A DNA stretch of 58,381 nt from Marinilabiliaceae bacterium (GTDB taxonomy: Bacteria; Bacteroidota; Bacteroidia; Bacteroidales; Marinilabiliaceae), in assembly GCA_021443545.1 (NCBI GenBank), contig JABUTU010000001.1, forward strand, positions 1 to 58,381, in the 5' to 3' direction. The notes below the pieces were generated by a model that ran no database searches, was not told the DNA's origin, and saw only the letters and a program-made list of their open reading frames with translations. Positions 1-58,381 of this stretch are shown piece after piece. Position numbers and translations under genes: made by a program. Numbering within the stretch: the first letter of the stretch is position 1; the number at the start of each line of letters is the position of its first letter.

Positions 1-366
1 TAAAACATTTTTGTACATTTCGTTTTGTAAAATTGTACATTTCGTTTTCGCGGTTATATAAGCAGAGAGCTGGAACCTCTTTGGGGATATATACACTATA
101 TCAACATCTACATTTACATTTCTTTCCAAGAATGCTTTCAAGTTCTCAGTAGGAGACAATCTTGGATTGTAGGAATCGTTTGTGCGTTTACCTCTTCCGT
201 TTTGTTGCTCCATTGAGAAACGAGTCTGTAGGTCTTCACTAATTATCAACTCGTCTGAATTTGTTTTTCTAACGCCTTTTAGTAATTCACTTTGAAGGAT
301 TGCCGCTTCCATATTTGTTATGACTTCAGGAGACAAGTTCATACTGAAACGTATAGTTTTCTTCAT
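1..366 (-). CDS. Unrecognised protein, 3' end outside the window
   Basis: The frame is open from an ATG at 364-366 leftwards to the window edge (122 codons, no stop). The start overlaps the stop of the upstream frame as ATGA, so the two look translationally coupled. The protein begins MKKTIRFSMNLSPEV and is hydrophilic, with no signal peptide, membrane segment or motif I recognise. The last part in the window is built from a 22-bp-period DNA repeat, so either the repeat is coding or the true stop has been lost. I assign no function. It lies downstream of rimO, where the conserved ftsY-rimO block ends, which suggests an inserted or decaying accessory region (inference). Confidence 0.4.
   Translation of the reverse strand, partial: MKKTIRFSMNLSPEVITNMEAAILQSELLKGVRKTNSDELIISEDLQTRFSMEQQNGRGKRTNDSYNPRLSPTENLKAFLERNVNVDVDIVYISPKRFQLSAYITAKTKCTILQNEMYKNVL
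11..48. repeat. Two-copy direct repeat, 22-bp period
   Basis: The 16-base unit TTGTACATTTCGTTTT occurs at 11-26 and again at 33-48, separated by six bases. The period of 22 is about two helical turns and is not a multiple of three, which argues for a protein-binding or iteron-like role over coding repetition. Further copies could lie beyond the left edge. Confidence 0.6.
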
Positions 367-560
367 TTCCTGATTTTCCGACTCTTCACCACTTGCTTGC
401 CTCTCAGCTTTTTCTTGCTATCCAACAATGCAGTACGGATAAAGTTATTGCAAAACTCTTCTGCGTGTATGAAACCGAGTTTAGCAAGAATACCTTTCAA
501 GTAGTTCAAAACCTTCTCAATGACATTGGCATTCTTCTTAACCCAATCTTGTTGACCCAT
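363..560 (-). CDS. Unrecognised small basic protein, possibly 5'-truncated
   Basis: This 65-aa frame starts MGQQDWVKKNANVIEKV and ends in a Lys/Arg-rich tail. The same frame is open for 25 more codons upstream, to about 635, where a TAG lies inside the arm of an inverted repeat at 626-656. That extension (…FIDNVRRIAADEYVVHIAER) reads like ordinary protein, so the gene may have been truncated at the palindrome. Its stop overlaps the start of the next minus-strand frame. No family was recognised. A helical, charged composition would suit a small DNA-binding or mobilisation-type protein, but this is only a guess. Confidence 0.35.
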   Translation of the reverse strand: MGQQDWVKKNANVIEKVLNYLKGILAKLGFIHAEEFCNNFIRTALLDSKKKLRGKQVVKSRKIRK

Positions 561-625
561 GCGTTCAGCTATATGAACAACATATTCATCAGCAGCAATA
601 CGCCTTACATTATCTATGAATGCTT

Positions 626-656
626 TATGTTGTTGCTAACACATAGCAACAACATA
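626..656. repeat. 13-bp perfect inverted repeat with 5-nt loop
   Basis: The arms TATGTTGTTGCTA (626-638) and TAGCAACAACATA (644-656) flank ACACA. It lies about 60 bases past the rimO stop on the minus strand. There is no T-run after it in either direction, so it is a weak candidate for an intrinsic terminator. It could be a recombination site or an RNA-processing hairpin. Confidence 0.6.
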
Positions 657-714
657 CCACAAATATCAGATACTCGCAATCGGCATTTAATCAACTAAAA
701 CAAGAACAAATGAT

Positions 715-2007
715 TTACACCAACTCTGCGAACAAATCATAATCGTCGGCTCCGACTATTTTCACATTTGTGAGAGTACCCACCTTAACTTTTTGTCCCT
801 CTTTAACATTTATAATAACCTCAGGGTCAACCTCAGGAGAGTCAAATTCTGACCTTGCGACATAATGGTCTCCCTCTCTTCTATCTACCATAATGGGAAT
901 AGTTGTACCTACCTTATTTTCATTTATTCCGCGTGAGATATCTGCTTGAATTCTCATTATATCCTCCGCGCGCATACTCTTAACCTCATCTGCCACATCA
1001 TCAATATAATTCTTATATGCATAGGTCTGTTCTTCATGCGAATAAGGGAAAACACCAAGACGCTCAAAACGATACTTAACAACGAAATCTTTGAGTTCTT
1101 CAAAATCCTCCTCTGTTTCGCCAGGATGTCCTGTGATAAGAGTAGTTCTCAAGTGAATACCAGGCACACTTGCACGTATTTCATCGAGCAGATTGAAAGT
1201 CTCTTGTTTAGTGATTCTACGACGCATCTTCACGAGCATATTATCACTAATATGTTGTAATGCTATATCTAAATAACGGCAGACTTTAGGGTTTGAAGCC
1301 ATAACAGGCAACAGATCTTTTGGGAACCCAGCAGGATAGGCATAATGCAGACGTATCCAATCGATACCATCGATATCAGACAATCGTTGTGTCAATTCTG
1401 CAAGTTTACCCGATTTATAGATATCCTCACCATACATTGATAAATCCTGAGCGATTACCTGCAACTCCCTTACGCCCTTATCACGCAACTTTTTAGCTTC
1501 GTCAAGGATATCTTCAATTGTTCGGCTCACATAACGACCTGTAATAATGGGTATTGCGCAATAGGAACAAAACCTGTTGCATCCCTCGCTAATTTTCAGA
1601 TACGCATAATGCTTGGGAGTCGTCAGACTTCTCTCCGTCAAGAGGTCTTTTCTCAGCCCTAAGCCAAGATCCGAAACGATATCCTTCCAATGAAATTTCC
1701 CATAGAACTTATCCACTTCTGGCAATGCCTCTCTTAAATCCTTAGCGTACCTTTCCGACAGGCAGCCCATGACAAGAAGTTTCTTAATCTTCCCCCTCTT
1801 TTTTGCATCAGCGAGTTGCAATATTGTATCAATAGACTCCTCCTTTGCATCGCCAATAAAGCCACAAGTATTGACAACTACCACATCACCACGCGGACGC
1901 ACAGGATCGTGATGTACCTCGATTCCAGAAGCTTGAAGCTGAGCCATGAGCGACTCAGAATCGACTAAATTTTTGGAACACCCGAGAGATATTATATCAA
2001 CCTTCAC
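715..2007 (-). CDS. rimO: Ribosomal protein S12 methylthiotransferase RimO
   Basis: RimO is a radical-SAM enzyme that adds a methylthio group to an aspartate of ribosomal protein S12. The 430-aa protein has the N-terminal MTTase domain with three cluster cysteines (C10 in LGCSKN, C48 in NTCGF, C82 in MGCLS). The radical-SAM motif follows (C143, C147, C150 in GCNRFCSYC), and then a C-terminal TRAM-like domain. Length and motif spacing are typical of the family. The gene starts six bases after ftsY and is transcribed with it; ftsY-rimO is a familiar Bacteroidetes pairing. No obvious intrinsic terminator follows; an AT-rich palindrome lies about 60 bases downstream. RimO is preferred over MiaB because of the MKVDIISLGCSKNLVDSE start. 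Confidence 0.95.
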   Translation of the reverse strand: MKVDIISLGCSKNLVDSESLMAQLQASGIEVHHDPVRPRGDVVVVNTCGFIGDAKEESIDTILQLADAKKRGKIKKLLVMGCLSERYAKDLREALPEVDKFYGKFHWKDIVSDLGLGLRKDLLTERSLTTPKHYAYLKISEGCNRFCSYCAIPIITGRYVSRTIEDILDEAKKLRDKGVRELQVIAQDLSMYGEDIYKSGKLAELTQRLSDIDGIDWIRLHYAYPAGFPKDLLPVMASNPKVCRYLDIALQHISDNMLVKMRRRITKQETFNLLDEIRASVPGIHLRTTLITGHPGETEEDFEELKDFVVKYRFERLGVFPYSHEEQTYAYKNYIDDVADEVKSMRAEDIMRIQADISRGINENKVGTTIPIMVDRREGDHYVARSEFDSPEVDPEVIINVKEGQKVKVGTLTNVKIVGADDYDLFAELV

Positions 2008-2013
2008 TATAGA

Positions 2014-2967
2014 TTAATGCTTAAACAGTGAATCCACAAACTCCTCCTTAGAGAATAGTTGCAAATCTTCAATTCCCTCACCTATACCAATGTACTTAAC
2101 AGGTATTGAAAACTGATCACTCACACCTATCACGACACCACCCTTTGCCGTACCGTCGAGTTTGGTTATAGCGAGAGCTGTCACTTGAGTAGCTTTAGTA
2201 AATTGTCGAGCCTGTTCGAAAGCATTTTGACCCGTTGAACCATCAAGGACAAGCAAGATTTCGTGTGGAGCAGATGGCACGACTTTCTGCATTACATTCT
2301 TTATCTTGGTCAACTCATTCATCAAATTGATTTTATTATGAAGACGACCAGCTGTATCAATTATGACAACATCAGCACCTTGAGCCTTAGCTGAAGAGAG
2401 AGTATCAAAAGCGACACTCGCGGGGTCGCTTCCCATCTGCTGCTTAACAATAGATACCCCGACACTGTCGGCCCAAACTGTGAGTTGCTCGATTGCTGCA
2501 GCCCTAAATGTATCAGCAGCACCAAGAACTACCCTCTTACCAGCTTTTTTAAACTGATATGCAAGCTTACCGATAGTTGTAGTCTTTCCTACACCATTAA
2601 CACCAACTACCATGATGACATATGGATCTTCACTCTTAGGCAACTCCCAATCATCAACATCAGTTTTATTATTCTCAGATAACAATTTTGCGATTTCTTC
2701 TCTGAGAATTGTATCCAGCTCATCAGTCGTGCCATAAGCATCACGCTTTACACGCTCCTGAATACGCTCAATAATTTTCAGGGTCGTATCAACACCAACA
2801 TCAGAAGTAATCAGGATCTCCTCCAGTTCGTCGAGAACAGAGTCATCCACCTTATGTTTAGCTGTCAGAATGCGACCAAGGCGCTGAAACAAACCTTGCT
2901 TCGTCTTCTCGAGTCCCTTATCAAGACTCTCTTTCTTTTCTCTGGTAAAGAGACCAAACAACCCCAT
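2014..2967 (-). CDS. ftsY: Signal recognition particle receptor FtsY
   Basis: FtsY is the SRP receptor GTPase that docks ribosome-nascent-chain complexes at the inner membrane. A short N-terminal charged segment is followed by the helical N domain and the NG GTPase domain: G1 GVNGVGKTTTIGKL, DTFRAAA, G3 DTAGR, G4 TKLDGTAKGG and the closing IGIGE…DL. I take the Met of MGLFGLFTREKKE (codon at 2965-2967) as the start because it matches the family; an in-frame ATG three codons upstream (2976) is possible. The protein is about 317 aa and lacks the long acidic A domain of E. coli FtsY, as is usual in Bacteroidetes. A promoter motif at 2994-3001 serves the ftsY-rimO unit. Confidence 0.95.
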   Translation of the reverse strand: MGLFGLFTREKKESLDKGLEKTKQGLFQRLGRILTAKHKVDDSVLDELEEILITSDVGVDTTLKIIERIQERVKRDAYGTTDELDTILREEIAKLLSENNKTDVDDWELPKSEDPYVIMVVGVNGVGKTTTIGKLAYQFKKAGKRVVLGAADTFRAAAIEQLTVWADSVGVSIVKQQMGSDPASVAFDTLSSAKAQGADVVIIDTAGRLHNKINLMNELTKIKNVMQKVVPSAPHEILLVLDGSTGQNAFEQARQFTKATQVTALAITKLDGTAKGGVVIGVSDQFSIPVKYIGIGEGIEDLQLFSKEEFVDSLFKH

Positions 2968-2993
2968 ATGCGTCATTAATGGTTAATACACTG

Positions 2994-3001
2994 CAAAATT
3001 A
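2994..3001 (-). promoter_or_regulatory. Promoter -7 element for ftsY-rimO
   Basis: TAATTTTG on the minus strand fits TAnnTTTG. It lies 27 bases before the chosen ftsY start. The -33 box is degenerate. Confidence 0.55.
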
Positions 3002-3109
3002 GTAATTATTGCTCAATTTATGAAAATGACATTCAAAATATTCGACGTGGCAACGCTATGACAACCACGCAAAAAATCGTTTTACTATTCCCTATTCATT
3101 AAAAAATAT

Positions 3110-3117
3110 TATCTTTG
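3110..3117 (+). promoter_or_regulatory. Promoter -7 element for gyrB
   Basis: TATCTTTG fits the Bacteroidetes TAnnTTTG consensus and lies 47 bases before the gyrB ATG. I see no clear TTTG at the -33 position. Confidence 0.6.
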
Positions 3118-3161
3118 CGTCGCATTTAGTTCGTTGTGAAACTGAAATGCAAAAAACTTAA

Positions 3162-5132
<1,971 letters not shown>

Positions 5133-5136
5133 TACG

Positions 5137-6240
5137 ATGTTGCACCTTAATCTGGATAAATATCTTATTGCATGTCCCTTGATTGCATGCACTGTATTAT
5201 CTTCTTGTAATCTTACAAAAGAAGAGACTCGTATTTATGCCAACGACCCTATGCTGATAACGATGGGCCGTACAATCTATACTGAGTGTGATAGTATTTT
5301 GAACTTCAATTTTCCAGGGAGTGCCATATATGCTAATTTCTCAGGAACAAAGGTTTCTATGCTGGCAAGACCAGGCTCTGGCTCTTTCATATACACATTG
5401 GACGGTCAAGAACCAAAGAGAGTCGAATTCGATGAAAACGTCAGAGAGATTATACTCGCTGATAGTCTTGAAGATAAGGAACATAGCATTGAGATAATGT
5501 ATATTATTGAAGGCTATGAGCACAACCCTGGTTTTGCCGGATTACGGTTATCACCAGGAGCAAAACTGACGAAGAAGCATCAGCTTCCCGATTTTAAGAT
5601 ACTTTATATAGGCAACTCTATAACATGTGGTTATGGCATTGAAAGTGACAATCCTAACGAGGGTTTTTCGTATGCTACTGAGAATCATTACTCCACATAC
5701 GCAGCCATTACCGCCCGTAATGTAAACGCCCAGTGGCACTCCATTTCGCGCTCAGGAATAGGAGTTTATCGCAATTATGGCGACAAGAGAGAGGGAAGCG
5801 AAGTGACAATGCCCATACAATTTGAAAGAACGCTTTTCGACAATCCTAATTACCAATGGAATCATTCTGACTATCAACCCGACTTGATATGCCTGAATCT
5901 CGGAACCAACGACACCAGCCTTGACAATTACGACGTAGACAAACTGCGTGATGCATATGTAAGTTTTGTTGGTACGCTTAGAGAAGAATATCCAAATTCA
6001 AAAATACTATTACTGACAGGGAGTATGATGAATGGGAAAGCACTTGACGATGCAAAAACATCGCTTGACTTCACATTGAACCATTATACCGAGAAAGGCG
6101 ATTCCTTGATATATCGGTTTGACTTCTCTCCTCAAGGTGGAGACTTAGGCTATGGAGCAGACTGGCATCCTTCTAAGGCTCAGCACGCCCGCATGGCTGA
6201 AGAACTAACTGAATATATAAAGACAACAGTTATCAATTAG
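5137..6240 (+). CDS. CE2-type acetyl (xylan) esterase lipoprotein
   Basis: This is a predicted secreted carbohydrate esterase of the SGNH type, resembling CE2 acetylxylan esterases that remove acetyl groups from plant polysaccharides. I use the ATG at 5137, which gives a lipoprotein signal with lipobox LSSC (lipidated C24); an upstream in-frame ATG at 5074 lies inside gyrB. An N-terminal beta-sandwich of about 120 residues precedes the catalytic part: block I GNSITCGYG with the nucleophile Ser, block III NLGTNDTS, and block V DWHPS with the catalytic Asp/His. That order and the sequence around GNSITCGYG are typical of CE2. It sits four bases after gyrB, an unexpected partner. Its substrate would fit the GH10 protein encoded at 54009-56003. 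Confidence 0.85.
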   Translation: MLHLNLDKYLIACPLIACTVLSSCNLTKEETRIYANDPMLITMGRTIYTECDSILNFNFPGSAIYANFSGTKVSMLARPGSGSFIYTLDGQEPKRVEFDENVREIILADSLEDKEHSIEIMYIIEGYEHNPGFAGLRLSPGAKLTKKHQLPDFKILYIGNSITCGYGIESDNPNEGFSYATENHYSTYAAITARNVNAQWHSISRSGIGVYRNYGDKREGSEVTMPIQFERTLFDNPNYQWNHSDYQPDLICLNLGTNDTSLDNYDVDKLRDAYVSFVGTLREEYPNSKILLLTGSMMNGKALDDAKTSLDFTLNHYTEKGDSLIYRFDFSPQGGDLGYGADWHPSKAQHARMAEELTEYIKTTVIN

Positions 6241-6276
6241 CTTATTTTTCCAAAGAATAGAGAAAAATCTTTAATA

Positions 6277-6978
6277 ATGGTTTATTTGATTCCGACATTT
6301 TTAGGAGACAATTCATCAGCTGAGAAAACGATGCCTACGTATAACATTTCTGTCATACGTGGGATTCGTTATTTTTTGGTTGAAGACATCCGCACGGCAC
6401 GTCGTCATCTGAAAAGAATGGATAATAATATAGATATCGACCAACTCGACATAAAGCAACTAAATAAAGAGACAAAGATTGAAGAGATAGCTGAGCTTCT
6501 ATCTCCAGCAAAAAAAGGCGAGGACATGGGGATAATGAGCGAAGCTGGTTGTCCCGGAATTGCCGACCCTGGCGCTTTAGCTGTTGAAGTGGCTCACAAA
6601 ATGGGCATACAAGTCGTTCCCCTTATTGGGCCCTCAAGTATACTCTTAGCGCTGATGGCATCGGGGATGAATGGCCAAAACTTTGCATTCATAGGATACC
6701 TTCCCGTAGAAAAAAATGAATTGGACAAATGTTTACGACGAATAGAAGAACGCTCTCTCAAAGAACACCAAACTCAACTATTCATCGAAACACCATACAG
6801 GAACGAACGATTGTTTTCAGACCTCATAAGAGTATTAAGGCCTCAGACTCGTCTCTGCATTGCTACCGATGTGGCCTGCGACACAGAGACTATCACAACA
6901 TTAACCATAAACGAATGGAAAGAAAGAGGTATTCCAGATTTCAAAAAAAGACCAACCATATTTCTTTTTACAGCATAA
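6277..6978 (+). CDS. RsmI-like SAM-dependent methyltransferase
   Basis: The protein belongs to the tetrapyrrole/corrin methylase fold family and resembles RsmI, which methylates the ribose of C1402 in 16S rRNA. The 233-aa chain has the SEAGCPGIADPGALAVEVAH segment and the GPSSILLALMASGMNGQNFAFIGYLP segment (shown here as two conserved blocks around residues 85-150). The start lacks the usual glycine-rich loop in canonical form (MVYLIPTFLGDNS). This shorter Bacteroidetes paralogue is often annotated only as a SAM-dependent methyltransferase, so the exact rRNA target is uncertain. It follows the esterase by 36 bases and precedes the macroglobulin gene by 31 bases, consistent with co-transcription. 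Confidence 0.8.
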   Translation: MVYLIPTFLGDNSSAEKTMPTYNISVIRGIRYFLVEDIRTARRHLKRMDNNIDIDQLDIKQLNKETKIEEIAELLSPAKKGEDMGIMSEAGCPGIADPGALAVEVAHKMGIQVVPLIGPSSILLALMASGMNGQNFAFIGYLPVEKNELDKCLRRIEERSLKEHQTQLFIETPYRNERLFSDLIRVLRPQTRLCIATDVACDTETITTLTINEWKERGIPDFKKRPTIFLFTA

Positions 6979-7009
6979 CTATTAATTAACTTACTAAAAA
7001 GCTATCATT

Positions 7010-10000
7010 ATGAGAAAATCATTATTGTCTATCTCATTCACATTTTCACTTCTACTATCTCTTCTGACAGGATGTGGCGACAATGTGGTTCAAGTAAATC
7101 CTCTCGTAGAGAGTTTTACGGATGGTTTCATATCACGAACGGGGTCAGTAGTTGTGACCCTTACTAAAGAAATGAGTCAGGAGACTCTAAACAAGCCTGC
7201 AGAAGACTACATTAGCATCTCCCCTGCAGTTGCATCAATGGAGGCAATATGGAGAGATTCGAAAACTCTTGTTTTGGCACAGAAGGGCAAACTCGGAATT
7301 GACGAGACCTACACAGTCAAAGTTAAGACGTCCAAACTCGATTCTGAGATTGATGACGACTTTGAATTCATGGTTAAGACACTTCCTTTAAGTATTAGCA
7401 AGCAATCAGAGTCGATGAGTGTCAATGATGATGGTTCATTCAATTTTGACATCGTATTGGTGACGCCCGACATTACTGAGGAGAACGAGATATGGAACAA
7501 TGTCAATATTTCTGCTGACATCAATAAGAGCCATAGCTCCGCTGATAATAAACGCACTCATACGTTATCTCTTAAAGATATAAAAGCAGGCACACCTGAC
7601 ATTACTATTTCGACCAAGAATGCTACAATATGCACATTGTCAGTTCCTAAGCATGACACATTTGAAGTCTTATCATACAAATATATCTCAGGAACAGAAA
7701 AATGTTTAGAGGTAACACTTACAAATAATCTTGATACAAAACAGAGTCTGAAAGGTCTTGTCAGTATTAAAGAGCAGTACGCCGGCAACGACGCTTCTGT
7801 TCGTATCGACATTTACGAAGGAAACAGACTTCGTATATACCCTACACTCAACAAACAAGGTCGACAATCTTTAAGTGTAATAATTGATAGCTCTCTGAAG
7901 AACAAGAAAGGCGAAAAGTTAGGTAAAGACTATAAATTCACAATAGATATCGACTCTGAGCTTCCGAACGTTGACTTCATAGGCAATGGTGTCATAGTGC
8001 CATTCACGGAGAGTGTTGTTGTTCCCTTTAAGGCTACAGGTGTCAGGGGTGTAGTTTGTGAGGTTCTCAAACTCTACGCCGACAATATGTCATTTTTCCT
8101 TGCAGACTACTCAATGAACGAGTCTTACGGCTTCAGTTCCGTAGCACGCCACATTGCATATAAAACTATCAATCTTGAACAACAAGGACGCGACTTAAGC
8201 ACTTGGAACACGTATGGCATAGATTTATCGGATTTGATTAAGGTAGAACCTGGTGCGCTCTACTCAATCCGAATGCATATTGTCCCTGAATTGTCGGAAT
8301 ATGAAATTGATGGCGTTCAGAAGATGAGCGTTACTGAATATTCTGCGAACGATGGTTTGCGTCTGCGTGAGTTACAAGAGAATGACGACAATGGTTGTTA
8401 CCTTAGCAGCATGAACTTTGGCTGGGCTTACTACGATGAAGAGAATGATGAGTGGTATCACTCATATGATTGTCAGGATGCATCCAAAAAGATATACTAT
8501 ACAGATCGCTATGCAACACGCAACGTCATAGCATCCAATATAGGTCTAACGTCATACACCAATGGAGAAGGCAAACTGATTGTTGTAGCTAATGACCTCA
8601 ACACTTCATCTCCAATGAAAGGCGTTGAGATTATAGGATACAACAAACAGCATCGTATCGTTGCGAAAGCCACGACTGATGGCAATGGAACAGCCAGTAT
8701 GGAGTCAACAGAAGGAGAAGGAAACATCCGAATAGTTGTTGCAAAATCTGGTGAAAGTGCTTCATATCTCAAAACCGACGACTACTCATCGCTTTCAACA
8801 AGTCTCTTCGAAGTTGATGGTGCAGTTGTTCAAAAAGGCATTAAAGGATTTATCTATGGCGAGCGTGGTGTCTGGCGACCAGGCGACACACTGCATATAG
8901 CATTTATGATGTCAGACATTGAGAAACGTCTTCCAGAGAACCATCCTGTAACCCTACATCTTCAGAATCCGAGTGGACAGACTGTATACGAAAAGACGGT
9001 ATCATCAAAAGATCGGCAGGGCTCAGCAGCGGGACTCTTCCTCTTTCACATACCAACCGACGTAGAAGCTCCAACAGGATTATGGGATGTCAACATAAAT
9101 GTTGGAGGCACATCATTCAGCAAGAATCTACGCATTGAAACGGTAAAACCAAACCGTCTGAAAATTGATTTCTCTCTTCCTTCGGTGATACACCTAAGCG
9201 ACAATAGAGATATCAACATTCACACTGAATGGCAGACTGGAGCCACATCAAGCAATTTGAAATATAGGGTCAGTGCTGACTATAAGGAGGTTAGCACAAA
9301 TTTCAACGATTATAAAGACTACACATTCGATGTAAAGGCTGGATCTGAGACAGACCAAGACAACACAATAGCTCAGGGCACAACAGACAACGATGGCGAT
9401 GCAGTCGTTATAATACCTATGCCATCAACCAATGGACAAAAGAGCGGTTCCATACGTGCGACATACACCACGACCGTGTATGAGCCATCAGGGGAGACAA
9501 GTATCGACGTTTCGCAGGCAACGCTCTTAAACTATAAGAGTTATGTTGGTGTTAAAGCTCCAAAGCCAGCAGACAACTACACTTATCTTGCGACAGGCAA
9601 AAAGCACACATTTAATGTCGTATCGCTTCTTGACAATGGAACAGTTGCGCCAAAAAAGAGAATCGAGATAAAAGTCTACAAGACTGAATGGTCATGGTGG
9701 TGGTATTCATCAGGCGACATTGCTCAATACGCTAACAATTCGTATCACACTCCTATCAGCAAGATGTACCTGAATACAGACGGAAGTGGGAAGGCAACTT
9801 TTGATTTGGAATTCTCTGACAATGAATGGGGTCGATATATCATCATTGCGACAGATGCAGAATCTCACCATCAATCAGCAATACAGGCGTATTTTGACTG
9901 GGAGTATCTGGGTGCTCCTCGCGATAGTAATGGAGGTTCTTCTGCAACAACTCTCTTTTTCAACACAAACAAGAAGAGCTACGAACCAGGAGATAACATT

Positions 10001-12580
10001 GTTGTATCATTCCCTTCATCCGTAGGAGCACATGCTATAATAACCATTATGAATGGCGCCAAAGTTATTGATATCAAGTGCGTTGAATGTAATGGCAGTC
10101 GCACAGAGACATCATTTGAAGCTACGGAAGATATGATGCCTAACTCATACATAGGTATCTCACTTATACAACCTCATGGTGCAACACTCAACGACAACCC
10201 TATACGAAAGTATGGTATCGTCAATGTAGATGTATCTTCAGATATGACACGACTCACTCCTGAGATAGACATGGATGATGAGATTGAGCCAATGCAGGAG
10301 TTTACCATCAAGGTAAAGGAGAAGAAAGGTAAATCTATGACCTACACATTGGCATATGTTGATGAGGGACTTCTTGATCTGACACATTTCAAGACACCTG
10401 AGCCCTGGCCATCGTTCTATGCGAAGGAGGCTCTTGGCGTTCGAATGTGGGATATATACGACTATGTCGTAGGAGCTTTTGGAGGAACAATTGAACAGAT
10501 GTTTAGTATAGGAGGCGATGGATTCGTAAACCCTAACTCCAGCACAAACCTCAATAGGTTTACTCCTGTTGTATACTGCGAAGGTCCTTTCGAACTTGCT
10601 GCGGGCAAGACCGCAACACACAAGAGGAGAATGCCTAACTACACTGGTCGTATACGTACGATGGTAGTTGCTACTGATGGTGGTGTCGCATTCGGTCAGG
10701 CTGAGAAGTCTACGAAAGTCCTTAAATCAGTCATGATTCTTGCTACAATGCCTCGCAACATCTCTCCAAAAGATGAGATAGACTTGCCAGTAACTGTTTT
10801 CTCAATGAAAGATAATGTAGGCGACATAAAAGTCACTCTGTCAACAGGCAATGAACTTGAAATCGTTGGGGATGCAAGCAAGACAATCCAGAGCCGAAAA
10901 TCAGGTGACCAAACAATTACCTTCAGAGTCAAGCTGAAAGATAATGTTTCGGCAAACATCAACAAAGTGAATATCAAGGTAAATGCTTCTGCAAGTTCAG
11001 ATAAAGCTGCGTACGAAACAGACCTCGCTATTCGTCATATTGTGAACACTATCAGCACGACAGAGACTGCAGAGATAAAGGCAGGTGACAGTTGGAAAAA
11101 ATCGATAGCCATTGAAGGAATTGATGGTACCCGCCAGCTAAATGTAGAACTTTCAGCTCTCGAACCAGTCAATATCCAGAGTCGCTCTAAAGAGCTCATT
11201 GCCTACCCTCATGGCTGCGTGGAGCAGACTACATCTAAGATTCTTAGTCAACTGTACCTCGGACAGTATTGCGAACTCAGCACAAAGGAGTCTGATGAAG
11301 TGCAGCAGAATATCGAGAATGGTATCAAGCGTCTTCTTCAGTTCAGAACTACAAGTGGAGGACTGGCATACTGGCCTGGCAATAAAGATCCTCACGATTG
11401 GGGTTCAACATATGCTCTGCACACTCTTTACCTCGCTGAGAAAGCGGGATACTCAGTTCCTTCATATCAGATGAACACGTTGACTTCATTCGTGAAGAAG
11501 AGTGCAAGCTCATGGAGATACGAAACGCGCTATGACAACAATGTCGACCATACTGCAGAGACTCAGGCATACCGACTATACGTCCTTGCCCTCATGGGCA
11601 AAGCGGACGTAAGCGCGATGAACCGTCTTAAAGAGAAAGGTAACAACATCAGCATAACAGCACGTCACCTCTTGTCAAGTGCCTACTCATTGAACAGAAC
11701 AACCAATGTAGCTAAGGCTATTTACGCCATCACAACGAATATATCGGAACCAGAAAGTAGCAACTATTGGACCTTCAGTTCTTCGCTGCGTGCTAAATCA
11801 ATAAACCTGATTACGCTGACGGATATGAATATGCAGGCTGAAGCTCTGAATGTACGCAGAGAGATATGTAAATCACTTACATCTAATAAATATCTCTCAA
11901 CTCAAGAGACCGCCTTTGCCATTATGGCTGTTGCGCAACACGATAAAAACAACTCTGTTGCTGATGATATTCGTGCTTCAATCGACTTCGAAGGTCAAAA
12001 GACAATAGTAGTCAACACGACACGTTCTGCATACACAGCTACTACAAAACCAACGAAGGCGACGTCTGAAGTAAAAATCAAGAACGAAAGCAAGGGTAAG
12101 TTGTATGCAACAGTAAGCACATCATCGGATGTACTTCAAGGCAACATTGAAGCAGCTTCAAATAAGATTAGTCAACAAATTAGTTATTTTACATCTGATG
12201 GTCGTTCTGTAGAACTCAGCGAGCTACGTCAAGGCGACAATTTCAAGGCCATTGTGAAGATTTCAAATATATCGACCGATAATATACATAATTTAGCAAC
12301 AAGTTTCCTTCTTCCCTCTGGTTGGGAGGTTGCTGACACTCGTTTTGCTAAAGACGAAGCGAACTACAGTAGCGAAGGTGGCGTTTCATATCGTGACATC
12401 CGCGACGACCGCGTATTGTGCTACATCGACAATCTTTCTTCTGGTCGATCTGTCTCGTTCAGCGTAAACATTTCCGCTACATATAATGGTATATTCTATA
12501 TGCCATCAATCGAGACTAAAGCAATGTATGATGCATCTGTTTACGCTCGTTCAGCCAGCGGAATAACCGAGACCAAATAG
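7010..12580 (+). CDS. Alpha-2-macroglobulin family lipoprotein with thioester motif
   Basis: This 1856-aa protein is a bacterial alpha-2-macroglobulin, a periplasmic protease trap thought to guard the envelope. It has a lipoprotein signal (lipobox LLTGC), many macroglobulin-type beta domains, the MG-domain feature KGFIYGERGVWRPGDTLH at about residues 615-630, and a bait-type middle region. A thioester domain carries CVEQ at residues 1403-1406, comparable to CLEQ in E. coli YfhM, so covalent trapping appears possible. Such genes often sit next to penicillin-binding protein 1C; no pbpC is present here, and the next gene, 13 bases on, is an ABC importer binding protein. The reading frame is intact over its whole length. 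Confidence 0.9.
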   Translation: MRKSLLSISFTFSLLLSLLTGCGDNVVQVNPLVESFTDGFISRTGSVVVTLTKEMSQETLNKPAEDYISISPAVASMEAIWRDSKTLVLAQKGKLGIDETYTVKVKTSKLDSEIDDDFEFMVKTLPLSISKQSESMSVNDDGSFNFDIVLVTPDITEENEIWNNVNISADINKSHSSADNKRTHTLSLKDIKAGTPDITISTKNATICTLSVPKHDTFEVLSYKYISGTEKCLEVTLTNNLDTKQSLKGLVSIKEQYAGNDASVRIDIYEGNRLRIYPTLNKQGRQSLSVIIDSSLKNKKGEKLGKDYKFTIDIDSELPNVDFIGNGVIVPFTESVVVPFKATGVRGVVCEVLKLYADNMSFFLADYSMNESYGFSSVARHIAYKTINLEQQGRDLSTWNTYGIDLSDLIKVEPGALYSIRMHIVPELSEYEIDGVQKMSVTEYSANDGLRLRELQENDDNGCYLSSMNFGWAYYDEENDEWYHSYDCQDASKKIYYTDRYATRNVIASNIGLTSYTNGEGKLIVVANDLNTSSPMKGVEIIGYNKQHRIVAKATTDGNGTASMESTEGEGNIRIVVAKSGESASYLKTDDYSSLSTSLFEVDGAVVQKGIKGFIYGERGVWRPGDTLHIAFMMSDIEKRLPENHPVTLHLQNPSGQTVYEKTVSSKDRQGSAAGLFLFHIPTDVEAPTGLWDVNINVGGTSFSKNLRIETVKPNRLKIDFSLPSVIHLSDNRDINIHTEWQTGATSSNLKYRVSADYKEVSTNFNDYKDYTFDVKAGSETDQDNTIAQGTTDNDGDAVVIIPMPSTNGQKSGSIRATYTTTVYEPSGETSIDVSQATLLNYKSYVGVKAPKPADNYTYLATGKKHTFNVVSLLDNGTVAPKKRIEIKVYKTEWSWWWYSSGDIAQYANNSYHTPISKMYLNTDGSGKATFDLEFSDNEWGRYIIIATDAESHHQSAIQAYFDWEYLGAPRDSNGGSSATTLFFNTNKKSYEPGDNIVVSFPSSVGAHAIITIMNGAKVIDIKCVECNGSRTETSFEATEDMMPNSYIGISLIQPHGATLNDNPIRKYGIVNVDVSSDMTRLTPEIDMDDEIEPMQEFTIKVKEKKGKSMTYTLAYVDEGLLDLTHFKTPEPWPSFYAKEALGVRMWDIYDYVVGAFGGTIEQMFSIGGDGFVNPNSSTNLNRFTPVVYCEGPFELAAGKTATHKRRMPNYTGRIRTMVVATDGGVAFGQAEKSTKVLKSVMILATMPRNISPKDEIDLPVTVFSMKDNVGDIKVTLSTGNELEIVGDASKTIQSRKSGDQTITFRVKLKDNVSANINKVNIKVNASASSDKAAYETDLAIRHIVNTISTTETAEIKAGDSWKKSIAIEGIDGTRQLNVELSALEPVNIQSRSKELIAYPHGCVEQTTSKILSQLYLGQYCELSTKESDEVQQNIENGIKRLLQFRTTSGGLAYWPGNKDPHDWGSTYALHTLYLAEKAGYSVPSYQMNTLTSFVKKSASSWRYETRYDNNVDHTAETQAYRLYVLALMGKADVSAMNRLKEKGNNISITARHLLSSAYSLNRTTNVAKAIYAITTNISEPESSNYWTFSSSLRAKSINLITLTDMNMQAEALNVRREICKSLTSNKYLSTQETAFAIMAVAQHDKNNSVADDIRASIDFEGQKTIVVNTTRSAYTATTKPTKATSEVKIKNESKGKLYATVSTSSDVLQGNIEAASNKISQQISYFTSDGRSVELSELRQGDNFKAIVKISNISTDNIHNLATSFLLPSGWEVADTRFAKDEANYSSEGGVSYRDIRDDRVLCYIDNLSSGRSVSFSVNISATYNGIFYMPSIETKAMYDASVYARSASGITETK

Positions 12581-12593
12581 TAAGAATTATATT

Positions 12594-13385
12594 GTGATAA
12601 GACTATTCTCACTTATACTATTCGTTGTGCTTTTTCCTTCATACGGAGGAATGGCACAGCGAATTGTTAGTTTAGTGCCATCTGTCACCCACACATTAAT
12701 ACAAATCGGAGCAGAGGAGAATATTGTCGGACGAACCAGCTATTGTCCTGAAGTGCCAGGTGCATTAATTGTTGGGGATGTCATATCGACAAACATCGAA
12801 AGCATTATATCGCTGCAACCAGATGTTGTGTTCACTATGTCGTTTACCAAACAATCTGCTATTGAGAAATTAAAATCTCTTGGCATCCATGTCGTTTCAA
12901 TGGAAACACCCCGTAGTTTCAATGAGATGTGCGAACAGACAATCAACATAGCACAAGAAATACAAAGAACTGATTATGCAAAAAAATATGTATTAAGAGA
13001 GCAATTGTTTGTCAAAGACCTTGAAAAGAAATACCTCTCCCAAAGAAATGATTTCAAAGCTTTTTTCCAGATTGGGAGCAATCCGCTTTTTGGTGTAGAC
13101 ATAAATAGCTATATGGACGAATATATGAGCCGTTTAGGTTTATGCAATATTATTGACAGCCAAAACGGACAGTGTAGCAGAGAATTTGTTGTACTATCAA
13201 AGCCTCAATACATATTTATAAGCGATATGGGAAGTACTGGCATGGCACAAAAAGAGAAAGCTATCTGGGAAAAACTATTACCTCAATGCAGATTGATAAT
13301 GGTCGACTCCAACAAGTCTTGTTGTCCGACACCTCAGTTTTTCAGAGAGACACTTGAATACTTATTCAAAGCGATTGAACAATGA
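12594..13385 (+). CDS. BtuF-like periplasmic substrate-binding protein
   Basis: This is the periplasmic binding protein of an ABC importer of the cobalamin/iron-chelate class (helical-backbone, metal-receptor fold). The 263-aa protein starts at GTG 12594, giving a signal peptide MIRLFSLILFVVLFPSYGG ending near MAQ. The mature protein opens RIVSLVPSVTHTLIQIGAE, the hallmark of BtuF-like proteins, and contains SLQPDVVF and FQIGSNPLFG. Its stop overlaps the permease start (ATGA). The substrate could be vitamin B12, haem or a siderophore; no cobalamin riboswitch precedes it because only 13 bases separate it from the macroglobulin gene. Confidence 0.85.
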   Translation: MIRLFSLILFVVLFPSYGGMAQRIVSLVPSVTHTLIQIGAEENIVGRTSYCPEVPGALIVGDVISTNIESIISLQPDVVFTMSFTKQSAIEKLKSLGIHVVSMETPRSFNEMCEQTINIAQEIQRTDYAKKYVLREQLFVKDLEKKYLSQRNDFKAFFQIGSNPLFGVDINSYMDEYMSRLGLCNIIDSQNGQCSREFVVLSKPQYIFISDMGSTGMAQKEKAIWEKLLPQCRLIMVDSNKSCCPTPQFFRETLEYLFKAIEQ

Positions 13386-14377
13386 GGATGTCGAGGATAA
13401 TCATATTATCGTTCATGCTATGCCTGCTGATTGGCATAACACTAATCTCTCTTTGCATAGGCGAGAATGGGATTGACATCTCGTACTTAAGGAGCATAGC
13501 CGATAGCTCTTATGATGAAACTCAACACCTTATTATAACTCAGTTACGACTTCCCAGAACACTTCTTGCGCTTTCCGTAGGAGGACTTCTCGGTTTTTCC
13601 GGCATTGTATTGCAGACATTATTCAGAAATCCACTGGTTGAGCCTTATACTTTAGGTATATCAGGAGGATCACTACTTGGAGTGGCACTTTGCATATCTT
13701 TAGAACTGACACAAGTGTTTGGTGTTTTCTCAACTATGCTCTTCGCCATAATAGGTGCAATCACAACAGTATTTATAGTTCTATCGACTATATCCCGACA
13801 CAAGTCCGACACATATAGTATGTTGTTGACAGGCATCATGATAAGCATCTCTTCGGGTGCGTTTACTACTCTTCTGATAAGCATTTCAACACGTGAGCAG
13901 ATGACATGTATAATAAGCTGGAGCATAGGTAGTCTTGAATCGACAATGCCATGGCAGTCTATAGCTGGATGCATCATCACGACATTGCTATTTATCGTCT
14001 CTCCCCTATTAGGAAACACCATGAATGGATTGCTTCTCGGTAGAAACATGGCGCACTTTCTTGGAATAAACGTCAGAGTTGCTATTCCATTCTTATTCGT
14101 TATATCGTCCATTGCCACAGCCTTCTGCGTATCCATCGTTGGTATGATTGCATTTATAGGTATGATTGTTCCCCATATAATTCGTACAACGATAGGTTCA
14201 GACCAACGCATCGCCCTTCCAGCTGGAATAATGACAGGAGCTTTAGTCTTGCTCTCGTGCGACATAATAGCCCGACATATAATATATCCTCGCGAACTTC
14301 CCGTAGGCGTAGTAACAGGTATTATAGGCGGAGTCATATTTATCTGGATTAATCACAAGCAACGTCACTCGGCATGA
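13382..14377 (+). CDS. FecCD/BtuC-family ABC transporter permease
   Basis: The 331-aa protein is the membrane subunit of the same importer. It has many hydrophobic segments and the family signatures LRLPRTLLALSVGGLLGFSG near residue 55, RNPLVEPYTLGISGG, and GMIAFIGMIVPHIIR near residue 255 (the ATPase-coupling region). Length matches the FecCD family. It overlaps both neighbours by ATGA, so binding protein, permease and ATPase are translationally coupled. A dimer with the downstream ATPase would form the transporter. Confidence 0.9.
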   Translation: MRMSRIIILSFMLCLLIGITLISLCIGENGIDISYLRSIADSSYDETQHLIITQLRLPRTLLALSVGGLLGFSGIVLQTLFRNPLVEPYTLGISGGSLLGVALCISLELTQVFGVFSTMLFAIIGAITTVFIVLSTISRHKSDTYSMLLTGIMISISSGAFTTLLISISTREQMTCIISWSIGSLESTMPWQSIAGCIITTLLFIVSPLLGNTMNGLLLGRNMAHFLGINVRVAIPFLFVISSIATAFCVSIVGMIAFIGMIVPHIIRTTIGSDQRIALPAGIMTGALVLLSCDIIARHIIYPRELPVGVVTGIIGGVIFIWINHKQRHSA

Positions 14378-15129
14378 AGAACATCCATATACATATTGAG
14401 TCGGCTGGATACAACAAAATGAAAAATGTACTGAGTGACATCAATCTAACCATACCCGGTGCCGCTATGACTGCACTTCTCGGTCCAAATGGGGCAGGAA
14501 AGACAACTATGCTTCATTCGATAGGAGGATTGATTCCAGAGCACTTCAAGGGGAAGATTGACTTCGGCAATGATATTGACAAAGTGCAGATTGCCATGGT
14601 AGAACAAAGCACGTCATCACTACCTATGAGCGTCTATGAATATGTCATGACCGGTCGCATTGCCCACAGAGGATTATTTGATGTGTTAGACAGTAAAAAG
14701 GACCTACATGTTGCAGAACAGGCCATGAGGGAGGTCGACATACTACATCTCGCCAATAGAAAGATGGGGCATCTCAGCAGTGGAGAACGACAACTATGTT
14801 CAATAGCACGAGCTATGACACAGGAACCCGACATCATGCTACTTGATGAACCAATATCCAACCTCGACATTAAGAACCAGGAGCAGATAATGCATTTGCT
14901 TAAAGATATTATTGTCAGACATACGACAACAATTGTTATCGTGATACATGACATCAATATTGCCTCCAGGTATGCCGATAACATAGTCATCCTGAATGAT
15001 GGCAGAGTATTGACAGATGGTCCGACAGAAGAGAGCCTATCGGAAGATATATTGAGTCGCGCATATGGTGTACAACTACAAAGAATAGACCTTCCATTGA
15101 CAAAGCCTCATATATTCATTCCAAAATGA
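14374..15129 (+). CDS. BtuD/FhuC-like ABC transporter ATPase
   Basis: The 251-aa protein is the ATPase of the importer. It carries Walker A GPNGAGKTT (about residues 34-42), a Q-loop around VEQSTSS, the signature LSSGERQ, Walker B IMLLDEP with D-loop SNLDI, and the switch His in VIHD. The sequence from MSVYEYVMTGR resembles cobalamin and haem importer ATPases (VxxVVxxGR). Overlap with the permease gene supports a single complex. No obvious intrinsic terminator follows before the promoter at 15149-15180. Confidence 0.92.
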   Translation: MKNIHIHIESAGYNKMKNVLSDINLTIPGAAMTALLGPNGAGKTTMLHSIGGLIPEHFKGKIDFGNDIDKVQIAMVEQSTSSLPMSVYEYVMTGRIAHRGLFDVLDSKKDLHVAEQAMREVDILHLANRKMGHLSSGERQLCSIARAMTQEPDIMLLDEPISNLDIKNQEQIMHLLKDIIVRHTTTIVIVIHDINIASRYADNIVILNDGRVLTDGPTEESLSEDILSRAYGVQLQRIDLPLTKPHIFIPK

Positions 15130-15148
15130 GAAAAAGTAAGTCGAAAGA

Positions 15149-15180
15149 TTTGCATATAAAGCAATAAGATAATAAATTTG
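15149..15180 (+). promoter_or_regulatory. Promoter for the TPR protein gene
   Basis: TTTG at 15149-15152 and TAAATTTG at 15173-15180 are separated by 20 bases, an excellent match to the Bacteroidetes consensus. Its position rules out the in-frame TTG at 15178 as a start codon. Confidence 0.8.
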
Positions 15181-15210
15181 CACGCTGAAAAAGGAAAATA
15201 CTATCTAAAG

Positions 15211-15894
15211 ATGTCAAATAAAGAAACAAAAGAGGAAAAACAGGCTGAAAAGAATCTTCAGGATGTTGAGGTTGCGCTCAACCGCGCAGAGCAATTTATC
15301 GAGAACAACCAGAAGCCTATTATGATTGGTGCATTGGCAGCAATTGCCATTGTCGCAATCGTTTGGTTATATAATTCAGTATATCGTGAGCCTTTAATGA
15401 AGGAAGCTCAGGTCAACATATTCAATGCTCAGTACTATTTTGAGGTAGACAGTTTCAAGACTGCGCTCAATGGCGATGGCATGAATTCTGGATTCCTTGC
15501 CATTATTGACGAGTATGGTTCAACACCAGCCGGCAAACTTGCAAAGTACTATGCAGGCATCTGCTATCTTAACCTTGGTGAGTTTGAGAATGCTAAAGAG
15601 CAGTTCTCATCATTTTCAAGTGACGATGACGCCCTCAACACCTTTGCAAAGGGTTTGATTGGCGATGCTGAATTAGAGTTGGGTAATACAGATGCAGCAA
15701 TCTCAGCTTACAAGAAAGCAGCTAACGCTGACAACAAGATTGCTTCGCCTATTTTCCTGAAAAAACTCGGCGACCTCTATCGTGCAAATGGTCAGAAGAC
15801 AGAGGCTAAAGAGTGCTATCAGAAGATTAAGGATAACTACTCACGTAGTTCTGCAGCACAATCTATTGACAAGTCAATAGCAACAGTTGAATAA
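15211..15894 (+). CDS. Membrane-anchored TPR protein
   Basis: The 227-aa protein starts at ATG 15211 (MSNKETKEEKQ); an earlier TTG lies inside the promoter. A charged cytoplasmic N-terminus is followed by one transmembrane helix (residues about 35-60, PIMIGALAAIAIVAIVWLY), and then TPR-like helical pairs (AGICYLNLGEFENAKEQF, GDAELELGNTDAAISAY, LGDLYRANGQKTEAKECY). The layout resembles YfgM, an ancillary SecYEG/chaperone adaptor, but the family is broad. It is followed by a terminator-like hairpin and then lumazine synthase, a neighbour arrangement common in Bacteroidetes. Its partner is unknown. Confidence 0.8.
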   Translation: MSNKETKEEKQAEKNLQDVEVALNRAEQFIENNQKPIMIGALAAIAIVAIVWLYNSVYREPLMKEAQVNIFNAQYYFEVDSFKTALNGDGMNSGFLAIIDEYGSTPAGKLAKYYAGICYLNLGEFENAKEQFSSFSSDDDALNTFAKGLIGDAELELGNTDAAISAYKKAANADNKIASPIFLKKLGDLYRANGQKTEAKECYQKIKDNYSRSSAAQSIDKSIATVE

Positions 15895-15911
15895 CTTACA
15901 TTAAAACATAT

Positions 15912-15953
15912 AATCGCGGGACGTTAGCATTGCCAACTTCCTGCGATTTTTTA
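15912..15953 (+). terminator. Intrinsic terminator after the TPR gene
   Basis: A ten-base-pair stem (AATCGCGGGA with TCCTGCGATT, one G-U pair) is followed by TTTTTT. It lies between the TPR gene and ribH, so it would terminate or attenuate transcription into ribH. Confidence 0.75.
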
Positions 15954-15963
15954 TATATTAAAT

Positions 15964-16470
15964 ATGGCAACAGCACTTCATAATCTATCCAACTACGACG
16001 CCAACAAGGTACCATCAGCCGCAGATATGCATTTTGGCATAGTCGTATCCGAATGGAACGAAAATATAACAGGCGAACTTCTCAAAGGGGCAACCTCAGC
16101 CCTAATAGAGAACGGAGCCAAAGAGGAGAACATATTCATAGAGTGGGTTCCAGGAAGTTTCGAGTTGACAAGCGGAGCTAAATGGATGGCAGATAACATA
16201 AAAAATCTCAATGCAGTCATCTGTCTCGGCTGTGTCATTCGTGGCGATACACCCCATTTCGATTACGTATGTCAAGGCACCACACAGGGCATTGTCGACC
16301 TTAACCTGAGATATGACCAGTCGTTTATCTTTGGGTTACTAACAACCGACAACCTTCAACAAGCTGAAGACAGATGCGGAGGCAAGCATGGTAATAAGGG
16401 TACTGAATGTGCTATCACCGCAATCAAAATGGTCGCCATGCACAATCGACTCAAGGGAATGATACAATAG
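15964..16470 (+). CDS. ribH: 6,7-dimethyl-8-ribityllumazine synthase
   Basis: RibH condenses the ribityl-aminouracil intermediate with dihydroxybutanone phosphate to make lumazine, the penultimate step of riboflavin synthesis. The 168-aa protein shows the family blocks: [33 protein letters not shown], the loop [17 protein letters not shown] with the catalytic His, and the C-terminal NRLKGMI-type end. [23 protein letters not shown] matches the phosphate-binding region. The start ATG at 15964 follows the terminator hairpin by only about a dozen bases, so expression may depend on read-through. Other riboflavin genes are not in the window. Confidence 0.95.
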
Positions 16471-16511
16471 AGAGTGGTGTCTCCCATAAAACATTTATCT
16501 CAAAATTTGTT

Positions 16512-16542
16512 TATCTTTGCATATCCGAACAATTTTCGGATA
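16512..16542 (+). promoter_or_regulatory. Promoter and leader palindrome of the activase gene
   Basis: TATCTTTG at 16512-16519 fits the -7 box. It is followed at once by an inverted repeat, TATCCGAA (16522-16529) and TTCGGATA (16535-16542), around CAATT. The palindrome spans the expected transcription start, so it could be a repressor operator or a 5' mRNA hairpin. Confidence 0.55.
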
Positions 16543-16579
16543 CGCAAATAATAGATTTAGAAATAAACTACACATACAA

Positions 16580-19500
16580 GTGCACAGAATAGGTTTAGAT
16601 GTCGGTTCAACAACCGCGAAGATAGTAGTGTTGGCTGAAGATGGTCAGTTGGAGTATGCCCAATACGAAAGGCATCAGGCTAACCCAGCAGCAGTCATCA
16701 AGTTATTTCTGAATGCCATAAAAGAGAAACTAAGTAATGACGAGTTCACCTTCTCCGTAACTGGCAGTGTTGGTTTGGGATTAGCTGAAAGATGCAATCT
16801 TCATTTTGTACAAGAGGTAGTTGCTGCAACTGAGTTCACTAAGAAACTTCATCCAGACGTCACAACAATCATCGATATTGGTGGCGAGGATGCAAAGATA
16901 GTATATCTCAATGGCGGACAGGTCACAGATTTGCGCATGAATGGCAACTGCGCTGGTGGCACAGGTGCTTTCATTGATCAAATGGCCCTATGCTTAGGTG
17001 TTGAGGTGAGTCAGATGGATCAACTGGCAAGCAATGCCAAGATAATATACCCGATTGCATCGCGTTGTGGTGTTTTTTCTAAGACCGATATTCAAAACCT
17101 TATAGCGCGCAATGCAACAAAAGAGGATATCGCAGCAAGCATATTCAGAGCAGTCGCTGTTCAGACTGCCAGTGCTCTCAGTCACGGATGCGAAGTAAAG
17201 CCCGTTGTTATGATGTGTGGAGGTCCTCTGACTTTTCTTCCATCACTCCGCAAGGCTATAGCAAATTATTTTCACCTCAACATTGATAGCGACATCCTGA
17301 AACTCGAGCATGCTAACTATGTTCCAGCATGGGGTACTGCTATAACCTATGACGACTCAAAACGATACACAGTTGAGAGTCTGACCAAGATTCTCGATGG
17401 CACTGTCATTGAACGGGATGCACGAGGAGTGGAAAAAAGCAAGTACGTCTATACCGTACAGATGCCCCCTGTGTTTGCTGACAATGATGCATACTCATCC
17501 TGGAAAGAAGATAAATCCAAAAGCGACATTCAGTTTGGCTCAATATCAGACCTCAATGGAGCTCCTGCATATCTTGGTATTGATTCAGGCTCAACAACAA
17601 CAAAGATTGTTTTAACCGACGCTAACGGCAAGATATTATTCCGCCACTACGCACACAACGGAGGCAATCCAGTCGAAGCAGTCACCTTCGGTTTGAACAA
17701 GCTCAAGAAAGAGGCAGACGAACTGGGCATAACAATAAACATAGCTGCAGGTTGTTCTACGGGCTATGGAGAAGACCTGATTAAAGCTGCTTTCTCTCTG
17801 AACTATGGTATGATTGAGACTATGGCTCATTACGTGGCAGCACAAGACATATGTCCGAATGTCTCTTTCATTCTCGATATTGGAGGTCAGGATATGAAGG
17901 CCATATACGTTGAGAATGGCATCCTGACCCGTATGGAGATTAACGAAGCCTGCTCATCTGGTTGTGGCTCATTCATTGAGACATTTGCTCAGACGCTCGG
18001 ATGCGAAATATCTGAGTTCGTACAGGAGGCTTGCAAGAGCTTGACACCATGTGACCTTGGAACACGATGCACAGTTTTCATGAACTCAAAGGTCAAACAG
18101 GTGCTCCGTGAGGGATACTCACTTAGTGACATTTCAGCTGGTCTCGCCTACTCAGTTGTCAAAAACTGTTTGTTTAAAGTCTTGAAGATTAAGAATTACG
18201 ACGAGCTTGGCGACAATATAGTACTTCAGGGCGGCACAATGCGCAACGATGCTATAGTGAAGGCCTTTGAAAACCTTACCAATCGCAAGGTATACCGCAA
18301 TAATATCCCAGAATTAATGGGTGCATATGGTTGCGCATTGTATGCACAACGACAATCCACAAAAAAGAGCGTTGAGAGTAGACAATTGGATAGTATAATG
18401 CAAGCTGCCAATTACACACTCGACTCACTACAATGTAAAGGATGTGAAAATCAATGTCAGATAACGCGTTATAAATTCCAGACTGGTCAAACATTCTACT
18501 CCGGCAATAAGTGTGAAAAGATTTTCACCAACGGAGCAAATGCTCAATACACAGGTGTCAATATGAGTGATTTCAAGTATAATTCTCTCTTTAAGAATGA
18601 GGGCGAGAAGAAGTCATTCAGCAAACCGCATGTTGTCATAGGCATTCCACAAGTCCTTAATATGTTTGAAGAGTATCCATTCTGGAAAACCCTATTTGAG
18701 GCATGTGGTATTGAGATTGTTCTAAGTTCGACATCCACATATCAGAACTACGAAAAAGGTGTTCACTCCGTCATGTCGGATAATATCTGTTTCCCTGCGA
18801 AACTGGTACACAGCCACATATACGAGCTTGCCAAGGCAGGAGTTGACCGCATATTCTTCCCTCGAGTTGTTTACGAGAGAGTAGAGGACCAAAACGCATA
18901 CAACTCATTCAACTGCCCTATCATAATCGGTTATCCCGATGTTGTTGATAGTGCAATCGACGTTGATGTACCTGTCGACTCTCCTATTATAGCCTTCAAG
19001 AATAACAAGTTGCTATTAAAGCAAGTTGTGGACTACATGAAGACATTAGGAGTAAAGAAGAAGGTTGCACAGGATGCGCTTGTCCTTGCCATGCGAAAGT
19101 GGGACAAGTGGGGCGAGACCTTGAGAGCCCGTAATACTGAGATATATAACGCTGCCCGCAAGGAGGGTCGCATGACAATTCTTCTTGCAGGCCGTCCATA
19201 TCATACTGACCCCCTTGTTCAGCATAACATTTCCGATATGATTGCCAAAATGGGGGTTGATGTCATCACTGAAGAGATTGCAAGGGGCGGGGCTGTGCAC
19301 CTTGATTCAGAAACCCCTGAGGCCTTTCATATCAGACAGTGGTCGTATGTCAATCGTATCCTGAACAGTGCACAGTGGGTTGCCGAACAAGACAACAATA
19401 TCCATTTCGTCGAGATGACATCATTCGGTTGTGGTCCAGATGCATTCCTGACAGATGAAGTAAGAAGCATATTAGGGCGTCATGGCAAGAGCCTCACACT

Positions 19501-20839
19501 CCTGAAAATTGATGACGTTAACAATATTGGTTCGCTCAAACTACGTGTTCGCTCGCTCATAGAGAGTTTGAAATATGACGATGAGAAACTGATAAAAACA
19601 GAGATTAAGCCTTTCGTTAAGCCTCAGAGTTTTGAAGAGGGAGACAAAGAGAACTATACGATTCTGGCACCATTCTTCACTGAGTATATGTCGCCACTAC
19701 TCCCATCAGCATTTAAAGCGATTGGCTATAACCTGGTTGCTCTTCCAATGGGAGATGCTGAGAGTAATGAATTAGGACTTAAATACTCCAATAACGAAGT
19801 ATGCTACCCAGCTACCATCATTGTAGGTGACTTTATTAAAGCATTACAAAGTGGCAAGTACGACCTCAACAAAACCGCTGTTACAATCACTCAGCTTGGA
19901 CAGTGTAGGGCTACGAACTACCCTGCACTCATCAAGAAGGCTCTTCAAGATGCAGGTATGTCACAAGTCCCCGTTATATCACTTGCAGGCCTTGACAAGA
20001 CAGAGAATCCTGGTTTCCATCTCGACTTTAAGATTGCAGGACCTATAGTATTGAATTCTTTGCTATATGGCGACTGGATTTCAATAATGTACCATGCAAT
20101 AGCTGTCCGAGAGAAGCAAAAAGGCGAAGCTAAACGTCTACGCGAGAAATATCTTGACCTTGCTAAACCATACATCGAATCGCAACACTCCAAACAGTTG
20201 ATAGGCTTGCTTTCACAAGCAGCCGAAGAGTTCAACAGCATTGAGGTAGACGACAAAGTATATCCAAAAGCAGGTATTGCAGGAGAGATATTCCTCAAGT
20301 TTAATCCTTTCAGTCACAAGCATGTATCAGATTGGCTGATGGATCATGGAGTCGAAGTATGTCCTCCTACATTCCATAACTTCTTCCTGAAGATTCTTGT
20401 TAATGTAGAGTTCAATCGTAAAAACAAGCTCACAGATCCTAAGATGCCAGCATGGATGATGGACCTCATATACAAACTCATATATAAAAGAGTTCATCAG
20501 TTCGAAAAGGCTGCAAGCAGATTCAGGTATTACGAGCCAGAACCTGACATCCGCACAATAAGCAAATGGGCAGAGGAGGTTCTTTGCCTCTCCGTTCAGA
20601 GTGGAGAGGGATGGTTACTTCCAGCTGAGACAATTGCATATATGAAACAGGGTTGCAATAACGTTGTGAGCCTACAACCATTCGGCTGTATAGCCAACCA
20701 TATAGCAGCACGAGGCATTGAGAAAAAGATTAAATCCCTCTACCCTCAGCTCAATATGCTTGCTCTCGATTTCGATGGAGGCGTTTCTGAAGCTAATATT
20801 GCAAACAGATTACTCTTATTTATCAGCAATATGAAGTAA
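16580..20839 (+). CDS. Giant 2-hydroxyacyl-CoA dehydratase activase-type protein (BadF/BcrA, DUF2229)
   Basis: The protein is about 1419 aa from GTG 16580; an upstream TTG overlaps the promoter and is rejected. It joins two ASKHA ATPase domains of the HgdC/BadF type (GLDVGSTTAKIVVL at residue 3 and LGIDSGSTTTKIVL near residue 330). A CKGCENQCQ cysteine cluster follows near residue 618, then DUF2229 and dehydratase-like parts. Both ATPase domains keep the two cysteines expected to bridge a [4Fe-4S] cluster: C124 and C163 in the first, C458 (or C462) and C497 in the second. Activators of this type use ATP to drive low-potential electron transfer into dehydratases or reductases. The all-in-one form is known in anaerobes, but its substrate is undetermined. 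No partner dehydratase gene lies next to it. Confidence 0.85.
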   Translation: MHRIGLDVGSTTAKIVVLAEDGQLEYAQYERHQANPAAVIKLFLNAIKEKLSNDEFTFSVTGSVGLGLAERCNLHFVQEVVAATEFTKKLHPDVTTIIDIGGEDAKIVYLNGGQVTDLRMNGNCAGGTGAFIDQMALCLGVEVSQMDQLASNAKIIYPIASRCGVFSKTDIQNLIARNATKEDIAASIFRAVAVQTASALSHGCEVKPVVMMCGGPLTFLPSLRKAIANYFHLNIDSDILKLEHANYVPAWGTAITYDDSKRYTVESLTKILDGTVIERDARGVEKSKYVYTVQMPPVFADNDAYSSWKEDKSKSDIQFGSISDLNGAPAYLGIDSGSTTTKIVLTDANGKILFRHYAHNGGNPVEAVTFGLNKLKKEADELGITINIAAGCSTGYGEDLIKAAFSLNYGMIETMAHYVAAQDICPNVSFILDIGGQDMKAIYVENGILTRMEINEACSSGCGSFIETFAQTLGCEISEFVQEACKSLTPCDLGTRCTVFMNSKVKQVLREGYSLSDISAGLAYSVVKNCLFKVLKIKNYDELGDNIVLQGGTMRNDAIVKAFENLTNRKVYRNNIPELMGAYGCALYAQRQSTKKSVESRQLDSIMQAANYTLDSLQCKGCENQCQITRYKFQTGQTFYSGNKCEKIFTNGANAQYTGVNMSDFKYNSLFKNEGEKKSFSKPHVVIGIPQVLNMFEEYPFWKTLFEACGIEIVLSSTSTYQNYEKGVHSVMSDNICFPAKLVHSHIYELAKAGVDRIFFPRVVYERVEDQNAYNSFNCPIIIGYPDVVDSAIDVDVPVDSPIIAFKNNKLLLKQVVDYMKTLGVKKKVAQDALVLAMRKWDKWGETLRARNTEIYNAARKEGRMTILLAGRPYHTDPLVQHNISDMIAKMGVDVITEEIARGGAVHLDSETPEAFHIRQWSYVNRILNSAQWVAEQDNNIHFVEMTSFGCGPDAFLTDEVRSILGRHGKSLTLLKIDDVNNIGSLKLRVRSLIESLKYDDEKLIKTEIKPFVKPQSFEEGDKENYTILAPFFTEYMSPLLPSAFKAIGYNLVALPMGDAESNELGLKYSNNEVCYPATIIVGDFIKALQSGKYDLNKTAVTITQLGQCRATNYPALIKKALQDAGMSQVPVISLAGLDKTENPGFHLDFKIAGPIVLNSLLYGDWISIMYHAIAVREKQKGEAKRLREKYLDLAKPYIESQHSKQLIGLLSQAAEEFNSIEVDDKVYPKAGIAGEIFLKFNPFSHKHVSDWLMDHGVEVCPPTFHNFFLKILVNVEFNRKNKLTDPKMPAWMMDLIYKLIYKRVHQFEKAASRFRYYEPEPDIRTISKWAEEVLCLSVQSGEGWLLPAETIAYMKQGCNNVVSLQPFGCIANHIAARGIEKKIKSLYPQLNMLALDFDGGVSEANIANRLLLFISNMK

Positions 20840-20879
20840 CCTTTTTTGAAAATTTGAGTATTAGTATAAGAAATTATCG

Positions 20880-20887
20880 TACATTTG
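20880..20887 (+). promoter_or_regulatory. Promoter -7 element for the small exported protein
   Basis: TACATTTG fits TAnnTTTG and lies 16 bases before the ATG at 20903; a TTTG at 20853-20856 is a possible but slightly distant -33 box. Confidence 0.55.
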
Positions 20888-20902
20888 CAAAAAGCAAGAT
20901 TT

Positions 20903-21352
20903 ATGAGACGAACAACATTTATATCCGCTATAGTTGCCTTTGTACTCTTGACACTTTCTGTTAGGACAAACGCGCAGGCTGACGTTTTGGAAAATAGCGC
21001 TTTAAGCTATTTCTCTAATCCGTTCATACCTACCAACAGGCCGTTCAAAGCCATCCTTACAGGCGACGAGACAACGGAATTTAGGACAACACTATTTTCT
21101 GGCACTACATATCGTATCGCCGTGGGGAATAAAGGAGAAGATGCTGAGCAACACGTAATTTTCAATGTTTACGATGGCAACCGCAATCTGCTCTTCTCAA
21201 ATCATGACTACAACAATGCTCCATATTGGGACTTCACAGTCGAAGGTTATATGGATTGCATCATAGAGGCAAAACTTGATGAGAGTATCACCTCTTCAGG
21301 ATTCGTTGTTTTAATGACAGGTTTCCAACTCAATAGTGACGAATTTAAATAA
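20903..21352 (+). CDS. Small exported protein of unknown function
   Basis: Start at ATG 20903 gives a clear signal peptide (MRRTTFISAIVAFVLLTLSV, cleavage near TNAQA) and a mature protein of about 125 residues. An upstream TTG at 20885 is in the promoter. The mature part is rich in beta-prone residues (TYRIAVGNKGEDAEQHVIF, FTVEGYMDCIIEAKL) and resembles a jelly-roll or C2-like sandwich, with no catalytic motif. It has no cysteine pair and no lipobox. I do not recognise the family. It ends against a bidirectional terminator shared with xerD. Confidence 0.65.
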   Translation: MRRTTFISAIVAFVLLTLSVRTNAQADVLENSALSYFSNPFIPTNRPFKAILTGDETTEFRTTLFSGTTYRIAVGNKGEDAEQHVIFNVYDGNRNLLFSNHDYNNAPYWDFTVEGYMDCIIEAKLDESITSSGFVVLMTGFQLNSDEFK

Positions 21353-21373
21353 AACGCCACTATAACTAAAAAT

Positions 21374-21405
21374 AAAAACTACCACCTCAAGTGGTAGTTT
21401 TTTTA
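21374..21405. terminator. Bidirectional terminator between the exported protein and xerD
   Basis: A perfect 12-bp stem (AAAAACTACCAC / GTGGTAGTTTTT, loop CTCAA) ends in a T-run. The flanking A-run makes it work for the convergent xerD as well. Confidence 0.88.
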
Positions 21406-21408
21406 TTT

Positions 21409-22305
21409 TCAAGAACGAGGATGTTTCTTTATGCTATCTTCAAGATACTTGTGGTCCAAATGAGTATATATTTCGGTCGTTATAATACTCTCATGCCCCA
21501 GCATCTCCTGAACTGCGCGAACATTAGCACCACCCGCAATCAGATGAGTTGCAAAAGAATGTCGGAAAGTATGAGGACTAACAACAATATCAAGACCCGC
21601 ATCCTTCACGGCCTTCTTAATAATGTAAAATACCATAACCCTCGACAGATGCTCCCCTCTCTTATTCAGAAAAACAATATCCGAATCAGTTGGATTCACA
21701 GGTACAAGATTTCTGCAACCCTCAATATACCTAAGTAATGCCTCACTTACTTTTTGGTTCATAGGCACTAACCGCTCCTTGCGTCCCTTACCCTCAACAC
21801 GAATATAGTTGTTCTCAAAAGATATATTTGAAATTTTAAGCTCTACAAGTTCTGAAACACGCAAGCCACAACTATAGAGCGTCACAAGAATAGCCCTGTT
21901 GCGCTGACCATCCTGCCGACTATCATCTACCGCATTTATAACATCAACAACCTGTTCCAGGCTCAATACACTTGGTAACTTTCTGCCAACACGAGGAACA
22001 TCCAACAATGCTGTAGGTTCCTTCTCAATCCTCTCCTCAATCAGAAGAGACTTGAAGAATTGTTTTATACCACTAATTATGCGAGCCTGAGTTCTTGCAC
22101 TGATGCCATTCTCTGCAAGCCATTGAAGGAAATCTCTTAATTGCTGAACATCCACACATTCTGCAGATATATCATATCCTCCACCCTTAAGAAAGAGAAA
22201 TAACTTCTGTAAATCTGTAATATATGCTTGAATTGAATTCTTAGACAAACCTTTCTGCAATTTCAGATATGCCTCAAAATCCTCAAAATCTTTATCCCAA
22301 TTCAT
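21409..22305 (-). CDS. xerD: Site-specific tyrosine recombinase XerD
   Basis: XerD is one of the two recombinases resolving chromosome dimers at dif. I start at the Met of MNWDKDFEDFEAYLKLQKG (22303-22305), giving 298 aa, the usual length; a longer in-frame start at 22401 would add 32 residues unlike the family. The N-terminal SAM-like core-binding domain is followed by the catalytic domain with Arg in SCGLRVSEL, HTFRHSFATHL (His and Arg), LGHESIITTEIYTH, and the nucleophile Tyr in that last segment. XerC or an integrase are alternatives, but length and the absence of an integration context favour a housekeeping XerD. It converges on the preceding gene over a shared terminator. Confidence 0.88.
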   Translation of the reverse strand: MNWDKDFEDFEAYLKLQKGLSKNSIQAYITDLQKLFLFLKGGGYDISAECVDVQQLRDFLQWLAENGISARTQARIISGIKQFFKSLLIEERIEKEPTALLDVPRVGRKLPSVLSLEQVVDVINAVDDSRQDGQRNRAILVTLYSCGLRVSELVELKISNISFENNYIRVEGKGRKERLVPMNQKVSEALLRYIEGCRNLVPVNPTDSDIVFLNKRGEHLSRVMVFYIIKKAVKDAGLDIVVSPHTFRHSFATHLIAGGANVRAVQEMLGHESIITTEIYTHLDHKYLEDSIKKHPRS

Positions 22306-22332
22306 CTTTGTAGATCTAACATAGAACGACAA

Positions 22333-22340
22333 CAAAGTTA
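22333..22340 (-). promoter_or_regulatory. Promoter -7 element for xerD
   Basis: TAACTTTG on the minus strand matches TAnnTTTG, 28 bases before the chosen start. It supports the shorter XerD. Confidence 0.55.
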
Positions 22341-22433
22341 GTGCATTTTGAGAGAGATGGTAAAAATTTATCATAATTTTTGAGCACAGGATGTATGACA
22401 CTTTTTTTTAAAAAACAATAGGTCAAGAGTTTT

Positions 22434-22461
22434 TTTGACACATATTTTTTACCTTACTTTG
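22434..22461 (+). promoter_or_regulatory. Probable dnaA promoter
   Basis: TTTG at 22434-22437 and TTACTTTG at 22454-22461 (one mismatch to TAnnTTTG) lie upstream of dnaA, but the 16-base spacing is shorter than usual. I see no consensus DnaA boxes here. Confidence 0.4.
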
Positions 22462-22514
22462 CAGTCGTTAAATAATGCGGACAATTAATCAACCATCAAA
22501 ACAAAATATCTACG

Positions 22515-23906
22515 ATGTCTAATGCGGCAGAAGAAATATGGGATAAATGCTTGAAAATAATCAAGAAGTATGCGCAGACATCGGCATATGAGAGTTGGTT
22601 CAAGCCTCTACAAGCTGTTAATTTCGAGGACAGTACTCTGTACCTGAGAGTTCCAAGTCAGTATTTCATTGAGACACTCGAGGGTCAACACAAGGGTATA
22701 CTTCAAGAAGCTGTTCAGTCCGTCATCGGAAGCAATGCAAAAGTTGTCTATAAGTACTACATGCTCGAAGCTGAGACTATAGAGCAGAGCAACTTAGAGA
22801 CAAACCGACTCCCTATAAATGGTTATAATGTCAAGGAAGAACTGACATTTGACCCGTTCAAGCAACGACGTATTAACGTTGCTCCCCAGCTGAACGAGAA
22901 CTACACATTTGACAATTACGTTCCTGGCGAGTGCAACAAAATGGCACGGGCACTTGCAATTGAAGTTGCCAATAAGCCTGGTTTGACGCCATTCAACCCA
23001 CTATATATATATGGAGCAAGCGGAGTTGGCAAGACTCACCTAATTCAGGCTATCGGTCTTGAAATATGTAAACGCGACTCAGAACTATGCGTCATATACT
23101 TAGCCGCCAGCAATTTCATGCGGCAGATGATGCAAGCAGCCAAAGATGGTAAGACATACGAGTTTATCGAATTTTACCAAGGAGTTGACATACTTATAAT
23201 TGACGACATCCAAGAGATAGCAGGTAAAACTGGCACAGAGAACGCATTCTTCCAGATATTCAACCACCTGAAGGAACACAACAAACAGATAGTCATTGCT
23301 TCCGACAAAAAACCTCATGAGATTATTGGCATGGAAGACCGACTTCTGTCACGTCTCAAATCAGGAATTGTCGAAGAGATAACTCGTCCCGACTTCGAGA
23401 CCAGAACCAGAATAATCAAGGCTAAGATATCGCATATTGGCATTCAACTTTCAAACGAAATCATCAGCTATTTGGCAGATAATCTGCACAATAATGTACG
23501 CGAACTTGAAGGCTCAATATCTTCATTAATGGCGAGAGCAACTGTGATGCATTGCGACATCACAATGAGCGTTGCAAAAGCAGTTGTGGAGAATATGATT
23601 AACACACCTTCGAGAGAAGTTTCCATCGATCAGATAATTGACACCGTATGTGCATTCTATAAGGTGGACTCATCCGACCTTCGCAAAAAATCACGAAAAC
23701 AAGAGTTTGTATGGCCCCGTCAAGTGTGTATGTACCTCGCAAAAAATATGACAAATGCGAGTCTGGCAACCATTGGTCTTAACATTGCAAACCGCAACCA
23801 CTCTACTGTACTCTATGCCTTAAAAACTGTGCAAGACAGAATATCCGTCGACAAAGAGGTGGAAAAGGAGATTAAACAGATAGAGTCTAAGGTGAGGAAT
23901 TGTTAA
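22515..23906 (+). CDS. dnaA: Chromosomal replication initiator DnaA
   Basis: DnaA binds and opens the replication origin. The 463-aa protein has an N-terminal domain I (IWDKCLKIIKKYAQTSAYESWF), a variable linker, and the AAA+ domain with Walker A GASGVGKTHL and Walker B ILIIDDIQ. Domain IV ends with the DNA-binding signature NRNHSTVLYALK. ATG 22515 is chosen for agreement with the family (MSNAAEEIWDKC). It is monocistronic as far as can be seen, between xerD (divergent) and rpsA, which has its own promoter. No DnaA-box cluster is visible, so oriC is probably elsewhere, as often in this phylum. Confidence 0.96.
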   Translation: MSNAAEEIWDKCLKIIKKYAQTSAYESWFKPLQAVNFEDSTLYLRVPSQYFIETLEGQHKGILQEAVQSVIGSNAKVVYKYYMLEAETIEQSNLETNRLPINGYNVKEELTFDPFKQRRINVAPQLNENYTFDNYVPGECNKMARALAIEVANKPGLTPFNPLYIYGASGVGKTHLIQAIGLEICKRDSELCVIYLAASNFMRQMMQAAKDGKTYEFIEFYQGVDILIIDDIQEIAGKTGTENAFFQIFNHLKEHNKQIVIASDKKPHEIIGMEDRLLSRLKSGIVEEITRPDFETRTRIIKAKISHIGIQLSNEIISYLADNLHNNVRELEGSISSLMARATVMHCDITMSVAKAVVENMINTPSREVSIDQIIDTVCAFYKVDSSDLRKKSRKQEFVWPRQVCMYLAKNMTNASLATIGLNIANRNHSTVLYALKTVQDRISVDKEVEKEIKQIESKVRNC

Positions 23907-23965
23907 ATATATTTAAATCAATCTATTTAATTTTCTTACCAACCATCTTAGAGGTTCAAAATGAG

Positions 23966-23973
23966 TAATTTTG
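23966..23973 (+). promoter_or_regulatory. Promoter -7 element for rpsA
   Basis: TAATTTTG matches TAnnTTTG and lies 55 bases before the start codon. A 14-base sequence containing it recurs at the rpsA start (24028-24041). Confidence 0.6.
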
Positions 23974-24006
23974 CACTCGATTTCAATCAATATAATGTCT
24001 AACGAC

Positions 24007-24028
24007 TAATTAAGTAATTTTTTAATTA
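24007..24028 (+). promoter_or_regulatory. AU-rich hairpin just before the rpsA start
   Basis: TAATTAA (24007-24013) and TTAATTA (24022-24028) form a weak stem directly before the ATG at 24029. A binding site for S1 itself is conceivable, since S1 prefers AU-rich leaders and is autoregulated in E. coli; this is inference. Confidence 0.35.
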
Positions 24029-25807
24029 ATGAGTAATTTTGTAGAAGGCGTTGAAGGTTTCGACTGGGAAACGCTCGAAAGTGGTGTAACCACATCAGCA
24101 TCTCGTGAGCAGCTCACAGAGATGTACGACAAGACCCTCTCTGCTATAGCAGAAAACGAAGTAACAAAGGGTACTGTCATCTCAATCAACAAACGCGAGG
24201 TCGTTGTGAACGTAGGTTCAAAGTCTGACGGCATCGTTTCTCGTAGCGAATTCCGCTACAATCCAGACCTCAAAGTAGGTGACGAAGTAGAAGTTTACAT
24301 TGAAAATCGTGAGGACAAGAAGGGACAGCTCGTCCTCTCACACAAGAAGGCTCGCGCAATGCGTTCATGGGATTGTGTCAATGAAGCTCTCGAGAAAGAC
24401 GAAATCATCAAGGGTTATATCAAGTGTCGCACTAAGGGCGGTATGATTGTTGATGTATTCGGCATCGAGGCATTCCTCCCAGGTTCACAGATTGACGTTA
24501 AGCCTATCCGCGACTACGACATCTTTGTTGGCAAAACAATGGAATTCAAAATCGTTAAAATCAATAGCGAATTCCGCAATGTTGTCGTTTCTCATAAAGC
24601 TCTCATCGAGGCTGAACTCGAGCAACAGAAGAAGGATATCATATCTAAGCTCGAGAAGGGTCAGGTACTTGAAGGAACAGTTAAGAACATCACATCATAC
24701 GGAGTATTCGTTGACCTCGGTGGCGTAGATGGTCTTATCCATATCACAGACCTCTCATGGGGCCGTGTTTCTCACCCAGAAGAGATTGTACAACTCGACC
24801 AGAAGATCAATGTTGTTATACTTGACTTTGATGACGAGAAGAAGCGTATAGCACTCGGTCTCAAGCAGCTTACTCCTCATCCTTGGGATGCTCTCAGCCA
24901 GGAACTTAAGGTTGGCGACAAGGTTTCAGGAAAGGTTGTTGTAATGGCTGATTACGGAGCATTCGTTGAAATCGCTCCAGGCGTTGAGGGTCTCATCCAT
25001 GTCTCTGAGATGTCATGGTCACAGCACCTCCGTTCAGCTCAGGATTTCCTCAAAGTAGGCGAAGAGATTGAGGCACAGGTTCTTACACTCGACCGCGAGG
25101 AGCGTAAGATGTCACTCGGCATTAAGCAACTCCATCAGGATCCTTGGGCCGACATCGATGTACGCTACCCAGTTGGTTCTAAGCACAGCGCTACAGTTCG
25201 TAACTTTACAAACTTCGGCGTATTTGCTGAGATTGAAGAGGGCGTAGATGGTCTTATCCACATATCAGACCTATCATGGACTAAGAAGATTAAGCATCCA
25301 AATGAGTTCACTTCAATAGGCAACAAGATTGATGTTGTAGTACTCGAAATCGACAAGGAGCAGCGTCGTCTCAGCCTCGGACACAAGCAACTCGAGGAGA
25401 ACCCATGGGATGTATTCGAGACAATCTTCACAGTTGATTCTGTTCACGAGGGCACAATCACTGCAATCATCGATAAGGGCGCTATCATAGCTCTCCCATA
25501 TGGTGTTGAAGGTTTCGCTACTCCTCGCCACCTCACAAAGGAGGATGGCTCACAGGCTAAGGTTGACGAGAAGCTCGCATTCAAGGTTATTGAGTTCAAC
25601 AAGGGCGCTAAGCGTATCATCTTATCTCACTCTCGTACATTCGAGGAGGAGAAGAAGAGCGAAGCAACAGAGCGCAAGCCTAAAGCAAAAGAGACAAAGA
25701 AAAGCGTTAAGAAGGTTAACGACAACCGCGAAGCTACAACACTCGGTGACATCACTGAGCTCGCAGCACTCAAGAGCCAACTCGAGGCTAATGAGAAGGG
25801 TGAATAA
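24029..25807 (+). CDS. rpsA: 30S ribosomal protein S1
   Basis: S1 recruits mRNA to the 30S subunit. The 592-aa protein contains about six S1 (OB-fold) repeats. The well-formed middle ones show GVFVDLGGVDGLIHITDLSW, GAFVEIAPGVEGLIHVSEMSW and GVFAEIEEGVDGLIHISDLSW, each followed by a (K/R)(K/R)xxLGxKQL-type segment. The first two repeats are degenerate, as usual for ribosome-binding repeats, and the C-terminus is a Lys/Glu-rich tail. Codon use is strongly biased (CTC, CGT, AAG), unlike its neighbours, as expected of a highly expressed gene. It is closed by a strong terminator. Confidence 0.95.
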   Translation: MSNFVEGVEGFDWETLESGVTTSASREQLTEMYDKTLSAIAENEVTKGTVISINKREVVVNVGSKSDGIVSRSEFRYNPDLKVGDEVEVYIENREDKKGQLVLSHKKARAMRSWDCVNEALEKDEIIKGYIKCRTKGGMIVDVFGIEAFLPGSQIDVKPIRDYDIFVGKTMEFKIVKINSEFRNVVVSHKALIEAELEQQKKDIISKLEKGQVLEGTVKNITSYGVFVDLGGVDGLIHITDLSWGRVSHPEEIVQLDQKINVVILDFDDEKKRIALGLKQLTPHPWDALSQELKVGDKVSGKVVVMADYGAFVEIAPGVEGLIHVSEMSWSQHLRSAQDFLKVGEEIEAQVLTLDREERKMSLGIKQLHQDPWADIDVRYPVGSKHSATVRNFTNFGVFAEIEEGVDGLIHISDLSWTKKIKHPNEFTSIGNKIDVVVLEIDKEQRRLSLGHKQLEENPWDVFETIFTVDSVHEGTITAIIDKGAIIALPYGVEGFATPRHLTKEDGSQAKVDEKLAFKVIEFNKGAKRIILSHSRTFEEEKKSEATERKPKAKETKKSVKKVNDNREATTLGDITELAALKSQLEANEKGE

Positions 25808-25833
25808 TCTTTGAAATAAAACTCTTTATAAAC

Positions 25834-25874
25834 AATGGGTGTCAGGCATACGCTTGACACCCATTTGTTTTTTT
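25834..25874 (+). terminator. rpsA terminator
   Basis: An 11-bp perfect stem (AATGGGTGTCA / TGACACCCATT) with a ten-base loop is followed by TTGTTTTTTT. Confidence 0.9.
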
Positions 25875-25880
25875 GCTTAT

Positions 25881-26006
25881 ATTGACAACCGGCAGAGTCG
25901 ACATCTTCAGCAAGACTAAATGGCGCAACGCAATCTACGAACTCAAGATGACCACCAACGGTGGCCTCGATGCCGAGAGAGAACAAATCGCCGACAACCA
26001 GCTTTG
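25881..26006 (+). pseudogene. Remnant of a PD-(D/E)XK nuclease-type (PDDEXK_9) gene
   Basis: This frame is open for about 40 codons (LTTGRVDIFSKTKWRNAIYE…) to a TGA near 26006, with no plausible start of its own. GRVDI…IYELKM matches the core of the PD-(D/E)XK domain at the C-terminus of Bacteroidetes AAA-ATPase-like proteins (GRxDxxx…ELK). The usual downstream part is absent or frameshifted. I read it as the decayed tail of such a gene, which is often multicopy in these genomes. Exact ends are uncertain. Confidence 0.45.
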
Positions 26007-26123
26007 AGCAAGATAGAATGTTGGTGAAACAAAGCCCGAAGATTATGACTCATATTTGGCATAAACATTGAAAACCAATAAACTACAAACATATTTATCA
26101 AACGAGTATCAAATAATCAAAGT

Positions 26124-26171
26124 ATGAAACCAAAAGATCTACCTTCTGAAAAGGGTTCTATTGAACGCTAA
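26124..26171 (+). other. Fifteen-codon ORF directly followed by a terminator
   Basis: ATG 26124 to TAA 26169-26171 encodes MKPKDLPSEKGSIER, and a terminator-like hairpin begins three bases later. It may be a leader peptide, the truncated start of a lost gene, or chance. No promoter consensus was seen just upstream. Confidence 0.25.
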
Positions 26172-26174
26172 AAA

Positions 26175-26210
26175 CGCCTCCTTTTCGCATAAAACTGGAG
26201 GCGATTTTTT
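26175..26210 (+). terminator. Intrinsic terminator
   Basis: CGCCTCC (26175-26181) pairs with GGAGGCG (26197-26203) and is followed by ATTTTTT. It isolates the decayed region from the XRE/ImmA unit. Confidence 0.7.
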
Positions 26211-26302
26211 CTGAATCGAAGAGATTAATGGTGTTATTTGTGTTTATATTATTCCAATATTAGGGGTATTTAGCTATTATTTATTGACAAATATTCAATA
26301 TG

Positions 26303-26319
26303 ATGCGATTTTGTCGCAT
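26303..26319 (+). promoter_or_regulatory. Operator-like palindrome before the XRE/ImmA gene
   Basis: ATGCGA (26303-26308) and TCGCAT (26314-26319) flank TTTTG, a compact dyad typical of XRE-regulator operators. It sits four bases upstream of the -33 box of the gene encoding an XRE protein, so autoregulation is likely (inference). Confidence 0.55.
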
Positions 26320-26322
26320 AAA

Positions 26323-26355
26323 TTTGGTTAAAAGTGAAAAACTTGTCTATATTTG
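26323..26355 (+). promoter_or_regulatory. Promoter for the XRE/ImmA pair
   Basis: TTTG at 26323-26326 and TATATTTG at 26348-26355, separated by 21 bases, match the consensus well. Confidence 0.75.
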
Positions 26356-26373
26356 CACACATAAAAAATAAAT

Positions 26374-27456
26374 ATGGATGATATACTATACATATTTTCA
26401 AAACGTCTCAGACAGGCTCGAAAAAGAGCAAAGTTGTCGATGGATGAACTATGCGGCATTATGGAACCTTCTGTAAGCAAGCAGACCATTTCAAAGTACG
26501 AGGCAGGCAAGTGCATGCCGAATGGGCTTTTAATGATTGCTCTTGCTAAGGCTCTTAATGTAGAAATAGAGTATTTTGCACGGCCTTTTGACTTTGACAT
26601 TAACGAATTGAGCATCTCTTTCCGAAAAAAAGCTTCTGTTTCTACAAAGGATTTAGATGCATTGAAAGTTGATATTCAGGATGATATAGAAAGATATTTA
26701 GAGCTTGAAACTTTGTTAGGCAACAAATCAGCAAAACTAGAACCTCTGACAAAGTCGGTTTTGAAAACGAGCGACGATATGAGGCGTATGGCCAAACTTC
26801 TTCGCGACAAATGGCAATTGGGAAACAATCCTATTCTAAATGTTAAAGAACTATTTGAAAGCAAGGGCGTTGTTGTGATAAATACAAAAGGACCAGATGG
26901 CTTCGATGGTGTAAGTGGAATGATAAATAAAGGGAATGATATATTTCCTGTAGTCGTTATCAATCCTACGATTGATATTTGCGAACGCAAACGTCTTACG
27001 ATGTTTCATGAATTAGCCCATCTGCTATTCAATGATCTGTTTGACAGAGATTTGTTGCCTAAAGAGAAAGAAAAACTTTGTAATTCGTTCGCAAATGAAA
27101 TGTTATTACCCGAAAATGTAGCCAGGAATGGTTTTAAAGGAAAACGGCAAATACATTTGCCAGAATTAATTTATTTTCAGCAATCATATGGAATCTCATT
27201 AGAAGCCATAGTTTACAAACTTCATGAGTTGGGGTTGATAAATGATGTAAGGTTTAGGACATTCCAATTTCTCAAGAATACAAAGCCGTTTATGAAAAAG
27301 GCAGTCTCCACTTCTATGTTCAACGAGTCAGATACGATGCGTTTTGAGGCAATGGTGTACAAGGCAATTGCAGAAGGACTAATCTCGCAAGAACGTGCGG
27401 CTGTTCTTTTAAAGCAGCCCTTAACAGATGTTCAATATAATATGGAGACAATTTAA
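26374..27456 (+). CDS. XRE-family regulator with ImmA/IrrE metallopeptidase domain
   Basis: The 360-aa protein has an N-terminal helix-turn-helix of the XRE type (RLRQARKRAKLSMDELCGIM … VSKQTISKYEAGKCMP, about residues 10-60). An ImmA/IrrE peptidase domain (COG2856) carries the zinc motif HELAH at residues 212-216. Proteins with this layout act as antitoxins, mobile-element repressors or stress-triggered regulators whose cleavage derepresses a partner. Its stop codon overlaps the start of the next gene by one base, the coupling usual in toxin-antitoxin pairs. A palindrome and a strong promoter precede it. What triggers the peptidase, and its substrate, cannot be read from the sequence. Confidence 0.88.
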   Translation: MDDILYIFSKRLRQARKRAKLSMDELCGIMEPSVSKQTISKYEAGKCMPNGLLMIALAKALNVEIEYFARPFDFDINELSISFRKKASVSTKDLDALKVDIQDDIERYLELETLLGNKSAKLEPLTKSVLKTSDDMRRMAKLLRDKWQLGNNPILNVKELFESKGVVVINTKGPDGFDGVSGMINKGNDIFPVVVINPTIDICERKRLTMFHELAHLLFNDLFDRDLLPKEKEKLCNSFANEMLLPENVARNGFKGKRQIHLPELIYFQQSYGISLEAIVYKLHELGLINDVRFRTFQFLKNTKPFMKKAVSTSMFNESDTMRFEAMVYKAIAEGLISQERAAVLLKQPLTDVQYNMETI

Positions 27457-27881
27457 TGGGGAAGGATGTAATTGTAAGTGATGTGAGAACATTGAACAAA
27501 TTGCTTAATCCTGAAGTATTATCTTCAATCCAAAATCTTGATTTGGAGATGATAGTACTTGATTGGCTGAAACTGAATTCTGTACAACAATCTTTGTGCA
27601 TAAAACATGGAATTTGCTCGGTAACTTTAACCGAGAAGGAAGTAATAGAAACTTTTCAAGTATATCAGCAAGATGCCAATCATAGTGTGTGTATTGAACA
27701 ATACGGAGCGCTGGTATATGCAATTCGTCATGATGCATTTTTTGCATCGTTTAACCCACTTATCCAAAAATTAGGAGAAAAATTTGGGATAGCACAATAT
27801 TGGCTTATAGATGGGAAAGATTGTCTATTGCCAATATATACAGTTAACGGATTAATTAATTCAAATTATATCGCCGTATGA
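27456..27881 (+). CDS. Small PIN-like protein, probable toxin partner
   Basis: The 141-aa protein overlaps the XRE/ImmA gene by one base. It begins MGKDVIVSDVRTLNKLL, with an early Asp after a beta-strand as in PIN ribonucleases. It ends with a strand-helix-strand segment (FNPLIQKLGEKFGIAQYWLIDG) resembling the last part of the PIN fold. The acidic residues expected in the middle are not cleanly placed, so the fold assignment is tentative. Gene order (antitoxin-like regulator first, small partner second) and overlap favour a toxin-antitoxin role. There is no signal peptide or membrane segment. A hairpin follows about 26 bases downstream. Confidence 0.55.
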   Translation: MGKDVIVSDVRTLNKLLNPEVLSSIQNLDLEMIVLDWLKLNSVQQSLCIKHGICSVTLTEKEVIETFQVYQQDANHSVCIEQYGALVYAIRHDAFFASFNPLIQKLGEKFGIAQYWLIDGKDCLLPIYTVNGLINSNYIAV

Positions 27882-27907
27882 AAACATGAACTATTATAGG
27901 GCGAAAA

Positions 27908-27937
27908 ACCTCTCACTATCTGCCAATAGCAAGAGGT
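27908..27937 (+). other. Symmetrical hairpin in the 27882-28095 intergenic region
   Basis: ACCTCT-CA-CTAT, loop CTGCCA, ATAG-CA-AGAGGT form a two-part stem with a symmetric CA/CA internal loop. No T-run follows, so a terminator is doubtful. A second dyad, TCGATT (27955-27960) and AATCGA (27984-27989), follows. Otherwise I see no gene in the 214 bases before the DUF4417 start; this may be a regulatory RNA or protein-binding region. Confidence 0.4.
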
Positions 27938-28022
27938 AATAAACTGTTGCCCCCTCGATTTGCACAGTTAGCCTTACCGACAGAATCGAAAGTGACGGGC
28001 ACTAAAGCACTGCAAAAATAGA

Positions 28023-28030
28023 TAAATTTG
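28023..28030 (+). promoter_or_regulatory. Upstream candidate promoter for the DUF4417 cassette
   Basis: TAAATTTG fits the -7 consensus; it would give a leader of about 60 bases. No clear -33 box. Confidence 0.45.
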
Positions 28031-28066
28031 CAATATGACCGAAAATCTTTCAAAATCGAGTAGTAA

Positions 28067-28074
28067 TAAATTTG
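28067..28074 (+). promoter_or_regulatory. Downstream candidate promoter for the DUF4417 cassette
   Basis: A second TAAATTTG, 21 bases before the ATG at 28096, overlaps the in-frame TTG at 28072 and so argues against that start. Confidence 0.45.
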
Positions 28075-28095
28075 TTTAACCCTAAAATTCATAAA

Positions 28096-28824
28096 ATGAA
28101 AGATTTATTCGGTAATATTTGTTCGCAAGAACTATTAGTTAGTTTCCATCGGAAACGATGGAAACAGAGACAATCGCACTACCGTGCACACATTGCTTCT
28201 TTTTGTTACCCAGAAATTACGCGTGATATTGAGAAGATTGGCCCTTATGACATGCCTATCATCAAACCAAACTACGTAATACCATCCGTAACGGACACGA
28301 CACCTTTTGATAGAATTGGTTCAAAGTCGTCAAATAGAGAATCGATCGTCATTTTCTATATCAACGACAATAGATTTGCAACAGCGTTGTCTCACCCATG
28401 GACATACACTGGTAGGTTGTTGCAATACAATTCTGTAATAGCTCCAGACTTGTCGCAATACAGAGATATGGATTATTCTGAGCGAATGTCTCATAATTAC
28501 TGGAATAAGGTATTTACTGCGTACTGGCAGAATCGGGGCGTTAATATCTATCCTAACGTAACTTGGAGTTTGCCAGATAGCTTTGAGTATAGTGCATATG
28601 GCTATCCTCGAAAATCTGTGATTGCTATTAATAGCATGGGTGTGCTTAATAGTAATTTCAGCACATCAATCTGGTTGGAAGGATATAGCTACATGCTAAC
28701 TGCTTTGGAACCTATATGCATCTTGCGATATGGTCCGAAGGTATGTGGAGAAGACGAGAGCATCAGTATTTACTTAGACAACAAACAGATAGAGATTTTA
28801 AGACATGGGAGCAAACGGAAGTAA
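28096..28824 (+). CDS. DUF4417-family protein
   Basis: The protein is 242 aa from ATG 28096 (MKDLFGNICSQELLVSF). The core matches DUF4417 as I recall it: IVIFYINDNRFATALSHPW (about residue 90), APDLSQYRDM, AYWQNRGVNIYPNVTWSLP (about residue 150), and RKSVIAINSMGVL. The function of the family is unknown; members are found in phages and mobile elements, mainly in Firmicutes, and are scarcer in Bacteroidetes. The 3' end overlaps the next gene by 20 bases. There is no signal peptide. Codon use looks less biased and more AT-rich than in the neighbouring conserved genes, consistent with transfer. Confidence 0.75.
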   Translation: MKDLFGNICSQELLVSFHRKRWKQRQSHYRAHIASFCYPEITRDIEKIGPYDMPIIKPNYVIPSVTDTTPFDRIGSKSSNRESIVIFYINDNRFATALSHPWTYTGRLLQYNSVIAPDLSQYRDMDYSERMSHNYWNKVFTAYWQNRGVNIYPNVTWSLPDSFEYSAYGYPRKSVIAINSMGVLNSNFSTSIWLEGYSYMLTALEPICILRYGPKVCGEDESISIYLDNKQIEILRHGSKRK

Positions 28825-29248
28825 AGCAAGTGGGCAATTGGAAGATGCATCCAAACGTCAGTATCATACAGAACATGATATTTCTGACAATATCAAGGTC
28901 ATTGAGGCAAATCAAAAGAATGCCATGGTCAAATTGCCAGAAGAGTGTCATACTCCCAATCGCATCTACGTAGCTATAAATAAACCTGCTACAGAAGGCA
29001 AGTGGAAAAATGATCCATATGCAGGAAAATTAAAGTCCATTGCAGTTTATGGAAGTGACTGCAAAAAGTTGTATGAGATTCACGTTGATCATACTCACAA
29101 TGGGTTAAGTTTTCACTATCATCCGTGGGAAAATGGACATCCCGTTAAAGCTGGAACAGGAAAGAATTCCCCCAATGTAGCCTATGAGCTAACATCAGAT
29201 ATGAAAAAATTGTTAGAAATAGTAAAAAAGGAGGTGCCTCATGTGTAA
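28805..29248 (+). CDS. His-rich MGxxGS protein paired with DUF4417
   Basis: The 147-aa protein opens MGANGSKASGQLEDASKRQY, a low-complexity start like the MGGRGS family encoded beside DUF4417 genes in phages. A middle part reads RIYVAINKPATEGKW…GKLKSIAVYG, followed by a dense His segment (H93, H96, H98, H104, H106, H112, around YEIHVDHTHNG and HYHPWENGHP). That could be a metal-binding or nuclease-like site. The resemblance is from memory of the family pattern, and no function is established. It overlaps its upstream neighbour by 20 bases and its downstream one by 8, so the three are probably made together. Confidence 0.6.
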   Translation: MGANGSKASGQLEDASKRQYHTEHDISDNIKVIEANQKNAMVKLPEECHTPNRIYVAINKPATEGKWKNDPYAGKLKSIAVYGSDCKKLYEIHVDHTHNGLSFHYHPWENGHPVKAGTGKNSPNVAYELTSDMKKLLEIVKKEVPHV

Positions 29249-29603
29249 AGAGACAGAACCAAGAGCTGATTTTATTGGCTACGATTTGTTCGGTTACGAA
29301 TATAATTGTAAGTTTCCACCCAACGTTGAACGTTATGGAAATGAATATCGTGGATATGCCACAGAGAATCAAATGGCATTGTTCTATGATTTCTGTATAC
29401 TCCAATATGGCATTGCTTTCTATTATGAGAATGTTGCATACGAAGCAGAGTTCTCTGACAACGGACCTATTCTAAAAAACTTAGATACTGGCATTGTTCA
29501 GGGACCATTTGACGATGCCATAAAACTGATAGAAGAGTCCAATGTTGGGGATTGCAAACTGATAAACGTCCTTGATAGCTTGGAGAATATCATTTTGCAT
29601 TAA
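29241..29603 (+). CDS. Small acidic protein, third member of the DUF4417 cassette
   Basis: The 120-aa protein overlaps the His-rich gene by eight bases. It is acidic and aromatic (FIGYDLFGYEYNCKFPPNVE, GIAFYYENVAYEAEF) and ends PFDDAIKLIEESNVGDCKL…. Size, acidity and position after a candidate effector resemble immunity proteins of toxin modules, and the C-terminal 'DDAIKLIEE…G.KL' pattern resembles small proteins downstream of MGGRGS genes in phages (recollection, unverified). No membrane segment or signal is present. Confidence 0.55.
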   Translation: MCKETEPRADFIGYDLFGYEYNCKFPPNVERYGNEYRGYATENQMALFYDFCILQYGIAFYYENVAYEAEFSDNGPILKNLDTGIVQGPFDDAIKLIEESNVGDCKLINVLDSLENIILH

Positions 29604-29911
29604 CTGTTAGCATGCTAATTTTGTGAATACCCATACTCCTCCCCTGCCCATTCCGTCCACTAATGGGCTACCGTATCTCTCCATTCGTGTACTTAATAGT
29701 CTGAACATACGACCCATCTTCATTGAAGGATTCCTTGGTGCGATGGATGAGCAAGGAGGAATCGTCATAGCTGGATATGGTTGTTAGACTATACCGTCAT
29801 ACTAATGTTAAGAATGCGTACTTAGTGTACTTTAACACAGGGACGAATGGTATATTATCAAACAACTATCGCTATAATGGTAGGACCGTGCGTCCAGTGC
29901 TGAGGACTAAA
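29604..29911 (+). pseudogene. Decayed C-terminal gene remnant(s)
   Basis: The last frame, ending at TAG 29909-29911, reads NAYLVYFNTGTNGILSNNYR then YNGRTVRPVL, the recognisable C-terminus of Bacteroidetes FISUMP/C-type-lectin-like surface proteins (…YRYxGxxVRPV). Upstream, frames shift and stops appear, so only the tail survives. On the opposite strand, about 29662-29790, a frame ending in TAG reads protein-like (SYDDSSLLIHRTKESFNEDG) but has no start. Which strand the older fragment belonged to is unclear. The stretch is best described as a graveyard of partial genes. Confidence 0.45.
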
Positions 29912-29956
29912 TAGGGAACTTGATTTTTGAATCCTATTTCTTGGGACGAGCAAAGT

Positions 29957-29993
29957 AAAATCTTTGCAAGCAGAATGCTTGCAAAGATTTTTT
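29957..29993. terminator. Strong bidirectional terminator
   Basis: A perfect 16-bp stem (AAAATCTTTGCAAGCA / TGCTTGCAAAGATTTT) with a three-base GAA loop ends in TTTTTT. It can end both the accessory region and the minus-strand glycosyltransferase operon. The 108 bases from here to 30101 hold nothing else I recognise. Confidence 0.9.
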
Positions 29994-30101
29994 GATATCT
30001 CTTCTCCTTATCGATATTTCGAAATAATGAAATAAGACCCCATTTTCTTAAATACACTAAATAATTGAGAAAAAGCTATAAGTTCTAAGATTAGTAAAAA
30101 G

Positions 30102-31355
30102 TCAAATCATATTATGAAACAGCTGCTCGAACTGAGTCGCCTGGTACTGGCGAGTGAACGACCTGATATAATCTAAGCGACTTTTGGCATTAGGTAGCAC
30201 GCAAGAATTTTCCGTCCAAGTCTTAAGCGACCACGAAAGATAATCTTTGAGTGGCTGAACATCGTCAAAGCAGACTCCAGCACCAGCCTCATCCAGAATC
30301 TCCCCTATGACGCCTCCTGAACAAGGCAAACAAATAATAGGACGCTGAGTCGCCATATACTCAAAGAATTTGGTTGTCAATACACCTTTTAATTTCCTAT
30401 TATCAGCCAAAAGAAGCAGTATGTTACTCTCTGGGAGAATCCTCGACACCTCAAGAGCTGATACCCATGGATGTAATTCAACACACTCTTGCAATCCATA
30501 TTTTGCAACGAGAGGCAATACCATGTCACGGCTTTTAGCATCTGTATAGAAAAGCACTCTAATCTTTCCAAGAACATCTATGCCCTCTGAAATCATTACC
30601 CTCAGAGTTTTAAATAAGAGTTCTGGATTTCGAGCCTCTATGCTACCCGTTGGGGTAGAGATAGTACCTGTGAATGATATTGTCAGATGCGTTGTTGGCA
30701 CTGGTTCTGTAGGGCGGAACATCGTAGAATCATAGCCGTTATATATCAACAATGTGTTAGGATTAAATGGTCTTAACATATCAACATTCCATTTAGAAAC
30801 TGTCGTAACAGCTCTTGCCTTCGAAAGAATTAGGTTTCTAACTGGAATCTGTGCCTTTCTCAACCTCCCTGATATACCATTCATAGGCCAAAACGAAGGT
30901 GCTTGCTCATATATATCGCGAATATCCACGAATATAGGAAGGCCTGTCTCCTCAGCAACCCTTGAAGCTGCCATTAAGGGGAAGAAGTTTGAAGTAGAGA
31001 CTAAGATACAGTCGAAACTATTATTTTTAACCTCATCGATAGCAAGTCGATACGCTCTATCGTCAGACATTGTCCATAACTTTCGACCCGACACGACATA
31101 GCCAAATAAATTGCTAAGCAATACTCCTAAACGTTTCCATGAGGGTAGAAAGACTTTAACATCTTTTACAGTTGTTGCATAACCTTCGAGATGTCCGAAA
31201 GAATTCATATCCCGATGATGCAACGAAGCGACTACCGTGACCGTATGTCCCTTCATCGCTAAATTCTTAGTCAGAAATCCCATACGTGGTGCAAACGACG
31301 GAGGAAAATGATCTGCAATCAGCAAAATACTAAGGTGAGATAATATGCTACTCAT
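30102..31355 (-). CDS. GT4-type glycosyltransferase
   Basis: This 417-aa protein has the GT-B layout of family 4. The N-terminal half contains LLIADHFPPSFAPRMGFLTKNL with the Pro/Ala-rich donor-cleft loop, and the C-terminal half has ISFTGTISTPTG, LFYTDAKSRD, and TTKFFEYMATQRPIICLP (the donor-binding EYMAxxxPII motif). No membrane segment is evident. The acceptor is unknown; polysaccharide or glycolipid synthesis is likely, and the GDP-fucose synthase two genes upstream in the same run fits that. It is the last gene of the nine-gene minus-strand run and starts 23 bases after the HD gene ends. Confidence 0.85.
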   Translation of the reverse strand: MSSILSHLSILLIADHFPPSFAPRMGFLTKNLAMKGHTVTVVASLHHRDMNSFGHLEGYATTVKDVKVFLPSWKRLGVLLSNLFGYVVSGRKLWTMSDDRAYRLAIDEVKNNSFDCILVSTSNFFPLMAASRVAEETGLPIFVDIRDIYEQAPSFWPMNGISGRLRKAQIPVRNLILSKARAVTTVSKWNVDMLRPFNPNTLLIYNGYDSTMFRPTEPVPTTHLTISFTGTISTPTGSIEARNPELLFKTLRVMISEGIDVLGKIRVLFYTDAKSRDMVLPLVAKYGLQECVELHPWVSALEVSRILPESNILLLLADNRKLKGVLTTKFFEYMATQRPIICLPCSGGVIGEILDEAGAGVCFDDVQPLKDYLSWSLKTWTENSCVLPNAKSRLDYIRSFTRQYQATQFEQLFHNMI

Positions 31356-31378
31356 AATATAAAAAATTGAGTAGAGGT

Positions 31379-33478
31379 TTATTTCATAAGCTCTGGGTAT
31401 TGAATTCTTGCGTGGTAAATATTCTTTAGTTTATCTTTCATAACCTGCTTTGACACCTCGATATCGTTGAAAGTCAAAGGCGATAGATTAAACTGCTTAT
31501 CTTCGACTTGAGATGTCACAATCCGTTCCACCAATTGATCGATCGACTCATCTGTGTAGGTCTTCAAGCTCTTGCTCGAGGCCTCAACAGCATCAACCAT
31601 CATTGTGATTGCCTGTTCTTTTGTATATGGCGTCGGTCCATTATATGAGAACAACGAGAGATCAGGCTCTTGATCGGGATGGGCATTGCACCAGGCAATA
31701 TAGAAATATTTTGCCGTAGTATTGCCATGATGAGTTGCTATTATATCAATAATCTGGCGTGGTATACCCTTCTTCTTGGCAAGTTGAATACCATTCTGGA
31801 CATGCCTTATCACAATCTGTGCACTCTCTGTAAACTCAAGTTCATTATGCGGATTCACTCCTCCCACCTGATTCTCAGTAAAGAACATAGGAGATACGAT
31901 TTTACCAATATCATGATACATGGCACCTGCTCTGACCAGCATAGCATTTGCTCCAATATGATATGCTACCTCCTGCGCCAGATTGGCAACCTGAATAGAG
32001 TGCTGGAATGTTCCTGGAGCTTTCTCACTCAACTCTCTCAAAAGCGGACTATTGGTATCTGACAACTCGAGCAAAGTAACATCCGAGACAAAAGAAAAAA
32101 TACGCTCCAAGATGTAGACGGCAGGATAACACAATAGTATCAGAATGGAATTAATCGCCAACAACACATAAGGGATAGAGCCTGACGAATGCACAAGATC
32201 ACCAGTCTGCCATATCGTATATCCCCAATAACACAAGGCATAATAGCAGAAGACAAGAATTGCAGTTCTCATGAGTTGCCATCTTCGTGTCAGATTCATA
32301 AGACTAATAATGGCAATCATTCCTGCAGGGATGTGCAACACAAGAAACAACTGACTATTATGCGCCATAAATGAGACAAACAAAATTGTCAGCGTATGTA
32401 TATACATAGCTATTCGGGAATCAAGAAATAGTCGAAGTGTAATAGGCAATATGACATAGGGAACTACAAATGTTATATTCTCGTGTCGCGCCGACAAAAC
32501 ACTTGCACCGACAATAAAGAGCACTACAATGATAAGCACAAAAAGTAATGTGCGAAGATTTGTAAAGACATCTCTATGAAAAAAGAATATAAACAGAAAG
32601 AGTGTCACCATCAGACACAGCGTCATAAGTGCCTCACCAAAAACTATTGGTGTCTCAGTCGTTGATTGTCCATAATGTTCCTCACTTGCCTTACGCAATG
32701 AATCGAGAATCTTAGCCGATCTCTTATCAACAATGTCTCCGGTTCCTATGATTCGCTGTCCTGCAAGGACTTTCCCTTGTGCAATGGAGAGATTATCAAG
32801 ACGTTGCTCAAGCTCAGCATCTGTCTTCTCGGCATCAAAGGTCACATTGGCTATAATCATCTCCGCCAGTGGCAGACTCTGCAATAGTTGTTTATGCCAC
32901 TGAGCATCTGCGCCATATTTCACGTTAAAATCTGCCTGTAGTTTTTCGGAGGCAATCGAATATGCCTCCCTCATAGAATGAAACTCCTCGATACTGAATG
33001 GTTCAAGAATATTTCCACGAATCAGCGACAATTCAGAAAGACCCTCAGAACTAAACAAATCAGGAATCTCAATGACGCCTGTTGCGTATTCTGACGAAAG
33101 GTGTTTGGTTAGAGATTCCGCAACAAATAATAGAACATCCTCCGCATCTATTTCATTAGGGCATAGCAACTGAAACTTCTGAGCAACCGATTCGAGACGC
33201 GGTTTCACCTCATCAAAAACCTGCATCGAACCAATGCTATCCTTACGGAAAATAGGTCGCATATTACGTCTGAGACTATCCCGCTCGGCATTGAGCTCTA
33301 CGTCGGTCTTTATAATCGAGAAGTCAAATGGTGCTATCAGATTCTGATACCTCCACGGCCTTTGCAACTCATATTCATAACTGAACTTTTCAACCTCTGG
33401 AAAAGAAAAAACAATGATTACTGACGAGACAATAAACGCCAGAACCCTGAAAACTCTATTTCGTGTAATCTTGACCAT
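31379..33478 (-). CDS. PgpH-like membrane HD phosphohydrolase (7TMR-HD)
   Basis: The 699-aa protein has an N-terminal transmembrane segment, an extracytoplasmic 7TMR-HD domain (about residues 40-260), a seven-helix membrane core (about 270-460) and a cytoplasmic HD domain. The HD domain shows the His in PGTFQHSIQVANLA, MYHDIGKI (H522-D523), NPHNELEF, HVQNG and ATHHGNT. PgpH proteins hydrolyse cyclic-di-AMP in Firmicutes and Bacteroidetes. The cyclase is not in the window. The HD-domain signature and domain order match PgpH well. It is co-linear with GDP-fucose synthase (22-base gap) and the glycosyltransferase. Confidence 0.9.
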   Translation of the reverse strand: MVKITRNRVFRVLAFIVSSVIIVFSFPEVEKFSYEYELQRPWRYQNLIAPFDFSIIKTDVELNAERDSLRRNMRPIFRKDSIGSMQVFDEVKPRLESVAQKFQLLCPNEIDAEDVLLFVAESLTKHLSSEYATGVIEIPDLFSSEGLSELSLIRGNILEPFSIEEFHSMREAYSIASEKLQADFNVKYGADAQWHKQLLQSLPLAEMIIANVTFDAEKTDAELEQRLDNLSIAQGKVLAGQRIIGTGDIVDKRSAKILDSLRKASEEHYGQSTTETPIVFGEALMTLCLMVTLFLFIFFFHRDVFTNLRTLLFVLIIVVLFIVGASVLSARHENITFVVPYVILPITLRLFLDSRIAMYIHTLTILFVSFMAHNSQLFLVLHIPAGMIAIISLMNLTRRWQLMRTAILVFCYYALCYWGYTIWQTGDLVHSSGSIPYVLLAINSILILLCYPAVYILERIFSFVSDVTLLELSDTNSPLLRELSEKAPGTFQHSIQVANLAQEVAYHIGANAMLVRAGAMYHDIGKIVSPMFFTENQVGGVNPHNELEFTESAQIVIRHVQNGIQLAKKKGIPRQIIDIIATHHGNTTAKYFYIAWCNAHPDQEPDLSLFSYNGPTPYTKEQAITMMVDAVEASSKSLKTYTDESIDQLVERIVTSQVEDKQFNLSPLTFNDIEVSKQVMKDKLKNIYHARIQYPELMK

Positions 33479-33500
33479 TTAACTTTATTTAAGACTAAGT

Positions 33501-34601
33501 CTAACGATTCAGATTCTCAACATACGACTTATACACACCCTCTATACCTTCGTCAAGTGTAATCTTATAGCGCCATCCAAGATTTGCAAGACGCGAGACA
33601 TCCATCAACTTACGAGGCGTTCCATCTGGCTTGGTTGCATCCCAATGAATCTCGCCCTTGAAGCCGATGGTCTTCTTGACCTTCTCTGCCAGTTCTGAAA
33701 TGTGCAACTCTGTACCTGATCCTATATTAATATGCGTATTACGAACCTCTCTCATATTACGCGCATCTACAATATCATTAAAATCGACCTTCTCCATAAG
33801 ATAGACACAAGCATCAGCCATATCATCGGAATGCAGGAACTCACGCAGAGGCTTACCACTACCCCACAGATTCAGTACTACGTCACCTTTATCACCCCTT
33901 GTAAGACCAAATTTTTCAAGAAGCTTGAGGATTCTCTCCTCTGATGCCGAGCCATCGACTTCGTCTACGGGTCGCGCATCTAAATCCTTTCGAATATCGT
34001 CCCATCTGTCCTCCTCTAACGCATGACCGAGATGCATCTTCCTTATCATTGCCGGAAGCACATGGCTATTCTGGAGATTGTAATTGTCGTTCGGGCCATA
34101 TAGATTCGTAGGCATGACAGATATATAGTTGGTTCCATGCTGTATATTATACGACTCGCATATCCTTATACCACAAATCTTTGCGAGAGCATAAGGCTCA
34201 TTAGTATACTCCAATTCATCCGTAAGAAGAGCCTCTTCCTTGATAGGCTGTGGAGCCATGCGTGGATAGATACATGATGAACCGAGGAACATAAGCTTCT
34301 TAACACCATTGCGATAGGCCGAATTAATTATGTTGGTCTCTATTTGCAGATTAATGACAATAAAGTCTGCCCTATAGATGCTATTTGCCATAATACCACC
34401 GACCTTGGCAGCAGCCAGAAAGACATACTCAGGCTTCTCCTCTTCAAAAAAACTCTCAACTGATGCTGCATCTGTCAAATCCAGTTCCGAATGAGACCGA
34501 CCAATTATGTTGGTATAACCCTTATTCTTCAAATTTCTTACAATGGCAGACCCAACCAATCCTCTATGACCTGCTACATATATCTTACTATTCTTTTCCA
34601 T
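33501..34601 (-). CDS. fcl: GDP-L-fucose synthase
   Basis: This NADPH-dependent epimerase-reductase makes GDP-L-fucose from the 4-keto-6-deoxymannose intermediate. The 366-aa SDR protein shows the Rossmann motif GHRGLVGSAIV, the AAAKVGGIMAN segment, SSCIYP (Ser), YALAKICG (Tyr-x3-Lys), and the NLYGPNDNYNLQNSHVLPA loop. It is longer than the E. coli protein because of an insertion near residues 195-235, as in other Bacteroidetes. The partner gmd gene is not next to it, unlike in many genomes. It is followed by the PgpH-like gene and preceded by rlmB, eight bases away. Confidence 0.93.
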   Translation of the reverse strand: MEKNSKIYVAGHRGLVGSAIVRNLKNKGYTNIIGRSHSELDLTDAASVESFFEEEKPEYVFLAAAKVGGIMANSIYRADFIVINLQIETNIINSAYRNGVKKLMFLGSSCIYPRMAPQPIKEEALLTDELEYTNEPYALAKICGIRICESYNIQHGTNYISVMPTNLYGPNDNYNLQNSHVLPAMIRKMHLGHALEEDRWDDIRKDLDARPVDEVDGSASEERILKLLEKFGLTRGDKGDVVLNLWGSGKPLREFLHSDDMADACVYLMEKVDFNDIVDARNMREVRNTHINIGSGTELHISELAEKVKKTIGFKGEIHWDATKPDGTPRKLMDVSRLANLGWRYKITLDEGIEGVYKSYVENLNR

Positions 34602-34609
34602 GATATACT

Positions 34610-35350
34610 CTATTTTGTTCTCTGTCTTTTTGTTTCAAAAAGCAATATTCCAGCTGCAACTGATACATTCAGACTCTCAATTGAGCCCTCCATAGGTATG
34701 CAAGCTCTTGCATCTGCCAGTTTAAGAAGCTGATTAGATATACCTTTGTCCTCAGAACCCATTATCAGCAATGTAGGTTTCTTTAAATCAACGGAATAGT
34801 AATCATCAGCCCCATGTTCAGTGACACAGACTACCTGAATGCCATTACCCTTCAACATTTTTACTGCCAGATACAGGTTTCCACTCTTGCATATCGGCAT
34901 GTGATGCAATGCTCCTGCCGAAGTCTTTACGCTCTCGCCGTTGATTGGCGCAGAACCTTTGGTTGGCACAATGATTCCCTGAACACCCGCACAATGTGCA
35001 GTACGTACTATTGCTCCGAAATTACGCACATCGGTCACACCATCAAGCATGAGCAACAAAGGAGTCTTATCAGAAGCTCTCAACTTTTCTATCAGTTCTT
35101 CAAGCGTAAGATATTCGATGGCACTCATCAGCGCCACGACTCCCTGATGATTGCCCGTTGTGATACGGTCCAAAACTTCAGCCTCAGTATATTGTATGCG
35201 TATCCTCTTTTCATTACACAACTTTTGAAGTTGCCCGAACAATTCGCCATTCAAGCCCTTTCTTGCAATAATCTTATCTACTTCCTTTCCAGCTATTATC
35301 GCCTCTTGAATGGCACGTATGCCAAATATATAGTTCTCCTTTTCTTCCAT
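34610..35350 (-). CDS. rlmB: 23S rRNA 2'-O-methyltransferase RlmB-type (SpoU/TrmH)
   Basis: RlmB methylates the ribose of a guanosine (G2251 in E. coli) in 23S rRNA. The 246-aa protein has the SpoU substrate-binding N-domain (IFGIRAIQEAI) and the knotted MTase domain with DGVTDVRNFGAIVRTA, LIMGSEDKGIS and the final IPMEGSIESLNVSVAAGILLFE. These are the three SpoU motifs in order. Paralogous TrmH-type enzymes exist, so the exact nucleotide is inferred. Its start is two bases after pepF stops, consistent with co-translation. Confidence 0.88.
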   Translation of the reverse strand: MEEKENYIFGIRAIQEAIIAGKEVDKIIARKGLNGELFGQLQKLCNEKRIRIQYTEAEVLDRITTGNHQGVVALMSAIEYLTLEELIEKLRASDKTPLLLMLDGVTDVRNFGAIVRTAHCAGVQGIIVPTKGSAPINGESVKTSAGALHHMPICKSGNLYLAVKMLKGNGIQVVCVTEHGADDYYSVDLKKPTLLIMGSEDKGISNQLLKLADARACIPMEGSIESLNVSVAAGILLFETKRQRTK

Positions 35351-35352
35351 CT

Positions 35353-37155
35353 CTACTCTTTTAATAATGACTCAATCTTATCCATCAACTCGTTCATATG
35401 CCTTATGACATTCTCGAATGGTGTACTCTGAAGCATATCAACACCAGCTTTTTGCAGGAGTGCTATCGGATAATCAATACCACCAGATGAGAGGAATGTC
35501 AGATACCTGTCTATCGATTCTTTGTCACCACTTAAAATATTATTTACCAAGGCGTGAGAAGCTACAAACGACGTACTATATTGATATACATAGAACGACC
35601 GATAGAAGTGTGGTATAAACGCCCACTCAATGGCTATCTTATCATCCACATGACAGACGTCCTTCTCGTGACCATAGTATTTTTTCAGGATATCTATGTA
35701 GAGCGACGAAAGTTTTTTGCCAGTTATAGGCTCCTTTCGCTGTGCTATGGCATGCATCTCTCTCTCGAACTCTGCAAACTGTGTCTGACGGAAAAGAGTT
35801 CCCTTATATCCATCAAGAATATTCATAAGAAGAGATATCTTCTCCTCTCTCTTCTCAAGCTTTTGCAGCATCAACTCATCAAGTAGACACTCATTAAGTG
35901 TAGAAGCTACCTCCGCCACAAATATCATATAATGCGAATTATGATATTTCTGGTTCTTATTGCTAAGATAGCTATGCATAGTATGACCTAACTCGTGAAT
36001 AAGTGTTGAGACACTATTAAGCGACCCATTGAAGTTTGTTAGAATATATGGATGTATGTCATAGGCCCCTCCAGTCGAATAGGCTCCACTCGCCTTCCCC
36101 TCGTTTGGCATCACATCAATCCATCGTTCATCAAAGGCCCTTCTAATAACCTTTGAATACTCCTCACCAAGTGGCTTTACCGCTTCCAGTATCAGGCTCT
36201 GTGCCTCCTGATATGTGTATTTCAAATCAATATCTTTAACCACTGGAGCATACAAATCCCAATATTCCAGCTGTTCAACTCCAAGTATTCTCTTGCGCAA
36301 CGAAAGATACCTGTGGAATGTCGGCAATGATGCATTTATGTTTTTAACAAGTGAGTCATAAACATCAAGTGGAATATCTTTATAGTAAAGACGTGACTCA
36401 AGCGTCGAACCGAAATTACGTACTACAGTGCTAAACAAATCCTCTCTAATATGACCTGCCATCAGCTCTCCTATAGTTCCCTCAAAACTCTTGTATGTAT
36501 CCCAGAATTTATTAAACGACTCTTGTCTATCCTCCCTGACACTACTCTCTCTCTGCTTTACAAACTCTGCATGGTCGAGTCTGACCTCCTTGCCATCTGA
36601 GAGTTTCATTGTTGGCCATGGCATCTCTGCATCAGTCAGGATATCATATGTATCAGAAGGGACATCACCCAAGATGGATGTCTTTGAAAGGACCTCTTCC
36701 TCTTTGTCGCTCAGGACATGTGCCCTCTGTTTTCGGATTGCATCAAAAGTCATATGGTATTCCTTAAGACGTTCGTCTCTCTCCAGTTCCATAAGACGTT
36801 CATCGCTAACTAACGACAACTCTGGATCAACAAAGGATGTAGCCTGGCTATAATCAACAAAAACCAGTTCGAGGCGTTTCTGACGCTCCTGATTATCTGT
36901 ATCTCTCAAATCCTGATCCACAAGCAGATGAGCATAAGTTGCAAGCTGGTTACCTTTCTTATCTATTTCATTTGAGATCTCCATAAAGGCATGCAGACTA
37001 TCTGCACTGTCGGCTATATGCCCCTTCATCGATGGTATCTTACCCATCAATAATCGTAGTTCTTCGAGGTCAGATTCCCACTCATCACTTGTGGCATAGA
37101 TATCCTCGACTCTCCATTTATATTGTTCTTCTATCTCTGTTCTTTCCTGTGACAT
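35353..37155 (-). CDS. pepF: Oligoendopeptidase F
   Basis: PepF is a cytoplasmic M3-family zinc peptidase that cleaves oligopeptides. The 600-aa protein has the long helical N-terminal domain (starting with TEIEEQYKWRVEDIYATSDEW) and the catalytic motif HELGH at residues 387-391, with the third ligand Glu expected in the following EVASTLNE. Length is typical of PepF. It lies between the nuclease and rlmB genes with gaps of seven and two bases in the same operon. There is no signal peptide. Confidence 0.94.
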   Translation of the reverse strand: MSQERTEIEEQYKWRVEDIYATSDEWESDLEELRLLMGKIPSMKGHIADSADSLHAFMEISNEIDKKGNQLATYAHLLVDQDLRDTDNQERQKRLELVFVDYSQATSFVDPELSLVSDERLMELERDERLKEYHMTFDAIRKQRAHVLSDKEEEVLSKTSILGDVPSDTYDILTDAEMPWPTMKLSDGKEVRLDHAEFVKQRESSVREDRQESFNKFWDTYKSFEGTIGELMAGHIREDLFSTVVRNFGSTLESRLYYKDIPLDVYDSLVKNINASLPTFHRYLSLRKRILGVEQLEYWDLYAPVVKDIDLKYTYQEAQSLILEAVKPLGEEYSKVIRRAFDERWIDVMPNEGKASGAYSTGGAYDIHPYILTNFNGSLNSVSTLIHELGHTMHSYLSNKNQKYHNSHYMIFVAEVASTLNECLLDELMLQKLEKREEKISLLMNILDGYKGTLFRQTQFAEFEREMHAIAQRKEPITGKKLSSLYIDILKKYYGHEKDVCHVDDKIAIEWAFIPHFYRSFYVYQYSTSFVASHALVNNILSGDKESIDRYLTFLSSGGIDYPIALLQKAGVDMLQSTPFENVIRHMNELMDKIESLLKE

Positions 37156-37162
37156 TCATTTA

Positions 37163-38314
37163 TCATTTTAGTCCATTCCATTGCGAAATATCATAATGGC
37201 TCTCGACATCCTTCTCTATCTCATCGTCAAGATTACAAAAGAAGTCAATTCCTGTCAGCGCCTCAAGTTCATCAATTGTTACGCAGTTACTGGCATACGA
37301 GTATGGCTCTGAATAGCCTGTAGTATGTTCCATAAGAATTCCGAGTGCCTTATAGGTATCTTTTTTCTGGCATAACAATGCCATGAAGTAATAGCTTGGC
37401 ACTGGCATACCTCTATACCACCCTTGAATGCAATCATCCTCTATCGTACCTCCCTTAACAACGTATAGTGTATCTCTGAAAGCTGTATTACGTCCTAAAC
37501 CCTGAACATAGCTCTCAAGACTCTCCCATACTCCCTGGTTGAAAACCGACAACTGAGGACTAATATTGGAGAGATAGAAGGTAAACTCATTTCCCTTTTG
37601 AGAGTATAGCCTATCAGCTGAGGCGCACAGATGTCCTCTGTCATATCCGTCGGCATTTGACCCCTTATAATCTGCCAAAGTAGTACGACAAGCCTCTGGC
37701 AGAAATGTATCTTCCTGAAATGGGTCACCACCCCATTCTGTTTTCGTCCAGCTACTACGGCTCCAATTCTTCTGCGCTGTATAGTCGTTGAAAGAAAAAG
37801 CCACCCATCGTGAATGTCTCTTCTCTGGGTCCCACTCAACAACAAACGAGAGTACACTATCCGCCAAACTCTCTTCGTATGAAAGTAACGGTCGCGCAAT
37901 ATTTCCATATTTTAGAGCTGGCACTTCGATTCGTTTCAACCAGTCACCATCTGCTATTGTCACGTTTACACTCCCCTTCCCTGGCTTTTGCGTCACTATA
38001 ATCTGCGACTTTATAGCTCCACACTCCAAAAGTATCAATGCCATTCGTTGTAACGTTGTTGGATTAGCATCAACTACAATCTCAACCGATTCGCTTCCCT
38101 TACCTGACTTTTGTGATAATGATACCCACGACTGATTGGACGACAGTAACCATGTTCCATTGGCATTAACATCAACACTGCACACCATACCTTCTGCGGG
38201 CACAGCTGACATATCCACTTCTGCTTTGAGAGAGGCAAATTCACCATTATCATTGGAGCAGGCCGACAATAAAAGTAATAGAAAAAATATAGTATCAAAA
38301 AAACAACGCTTCAT
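37163..38314 (-). CDS. Secreted DNA/RNA non-specific endonuclease lipoprotein with BACON-like domain
   Basis: The 383-aa protein has a lipoprotein signal (LLLLLSACSN). A beta-sandwich resembling BACON domains follows (about residues 25-110, with the GTWLLSSNQSWVSLS pattern), then the NucA-type nuclease domain. The nuclease motif DRGH lies near residue 225 (His 228), and NISPQ supplies the metal-binding Asn. These enzymes hydrolyse extracellular DNA and RNA for nutrient or nucleotide scavenging. Domain order matches Bacteroidetes secreted nucleases. It sits between the putrescine-pathway gene and pepF in the run. Confidence 0.88.
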   Translation of the reverse strand: MKRCFFDTIFFLLLLLSACSNDNGEFASLKAEVDMSAVPAEGMVCSVDVNANGTWLLSSNQSWVSLSQKSGKGSESVEIVVDANPTTLQRMALILLECGAIKSQIIVTQKPGKGSVNVTIADGDWLKRIEVPALKYGNIARPLLSYEESLADSVLSFVVEWDPEKRHSRWVAFSFNDYTAQKNWSRSSWTKTEWGGDPFQEDTFLPEACRTTLADYKGSNADGYDRGHLCASADRLYSQKGNEFTFYLSNISPQLSVFNQGVWESLESYVQGLGRNTAFRDTLYVVKGGTIEDDCIQGWYRGMPVPSYYFMALLCQKKDTYKALGILMEHTTGYSEPYSYASNCVTIDELEALTGIDFFCNLDDEIEKDVESHYDISQWNGLK

Positions 38315-38320
38315 ACTACA

Positions 38321-39196
38321 TCAATTGAGAAAACGTTTTGTAATACCAGCATAATTTTCGATACGACGATCTCTCAAGAATGGCCATATACGACGCACAT
38401 CCTCACTACGCTTCATGTCGACATCAACAACATTCGCCACCGCTCTATCGTGCGGAGCTTTGTAAAGCAACTCTCCTTGAGGACCTGCCACAAAGCTACC
38501 TCCCCAAAAGAGTATTCCTCCTGTCACACCAGAAGGATCTGCCTCATAACCCACTCTATTCACCGCCACGACAGGCAATCCGTTCGCTACAGCATGACCG
38601 CGTTGAACTGTCTCCCATGCTCCATGCTGACGTTTTTTCTCCTCCTGTGTGTCGCTACTCTCCCACCCTATAGCCGTCGGATATATCAGAATCTCAGCTC
38701 CTGATAGAGCCATGAGACGTGCTGCTTCTGGATACCACTGATCCCAGCAAACCATAACGCCGAGACGCCCAACTGATGTATCTATCGGCTCAAATCCAAT
38801 ATCTCCGGGAGTAAAATAAAACTTCTCGTAGTAGGCAGGGTCATCTGGGATATGCATCTTTCTGTACTTGCCTGCCACAGAACCATCTTTATCAAAAACT
38901 ACGGCTGTATTATGATACAAACCAATTGCTCTCTTTTCAAAAAGGGACGTTACAAGAACTACTCCACATCGTTTTGCAACTGCCGAGTAAAAGTCGATTG
39001 ATGGGCCTGGTATCGGCTCTGCTAAGTCAAAATTATTTACATCTTCAACCTGACAGAAATATGGTGTATTGTGCAACTCTTGCAAAACAACTAACTCGGC
39101 ACCTTGCTGGGCACACTCCTCAATACGCTTTGCCAATAACTGCTTATTGGCTTCTATATCACTCGTTATCTGTTCTTGTATTACTCCTACTTTCAT
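38321..39196 (-). CDS. aguB: N-carbamoylputrescine amidase
   Basis: This nitrilase-superfamily enzyme converts N-carbamoylputrescine to putrescine, CO2 and ammonia. The 291-aa protein shows the triad E40 (LVVLQELHN), K113 (YRKMHIPDD) and C150 (MVCWDQWYPEAAR). It lies two bases after the agmatine deiminase gene, the normal pairing for this route. A general carbon-nitrogen hydrolase is the alternative, but the neighbour makes the putrescine role very likely. Confidence 0.93.
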   Translation of the reverse strand: MKVGVIQEQITSDIEANKQLLAKRIEECAQQGAELVVLQELHNTPYFCQVEDVNNFDLAEPIPGPSIDFYSAVAKRCGVVLVTSLFEKRAIGLYHNTAVVFDKDGSVAGKYRKMHIPDDPAYYEKFYFTPGDIGFEPIDTSVGRLGVMVCWDQWYPEAARLMALSGAEILIYPTAIGWESSDTQEEKKRQHGAWETVQRGHAVANGLPVVAVNRVGYEADPSGVTGGILFWGGSFVAGPQGELLYKAPHDRAVANVVDVDMKRSEDVRRIWPFLRDRRIENYAGITKRFLN

Positions 39197-39198
39197 AA

Positions 39199-40218
39199 CT
39201 ATCTAACATATTGCATTGTGACACAATGAAGTGAACCATGCTGACGAATCAATGCCGAGCAATCTATAGGAAGAACCTTTTTCGCCGGAAAAGCCTCCAC
39301 CATAAGCGAGATAGCTTGCAAATCTTGTGGCACATCATACACGGGCAAGAGAATCACGTCATTGACATATAGGAAATTAGCATACGTCGCAGGCAACCTT
39401 TCCCCTGTCTCGCAGTCATATTTCACCTGTGGATATGGCAAGCCGACCAGCTTATAAGGCTTCCCTTCTTGTGTTCTGAAAGATGCCAGCTCCTTCTCCA
39501 TCAACCTAAGACCCTCGTAGTCCACATCTGCCTCATCCGATGGAGGTGTCAAATAAACGATTGTATCCTCTGGTGCAAATCTTGCTAACGTATCAATATG
39601 TCCATCGGTATCATCACCTGTCAACGACCCATGTTCTGTCCACAGAACTCGCTTTACCCCAGTATACTCCATTAAACGTCTCTCAACCTCCTCACGTGAA
39701 AAACCGTTACGGTTCACAGATGTCATGCAATGCTCTGAGGTCATCAGTGTTCCGTTTCCATCCGACTCGACAGCTCCGCCTTCGAGAACCATGTCGTAGT
39801 GCGACTCGTAGAGATAACCCATTGCAGAGAGAGACTGACTATAAACCTCGCGACCAATCTTATTGTCCTTGTCTGCTGCAAATTTCAGTCCCCATCCATT
39901 AAACTGGAAATCAAGCAACAACCTACGCTCTTCATCCACCTTAATGGTCAGTGGTGAATGGTCTCGAGCCCATGTATCATTAATCTCCGTCTCTACAAAG
40001 GAAACCCGATTCGACTCACCAATTACGTCGGACACACTCTTCAATGTCTCCTCCTTGGAACGTGTGACAATAAGCACGTCAACCGACGTCTCCCTAAGCA
40101 ATGCCGAGAGTATAGAACGATAGCATTCTACAACCTCTTCAAACATATATGACCAGTCCGTATCCTCATTAGGCCACGTCAACTGTATCATATGAACCTC
40201 TTCCCATTCTGCGGGCAT
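39199..40218 (-). CDS. aguA: Agmatine deiminase
   Basis: AguA converts agmatine to N-carbamoylputrescine. I start at the Met of MPAEWEEVHMIQLTWP (codon 10 of a longer frame starting at 40245), because this matches the family and avoids overlap with the preceding gene. Motifs include TWPNEDTDW, TWARDHSPL, EGGAVESDGNGT (substrate), TDGHIDTLARF, and the nucleophile Cys near the C-terminus (C332 from this start, in GSLHCVTMQ). Length is about 339 aa. With aguB it forms the agmatine-to-putrescine pathway; arginine decarboxylase is not in the window. Confidence 0.93.
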   Translation of the reverse strand: MPAEWEEVHMIQLTWPNEDTDWSYMFEEVVECYRSILSALLRETSVDVLIVTRSKEETLKSVSDVIGESNRVSFVETEINDTWARDHSPLTIKVDEERRLLLDFQFNGWGLKFAADKDNKIGREVYSQSLSAMGYLYESHYDMVLEGGAVESDGNGTLMTSEHCMTSVNRNGFSREEVERRLMEYTGVKRVLWTEHGSLTGDDTDGHIDTLARFAPEDTIVYLTPPSDEADVDYEGLRLMEKELASFRTQEGKPYKLVGLPYPQVKYDCETGERLPATYANFLYVNDVILLPVYDVPQDLQAISLMVEAFPAKKVLPIDCSALIRQHGSLHCVTMQYVR

Positions 40219-40228
40219 TCGTCGTTTT

Positions 40229-40510
40229 TCACTCCCCGCTCGCATCTTGACGCTTATTGCTGTCTATATTATCTTTATAACACATCTTGCACTCTCGGCG
40301 TCCTACTGCTTGAGCTGCACGCAATGAAATGGCAGATACGTCACCATTGCATAAGGCCAAACCTCTACATTTCTCTGTGCGATGATAACACTTTGATTGA
40401 GAACCAGAACATACATACACATCTGGATTATCATTTTCAGATGTTTCATCTGCCATATTGAAACCAATGCCGATTATGAGCATCGCTATTAGAGATACCA
40501 ACTTTTTCAT
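40229..40510 (-). CDS. Small exported Cys-rich protein
   Basis: The start at 40510 (MKKLVSLIAMLIIGIGFNMA) gives a signal peptide and a mature part of about 70 residues. Cysteines lie in VYVCSGSQSKCYH, EKCRGLALC and RRECKMCYKD, a pattern seen in small Bacteroidetes proteins resembling the Ada metal-binding fold (recollected). A metal-binding or disulfide role is possible. A -7 motif at 40531-40538 places it first in the nine-gene run, ten bases before aguA. Confidence 0.65.
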   Translation of the reverse strand: MKKLVSLIAMLIIGIGFNMADETSENDNPDVYVCSGSQSKCYHRTEKCRGLALCNGDVSAISLRAAQAVGRRECKMCYKDNIDSNKRQDASGE

Positions 40511-40530
40511 TGTGTCACATATTAGATGTC

Positions 40531-40538
40531 CAAAGTTA
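40531..40538 (-). promoter_or_regulatory. Promoter for the aguA-aguB operon
   Basis: TAACTTTG on the minus strand matches TAnnTTTG, 21 bases before the small exported protein. It likely drives all nine minus-strand genes down to 30102. Confidence 0.6.
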
Positions 40539-40570
40539 AGTAATATATTCGATTCATACAAAGAAGAAAC

Positions 40571-40597
40571 GGTGCATCATACTTAATATGATACACC
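40571..40597 (-). terminator. Terminator of the TM2-CD225-DUF2752 unit
   Basis: On the minus strand GGTGTATCATA pairs with TATGATGCACC (one T-G wobble), followed by a pyrimidine-rich tail. It closely matches the hairpin at 42029-42060. Confidence 0.7.
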
Positions 40598-40609
40598 GCA
40601 TCTCTATTC

Positions 40610-40996
40610 TTAGCATGCGAAAAAATTTCTAAGCACAAACCACAAGAGCGTAACAACCAAGACTACGAATGAGAGATGCCTGCTGAAAACCATTTTATGG
40701 AGTAGTGGCTTTCTCTCTTTCATGACATCTGCGACTATAAGCACAGCCAAAAGGGGCATCATTGCAAACAAGAAGGCATTCTGCCGAAAGGCCTCTGCTA
40801 TGTCGAGATGAACAATACTATAAAGCGCTCTTTGCGAACCGCACCCAGGGCAACTTAAACCCGTCAGTGTCTGGAACAAACATCTCGGAAATAAGGCAAC
40901 TTCACGTGGGTCATATAAGTAGTACACGCACAATAGTCCGACAACTGCTACCACCCCCAGTGACAGAAATAAAATCCTTCGGATCATACCTCTCAC
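40610..40996 (-). CDS. DUF2752 membrane protein
   Basis: The 128-aa protein has three predicted transmembrane helices. The DUF2752 signature LTGLSCPGCGSQRALY (about residue 45) has its CPxCGxxRA core; the function of the family is unknown. It is last in a three-gene unit with the CD225-type (25-base gap) and TM2-type genes; co-occurrence of these three small membrane proteins is common in Bacteroidetes. A terminator follows. Confidence 0.85.
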   Translation of the reverse strand: MRGMIRRILFLSLGVVAVVGLLCVYYLYDPREVALFPRCLFQTLTGLSCPGCGSQRALYSIVHLDIAEAFRQNAFLFAMMPLLAVLIVADVMKERKPLLHKMVFSRHLSFVVLVVTLLWFVLRNFFAC

Positions 40997-41021
40997 AAGA
41001 AGTTATTGTTTTGCAAAACTG

Positions 41022-41414
41022 TCAGAATGTTCTTCCTATAGATGAGAGAAAGGCAAAGCCACCCAAAGCAACATAAAAGATGACATACAAAATACAAATA
41101 AAAACCGAAACCCCTATCGACCAATTACCCCATAAACTTGCCTTACGACTTGCAGATAGAGCACCCTGATAATCACCTGCCGCATATAGACTATCAACCT
41201 TACAAGCGTATACTATTGCAACCACACCAAGTGGCAAACAACATAAAATTGTTGCTATAATAGCCTTGGCCAAATGCGTATCAGGTTTTCTATTCATAGC
41301 ACCATCCCCATTACAATTTTCTAACGATTTGATGGGATGACCGCAATGCGGACACTGACGGGCCTCTGACGAGATTTCAGCCCCACAAGAGGGACAAACA
41401 ATAAGTTGCGCCAT
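41022..41414 (-). CDS. Zinc-ribbon plus CD225/dispanin membrane protein
   Basis: Start at 41414 (MAQLIVCPSCGAEISSEA); two codons upstream is another Met. The N-terminal zinc ribbon carries C7/C10 and a second pair in QCPHCGHPI. A CD225/dispanin-type hairpin follows, with two helices (HLAKAIIATILCCLPLGVVA and a second after GNWSIGVSVF) and the family core SLYAAGDYQGALSASRKA. Eukaryotic relatives are IFITM proteins; the bacterial role is unknown. It sits 11 bases after the TM2-type gene. Confidence 0.85.
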   Translation of the reverse strand: MAQLIVCPSCGAEISSEARQCPHCGHPIKSLENCNGDGAMNRKPDTHLAKAIIATILCCLPLGVVAIVYACKVDSLYAAGDYQGALSASRKASLWGNWSIGVSVFICILYVIFYVALGGFAFLSSIGRTF

Positions 41415-41425
41415 ACACAATGAAA

Positions 41426-41878
41426 TTATATTGGAAATGTTTTGTCAGACTCGATATAGTTCGACTCAAAATAGGCATTGTCCTTAGTGAACAATATGAT
41501 TCCTTGTACAATACTGAAAATACTTGTTACGACGCCAAGCGATCCACAGGTAACCAATGTAACGGCAAGAAAAACAATACCTGCCGTATTCTTTCCTACA
41601 TAGAAGAACTGAACACCAAAGGCTCCTAACAAGATTGCTAAAACGGCCGTCATACCTCTGCTCTTACCCGAAGGTCCATTCGCGAAAGGATCTTCAGAAT
41701 TACTTTTCCGTCGTGGATTAGGAGCTCCACACTGCGGACATGCCGAGGCTTGTGCTGAATAGGTACAATCACAATCTGCACAATGAACCTTAACCACCTG
41801 TGGCTGTCCACACTTAGGACACACCGTAGCCTCTTCTGATATATCAGCGCCACAAACACTACATTTCGTTAATGCCAT
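41426..41878 (-). CDS. Zinc-ribbon plus TM2-domain protein
   Basis: Start at 41878 (MALTKCSVCGADISEE) is placed by the promoter at 41926-41933 and by the zinc ribbon; a longer frame to 41965 is rejected. There are four CxxC pairs (two zinc ribbons, about residues 6-50), then a TM2 domain (about residues 70-125: AVLAILLGAFGVQFFYVGK, then a second hydrophobic segment). Function is unknown; TM2 proteins are widespread small membrane proteins. It is first in the three-gene unit. Confidence 0.85.
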   Translation of the reverse strand: MALTKCSVCGADISEEATVCPKCGQPQVVKVHCADCDCTYSAQASACPQCGAPNPRRKSNSEDPFANGPSGKSRGMTAVLAILLGAFGVQFFYVGKNTAGIVFLAVTLVTCGSLGVVTSIFSIVQGIILFTKDNAYFESNYIESDKTFPI

Positions 41879-41925
41879 ATCAAAAAATTTACTTCTGGGC
41901 ATCCACGCACCCATTGTTACCTCTG

Positions 41926-41933
41926 CAAATATA
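41926..41933 (-). promoter_or_regulatory. Promoter for the TM2-CD225-DUF2752 unit
   Basis: TATATTTG on the minus strand, giving a 5' leader of about 40 bases. Confidence 0.6.
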
Positions 41934-42028
41934 GAATTATAAAATGATATACAGCCAAAGTTCAAAACTTTTTTGCGTTCTCTGTAACGATTTTTCTCTG
42001 AAAAATAGGATATTCACAAAAAGAAATC

Positions 42029-42060
42029 AGGGTGCATCATAATGGAATATGATACACCCT
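42029..42060 (-). terminator. Terminator of mdh
   Basis: AGGGTGTATCAT pairs with ATGATGCACCCT on the minus strand, with one T-G wobble, and is followed by GATTTCTTTTTG. It is a sister of the hairpin at 40571-40597. Confidence 0.75.
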
Positions 42061-42094
42061 AACTATTTTGAATTATCTAATGATACCCGAAGGA

Positions 42095-43024
42095 TTACTT
42101 CATTGTATCAAGAACCTTCATAACGTCGAGAACGTGCTGACGGCTTGTCTGGAGAAGAGCCATCTCATCCTTTGTAAGTTTGAGCTTAAGAACCTTCTCA
42201 ACACCCTTCTTACCAAGAACAACAGGCACGCCAAGATAGCAATCGTCTATGCCATATTCACCCTCGAGTTTAACGCAACAAGGGAAAACACGCTTCTGAT
42301 CCTTGATAATTGCCTCTACCATCTGTGCAGCGGCTGCTCCTGGAGCATACCATGCAGATGTACCCATGAGCTTAACAAGCTCGCCTCCACCTACCTTTGT
42401 GCGCTCAACAATAGCCTCAAGCTTCTTCTTGTCGATGAGTTCTGTTACAGGAATACCACCAACTGTTGTATAACGTGGCAGTGGAACCATTGTATCGCCA
42501 TGACCACCGAGGAGAACAGCCTGAATATCCTTAACGCTAACACCAAGAGCCTCTGACAGGAATGCCTTGTAACGTGCTGTATCGAGAACACCAGCCATAC
42601 CAATCACACGGTTGCGTGGGAACTTAGATGTAAGATGTGCCTGATAAGTCATCACGTCAAGAGGATTCGAAACGATGATGATGACAGCCTTAGGACTATA
42701 CTTAACGATGTTCTCAACAACGCTCTTTACAATACCTGCGTTCACTCCGATAAGATCATCGCGTGACATTCCTGGCTTACGTGGAAGACCACTTGTGATG
42801 ACTACAACATCTGATTTAGCTGTACGGCTATAATCATTTGTTACACCTACTGTCTTTGAGTCGTATTGAGTAATCGGCGACTTCTGGAAAATATCAAGAG
42901 CCTTACCCTCTGCAACACCTTCCTTGATGTCGAGCAATACAATCTCGTTAGCTACCTCTCTGTAGGCCAAAACGTCAGCGACCGTAGCGCCTACGTTACC
43001 TGCTCCAACTACTGTAACTTTCAT
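42095..43024 (-). CDS. mdh: Malate dehydrogenase
   Basis: The enzyme interconverts malate and oxaloacetate with NAD. The start at 43024 (MKVTVVGAGNVGATVADVLA) gives 309 aa; a longer frame to 43090 overlaps the promoter region. It has the NAD-binding GAGNVGAT, the substrate loop with RKPGMSRDD (Arg selecting malate over lactate), NPLDVMTY and the catalytic His in GGHGDTMVPL. It belongs to the LDH-like malate dehydrogenase type. In anaerobic Bacteroidetes it serves the reductive branch towards fumarate and succinate. It is monocistronic, with a promoter at 43088-43095 and a terminator at 42029-42060. Confidence 0.94.
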   Translation of the reverse strand: MKVTVVGAGNVGATVADVLAYREVANEIVLLDIKEGVAEGKALDIFQKSPITQYDSKTVGVTNDYSRTAKSDVVVITSGLPRKPGMSRDDLIGVNAGIVKSVVENIVKYSPKAVIIIVSNPLDVMTYQAHLTSKFPRNRVIGMAGVLDTARYKAFLSEALGVSVKDIQAVLLGGHGDTMVPLPRYTTVGGIPVTELIDKKKLEAIVERTKVGGGELVKLMGTSAWYAPGAAAAQMVEAIIKDQKRVFPCCVKLEGEYGIDDCYLGVPVVLGKKGVEKVLKLKLTKDEMALLQTSRQHVLDVMKVLDTMK

Positions 43025-43087
43025 TGTGTTCTGATTTAATATTTTGTATTTTGTGTTAATTTCATACGTGTTTCTCGTATCTGTTCG

Positions 43088-43095
43088 CAAAGATA
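43088..43095 (-). promoter_or_regulatory. Promoter -7 element for mdh
   Basis: TATCTTTG on the minus strand, giving a leader of about 55 bases. The 104 bases between here and the nitroreductase hold nothing else I recognise. Confidence 0.65.
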
Positions 43096-43199
43096 ATACC
43101 TATTTCAACAACATGTAACAATTATGGAAAAATTTCTTCAATAAATAAAGTTCCCACTTATTCTTAAGAACGGCATCACAATGCAAGCGTATCTCCTCC

Positions 43200-43709
43200 T
43201 CAGACGAAACGGGATACTTCTTCCAAAGACTTCCTCATTTTCACTTTTTCCTCAACTTTAGCTGCCACTCCAATAGGAAGCATCACTACAGGTTCGAGAT
43301 AATCTGGTAAATTCAGGGCTTGCGACACCTTTAACGACTCGAAGTTACAGACCCAACAGGTGGAGAGTCCCATTGATGTCGCCTTCAATGTCATATGATC
43401 AGTGGCTATTGCAATGTCTATATCGGCATGGTCCTTGCCATCGTTTCCCCTGTGCCAACTCTCGTTATGATTAGCTACTACAACAATAATACAATGGGCC
43501 GTACGAAACCAATCACGAGGATAGGCTTCATACAATTTTTCAAGAGCGCTTTGCGACCGGACTGCATAGAAAATCCAAGGCTGACGGTTCACGGCTGAAG
43601 GAGCCAAACGACCAGCCTCCAAGACCTCATTCAACTGAATATCTGTAGGGACGGCTTCTGCATAACTTCTGACAGAGACTCGTTTCTGAATTATCTGATT
43701 TATATCCAT
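43200..43709 (-). CDS. Nitroreductase-family flavoprotein
   Basis: Start at 43709 (MDINQIIQKRVSVRSYAEAVP) gives 169 aa and matches the family; a longer frame to 43775 is less likely. Motifs are RVSVRSY (FMN phosphate contacts), APSAVNRQPW, and a C-terminal VVMLPIGVAA with a basic tail. The short length suggests a compact NfsB/nitroreductase-like enzyme using NAD(P)H and FMN. The physiological electron acceptor is unknown. It is divergent from the HD-domain gene beginning at 43893. Confidence 0.85.
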   Translation of the reverse strand: MDINQIIQKRVSVRSYAEAVPTDIQLNEVLEAGRLAPSAVNRQPWIFYAVRSQSALEKLYEAYPRDWFRTAHCIIVVVANHNESWHRGNDGKDHADIDIAIATDHMTLKATSMGLSTCWVCNFESLKVSQALNLPDYLEPVVMLPIGVAAKVEEKVKMRKSLEEVSRFV

Positions 43710-43808
43710 AATTATTGATTTGCTATTAAGTACAGAAAACGCAAAGCTCGCTTTAGTCTTCCAGAACGTGGTCAACTTGAGCGGAAATCAAAGTTAATAA
43801 ATTTGAGT

Positions 43809-43839
43809 TTTGACAGTACAAAAATAGTTGATAAATTTG
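43809..43839 (+). promoter_or_regulatory. Promoter for the HD-glucosaminidase-DgkB-MATE operon
   Basis: TTTG at 43809-43812 and TAAATTTG at 43832-43839 have a 19-base spacer, an ideal match. A second TAAATTTG lies at 43798-43805. Confidence 0.8.
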
Positions 43840-43892
43840 CGTTTGAAACATTGCAGTTAGTCGTTCGTCACTCTTTAATTCAGATACGTTAT

Positions 43893-44525
43893 ATGTCACT
43901 ACCAAATGAAAACAAACTCATTATGTCGGAATGCCGACGTGAATTTGAGGAACTTCTCAGGTCCACTGGACGAGAAAACATTGAATATGTGATAGAAGAC
44001 ATTGCAGAATTAGGTTTTTTTGAAGCACCAGCATCTACTAAATTTCATCTTAATGAAGAGGGCGGTCTATGCCAGCATTCTCTTAATGTATGCAGAATCG
44101 CCCTGCGACTACGCGAGCAGATGATTGATATGATGCCCGACATGGAAGAACGACTCAGTCGCGACAGTGTCATCATAGCTTCATTGCTTCACGATGTATG
44201 CAAATCTGACATATACAAACCAACGATACTAAAGAAGAAAAACGACTTAGGCACATGGGAAGATGTTCCTGGTTACACTGTTGACTACAATAATTTTCCC
44301 GTAGGGCATGGCGAAAAAAGCGTCATTGTCATACTCCGATGTGGCTTCGACTTAACAAACGATGAGATTCTCGCCATCAGATGGCATATGACAGCCTGGG
44401 ACCTGCCTTTTCAGAGTGCCGATATCAAAAGTAACCTCAATACAGCCCGCGAGAACTGTCCTTTGCTTTGTTTGATACAATCTGCCGACTCACTTGCTGC
44501 TGGCATAATTGAGATAAAGAGTTAA
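43893..44525 (+). CDS. HD-domain phosphohydrolase-like protein
   Basis: Start at 43893 (MSLPNENKLIMSECRREF) is downstream of the promoter; the earlier frame start at 43803 lies within it. The 210-aa protein has an HD domain with QHSLNVCRIA (His), ASLLHDVCKSD (His-Asp) and IRWHMTAWD; the GHGEKSV segment is also present. Similar proteins are annotated as HD hydrolases with unknown nucleotide substrates. The gene is first in a four-gene operon and ends three bases before the glucosaminidase start. Confidence 0.78.
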   Translation: MSLPNENKLIMSECRREFEELLRSTGRENIEYVIEDIAELGFFEAPASTKFHLNEEGGLCQHSLNVCRIALRLREQMIDMMPDMEERLSRDSVIIASLLHDVCKSDIYKPTILKKKNDLGTWEDVPGYTVDYNNFPVGHGEKSVIVILRCGFDLTNDEILAIRWHMTAWDLPFQSADIKSNLNTARENCPLLCLIQSADSLAAGIIEIKS

Positions 44526-44528
44526 CAA

Positions 44529-45506
44529 ATGCGATTGCACATATACATAATACTATTCCTTCTGCTCTCCATTCCCGCAATGGCTCAAAGTCGTATGAGT
44601 CGTACTGACTATGTTGACAAGTTCAAGAAATGGGCTATTCGAGAGATGGAGGCAAGTGGCATACCAGCAAGCATAACCATAGCTCAGGGCATTCTTGAGA
44701 GCGATTGTGGCAATAGTGAACTTGCCACAGAGGCAAACAACCATTTTGGCATAAAATGTCATTCTGACTGGACAGGTGAGACTATGCATCACGATGATGA
44801 CAAAGATGACGAGTGCTTTAGAAAATATGATAATGCCGAGGATTCATTCCGCGACCACACCCAATTCCTCGTCACTAAAAGTCGCTATAAAGGCCTCTTT
44901 GAACTTAGTTCAACCGATTACAAAGCATGGGCAACAGGACTAAAAGCTGCAGGGTACGCTACAGACCCCTCCTATGCCAGCAATCTGATTGTCATCATTG
45001 AGGACCTCAAGTTATACGAATTGGACTACGACATCAAGCAAGGCAAGCGCAACGACAAAGAAGAAGATGTTCAAACGGCAGAACAACGCAAAAATACGAC
45101 TCCAGTTGACGATAAGAAACCCGTCATAAAGAGTTCTTCATATGCTTTTGAGATAAATCCCCTCAAAAAACATAAGACTTCATATAATAATGGGATACGA
45201 TATATAGAATTGGACGATAGCGATTCAATGGAGCGCATTGCCGCGGAGTTTCATCTGCTCGTAAGCGACTTGCTTTCCTTCAACGACCTAGATGGAACAG
45301 AGAACATCACCAACATGAAGTATCTCTACCTTACAACAAAACGCAACAGGGCACACCGGGATTGTCCCAGCCACATCGTCAGGGCTGGCGATACACCATG
45401 GATTATCTCACAGAAATACGGCATCAAGTTGAAAAAACTTTGCAGTAAGAATGGAATATCACCAGATGAGAAACTAAATATAGGCAGTGTAATCCGACTC
45501 CGATGA
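44529..45506 (+). CDS. Exported N-acetylglucosaminidase with LysM domain
   Basis: This cell-wall hydrolase has a signal peptide (MRLHIYIILFLLLSIPAMAQ), a glucosaminidase domain of the FlgJ/GH73 type and C-terminal LysM repeats. The catalytic Glu is E57 in IAQGILESDCGNS; ANNHFGIKC and YDNAEDSFRDH follow as expected. The 325-aa chain ends with two LysM-like segments (about residues 225-325), which bind peptidoglycan. Its stop overlaps the lipid-kinase gene (ATGA). Confidence 0.9.
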   Translation: MRLHIYIILFLLLSIPAMAQSRMSRTDYVDKFKKWAIREMEASGIPASITIAQGILESDCGNSELATEANNHFGIKCHSDWTGETMHHDDDKDDECFRKYDNAEDSFRDHTQFLVTKSRYKGLFELSSTDYKAWATGLKAAGYATDPSYASNLIVIIEDLKLYELDYDIKQGKRNDKEEDVQTAEQRKNTTPVDDKKPVIKSSSYAFEINPLKKHKTSYNNGIRYIELDDSDSMERIAAEFHLLVSDLLSFNDLDGTENITNMKYLYLTTKRNRAHRDCPSHIVRAGDTPWIISQKYGIKLKKLCSKNGISPDEKLNIGSVIRLR

Positions 45507-46531
45507 AAAAAATAGTCTACATCATAAATCCCAATTCAGGAGTCGGCAAGAAGCGTTCTATAGCTAAAGAGATTCGCCAGCTATGGAAAGAGAATGGCAA
45601 GAGCGACAGCAAGATTGAGATTGTCTATACAGCTCATAGAGGTCATGCCCGCGAGTTAGCTGAAAGCTACCGCAACAAAGTCGACATCATTGTGGCAGTA
45701 GGTGGTGATGGAACAGTGAATGAGATAGGGACAGGGCTGATCAACTCGTCAACGGCACTTGGAATCATTCCTGCTGGTTCAGGCAACGGACTTGCACGGG
45801 AGCTCGACATACCATTGCGAATAACAAATGCTATTGAGATAATCAACGAGGCAAACATCCGCACCATCGACGTAATGAAAATACAGGACCACTATTCGCT
45901 CAACGTTGCAGGAATCGGTTTTGATGCGTTCATTAGCCACAAGTTTGCGAAAGTCAAGGTAAGAGGTCCATTACAATATATGAATCTCATAGCCAAGGAG
46001 TATCCACGTTACAAGGCCAAAGAGTATGTAATGAACATCGACGAACACCTATACATGAGAAAGGCTTTCCTCGTCAGTTTTGCCAACTCATCACAATGGG
46101 GCAACAACATCCGTATTGCTCCAAATGCTCTGATTGACGATGGTTTGATTGATGTATGCGTGGTCAAAGAGTTCCCAAATTACGCCATTCCATCGCTACT
46201 CATATCACTCTTTAATCAGTCGATTGAACAAAACAAATACGATGAGATTATCCGTGCCAAATCAATCGAGATAAACAATGACACAACGCTTCTTGGACAT
46301 GTTGATGGAGAACCTATCACCATTGAACCTAATGCTAAGGTAGAGATAATACCACAAGCCCTCAAGATTGTTGTTCCATCTCCAGAATATTTTCAATCAA
46401 TACGCTTCAATCCAAACGAGTTACCTCAAGTCTTGACAGATACAGCTGACGTCATAACAGGCACTCTCACGGATACGGCAGGCGTCATTAAGGACAAAAT
46501 ACAAAAGTTAATCAATCCTCAGGATAAATGA
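45503..46531 (+). CDS. Diacylglycerol/lipid kinase (DgkB/YegS family)
   Basis: The 342-aa protein belongs to the DAGK catalytic family, which phosphorylates diacylglycerol or related lipids. It opens KKIVYIINPNSGVGKKRS and has VAVGGDGTVNEI and LGIIPAGSGNGLAREL (nucleotide-binding GGDGT and PxGTGND-like motifs, here PAGSGNG). C-terminal VDGEPI is also typical. The final 30 residues show two short TDTADVITG-like repeats of uncertain role. It overlaps both neighbours by ATGA. Confidence 0.88.
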   Translation: MKKIVYIINPNSGVGKKRSIAKEIRQLWKENGKSDSKIEIVYTAHRGHARELAESYRNKVDIIVAVGGDGTVNEIGTGLINSSTALGIIPAGSGNGLARELDIPLRITNAIEIINEANIRTIDVMKIQDHYSLNVAGIGFDAFISHKFAKVKVRGPLQYMNLIAKEYPRYKAKEYVMNIDEHLYMRKAFLVSFANSSQWGNNIRIAPNALIDDGLIDVCVVKEFPNYAIPSLLISLFNQSIEQNKYDEIIRAKSIEINNDTTLLGHVDGEPITIEPNAKVEIIPQALKIVVPSPEYFQSIRFNPNELPQVLTDTADVITGTLTDTAGVIKDKIQKLINPQDK

Positions 46532-47871
46532 GACACAAAGGGTCACTTCACGAAAAGTTATTCAATCTCACCTGGCCAATTTTCATTGAAACATCCCTAA
46601 TCATGCTACTCGGCATGGGAGATATCTTTATGCTGGGAACATACGACGACAATGCAGTTGCAGCAGTTGGTGTTGTCAACCAAATGCTAAATATGGTCTT
46701 TCTGCTGTTTGGAGTTGTCACAACGGGAACGAGCGTGCTGTGCGCTCGTTATTTAGGAATGCGGCAACATTCATCTGTGCGTCAGGTTGTAGGTGTCTCA
46801 ATCCTCTTCAACCTGCTTTTTTCAGGCACGATAAGCTTCTTTTTGGGCTTCTATGCAAGGGAGATTGTTGGCATTATGGACCTTCGGGAAGGAGTTTGCG
46901 AATATGCAGTCGATTACATGACCTGGGTAGGCTCTTTTGCATGGTTACAAGCAATCTCTCTCACCATTTCAGCTATTCTGCGCAGCTTGCAACGCCCGAA
47001 ATTTCCTATGATTGCTATACTCAGTGTCAATATTGTCAATATAATAGGTAATTATTTTCTCATCTTCGGCAATGGCCCCTTCGAGCCATTAGGAGTCACG
47101 GGCGCTGCATTTAGCACAGTATTCTCTCGTTTGGTATCAGTGTTAATTGTCATCACAGCTCTCAAACGCATCGTTCTTCCAGACTTGTCAATCAACGATA
47201 TAATACCTTTTCGTTGGAATCGGCTTAAAGAGCTACTACAGATAGGTCTGCCTGGAGCTGGCGAAATGCTCTCCTACTCACTATCGCAAGTGACTGTAAC
47301 CTATTTCATCAACATCATAAGCAATGAAGCCCTCATTGCCCGCACCTACGTGGTCAATATCGTAATGATTGCCTATCTGTTTGCCTATGCTGTTGCTCAA
47401 AGCTGTAGCATACTTGTCGGCTTCTACATAGGCGAAGGACATACTCTTGCTGCTCATCGACTCATGCTACACTGCTCACGCAGAGGTATTCAAGTCAGCC
47501 TCTCTCTCGGACTAATAATAGCACTCATAATAGGTCCTCTCATGGGGCTCTTCACTCAAGACTCAATGGTTCTTGCAATGGCAGCTATTGTGGTGTGGAT
47601 TGATGTTATATTAGAAATAGGCAGAGCATTGAATATGATTGTAATAGCAGCACTTAGAGCTGCTGGCGACTACATCTTCCCTGTTGCATTTGGAGCATTG
47701 AGCGTCTGGGGTATTGCTACTGGCATGTCTTGGGTTCTTGGTATTACATGGGGTCTTGGCCTGACAGGGGTTTGGATTGCCTTCGCTGCAGATGAGAATA
47801 TTCGCGGGTGGATTATGCTACACAGATGGAACAGAAAATTCCACACTGGAGAATTACGGCTGAAAACATAA
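46528..47871 (+). CDS. MATE-family efflux transporter
   Basis: The 447-aa integral membrane protein has about 12 hydrophobic segments and MATE-type features, including LTWPIFIETSLIMLLGMGDIF at the N-terminus and the internally repeated GLPGAGEMLSYSLSQ of the second half. The transported compounds (drugs or metabolic by-products) cannot be told from sequence. It is the last gene of the operon and overlaps the lipid kinase by ATGA. The gap to 48075 holds a promoter motif. Confidence 0.9.
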   Translation: MRHKGSLHEKLFNLTWPIFIETSLIMLLGMGDIFMLGTYDDNAVAAVGVVNQMLNMVFLLFGVVTTGTSVLCARYLGMRQHSSVRQVVGVSILFNLLFSGTISFFLGFYAREIVGIMDLREGVCEYAVDYMTWVGSFAWLQAISLTISAILRSLQRPKFPMIAILSVNIVNIIGNYFLIFGNGPFEPLGVTGAAFSTVFSRLVSVLIVITALKRIVLPDLSINDIIPFRWNRLKELLQIGLPGAGEMLSYSLSQVTVTYFINIISNEALIARTYVVNIVMIAYLFAYAVAQSCSILVGFYIGEGHTLAAHRLMLHCSRRGIQVSLSLGLIIALIIGPLMGLFTQDSMVLAMAAIVVWIDVILEIGRALNMIVIAALRAAGDYIFPVAFGALSVWGIATGMSWVLGITWGLGLTGVWIAFAADENIRGWIMLHRWNRKFHTGELRLKT

Positions 47872-47974
47872 ACGCTCACTTTGGTACAATCACTATCCAT
47901 TTCTCAAAAAAGGAGCAGAACTATATAAGTTGGCGTTTTTTGAGTGTAACAACGAGAATAGAAGAAATATTGAC

Positions 47975-47982
47975 TAACTTTG
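47975..47982 (+). promoter_or_regulatory. Promoter -7 element for the DUF6452-hemD unit
   Basis: TAACTTTG lies 93 bases before ATG 48075. The rest of the 203-base gap (47872-48074) shows no gene or clear structure. Confidence 0.55.
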
Positions 47983-48074
47983 TCACGCCAAGATAGTGTT
48001 TCCGCTATTGTTCGACCAATTTAGGCATGGCATTAGGCATTCCATGACAACATACCCAAAAAATTAGTCAAAAG

Positions 48075-48530
48075 ATGAGACTCGCAATAGCACTGACAAT
48101 ATTATTAATCGGATTCATCGCATGCAACGGAGAAGACGACCAGCTACTCTCTTACCAGAATACTGTTCAAGTCGGGCTATACTCTATGCACACCCACAAC
48201 GACACAACGCTCACTGAGATAAAAATATGGGGCATTGGCAGAGAAGACTCACTTCTATACGACATCCCCTCTGCATCATCACTATACATGAATCTGAATA
48301 TGAATCAAGACACAACTGCATTCGTCTTTTGTACTCAGACACTACAAGACGAAATATCGTTCTCATACACCAGATCCATAGAACCAGTAAGTGGAGCAGG
48401 AGGCATCACGATGGAGATGAACCTGAACCAAGTCAAACATACTCAAGTCTTCATTGATTCTGTCGCAATAAAACACAGAGCCATTAAGTACAACGAGAAT
48501 ATTGAAAACATCCAGATATTCGTATACTGA
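48075..48530 (+). CDS. DUF6452 lipoprotein
   Basis: The 151-aa protein has a lipoprotein signal (ALTILLIGFIAC) and a beta-rich domain matching DUF6452 by length and pattern (SYTRSIEPVSGAGG near residue 96, ending VFIDSVAIKHRAIKYNENIE). It is normally encoded just before a DUF6048 gene in Bacteroidetes, as here. Function is unknown. Confidence 0.8.
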   Translation: MRLAIALTILLIGFIACNGEDDQLLSYQNTVQVGLYSMHTHNDTTLTEIKIWGIGREDSLLYDIPSASSLYMNLNMNQDTTAFVFCTQTLQDEISFSYTRSIEPVSGAGGITMEMNLNQVKHTQVFIDSVAIKHRAIKYNENIENIQIFVY

Positions 48531-48531
48531 T

Positions 48532-49338
48532 TTGAAAAGTCGTGGCATAATATTATCCATTTTGATGTTGACCCTTGCGACACTCCTCTGCCCTGCTCAG
48601 AGTCAGTTCGGCTCAGGCGCAATAGGTTCACTGACAAACAAAAATAATGGTGGCAGACAATCTGGCACCACAACAGATGACGATGAAGATGTAAAACCAC
48701 AACCCGTTGTCATCATAATCAAAGACCAAGGTCTATCATTCGGGTTTGACGTGGCTCCAATAATAATGAGATTCATAAACAAGGAGCAAACTGGACTTGC
48801 TTTTAATGCGAGATATGGCTTTGCCAAACGTTGGTGGGCTGGAGCTGAAGCTGGTTATGAAAACGTCAAATACGACAAACAGGACTACTCATACGAGAGT
48901 AATGGTATGTTTTTACGCATAGGAGCCGACTATGACATATTCATGTCAAGGGATTATCCTACCAACAATAACATTCTTATAGGTGCACGTTATGGTTATG
49001 CATGGCAGAACCACGAAAGCAGTAATTTCGAAATATTGGATACCTATTGGGGATCATACAAAGGTTCTGTAAAAAAAACACCAGTAAATAGCCATTGGCT
49101 CGAAGCACTATTCGGATTAAGATGCGAAATGCTACCCAACATATATATGGCATGGAGTTTTAGATGCAAGGTCAGACTAACCTCGACCCACAGCGACGAA
49201 ATGAATCCATACGCAATAGCTGGTCTTGGCAAATACGATAGTCGCGTAGCTTTGGGATTCACATATACATTCGAATTCCAGATTCCAACCAACAGAAAAA
49301 GCAAGAAAAGTATAATCTCTAATCCTGACATCCAATGA
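48532..49338 (+). CDS. DUF6048 outer-membrane-type protein
   Basis: I favour the TTG at 48532, two bases after the DUF6452 stop, because it gives a compact signal peptide (MKSRGIILSILMLTLATLLC, cleavage near PAQS); ATG 48502, overlapping the previous gene, is the alternative. The body is rich in alternating beta-strand residues (FNARYGFAKRWWAGAEAGYE, ILIGARYGYAWQN, VALGFTYTFEFQIP) and ends in a basic tail, consistent with an eight- to ten-strand outer-membrane barrel. The DUF6452-DUF6048 pair is conserved. Function is unknown. Confidence 0.78.
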   Translation: MKSRGIILSILMLTLATLLCPAQSQFGSGAIGSLTNKNNGGRQSGTTTDDDEDVKPQPVVIIIKDQGLSFGFDVAPIIMRFINKEQTGLAFNARYGFAKRWWAGAEAGYENVKYDKQDYSYESNGMFLRIGADYDIFMSRDYPTNNNILIGARYGYAWQNHESSNFEILDTYWGSYKGSVKKTPVNSHWLEALFGLRCEMLPNIYMAWSFRCKVRLTSTHSDEMNPYAIAGLGKYDSRVALGFTYTFEFQIPTNRKSKKSIISNPDIQ

Positions 49339-49880
49339 ACGTAACAGTATTTTGTGCATCCAGCGATACTATCCCTCGCCACTACATAATAGAAGCTCAA
49401 GAGATGGCAGGACTTCTCTCAGAGTATGGTCATACTCTCGTCTATGGCGGTGGTTCAACTGGAATAATGGGTATCATGGCTGATATTATGCTGGCTAACA
49501 GAGCCAAAGTCAAGGGCGTTATTCCCCGATTCATGGTTGAGGTCGAATGGCAACATAAAAGAGTCTCCGACATGGAGTTGACCGAGACTATGGAAGAACG
49601 TAAGCAACGACTGATTGAACTCGCCGATGTCATATTAGTTCTTCCTGGTGGTGTCGGAACTCTCGATGAGATGTTTATGGCAATATGCAACTACAAGCTC
49701 AAACTGCATAACAAAGAGATAATCATTCTTAATACAGAGGGTATATATACACCTATTCAAGAATTGCTACTGAGAATGGACGAAGAGCATTTTCTATCAC
49801 CATCAGGTCTTCAAGGCATCAGTTTCGTCAAGACTCCTGCAGAAGTTATAGAAGTAATAAAACAAATAAGACGTAAATGA
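49335..49880 (+). CDS. LOG-family protein (TIGR00730)
   Basis: The 181-aa Rossmann-fold protein has GGGSTGIMG and PGGVGTLDEMF (PGGxGTxxE), the signature of LOG/lysine-decarboxylase-like phosphoribohydrolases. These release free cytokinin-type bases or hydrolyse AMP-type nucleotides; the bacterial substrate is uncertain. It overlaps the DUF6048 gene by four bases and precedes DUF4271 by four. Confidence 0.9.
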   Translation: MNVTVFCASSDTIPRHYIIEAQEMAGLLSEYGHTLVYGGGSTGIMGIMADIMLANRAKVKGVIPRFMVEVEWQHKRVSDMELTETMEERKQRLIELADVILVLPGGVGTLDEMFMAICNYKLKLHNKEIIILNTEGIYTPIQELLLRMDEEHFLSPSGLQGISFVKTPAEVIEVIKQIRRK

Positions 49881-49884
49881 TGTT

Positions 49885-50565
49885 ATGGAAATGACTTTGA
49901 CACCAAGGGGTCAGAATTGTCTGACTGCAGATTCTGAATGGATATTTATAGCTTGTATAATAGCTTCAATATTGTTCGGACTTGTCTATCTATTGTCTCC
50001 AAATTACATCAATCGCATTGTAAGTTACTCTGTGGCACCACATGGAGGGCGTGGTTCAGTCTACGACTCACTCTCTCTTCAATATCGTAATGCTGCTACC
50101 ATTTTGACTATTAATCACTGCTTTCTCTTATCGGTGTTATTATACGAAATACTCATAATACTTGGCATAATACATGAGACAGGATTCTTGAAGTTTATCG
50201 TTATACTATTATACACAACGTTGTATGAGGTTGCAAAATATAGCATACATTGGATGATAGGATACGCCTTCGACGAAGCACAACAGACGACAAACATATT
50301 ACGTCATAAGGAGATTTCATCACACTTGATGACTATAATAATTCTGCCTATCGCACTCTTACTTCCATACATAAGCGAAACGAGTGCTAAAACACTATTA
50401 ATCATCTTATTAGCATCATACATAGTAATATGCATGTGGCGATTCACCCAATTGCTAAAAGAAAATTCATACACTATAGTGTCGATATTTTACATTTTTT
50501 TGTACCTTTGCGCCGTCGAAATCGCGCCTATAATAGTAATTACTAAGACTCTATGGGCAATATAG
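49885..50565 (+). CDS. DUF4271 membrane protein
   Basis: The 226-aa protein has about six hydrophobic segments and matches DUF4271, a Bacteroidetes membrane protein of unknown role typically encoded just before uroporphyrinogen-III synthase. That is the case here: the next gene starts 13 bases later. Confidence 0.82.
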   Translation: MEMTLTPRGQNCLTADSEWIFIACIIASILFGLVYLLSPNYINRIVSYSVAPHGGRGSVYDSLSLQYRNAATILTINHCFLLSVLLYEILIILGIIHETGFLKFIVILLYTTLYEVAKYSIHWMIGYAFDEAQQTTNILRHKEISSHLMTIIILPIALLLPYISETSAKTLLIILLASYIVICMWRFTQLLKENSYTIVSIFYIFLYLCAVEIAPIIVITKTLWAI

Positions 50566-50578
50566 ACAGGACAACAAG

Positions 50579-51334
50579 ATGAAAATCAAGAAGATACTCA
50601 TTTCCCAGCCGGCTCCAGCTCCCGAGAGCAAGTCGCCCTATTTTGACATAGCAGAACAGAATGGCATATCTATGACCTTCCGCCCTTTCATCCACATAGA
50701 AGGCGTTAGTGCAAAGGATTTCCGCAAGCAAAAAGTTGACATTTTATCGCATTCTGCAGTAATTTTTACAAGCAAGACAGCAATCGACCATTTCTTCCGC
50801 CTTTGTGAAGAGATGAGAATCACTGTTCCAGAGACAATGAAATACTTCTGCGTTTCTGAGTCGATATCAGTCTATCTTCAGAAATACACAATATATCGCA
50901 AGAGAAAAGTATTCTTTCCACCTAAGGGAGGTGCATTCAAAGAGATGCTCGATACATGTGTAAAGCGTCATAAAGACGAGAAATTCTTACTCCTATTGAG
51001 TGACATAAGCGGTAAGACAATGCCAGACATGATGGACAAGATGAAACTGACCTATACAAAGGCAGTGTTATACAATACCGTAGCCTCTGATATGACAGAT
51101 ATCAATATTCATGATTTCGATATAGTACTATTCTTCTCTCCTCAAGGCATAGCATCGCTCCAACAGAATTTTCCTGACTTTGAACAGGGCGAACTTAAAA
51201 TCGGAACCTTTGGTCCAACCACAGCAAAGGCTGTCAAGGATGCTGGTCTGCGTCTCGACATTGAGGCACCGACACCAGAGGCCCCATCAATGACTATGGC
51301 TCTCGACCAATACATTAAAAAAAATAAAAAATAA
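50579..51334 (+). CDS. hemD: Uroporphyrinogen-III synthase
   Basis: HemD closes hydroxymethylbilane into uroporphyrinogen III. The 251-aa protein shows the two-domain pattern with AVIFTSKTAIDHFF (about residue 60), SDISGKTMPDMM and VLFFSPQGIASL (about residue 180), ending near IGTFGPTTAKAVKDAGL. HemD is poorly conserved in sequence, so support comes from this pattern and from the DUF4271 neighbour. It closes the operon; a strong terminator follows. No other haem genes are in the window. Confidence 0.88.
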   Translation: MKIKKILISQPAPAPESKSPYFDIAEQNGISMTFRPFIHIEGVSAKDFRKQKVDILSHSAVIFTSKTAIDHFFRLCEEMRITVPETMKYFCVSESISVYLQKYTIYRKRKVFFPPKGGAFKEMLDTCVKRHKDEKFLLLLSDISGKTMPDMMDKMKLTYTKAVLYNTVASDMTDINIHDFDIVLFFSPQGIASLQQNFPDFEQGELKIGTFGPTTAKAVKDAGLRLDIEAPTPEAPSMTMALDQYIKKNKK

Positions 51335-51350
51335 GGCTACATACCCCCTA

Positions 51351-51382
51351 TAAAAGGACGGACAGCAGTGTCCGTCCTTTTA
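51351..51382 (+). terminator. hemD terminator
   Basis: A 14-bp stem (TAAAAGGACGGACA / TGTCCGTCCTTTTA) with a GCAG loop, followed by TTTTAT. Confidence 0.85.
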
Positions 51383-51407
51383 TTTTATCAACAACTTGTT
51401 AAAAAAA

Positions 51408-51438
51408 TTGCTTCATAATTACAAAAGAAGTAATTTTG
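51408..51438 (+). promoter_or_regulatory. Promoter for the Nfn-like pair
   Basis: TTG at 51408-51410 and TAATTTTG at 51431-51438 with a 20-base spacer. Confidence 0.65.
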
Positions 51439-51483
51439 CAAAAAAATTAAACTCAACAGGAATAGCTAAGATCGTTAGATAAC

Positions 51484-52311
51484 ATGAACTTAATTGTAGC
51501 CAAAGAGCATTTTTCGGAAAACGTGGTGAAATTTGTGATAGAAGCACCTCGTATTGCCAAGTCGCGTCGTGCCGGACATTTTGTAATTGTCCGCGTTGGA
51601 GATAATGGCGAACGCATTCCATTGACCATCGCCGGGTCAGATATAGAGAAAGGCACTATCACCCTCGTTGTACAGCAGATTGGTGTATCAACTCGCAAAT
51701 TATGCGCTCTCAACGTAGGCGATTACATCACAGACGTTGTCGGCCCGCTTGGACAAGCAACAAAAATTGAAAAGCAACCAGGCACGGTTCTGTGCTGTGG
51801 AGGAGGTGTTGGTGTAGCGCCACTGCTTCCAATCATACAAGCCCACAAAGCTGTTGGCAATCGTGTTGTAGCCGTTCTTGCTGCACGTACTAAAGATCTT
51901 ATCATCCTTGAGGAAGAGGTTCGCAAGTCAGCTGACGAAGTTGTAATAATGACTGATGATGGTTCCTACGGCAAACAGGGTGTCGTAACAGTCGGCATGG
52001 AAGATGTGATAGCTAAAGAGAATGTTACAGAGGCTGTCATCATTGGTCCTGCAATCATGATGAAGTTTGGAGCTTTGACAACAAAGAAATACAACATTCC
52101 GACAGTTGTCAGCCTCAACACCATAATGGTAGATGGAACAGGTATGTGTGGTGCATGCCGCGTGACTGTTGGAGGAAAGACCAAATTCGTTTGTGTTGAC
52201 GGCCCTGAGTTCGACGCTCATCAGGTCGACTTCGACGAGATGCTAAAACGCATGGGAGGCTTCAAGCCTCAGGAACAAGAGGCGCTCGCTCGCTATAACA
52301 ATCAGAAATAA
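51484..52311 (+). CDS. NfnA-like FAD/[2Fe-2S] subunit (ferredoxin-NADP reductase-like)
   Basis: The 275-aa protein belongs to the sulfide/dihydroorotate-dehydrogenase-like FAD/NAD subunit family. Features are an N-terminal flavin domain (RAGHFVIVRVGDNGERIPLT), an NAD-binding VLCCGGGVGVAPLLP, and C-terminal cysteines in GTGMCGACRV and FVCVDGPEF that hold a [2Fe-2S] cluster. Next to a GltA-like gene it forms the pair seen in NfnAB, an electron-bifurcating NADH-dependent ferredoxin:NADP oxidoreductase (known), or a glutamate-synthase-linked module. Which applies needs experiment; the order here matches Nfn. Confidence 0.85.
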   Translation: MNLIVAKEHFSENVVKFVIEAPRIAKSRRAGHFVIVRVGDNGERIPLTIAGSDIEKGTITLVVQQIGVSTRKLCALNVGDYITDVVGPLGQATKIEKQPGTVLCCGGGVGVAPLLPIIQAHKAVGNRVVAVLAARTKDLIILEEEVRKSADEVVIMTDDGSYGKQGVVTVGMEDVIAKENVTEAVIIGPAIMMKFGALTTKKYNIPTVVSLNTIMVDGTGMCGACRVTVGGKTKFVCVDGPEFDAHQVDFDEMLKRMGGFKPQEQEALARYNNQK

Positions 52312-52356
52312 GAGAGCGCTAAGTGAGTAATTATTAATTGATAACTGAAATTCAAA

Positions 52357-53811
52357 ATGGATAACAGCATACAACGTGACGCACAGTGGCGTGAAGAGGT
52401 TCGCAGTAGCTTGAAACCAAAGGACCGTATGGCCATTGAGCGCGTTAAGATGGCAGAGGTTGAGCCAAATGTCCGCAACAAATCATACGTAGAGGTCAAC
52501 CAGGGACTAACCGAAGAGCAGGCACTTACAGAATCTAAGCGCTGTCTTGACTGTCCTAACCCTATGTGTGTGACAGGATGTCCTGTTGAGATTAACATTC
52601 CTACCTTTATCAAGAATATTGAACGTGGTGAATACCTTGAAGCTGCACGCGTAATAAAGATGACATCAACGCTACCAGCTGTATGCGGTCGTGTTTGTCC
52701 TCAGGAGAAGCAGTGCGAGAGCAAGTGTATCTACAACAAATCGAATAAGCCTGCTGTTGCTATTGGTTACCTCGAACGCTTTGCCGCTGACTACGAGCGT
52801 AACTCAGGCAAGATGTCGGTTCCAGAGACAGCCCCAAAGAATGGTATCAAAGTCGCTGTTGTTGGTTCTGGTCCTGCTGGTCTGACGTGCGCAGGCGAAA
52901 TGGCCAAATTGGGATATGATGTAACTGTATTCGAAGCTCTCCACGAGATTGGTGGCGTGCTCAAATATGGTATCCCTGAGTTCCGTTTGCCAAATGCTAT
53001 AGTAGATGTAGAGATTGACAACCTTCGCAAGATGGGTGTTAAATTTGAGTCGGACTTCATAGTAGGAAAGACTGCCACAATGGACGACCTCCGAGCTGAT
53101 GGGTTCAAGGGCTTCTTTGTGGCTTCTGGTGCTGGTCTCCCTCGTTTCATGGGAATCCCTGGCGAAAACGCTATTGGCATCATGTCTTCTAATGAGTACT
53201 TGACTCGTGTTAACCTCATGCACGCAGCCGATGAGAACTATGACACTCCAATTATATTTGGAAAGAAGGTAGCTGTCATCGGAGGAGGAAACACAGCCAT
53301 GGACTCAGTCCGTACAGCAAAACGTCTCGGTGCCGACCGTGTCATGCTCATATACCGTCGTTCTGAAGCTGAGATGCCTGCACGTCTTGAAGAGGTCAAG
53401 CATGCTAAGGAGGAAGGTGTTGAGTTCATCATGCTTTCAAACCCTGTTGAATACGTTGCTGATGAAAAGGGATACGTATCACAGATGAAGGTTCAGAAGA
53501 TGGAACTTGGCGAGCCTGATGAACGCGGTCGCCGTAGTCCTGTTCCTATACCTGGCGCAATCGAAACAATTGATGTCGACCTCGTGGTTGTGAGTGTTGG
53601 TGTCTCTCCAAATCCACTGATTCCAAATTCGCATCCTGATCTCAAGACAACCCAGAAGGGAACTCTCGAGGCAACAGAGGAGCTCCAGACAACTGTAGCC
53701 GATGTATTTGCAGGTGGCGACATCGTTCGTGGTGGAGCAACCGTAATACTCGCTATGGGCGATGGTCGCAAAGCAGCAGCAAACCTACACAAGAAACTTC
53801 AAGCCAAATAA
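52357..53811 (+). CDS. GltA/NfnB-like NADPH-dependent oxidoreductase
   Basis: The 484-aa flavoprotein resembles the small subunit of glutamate synthase (GltA/GltD) and NfnB. N-terminal cysteines CLDCPNPMCVTGCP and CGRVCPQEKQCESKC bind two [4Fe-4S] clusters. FAD/NADPH Rossmann motifs follow (VVGSGPAGLTCA near residue 170, VIGGGNTAMDSVRTA near 305), and the C-terminus has VFAGGDIVRGGATVILAMGDG. It lies 45 bases after the NfnA-like gene. The large GltB subunit is absent, which favours an Nfn-type role. A terminator follows. Confidence 0.88.
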   Translation: MDNSIQRDAQWREEVRSSLKPKDRMAIERVKMAEVEPNVRNKSYVEVNQGLTEEQALTESKRCLDCPNPMCVTGCPVEINIPTFIKNIERGEYLEAARVIKMTSTLPAVCGRVCPQEKQCESKCIYNKSNKPAVAIGYLERFAADYERNSGKMSVPETAPKNGIKVAVVGSGPAGLTCAGEMAKLGYDVTVFEALHEIGGVLKYGIPEFRLPNAIVDVEIDNLRKMGVKFESDFIVGKTATMDDLRADGFKGFFVASGAGLPRFMGIPGENAIGIMSSNEYLTRVNLMHAADENYDTPIIFGKKVAVIGGGNTAMDSVRTAKRLGADRVMLIYRRSEAEMPARLEEVKHAKEEGVEFIMLSNPVEYVADEKGYVSQMKVQKMELGEPDERGRRSPVPIPGAIETIDVDLVVVSVGVSPNPLIPNSHPDLKTTQKGTLEATEELQTTVADVFAGGDIVRGGATVILAMGDGRKAAANLHKKLQAK

Positions 53812-53831
53812 TAATCCTAAATCTTTAACTC

Positions 53832-53867
53832 AACAGCATGGCAGATTATTCTGCCATGCTGTTTTTT
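53832..53867 (+). terminator. Terminator after the Nfn-like pair
   Basis: A perfect 14-bp stem (AACAGCATGGCAGA / TCTGCCATGCTGTT) with a TTAT loop and a T-run. Confidence 0.88.
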
Positions 53868-53940
53868 AACTCAACTCACCGATTCGTCTATAAAAAATGG
53901 GCATTCGTAGATAATAAACGTATCTTATTGAAATAAATAT

Positions 53941-53948
53941 TACTTTTG
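53941..53948 (+). promoter_or_regulatory. Promoter -7 element for the DUF362-GH10 gene
   Basis: TACTTTTG matches TAnnTTTG, 61 bases before the TTG start. Confidence 0.5.
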
Positions 53949-54008
53949 CTTGACAAGTAGTCGGACTTTCGACAACTAAAACACTAAAAACCATAACACC
54001 TAATCAAA

Positions 54009-56003
54009 TTGAAAAAAATTATTTTATCAGTGGTAGCTCTCTCACTCTGTGTCGTTTCGTACTCACAGCCATGGAGAATGCCAAAACCGAAACCAACAGT
54101 ATACTACACTAAGGATATCACTCCTGAGTCGTTGGTTCGCATATACGAAGTTCTCAACGCAGAACCTACAGGTCATGTTGCTGTTAAAATCAGCACAGGA
54201 GAGAGTGGCAACAACAATTATTTGAAGCCCGAGCTCATTAAGAACCTTGTAGAGAAAGTCAATGGAACTATTGTAGAGTGTAACACAGCCTACAAAGGTT
54301 CTCGACAAGATGTGAAGGAGCATTGGAAAACTATTCACGAACACGGATTCGATAATGAGTTCGCTGTTGATATCATGGACCAGTATGGAGAGATGCGCAT
54401 TCCTGTTAAGGATAAAAAACACATCAAATATGATGTGGTTGGAGACCATCTTGCCAATTACGACTTCATGATAAACCTTGCTCACTTCAAGGGTCATGCA
54501 ATGGGCGGATTCGGAGGTGTTTTGAAAAACGCTTCGATAGGCATTGCATCAACAAATGGCAAAGCATATATCCATTCTGCAGGCAAGACAGAGGAGCCTG
54601 AAACGGCATGGAAGAATCTACCAGAACAAGATGCTTTCATTGAGAGTATGGCAGCAGCAGCTCAGGCGGTTCACACATATATGGATGGCAAGGTGTTGTA
54701 CATCAACATTATGAACAACATGAGTGTTGACTGCGATTGCGATGCACATCCAGCAGCACCGCAACTCAAAGATATGGGAATCGTTGCAAGCCTCGACCCT
54801 GTAGCAGCAGACCAAGCATGTCTCGACATGGTTTTCAACCACAAGGCATCTGAGGGCGACAACGAAAAACCTCTTATCGAGAGAATAAATCGCCAGCATG
54901 GTACATATATTACTGAATATGCTGAAAAGATAGGACTCGGAAGTCGCGAATACAAACTCGTCGACATTGACGAAGTATTCTCAGGCCTCGCTGACGCATA
55001 TAAGGACTACTTCAACGTAGGTGTTGCGCTTAATAGTCGCAACATCATCGAGCCACGTCAGGTTGCTCTCGTTAAGGCTAACTTCAATAGTATCACTGCT
55101 GAGAACTGCATGAAGCCTATCTCTGTTCATCCAAGACGTGGTGTCTGGAACTGGGATGAAGCTGACCGCCTCGCTAATTTCTGTCGCGAAAACGGCATTA
55201 AGCTCAGAGGACACTGCCTATGCTGGCATAGCCAGTTCTCCGATTGGATGTTCACCCGCGACAATGGTGAACCCGCAACAAAAGAGGAGTTCTACGCCGA
55301 ACTGCGTGACCATATCCATACAGTTGTTAACAGGTACAAGGATATAGTATACGCATGGGACGTTGTCAACGAAGCTATGACAGACGATGAGAATGCTGAA
55401 ATACCATACCGTCAGTCGCGTCATTGGAAATTATGTGGTGACGAATTCATCGCTAAAGCTTTTGAGTTCGCTCACGAGGCCGACCCTAACGCTATACTTA
55501 TGTATAACGACTATAATGCGGCTATTCCTCACAAACGCGACAAAATATACAATATGGTTAAGAAGATGCAAGAGGCTGGCGTTCCAATTAATGGTATCGG
55601 AATGCAAGGTCACTACAACATCTACGAGCCAAGCGAAGAAGATTTTGAAGCAGCAATTGTTAAATATTCAGAACTCGTAAAGCATATCCACATCACAGAA
55701 CTTGATGTTCGTGTGAACAAAGAGATGGGCGGCCAGCTACAATTCAGTCGCGAGGGTGCTAAGGTTGACGATCGCATCAAGAGAATGCAAGAGAGGCAAT
55801 ACTCAATGCTCTTCCGCGTAATGCGCAAACACAAAGATGTCATCGATGTTGTGACATTCTGGAATCTGAGCGACCGTGACTCATGGTTGGGTGAACGTAA
55901 CTACCCTCTCCCAATTGATGTACACTACCTTGCTAAGGACTTGTTCTATGTTCTTCGTGACTGGGACAAACAGCCTGAGAGACCCTTCTTCCCTATGTGG
56001 TAG
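54009..56003 (+). CDS. Secreted DUF362-GH10 xylanase fusion
   Basis: A single 664-aa frame starting at TTG 54009 (no in-frame ATG nearby) encodes a signal peptide (MKKIILSVVALSLCVVSYS). A DUF362 domain follows (about residues 30-320; YDFMINLAHFKGHAMGGFGG is its clearest block), then a complete GH10 endo-xylanase domain (about 330-655). The GH10 acid/base is E455 in DVVNEAM and the nucleophile is E564 in ITELDVR; HCLCWHSQ and TFWNLSDRDSWL are the other expected GH10 segments. DUF362 has no known function in polysaccharide breakdown; GH10 cleaves beta-1,4-xylan. The frame is continuous with no frameshift at the join. The gene stands alone between a terminator and a tandem hairpin region. Confidence 0.9.
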   Translation: MKKIILSVVALSLCVVSYSQPWRMPKPKPTVYYTKDITPESLVRIYEVLNAEPTGHVAVKISTGESGNNNYLKPELIKNLVEKVNGTIVECNTAYKGSRQDVKEHWKTIHEHGFDNEFAVDIMDQYGEMRIPVKDKKHIKYDVVGDHLANYDFMINLAHFKGHAMGGFGGVLKNASIGIASTNGKAYIHSAGKTEEPETAWKNLPEQDAFIESMAAAAQAVHTYMDGKVLYINIMNNMSVDCDCDAHPAAPQLKDMGIVASLDPVAADQACLDMVFNHKASEGDNEKPLIERINRQHGTYITEYAEKIGLGSREYKLVDIDEVFSGLADAYKDYFNVGVALNSRNIIEPRQVALVKANFNSITAENCMKPISVHPRRGVWNWDEADRLANFCRENGIKLRGHCLCWHSQFSDWMFTRDNGEPATKEEFYAELRDHIHTVVNRYKDIVYAWDVVNEAMTDDENAEIPYRQSRHWKLCGDEFIAKAFEFAHEADPNAILMYNDYNAAIPHKRDKIYNMVKKMQEAGVPINGIGMQGHYNIYEPSEEDFEAAIVKYSELVKHIHITELDVRVNKEMGGQLQFSREGAKVDDRIKRMQERQYSMLFRVMRKHKDVIDVVTFWNLSDRDSWLGERNYPLPIDVHYLAKDLFYVLRDWDKQPERPFFPMW

Positions 56004-56045
56004 ATAACGTATAAAGAAAAGTTTGGTTAATAGTATATATGAAAG

Positions 56046-56080
56046 TGATTAGTCAGGTTTTCATGTTACCTGACTAATCA
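56046..56080. repeat. 13-bp inverted repeat without a T-run
   Basis: TGATTAGTCAGGT (56046-56058) and ACCTGACTAATCA (56068-56080) with a nine-base loop. The lack of a following T-run argues against a simple terminator; it may stabilise the xylanase mRNA 3' end. Confidence 0.65.
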
Positions 56081-56087
56081 AAGGTTG

Positions 56088-56127
56088 GACGACTTCAAGG
56101 TGTGAACCCTGGGGTCGTCATTTTTTT
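56088..56127 (+). terminator. Terminator after the DUF362-GH10 gene
   Basis: GACGAC (56088-56093) pairs with GTCGTC (56114-56119), followed by ATTTTTTT. Confidence 0.65.
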
Positions 56128-56165
56128 CAATAATACTATAGAGACAATTGAATGATAAAACCATC

Positions 56166-56196
56166 TTGACATTATGAACACTTTGTAATACCTTTG
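56166..56196 (+). promoter_or_regulatory. Promoter for the final membrane-protein unit
   Basis: TTG at 56166-56168 and TACCTTTG at 56189-56196 with a 20-base spacer. It excludes the TTG at 56194 as a start. Confidence 0.65.
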
Positions 56197-56238
56197 CTAT
56201 ATGCTATAACAAAGCAACTTTACAATCTGCAGAAACGA

Positions 56239-57165
56239 ATGAACAAGATATGGAGATATATCAACATCATAGTAATTGTATGCAGTATTGCATGGCTATG
56301 CTATAAACTATATTCCGATTGGACGCTCATAATTGATGGTCTATTCAGGGCATGTCGAATGCCCCTCATAGCTACTACAACTCTGATATTGACGATTTTG
56401 GGAATACTCACAGATGCTCTGCGTTGGAAAGTGGCTACTGGCGATACTGACAACTGGCATATTAAACAACATGTCATAACTGTCATAACATCTATCACTT
56501 ACAGCAACTTCTCGCTATTTGGTATTGGTGAACACGTTGCTCGAATCAATACAAAAGCCGACAACAAATCAGGCAAAACAATATTAAGCGATAGTCTGCT
56601 AATCAGCACACTAAACACAATTGTCATACCATGCCTTACTATTCCATTCGTTGCATATAACAATCTTCCCATTATTCAGCAAAACACAGTCAAAACTGCT
56701 GTTATTGCCATTATAATATTGGCAGCTATCATCGTTGCAGCGACATTCATCAAATCGAAATGGACCGAAGATTTCCACTTTAAGAATATAATTCCCACTC
56801 TGCTATTGACAATCTTGAAAACCTATCTTTTTTTTCTTCAGTTTTATATCATTCTCAACGGACTGATAACCAGTCTTGCACCAGGCGTCCTATGGAGTAT
56901 CACATGCACATATTATCTGATAATCACACTAATCCCCTTTAGCACAGGAATATCTAACGTTGCCGTACGTACAGGTGTAATCAACATACTATTTACAGAC
57001 ATTGTAGATAGTGCATCAGGCATCTCAGCTGTAATTATCATGTGGTTCTTCAATATAGCTCTGATATCCCTGACCTACATTATATGCAAATCACTCTTCC
57101 TGCACAAAGGAGGAAATCAAGATAATAACTACCTTTGCTTTCGTAAAAAATCTGAAAACAAATGA
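56239..57165 (+). CDS. LPG-synthase-TM-like integral membrane protein
   Basis: Start at 56239 (MNKIWRYINIIVIVCSIAWL), downstream of the promoter. The 308-aa protein has about seven transmembrane helices and resembles the flippase-like lysylphosphatidylglycerol synthase transmembrane family (YbhN-like), with DALRWKVATGD, SLFGIGEHVARI and LIPFSTGISNVA segments. No synthetase domain is attached. The substrate is unknown; lipid translocation is possible. It overlaps the nucleosidase gene by ATGA. Confidence 0.7.
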   Translation: MNKIWRYINIIVIVCSIAWLCYKLYSDWTLIIDGLFRACRMPLIATTTLILTILGILTDALRWKVATGDTDNWHIKQHVITVITSITYSNFSLFGIGEHVARINTKADNKSGKTILSDSLLISTLNTIVIPCLTIPFVAYNNLPIIQQNTVKTAVIAIIILAAIIVAATFIKSKWTEDFHFKNIIPTLLLTILKTYLFFLQFYIILNGLITSLAPGVLWSITCTYYLIITLIPFSTGISNVAVRTGVINILFTDIVDSASGISAVIIMWFFNIALISLTYIICKSLFLHKGGNQDNNYLCFRKKSENK

Positions 57166-57695
57166 AACAAATCCTGATAGTACAAGCACTTGAGGACGAA
57201 CGCATAGAACTGCCTGTCAATGACAATATACGTTTTCATCACATATTCACACATTGTGGTAAAGCAAACGCTGCATATTCTCTGACAGAATGGTTATTGA
57301 CTCACGACAAGCCCGACATTGTAATTAATGTCGGAACAGCAGGCTCATGCACCCTTAACATAGGAGATATTGCTGTTTGTAGTTCCTTCATCGATAGAGA
57401 CCTCATTCCGCTTAAAGAGCTGGGTGTTGACTGTGTCCTCACTTTCGACACTAAAGGAAAGAGCATATGCAGTACAGGCGACACCTTTGTAACCGACAAA
57501 TTCACTGATGCCGATGTGTGCGATATGGAAGCTTTCGCACTGGCACTGACTTGTAAGCGCCAGAATCTACCATTCGTTGCCGTAAAATATGTTACCGATA
57601 TTGTTGGTCAAAACTCTGTCAAAGCATGGGAAGAAAAATTAGCTGACGCTCGCTATAATCTTACGAAATATATAAACTCATTCATATTGGCATAA
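57162..57695 (+). CDS. 5'-methylthioadenosine/nucleosidase-like protein
   Basis: The 177-aa protein resembles PNP/UDP-family nucleosidases: VINVGTAGSCTLNIGDIAVCSSFIDRD (given here as two adjacent blocks from about residue 48), the acidic VCDMEAFALALTC (with the substrate-binding Met-Glu), and FVAVKYVTDIVG. It is shorter than MtnN (about 230 aa), lacking part of the N-terminal region, as in other compact Bacteroidetes nucleosidases. Substrates could be methylthioadenosine, adenosylhomocysteine or other nucleosides. It overlaps the upstream membrane-protein gene. Confidence 0.8.
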   Translation: MKQILIVQALEDERIELPVNDNIRFHHIFTHCGKANAAYSLTEWLLTHDKPDIVINVGTAGSCTLNIGDIAVCSSFIDRDLIPLKELGVDCVLTFDTKGKSICSTGDTFVTDKFTDADVCDMEAFALALTCKRQNLPFVAVKYVTDIVGQNSVKAWEEKLADARYNLTKYINSFILA

Positions 57696-57744
57696 TTTTT
57701 GTTATATAACATTAACAACCACAAAAATAAAATAGTTGCATAGC

Positions 57745-58245
57745 ATGAAAATCATTAATAATCTAACTATATTTTCACTGATTATCATATCTATTGTCAC
57801 ACTACAAAGTTGCGACAATGATGATTTTAAAATGGCATGGGACACGCGCCATCTTGATGGCTCGTGGATTATGACCGAACAGGAATTCTCCTATTATGAT
57901 GAATATGGGAAAGTAACTGACAAAGAAAAACACTCCTATTCATACCATCCGCGACTCAATAAAGAGCAACTCAAATTGGATATATCGCGTGAGTCAAGCG
58001 ACGAATTTTATTTTGAAACATACCATGCCAGTCATTACGATTGGGCTTACGATTCAGAATATTTCGTATATGTCAACTCCGATTTTGATTTATTCCGACT
58101 TAGCAATAAGCCAACACATGGACATGATGAGTATATTGGTCATATCCAATCACTCTCTGCTACACGACTTGTCTTGACCTACGAAGAGTCATCCGATAAC
58201 GACTCTCCAAGTTACAAGGTCAGAACAACCTATAAACGGAATTGA
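57745..58245 (+). CDS. Lipocalin-like lipoprotein
   Basis: ATG 57745 (MKIINNLTIFSLIIISIVTL) gives a lipoprotein signal with lipobox LQSC. The mature domain has LDGSWIMTEQEFSYYDEYG (the GxW-like start of small lipocalin-like folds) and ends in beta-strands with VLTYEES. It resembles the lipocalin-like lipoproteins common in Bacteroidetes; a ligand is not known. An in-frame TTG at 57736 is an alternative start. Confidence 0.65.
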   Translation: MKIINNLTIFSLIIISIVTLQSCDNDDFKMAWDTRHLDGSWIMTEQEFSYYDEYGKVTDKEKHSYSYHPRLNKEQLKLDISRESSDEFYFETYHASHYDWAYDSEYFVYVNSDFDLFRLSNKPTHGHDEYIGHIQSLSATRLVLTYEESSDNDSPSYKVRTTYKRN

Positions 58246-58314
58246 CTTATTTGAGTCACAACGGCAACAGAATTACAAGTCACAGGTAGCTACCTTTCAA
58301 TTGATAAAAAAATA

Positions 58315-58343
58315 TTGTTGATTGAAAAAAAGTATTAATTTTG
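58315..58343 (+). promoter_or_regulatory. Promoter facing out of the window
   Basis: TTG at 58315-58317 and TAATTTTG at 58336-58343 (18-base spacer) suggest a gene starting beyond 58381. The stretch 58246-58381 holds nothing else recognised. Confidence 0.6.
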
Positions 58344-58381
58344 CGCTCCGTAATGATTTGGCAAAAAAATTGCTAAACAAA

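Follow-up and report, generated by a model that had tools for sequence, protein, structure and literature searches.

The closest described kind of system, going by the partial accounts cited here, is that of the MuF polymorphic toxins of temperate phages. They have exchangeable toxin domains, lie near terminase and portal genes and are followed by a small ORF (PMC5576092). Their toxin domains include ADP-ribosyltransferase, deamidase, nuclease and metallopeptidase (PMC5576092, PMC11699363), and their delivery along with the virion is presumed (PMC5576092). Bxa of Bacteroides is of the MuF type and has two immunity proteins, Bsi and BAH (PMC11699363). Similar enzyme domains are used by polyvalent phage proteins (PMC5512222). 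Another system to be considered is RosmerTA (RmrA-RmrT), in which ImmA-type proteins are the antitoxins and different toxins (RmrTs) are reported; on a Bacillus conjugative element, an HTH repressor is cleaved by ImmA (PMC10440598). The toxin domain Ntox24 is found in toxin-antitoxin and MuF contexts and is conceivably a metal-independent RNase; it is listed as all-beta with conserved Y, H and H, and another passage of the same work gives it a single conserved His (Zhang et al. 2012, PMC3482391).

The window, a stretch of 58,381 nt from a Marinilabiliaceae bacterium, contains three genes on the forward strand which follow each other without gaps. Gene 1 (28096..28824) codes for a DUF4417 protein (PF14386, E 2.3e-37, 128.7 bits against a gathering score of 28.9). 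Gene 2 (28805..29248) codes for a basic protein of 147 aa, a candidate effector assigned to phrog_9479 (E 1.4e-10) and unmatched in Pfam at E up to 1. It begins with the Gly-rich leader MGANGSKASG (28805..28834), similar to the leaders of many phage proteins encoded after DUF4417. Gene 3 (29241..29603) codes for an acidic protein of 120 aa, a putative immunity protein or antitoxin, for which the Pfam, PHROGs and PADLOC profile scans gave no family. Read as ORFs, genes 1 and 2 overlap by 20 bases and genes 2 and 3 by 8 bases. The initial annotation had described these overlaps and had assigned the first gene to DUF4417; both statements are borne out. The start of DUF4417 is more likely the ATG at 28096, since the in-frame TTG at 28072 falls within a promoter-like box, TAAATTTG (28067..28074, forward strand). 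Downstream there is a terminator-like hairpin with a T-run (29957..29991, no strand assigned), a repeat which matches both strands elsewhere in the genome. The trio had been said to lie between gene remnants. This has some support for the stretch downstream, with partial copies at several other places of the genome, but not for the gap upstream, of which the genome has no second copy. Among the neighbours on either side are genes for an S1-domain protein (24029-25807) and for a glycosyltransferase-like protein (30102-31355).

Scans seeded with gene 2 gave 41 viral and 42 genome loci, and a DUF4417 ORF is present in 40 and 35 of them, respectively. We have grouped the loci into four classes, assigned from the locus numbers when leaders, taxa and some of the third genes were already known. 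Class A contains the window and other Bacteroidales, with leader MGxNGS (27 rows); class B has leader MGGRGAF (5 rows and a sixth locus, L017); class C has leader MGSRGAF and is mostly Bacillota with one planctomycete MAG (11 rows); class D has leader MGGRGASSG and is mostly phages (32 rows). The initial annotation had raised the possibility that homologues of the three genes are rarely neighbours. This is not what we find: DUF4417 lies within 700 bp of gene 2 in 65 of 76 distinct rows, counted as distinct by their first 60 residues only and with many viral loci related to each other. Among the 26 other Bacteroidales loci fetched (L063-L088), 21 have DUF4417 and 20 have the trio in the same order, two of them with a shortened DUF4417 (L070, L081); L069 ends before gene 3. 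In class C DUF4417 is found in 10 of the 11 loci, and the trio is in order in 10 of 11. Thus the three genes are a real unit, beyond chance, and their order recurs in other genomes.

The cassette is rare. In a set of 295 genomes of the order, three carry gene 2, four carry DUF4417 (three of them with a score over the cut-off) and three carry gene 3, of which one copy is weak and contains stops. The neighbourhood of DUF4417, which the initial annotation had proposed to search, is only partly uniform in these genomes: a gene 2 relative adjoins it at five of nine places. Other proteins follow at G189:C39 and G303, and one of them matches CdiA_C weakly (E 0.01); at G189:C7:95208 another MGGRGAF protein follows. 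The genome of the window has three loci with gene 2 and DUF4417 (C11, which is the window, C59 and C24), each preceded by an HTH-M78 gene. It has one more DUF4417 gene, the fourth, close to the end of a contig. The phage collection has gene 2 relatives in 13 records, 12 of them from Streptococcus phages. In the streptococcal phages A25, SA01, Javan377 and Javan258 the DUF4417 gene is followed by gene 2 and then by the terminase genes. The annotation names DUF4417 in A25; for the other three phages it reads 'DNA modification methylase'. An unannotated record of this collection (L009) has HTH, ImmA-like, DUF4417, gene 2 and a small gene. In class B, the locus L105 looks like part of a phage. An integrase is found beside L016 and a recombinase beside L101.

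In seven loci genes 2 and 3 are kept and DUF4417 is absent or shortened (L070, L071, L079, L081, L085, L088 and L095; in L088 gene 2 is itself interrupted). DUF4417 is therefore not essential to the gene 2/gene 3 pair and is probably an accessory to it. Both members of the pair are under purifying selection in four closer Bacteroidales pairs: dN/dS lies at 0.06-0.16 for gene 2, and the two of them that are informative for gene 3 give 0.06 and 0.10. Synonymous sites are saturated between the window and its nearest relative (L063), so that no ratio is given for them.

The third gene had been described as small, acidic and similar to an immunity protein, and this description agrees with its relatives. 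Its product has a pI of 4.2 in the window and of 4.1-4.8 in 24 aligned members, window included; the median pI is 4.4, against 9.5 for the basic gene 2 proteins. In class A a member of this family follows gene 2 in 24 of 27 loci by script and in L076 by eye, a total of 25 of 27; the exceptions are L069, with a contig end 42 bases away, and L064, with a broken gene 2. Another acidic gene is present in 5/5 rows of class B and a further one in 11/11 of class C; the third genes of the three classes have pI 4.2-4.8 and lie directly downstream. At L017 nothing acidic is found downstream and there is an ORF between DUF4417 and gene 2. Class D is different: a strongly acidic third gene (pI 4.1-4.4) is found in 3 of 32 rows only (L091, L035, L102). 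Perhaps the phage copies can do mostly without it as their effector is made only late in infection.

When the third genes are compared by hhalign, classes A and B match with 93% and classes A and C with 87% over about 75 columns, and B and C weakly, with 28%. The matches with class A indicate that they probably form one superfamily which diverges rapidly. In 141 of the 153 pairs formed by 18 class A loci, conservation is lower for gene 3 than for gene 2. The divergences of both genes correlate, with a Spearman coefficient of 0.73, a value which can also stem from shared descent. Rapid divergence together with the partner gene would correspond to the pattern of immunity proteins. There are also gene 3 copies with double length, about 230 aa (L071, L074, L078, L079, L085), repeated copies (L071, L078) and an orphan copy (L107), as might be expected of immunity genes. 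No immunity family was recognised for gene 3.

Gene 2 had been noted for six clustered histidines, which are indeed found between residues 93 and 113. Two of them, H104 and H106, are invariant together with T50 and Y55 in 58/58 aligned members, window included, and H98 is conserved in 91% of them. An AlphaFold2 model (pLDDT 86.1, pTM 0.81) has six strands and a C-terminal helix; it has no clear match among solved structures. The Pfam profile of Ntox24 (PF15529) is matched weakly by 8 of 59 gene 2 members, with a best E of 3.7e-4; among the members listed, the matches score 14.9 and 16.9 bits, below the cut-off of 24, and the gene 2 of the window does not match this profile. By the Pfam cut-off gene 2 is thus Ntox24-like but outside the Ntox24 family. 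It resembles that family, as far as it is described in the passages cited above, in the mostly-beta model and in Y55, H104 and H106, which correspond to its Y, H and H. It differs from it in the weakness of the profile match and in the lack of a recognised immunity family for its acidic partner. A metal-dependent effector had been proposed from the histidines; this is not supported, and the nearest described toxin domain, Ntox24, is proposed as a metal-independent RNase (PMC3482391).

DUF4417 is found in 473 of 50,697 phage records, 369 of which are mycobacteriophages. In most of 25 listed rows it is labelled as hypothetical protein, nuclease or DNA modification methylase. Its AlphaFold2 model (pLDDT 88.2, pTM 0.83) is an alpha/beta barrel, and by its structure matches this predicted fold appears to resemble tRNA-guanine transglycosylase (TGT) and DpdA. 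These enzymes have two catalytic Asp at the mouth of the barrel. In 50/50 DUF4417 members D91 and D118 are conserved, and no Asp is conserved near the last strand. The difference from TGT and DpdA lies in the sequence, in which we detect no similarity, so that the resemblance is one of predicted fold: the hhalign probability of DUF4417 against TGT (PF01702) is 0.35%, and a scan of 50 members at E up to 10, with filters that remove most weak matches, does not have TGT among its 15 listed families. The fold suggests that DUF4417 may bind or modify tRNA or DNA; it may also serve leader proteins in general. In phage Lumos it lies among tRNA genes, including His-GTG and Asn-GTT. ParB-DUF4417 fusions are reported in phages, in the passages available. 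The open-access papers which name DUF4417 do not describe its arrangement with genes 2 and 3 in the parts covered, most subscription papers being outside the search.

In order to avoid the bias of a search with gene 2, viral contigs were also scanned with two DUF4417 proteins only, which gave 80 + 80 loci; a third viral scan with the DUF4417 of the window found no relative. A Gly-rich leader, with at least 4 Gly in the first 20 residues, is present in 78 of 118 distinct ORFs right after DUF4417 and in 45 of 632 control ORFs, taken after other genes in the same loci. Fisher's p is 1e-43, a value which overstates the number of independent events because many viral loci are related; rows were told apart by their first 60 residues only. 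We scanned for domains 86 of the 118 ORFs, those with at least 3 Gly and at least 90 aa. The Pfam families found are ADPrib_exo_Tox in 10 (best 9.7e-29), CdiA_C in 4, ART in 3, papain-type Gln_amidase in 3 (5.2e-18), M90 peptidase in 2, and single matches to MPTase-PolyVal, Peptidase_Mx1 and ART-PolyVal. Altogether, recognised toxin or enzyme families are present in at most 28 of the 86 proteins, and at least 58 have no Pfam family at all. The PHROGs profiles give ADP-ribosyltransferases (phrog_3895 in 5, phrog_802 in 3, phrog_16625 in 2) and head or virion matches in up to 12 of 86: head maturation protease 6, virion structural 3, head morphogenesis 2 and minor head 1.

Some well-defined cases are found among individual phages. 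In WideWale gp2 is DUF4417 and gp3, annotated as a VIP2-like toxin, starts with MGGRGGKGGPG, as does gp2 of Superchunk; gp72 of Lumos starts with MGRGRSPSGTG. In Soups gp2 comes right after DUF4417 and is annotated as an ADP-ribosyltransferase toxin, although it has no Gly-rich leader as annotated. A full-text search of the open-access literature for MGGRG gave nothing on phage proteins by title. DUF4417 marks in this way a phage effector slot, with a Gly-rich leader and an exchangeable C-terminal part. The MGxxGS leader pointed out in the initial annotation is a genuine signature: similar starts recur in front of domains which can be exchanged. Polymorphic toxins share this trait of a constant N-terminal part in front of swappable toxin domains, and here the domains are recognisable in a minority of the proteins.

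Directly upstream of the trio there are two genes which the initial annotation overlooked. One of them (26374..27456, forward strand) codes for a protein with HTH and ImmA/IrrE (M78) domains, similar to RmrA (HTH_3 1.1e-10, Peptidase_M78 5.9e-9, PADLOC RmrA 6.8e-38); it has a HELAH motif and is probably the regulator-protease which controls the cassette. It overlaps by one base its partner (27456..27881, forward strand), which codes for 141 aa and is related to the gene at the same position in L019 (pairwise E 3e-6). This gene has no PADLOC match and possibly codes for a degenerate PIN-like protein: its hhalign match to PIN proteins at the same position is weak, 58% when pooled with three other genes and 10.7% with L019 only.

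In class A an HTH-M78 gene is found upstream in 7 of 27 loci (the window and six others, in L065 on the other strand); it is not found in the other 20, and four of the 27 loci hold less than 2.6 kb upstream. It is present in 4 of 6 class B loci. Seven of the 11 class C loci have an HTH gene at the same place, together with a second gene, of about 180 aa (L009, L093, L094, L097, L100, L101, identical with L051, and L103); the latter matches M78 above the Pfam cut-off in L094, L101 and L103 and below it in L093, L097 and L100, and that of L009 is related to that of L103. The cassette may extend further upstream of DUF4417. By comparison with the cleavage of an HTH repressor by ImmA and with the antitoxins of RosmerTA, this arrangement suggests that the trio may be induced on infection or damage. 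A promoter of its own had also been claimed for the trio, and a candidate for it is the box mentioned above. TAnnTTTG is the -7 promoter motif of Bacteroidetes; of 20 Bacteroidales loci, counting that of the window, 10 have it no more than 150 nt before DUF4417, and it occurs in 8.7% of random stretches. This suggests that independent transcription of the trio is possible as well.

We consider, with a probability of about 60%, that the trio is a mobile phage-related cassette of an effector and its immunity protein, with DUF4417 as neighbour and under ImmA control. Gene 2 would be a small toxin made of the Gly-rich leader and the Ntox24-like domain, most likely an RNase acting through its conserved Tyr and His pair. 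The acidic gene 3 protein would neutralise it, and the overlapping frames would ensure that both are made together. DUF4417, the usual neighbour of the leader, may contribute by one of the activities considered above. The HTH-ImmA gene probably keeps the operon off and would release it when infection or DNA damage is sensed, so that the cassette might act in phage defence or in competition.

Another reading concerns the ImmA gene. Its match to RmrA and its overlap with the 141-aa gene are also what a complete RosmerTA-like pair would show, with the trio as an independent passenger beside it. The promoter-like box of the trio, the 20 of 27 class A loci in which we find no HTH-ImmA gene and the variation of the partner between loci (it is PIN-like in L063 and L080) agree with such a passenger. 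However, in 7 of 11 class C loci the HTH and ImmA-like genes lie at most a few hundred bases before DUF4417, with no separate toxin gene in between, and the class B loci with HTH-M78 genes also argue against it; we regard an independent passenger as unlikely. Somewhat less probable still is that genes 1 and 2 are late accessories of phages, loaded into the head and injected to help infection, the chromosomal copies being prophage relics. The position right before the terminase genes in streptococcal phages, the leader proteins with head or virion matches, the presumed delivery of MuF toxins (in the partial source cited) and the phage-like L105 all fit with it. Yet the close pairs are under purifying selection; most of the Bacteroidales and Bacillota copies among the loci listed have no flanking head or packaging genes, judged by eye, and they keep the acidic gene which most of class D does not have.

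The predicted fold of DUF4417 brings in a further alternative, a modification-restriction system of the Dpd kind, in which DUF4417 would mark a base of self DNA or tRNA, gene 2 would attack what is not modified and gene 3 would tune gene 2. The fusions with ParB recall the pair of DpdA and the ParB-like DpdB, as far as these are described in the passages available, and the tRNA genes around DUF4417 in Lumos point in the same direction. We consider it very improbable: ADP-ribosyltransferases, deamidases and peptidases, to which a base mark would mean nothing, are found in this slot too, genes 2 and 3 are retained in loci that have lost DUF4417, and DUF4417 has neither a sequence link to TGT nor a conserved Asp near its last strand. 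As a speculation, rather doubtful at present, DUF4417 could represent, next to TGT and DpdA, a third line of enzymes which exchange bases. With the leader and the swappable toxins it would form a system of modifier, effector and immunity. Phages would use this system during injection or packaging, and gut bacteria would have taken it over for defence under ImmA control; the leader would be the signal recognised by DUF4417 or by the virion.

The link of DUF4417 with a recurrent leader and exchangeable enzyme domains gives a testable role to a gene pair found in common laboratory phages. In gut Bacteroidales and Bacillota, the chromosomal trio is a new candidate module for immunity or competition. 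Should DUF4417 be a base-exchange enzyme, nucleic-acid modification would be joined to toxin delivery.

Among the known systems, RosmerTA resembles the locus in the RmrA-like HTH-ImmA gene with its small overlapping partner; it differs in that a trio of DUF4417, effector and acidic protein is not mentioned in the passages of its description cited here (PMC10440598). The differences from MuF toxins are that gene 2, a protein of 147 aa, has a short Gly-rich leader instead of a MuF domain, that the leader gene is usually tied to DUF4417, and that chromosomal trios have mostly no phage head genes nearby, judged by eye, some of them having an ImmA regulator. Both groups may overlap, as 3 of the 86 phage leader proteins match head morphogenesis or minor head PHROGs. 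The DUF4417 slot shares with the MuF toxins, as far as the partial accounts go, a constant N-terminal part, swappable toxin domains, a place close to terminase or portal genes and a small downstream ORF for a presumed immunity protein. By this comparison the trio, with its putative activities, looks like a variant of the polymorphic toxin-immunity systems that has not been described before.

Downstream of the trio we find, in positions 29,862–30,041 of the window, a recurrent terminator-like repeat, perhaps together with the end of a decayed gene. Stretches similar to this region (67–77%) are found at a few other sites of the genome; the hairpin repeat within it (29,957–29,991) has matches at more sites, on both strands.

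The acidic gene 3, the putative immunity gene, is also found alone or in multiple copies. One orphan relative (L107 4432–4791) resembles a stand-alone immunity gene: searches of its genome for gene 2, the putative effector, and for DUF4417 gave no matches. Tandem copies are of two kinds: in L071 (5261–7067) the pair of genes 2 and 3 is repeated, in L078 (6001–7807) a double-length gene 3 is repeated after a single gene 2.

Of the cassettes in the window's genome, the second adjoins an ORF which by eye is integrase-like (L016 7608–8834). One judged recombinase-like in the same way (L101, near 6850–8480) adjoins a cassette of Bacillota: the presence of these two ORFs points to mobile elements. 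The window's genome has a further DUF4417 gene near a contig end (L018 4043–5143 in G000:C58); its protein of 366 aa has an N-terminal extension, ParB-like as judged by eye.

A phage-like region in a genome of the same order (L105 of G189, spans 1885–3241 and 6148–8345) has two DUF4417 genes and two different leader proteins, both of the glycine-rich MGGRGAF type. Immediately before a terminase-like gene there is an ADP-ribosyltransferase-like ORF, both recognized by eye; the ORF has no Pfam hit. In three streptococcal phage loci (L007, L008 and L010) proteins are annotated as "DNA modification methylase". This label is probably wrong or inherited, since by the local profile they are DUF4417 proteins. 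In Mycobacterium phage Lumos (L304 1323–4131) the DUF4417 gene, annotated as "nuclease", is enclosed in a cluster of tRNA genes, which include tRNA-His(GTG) and tRNA-Asn(GTT): such a position would suit an enzyme similar to tRNA-guanine transglycosylase.
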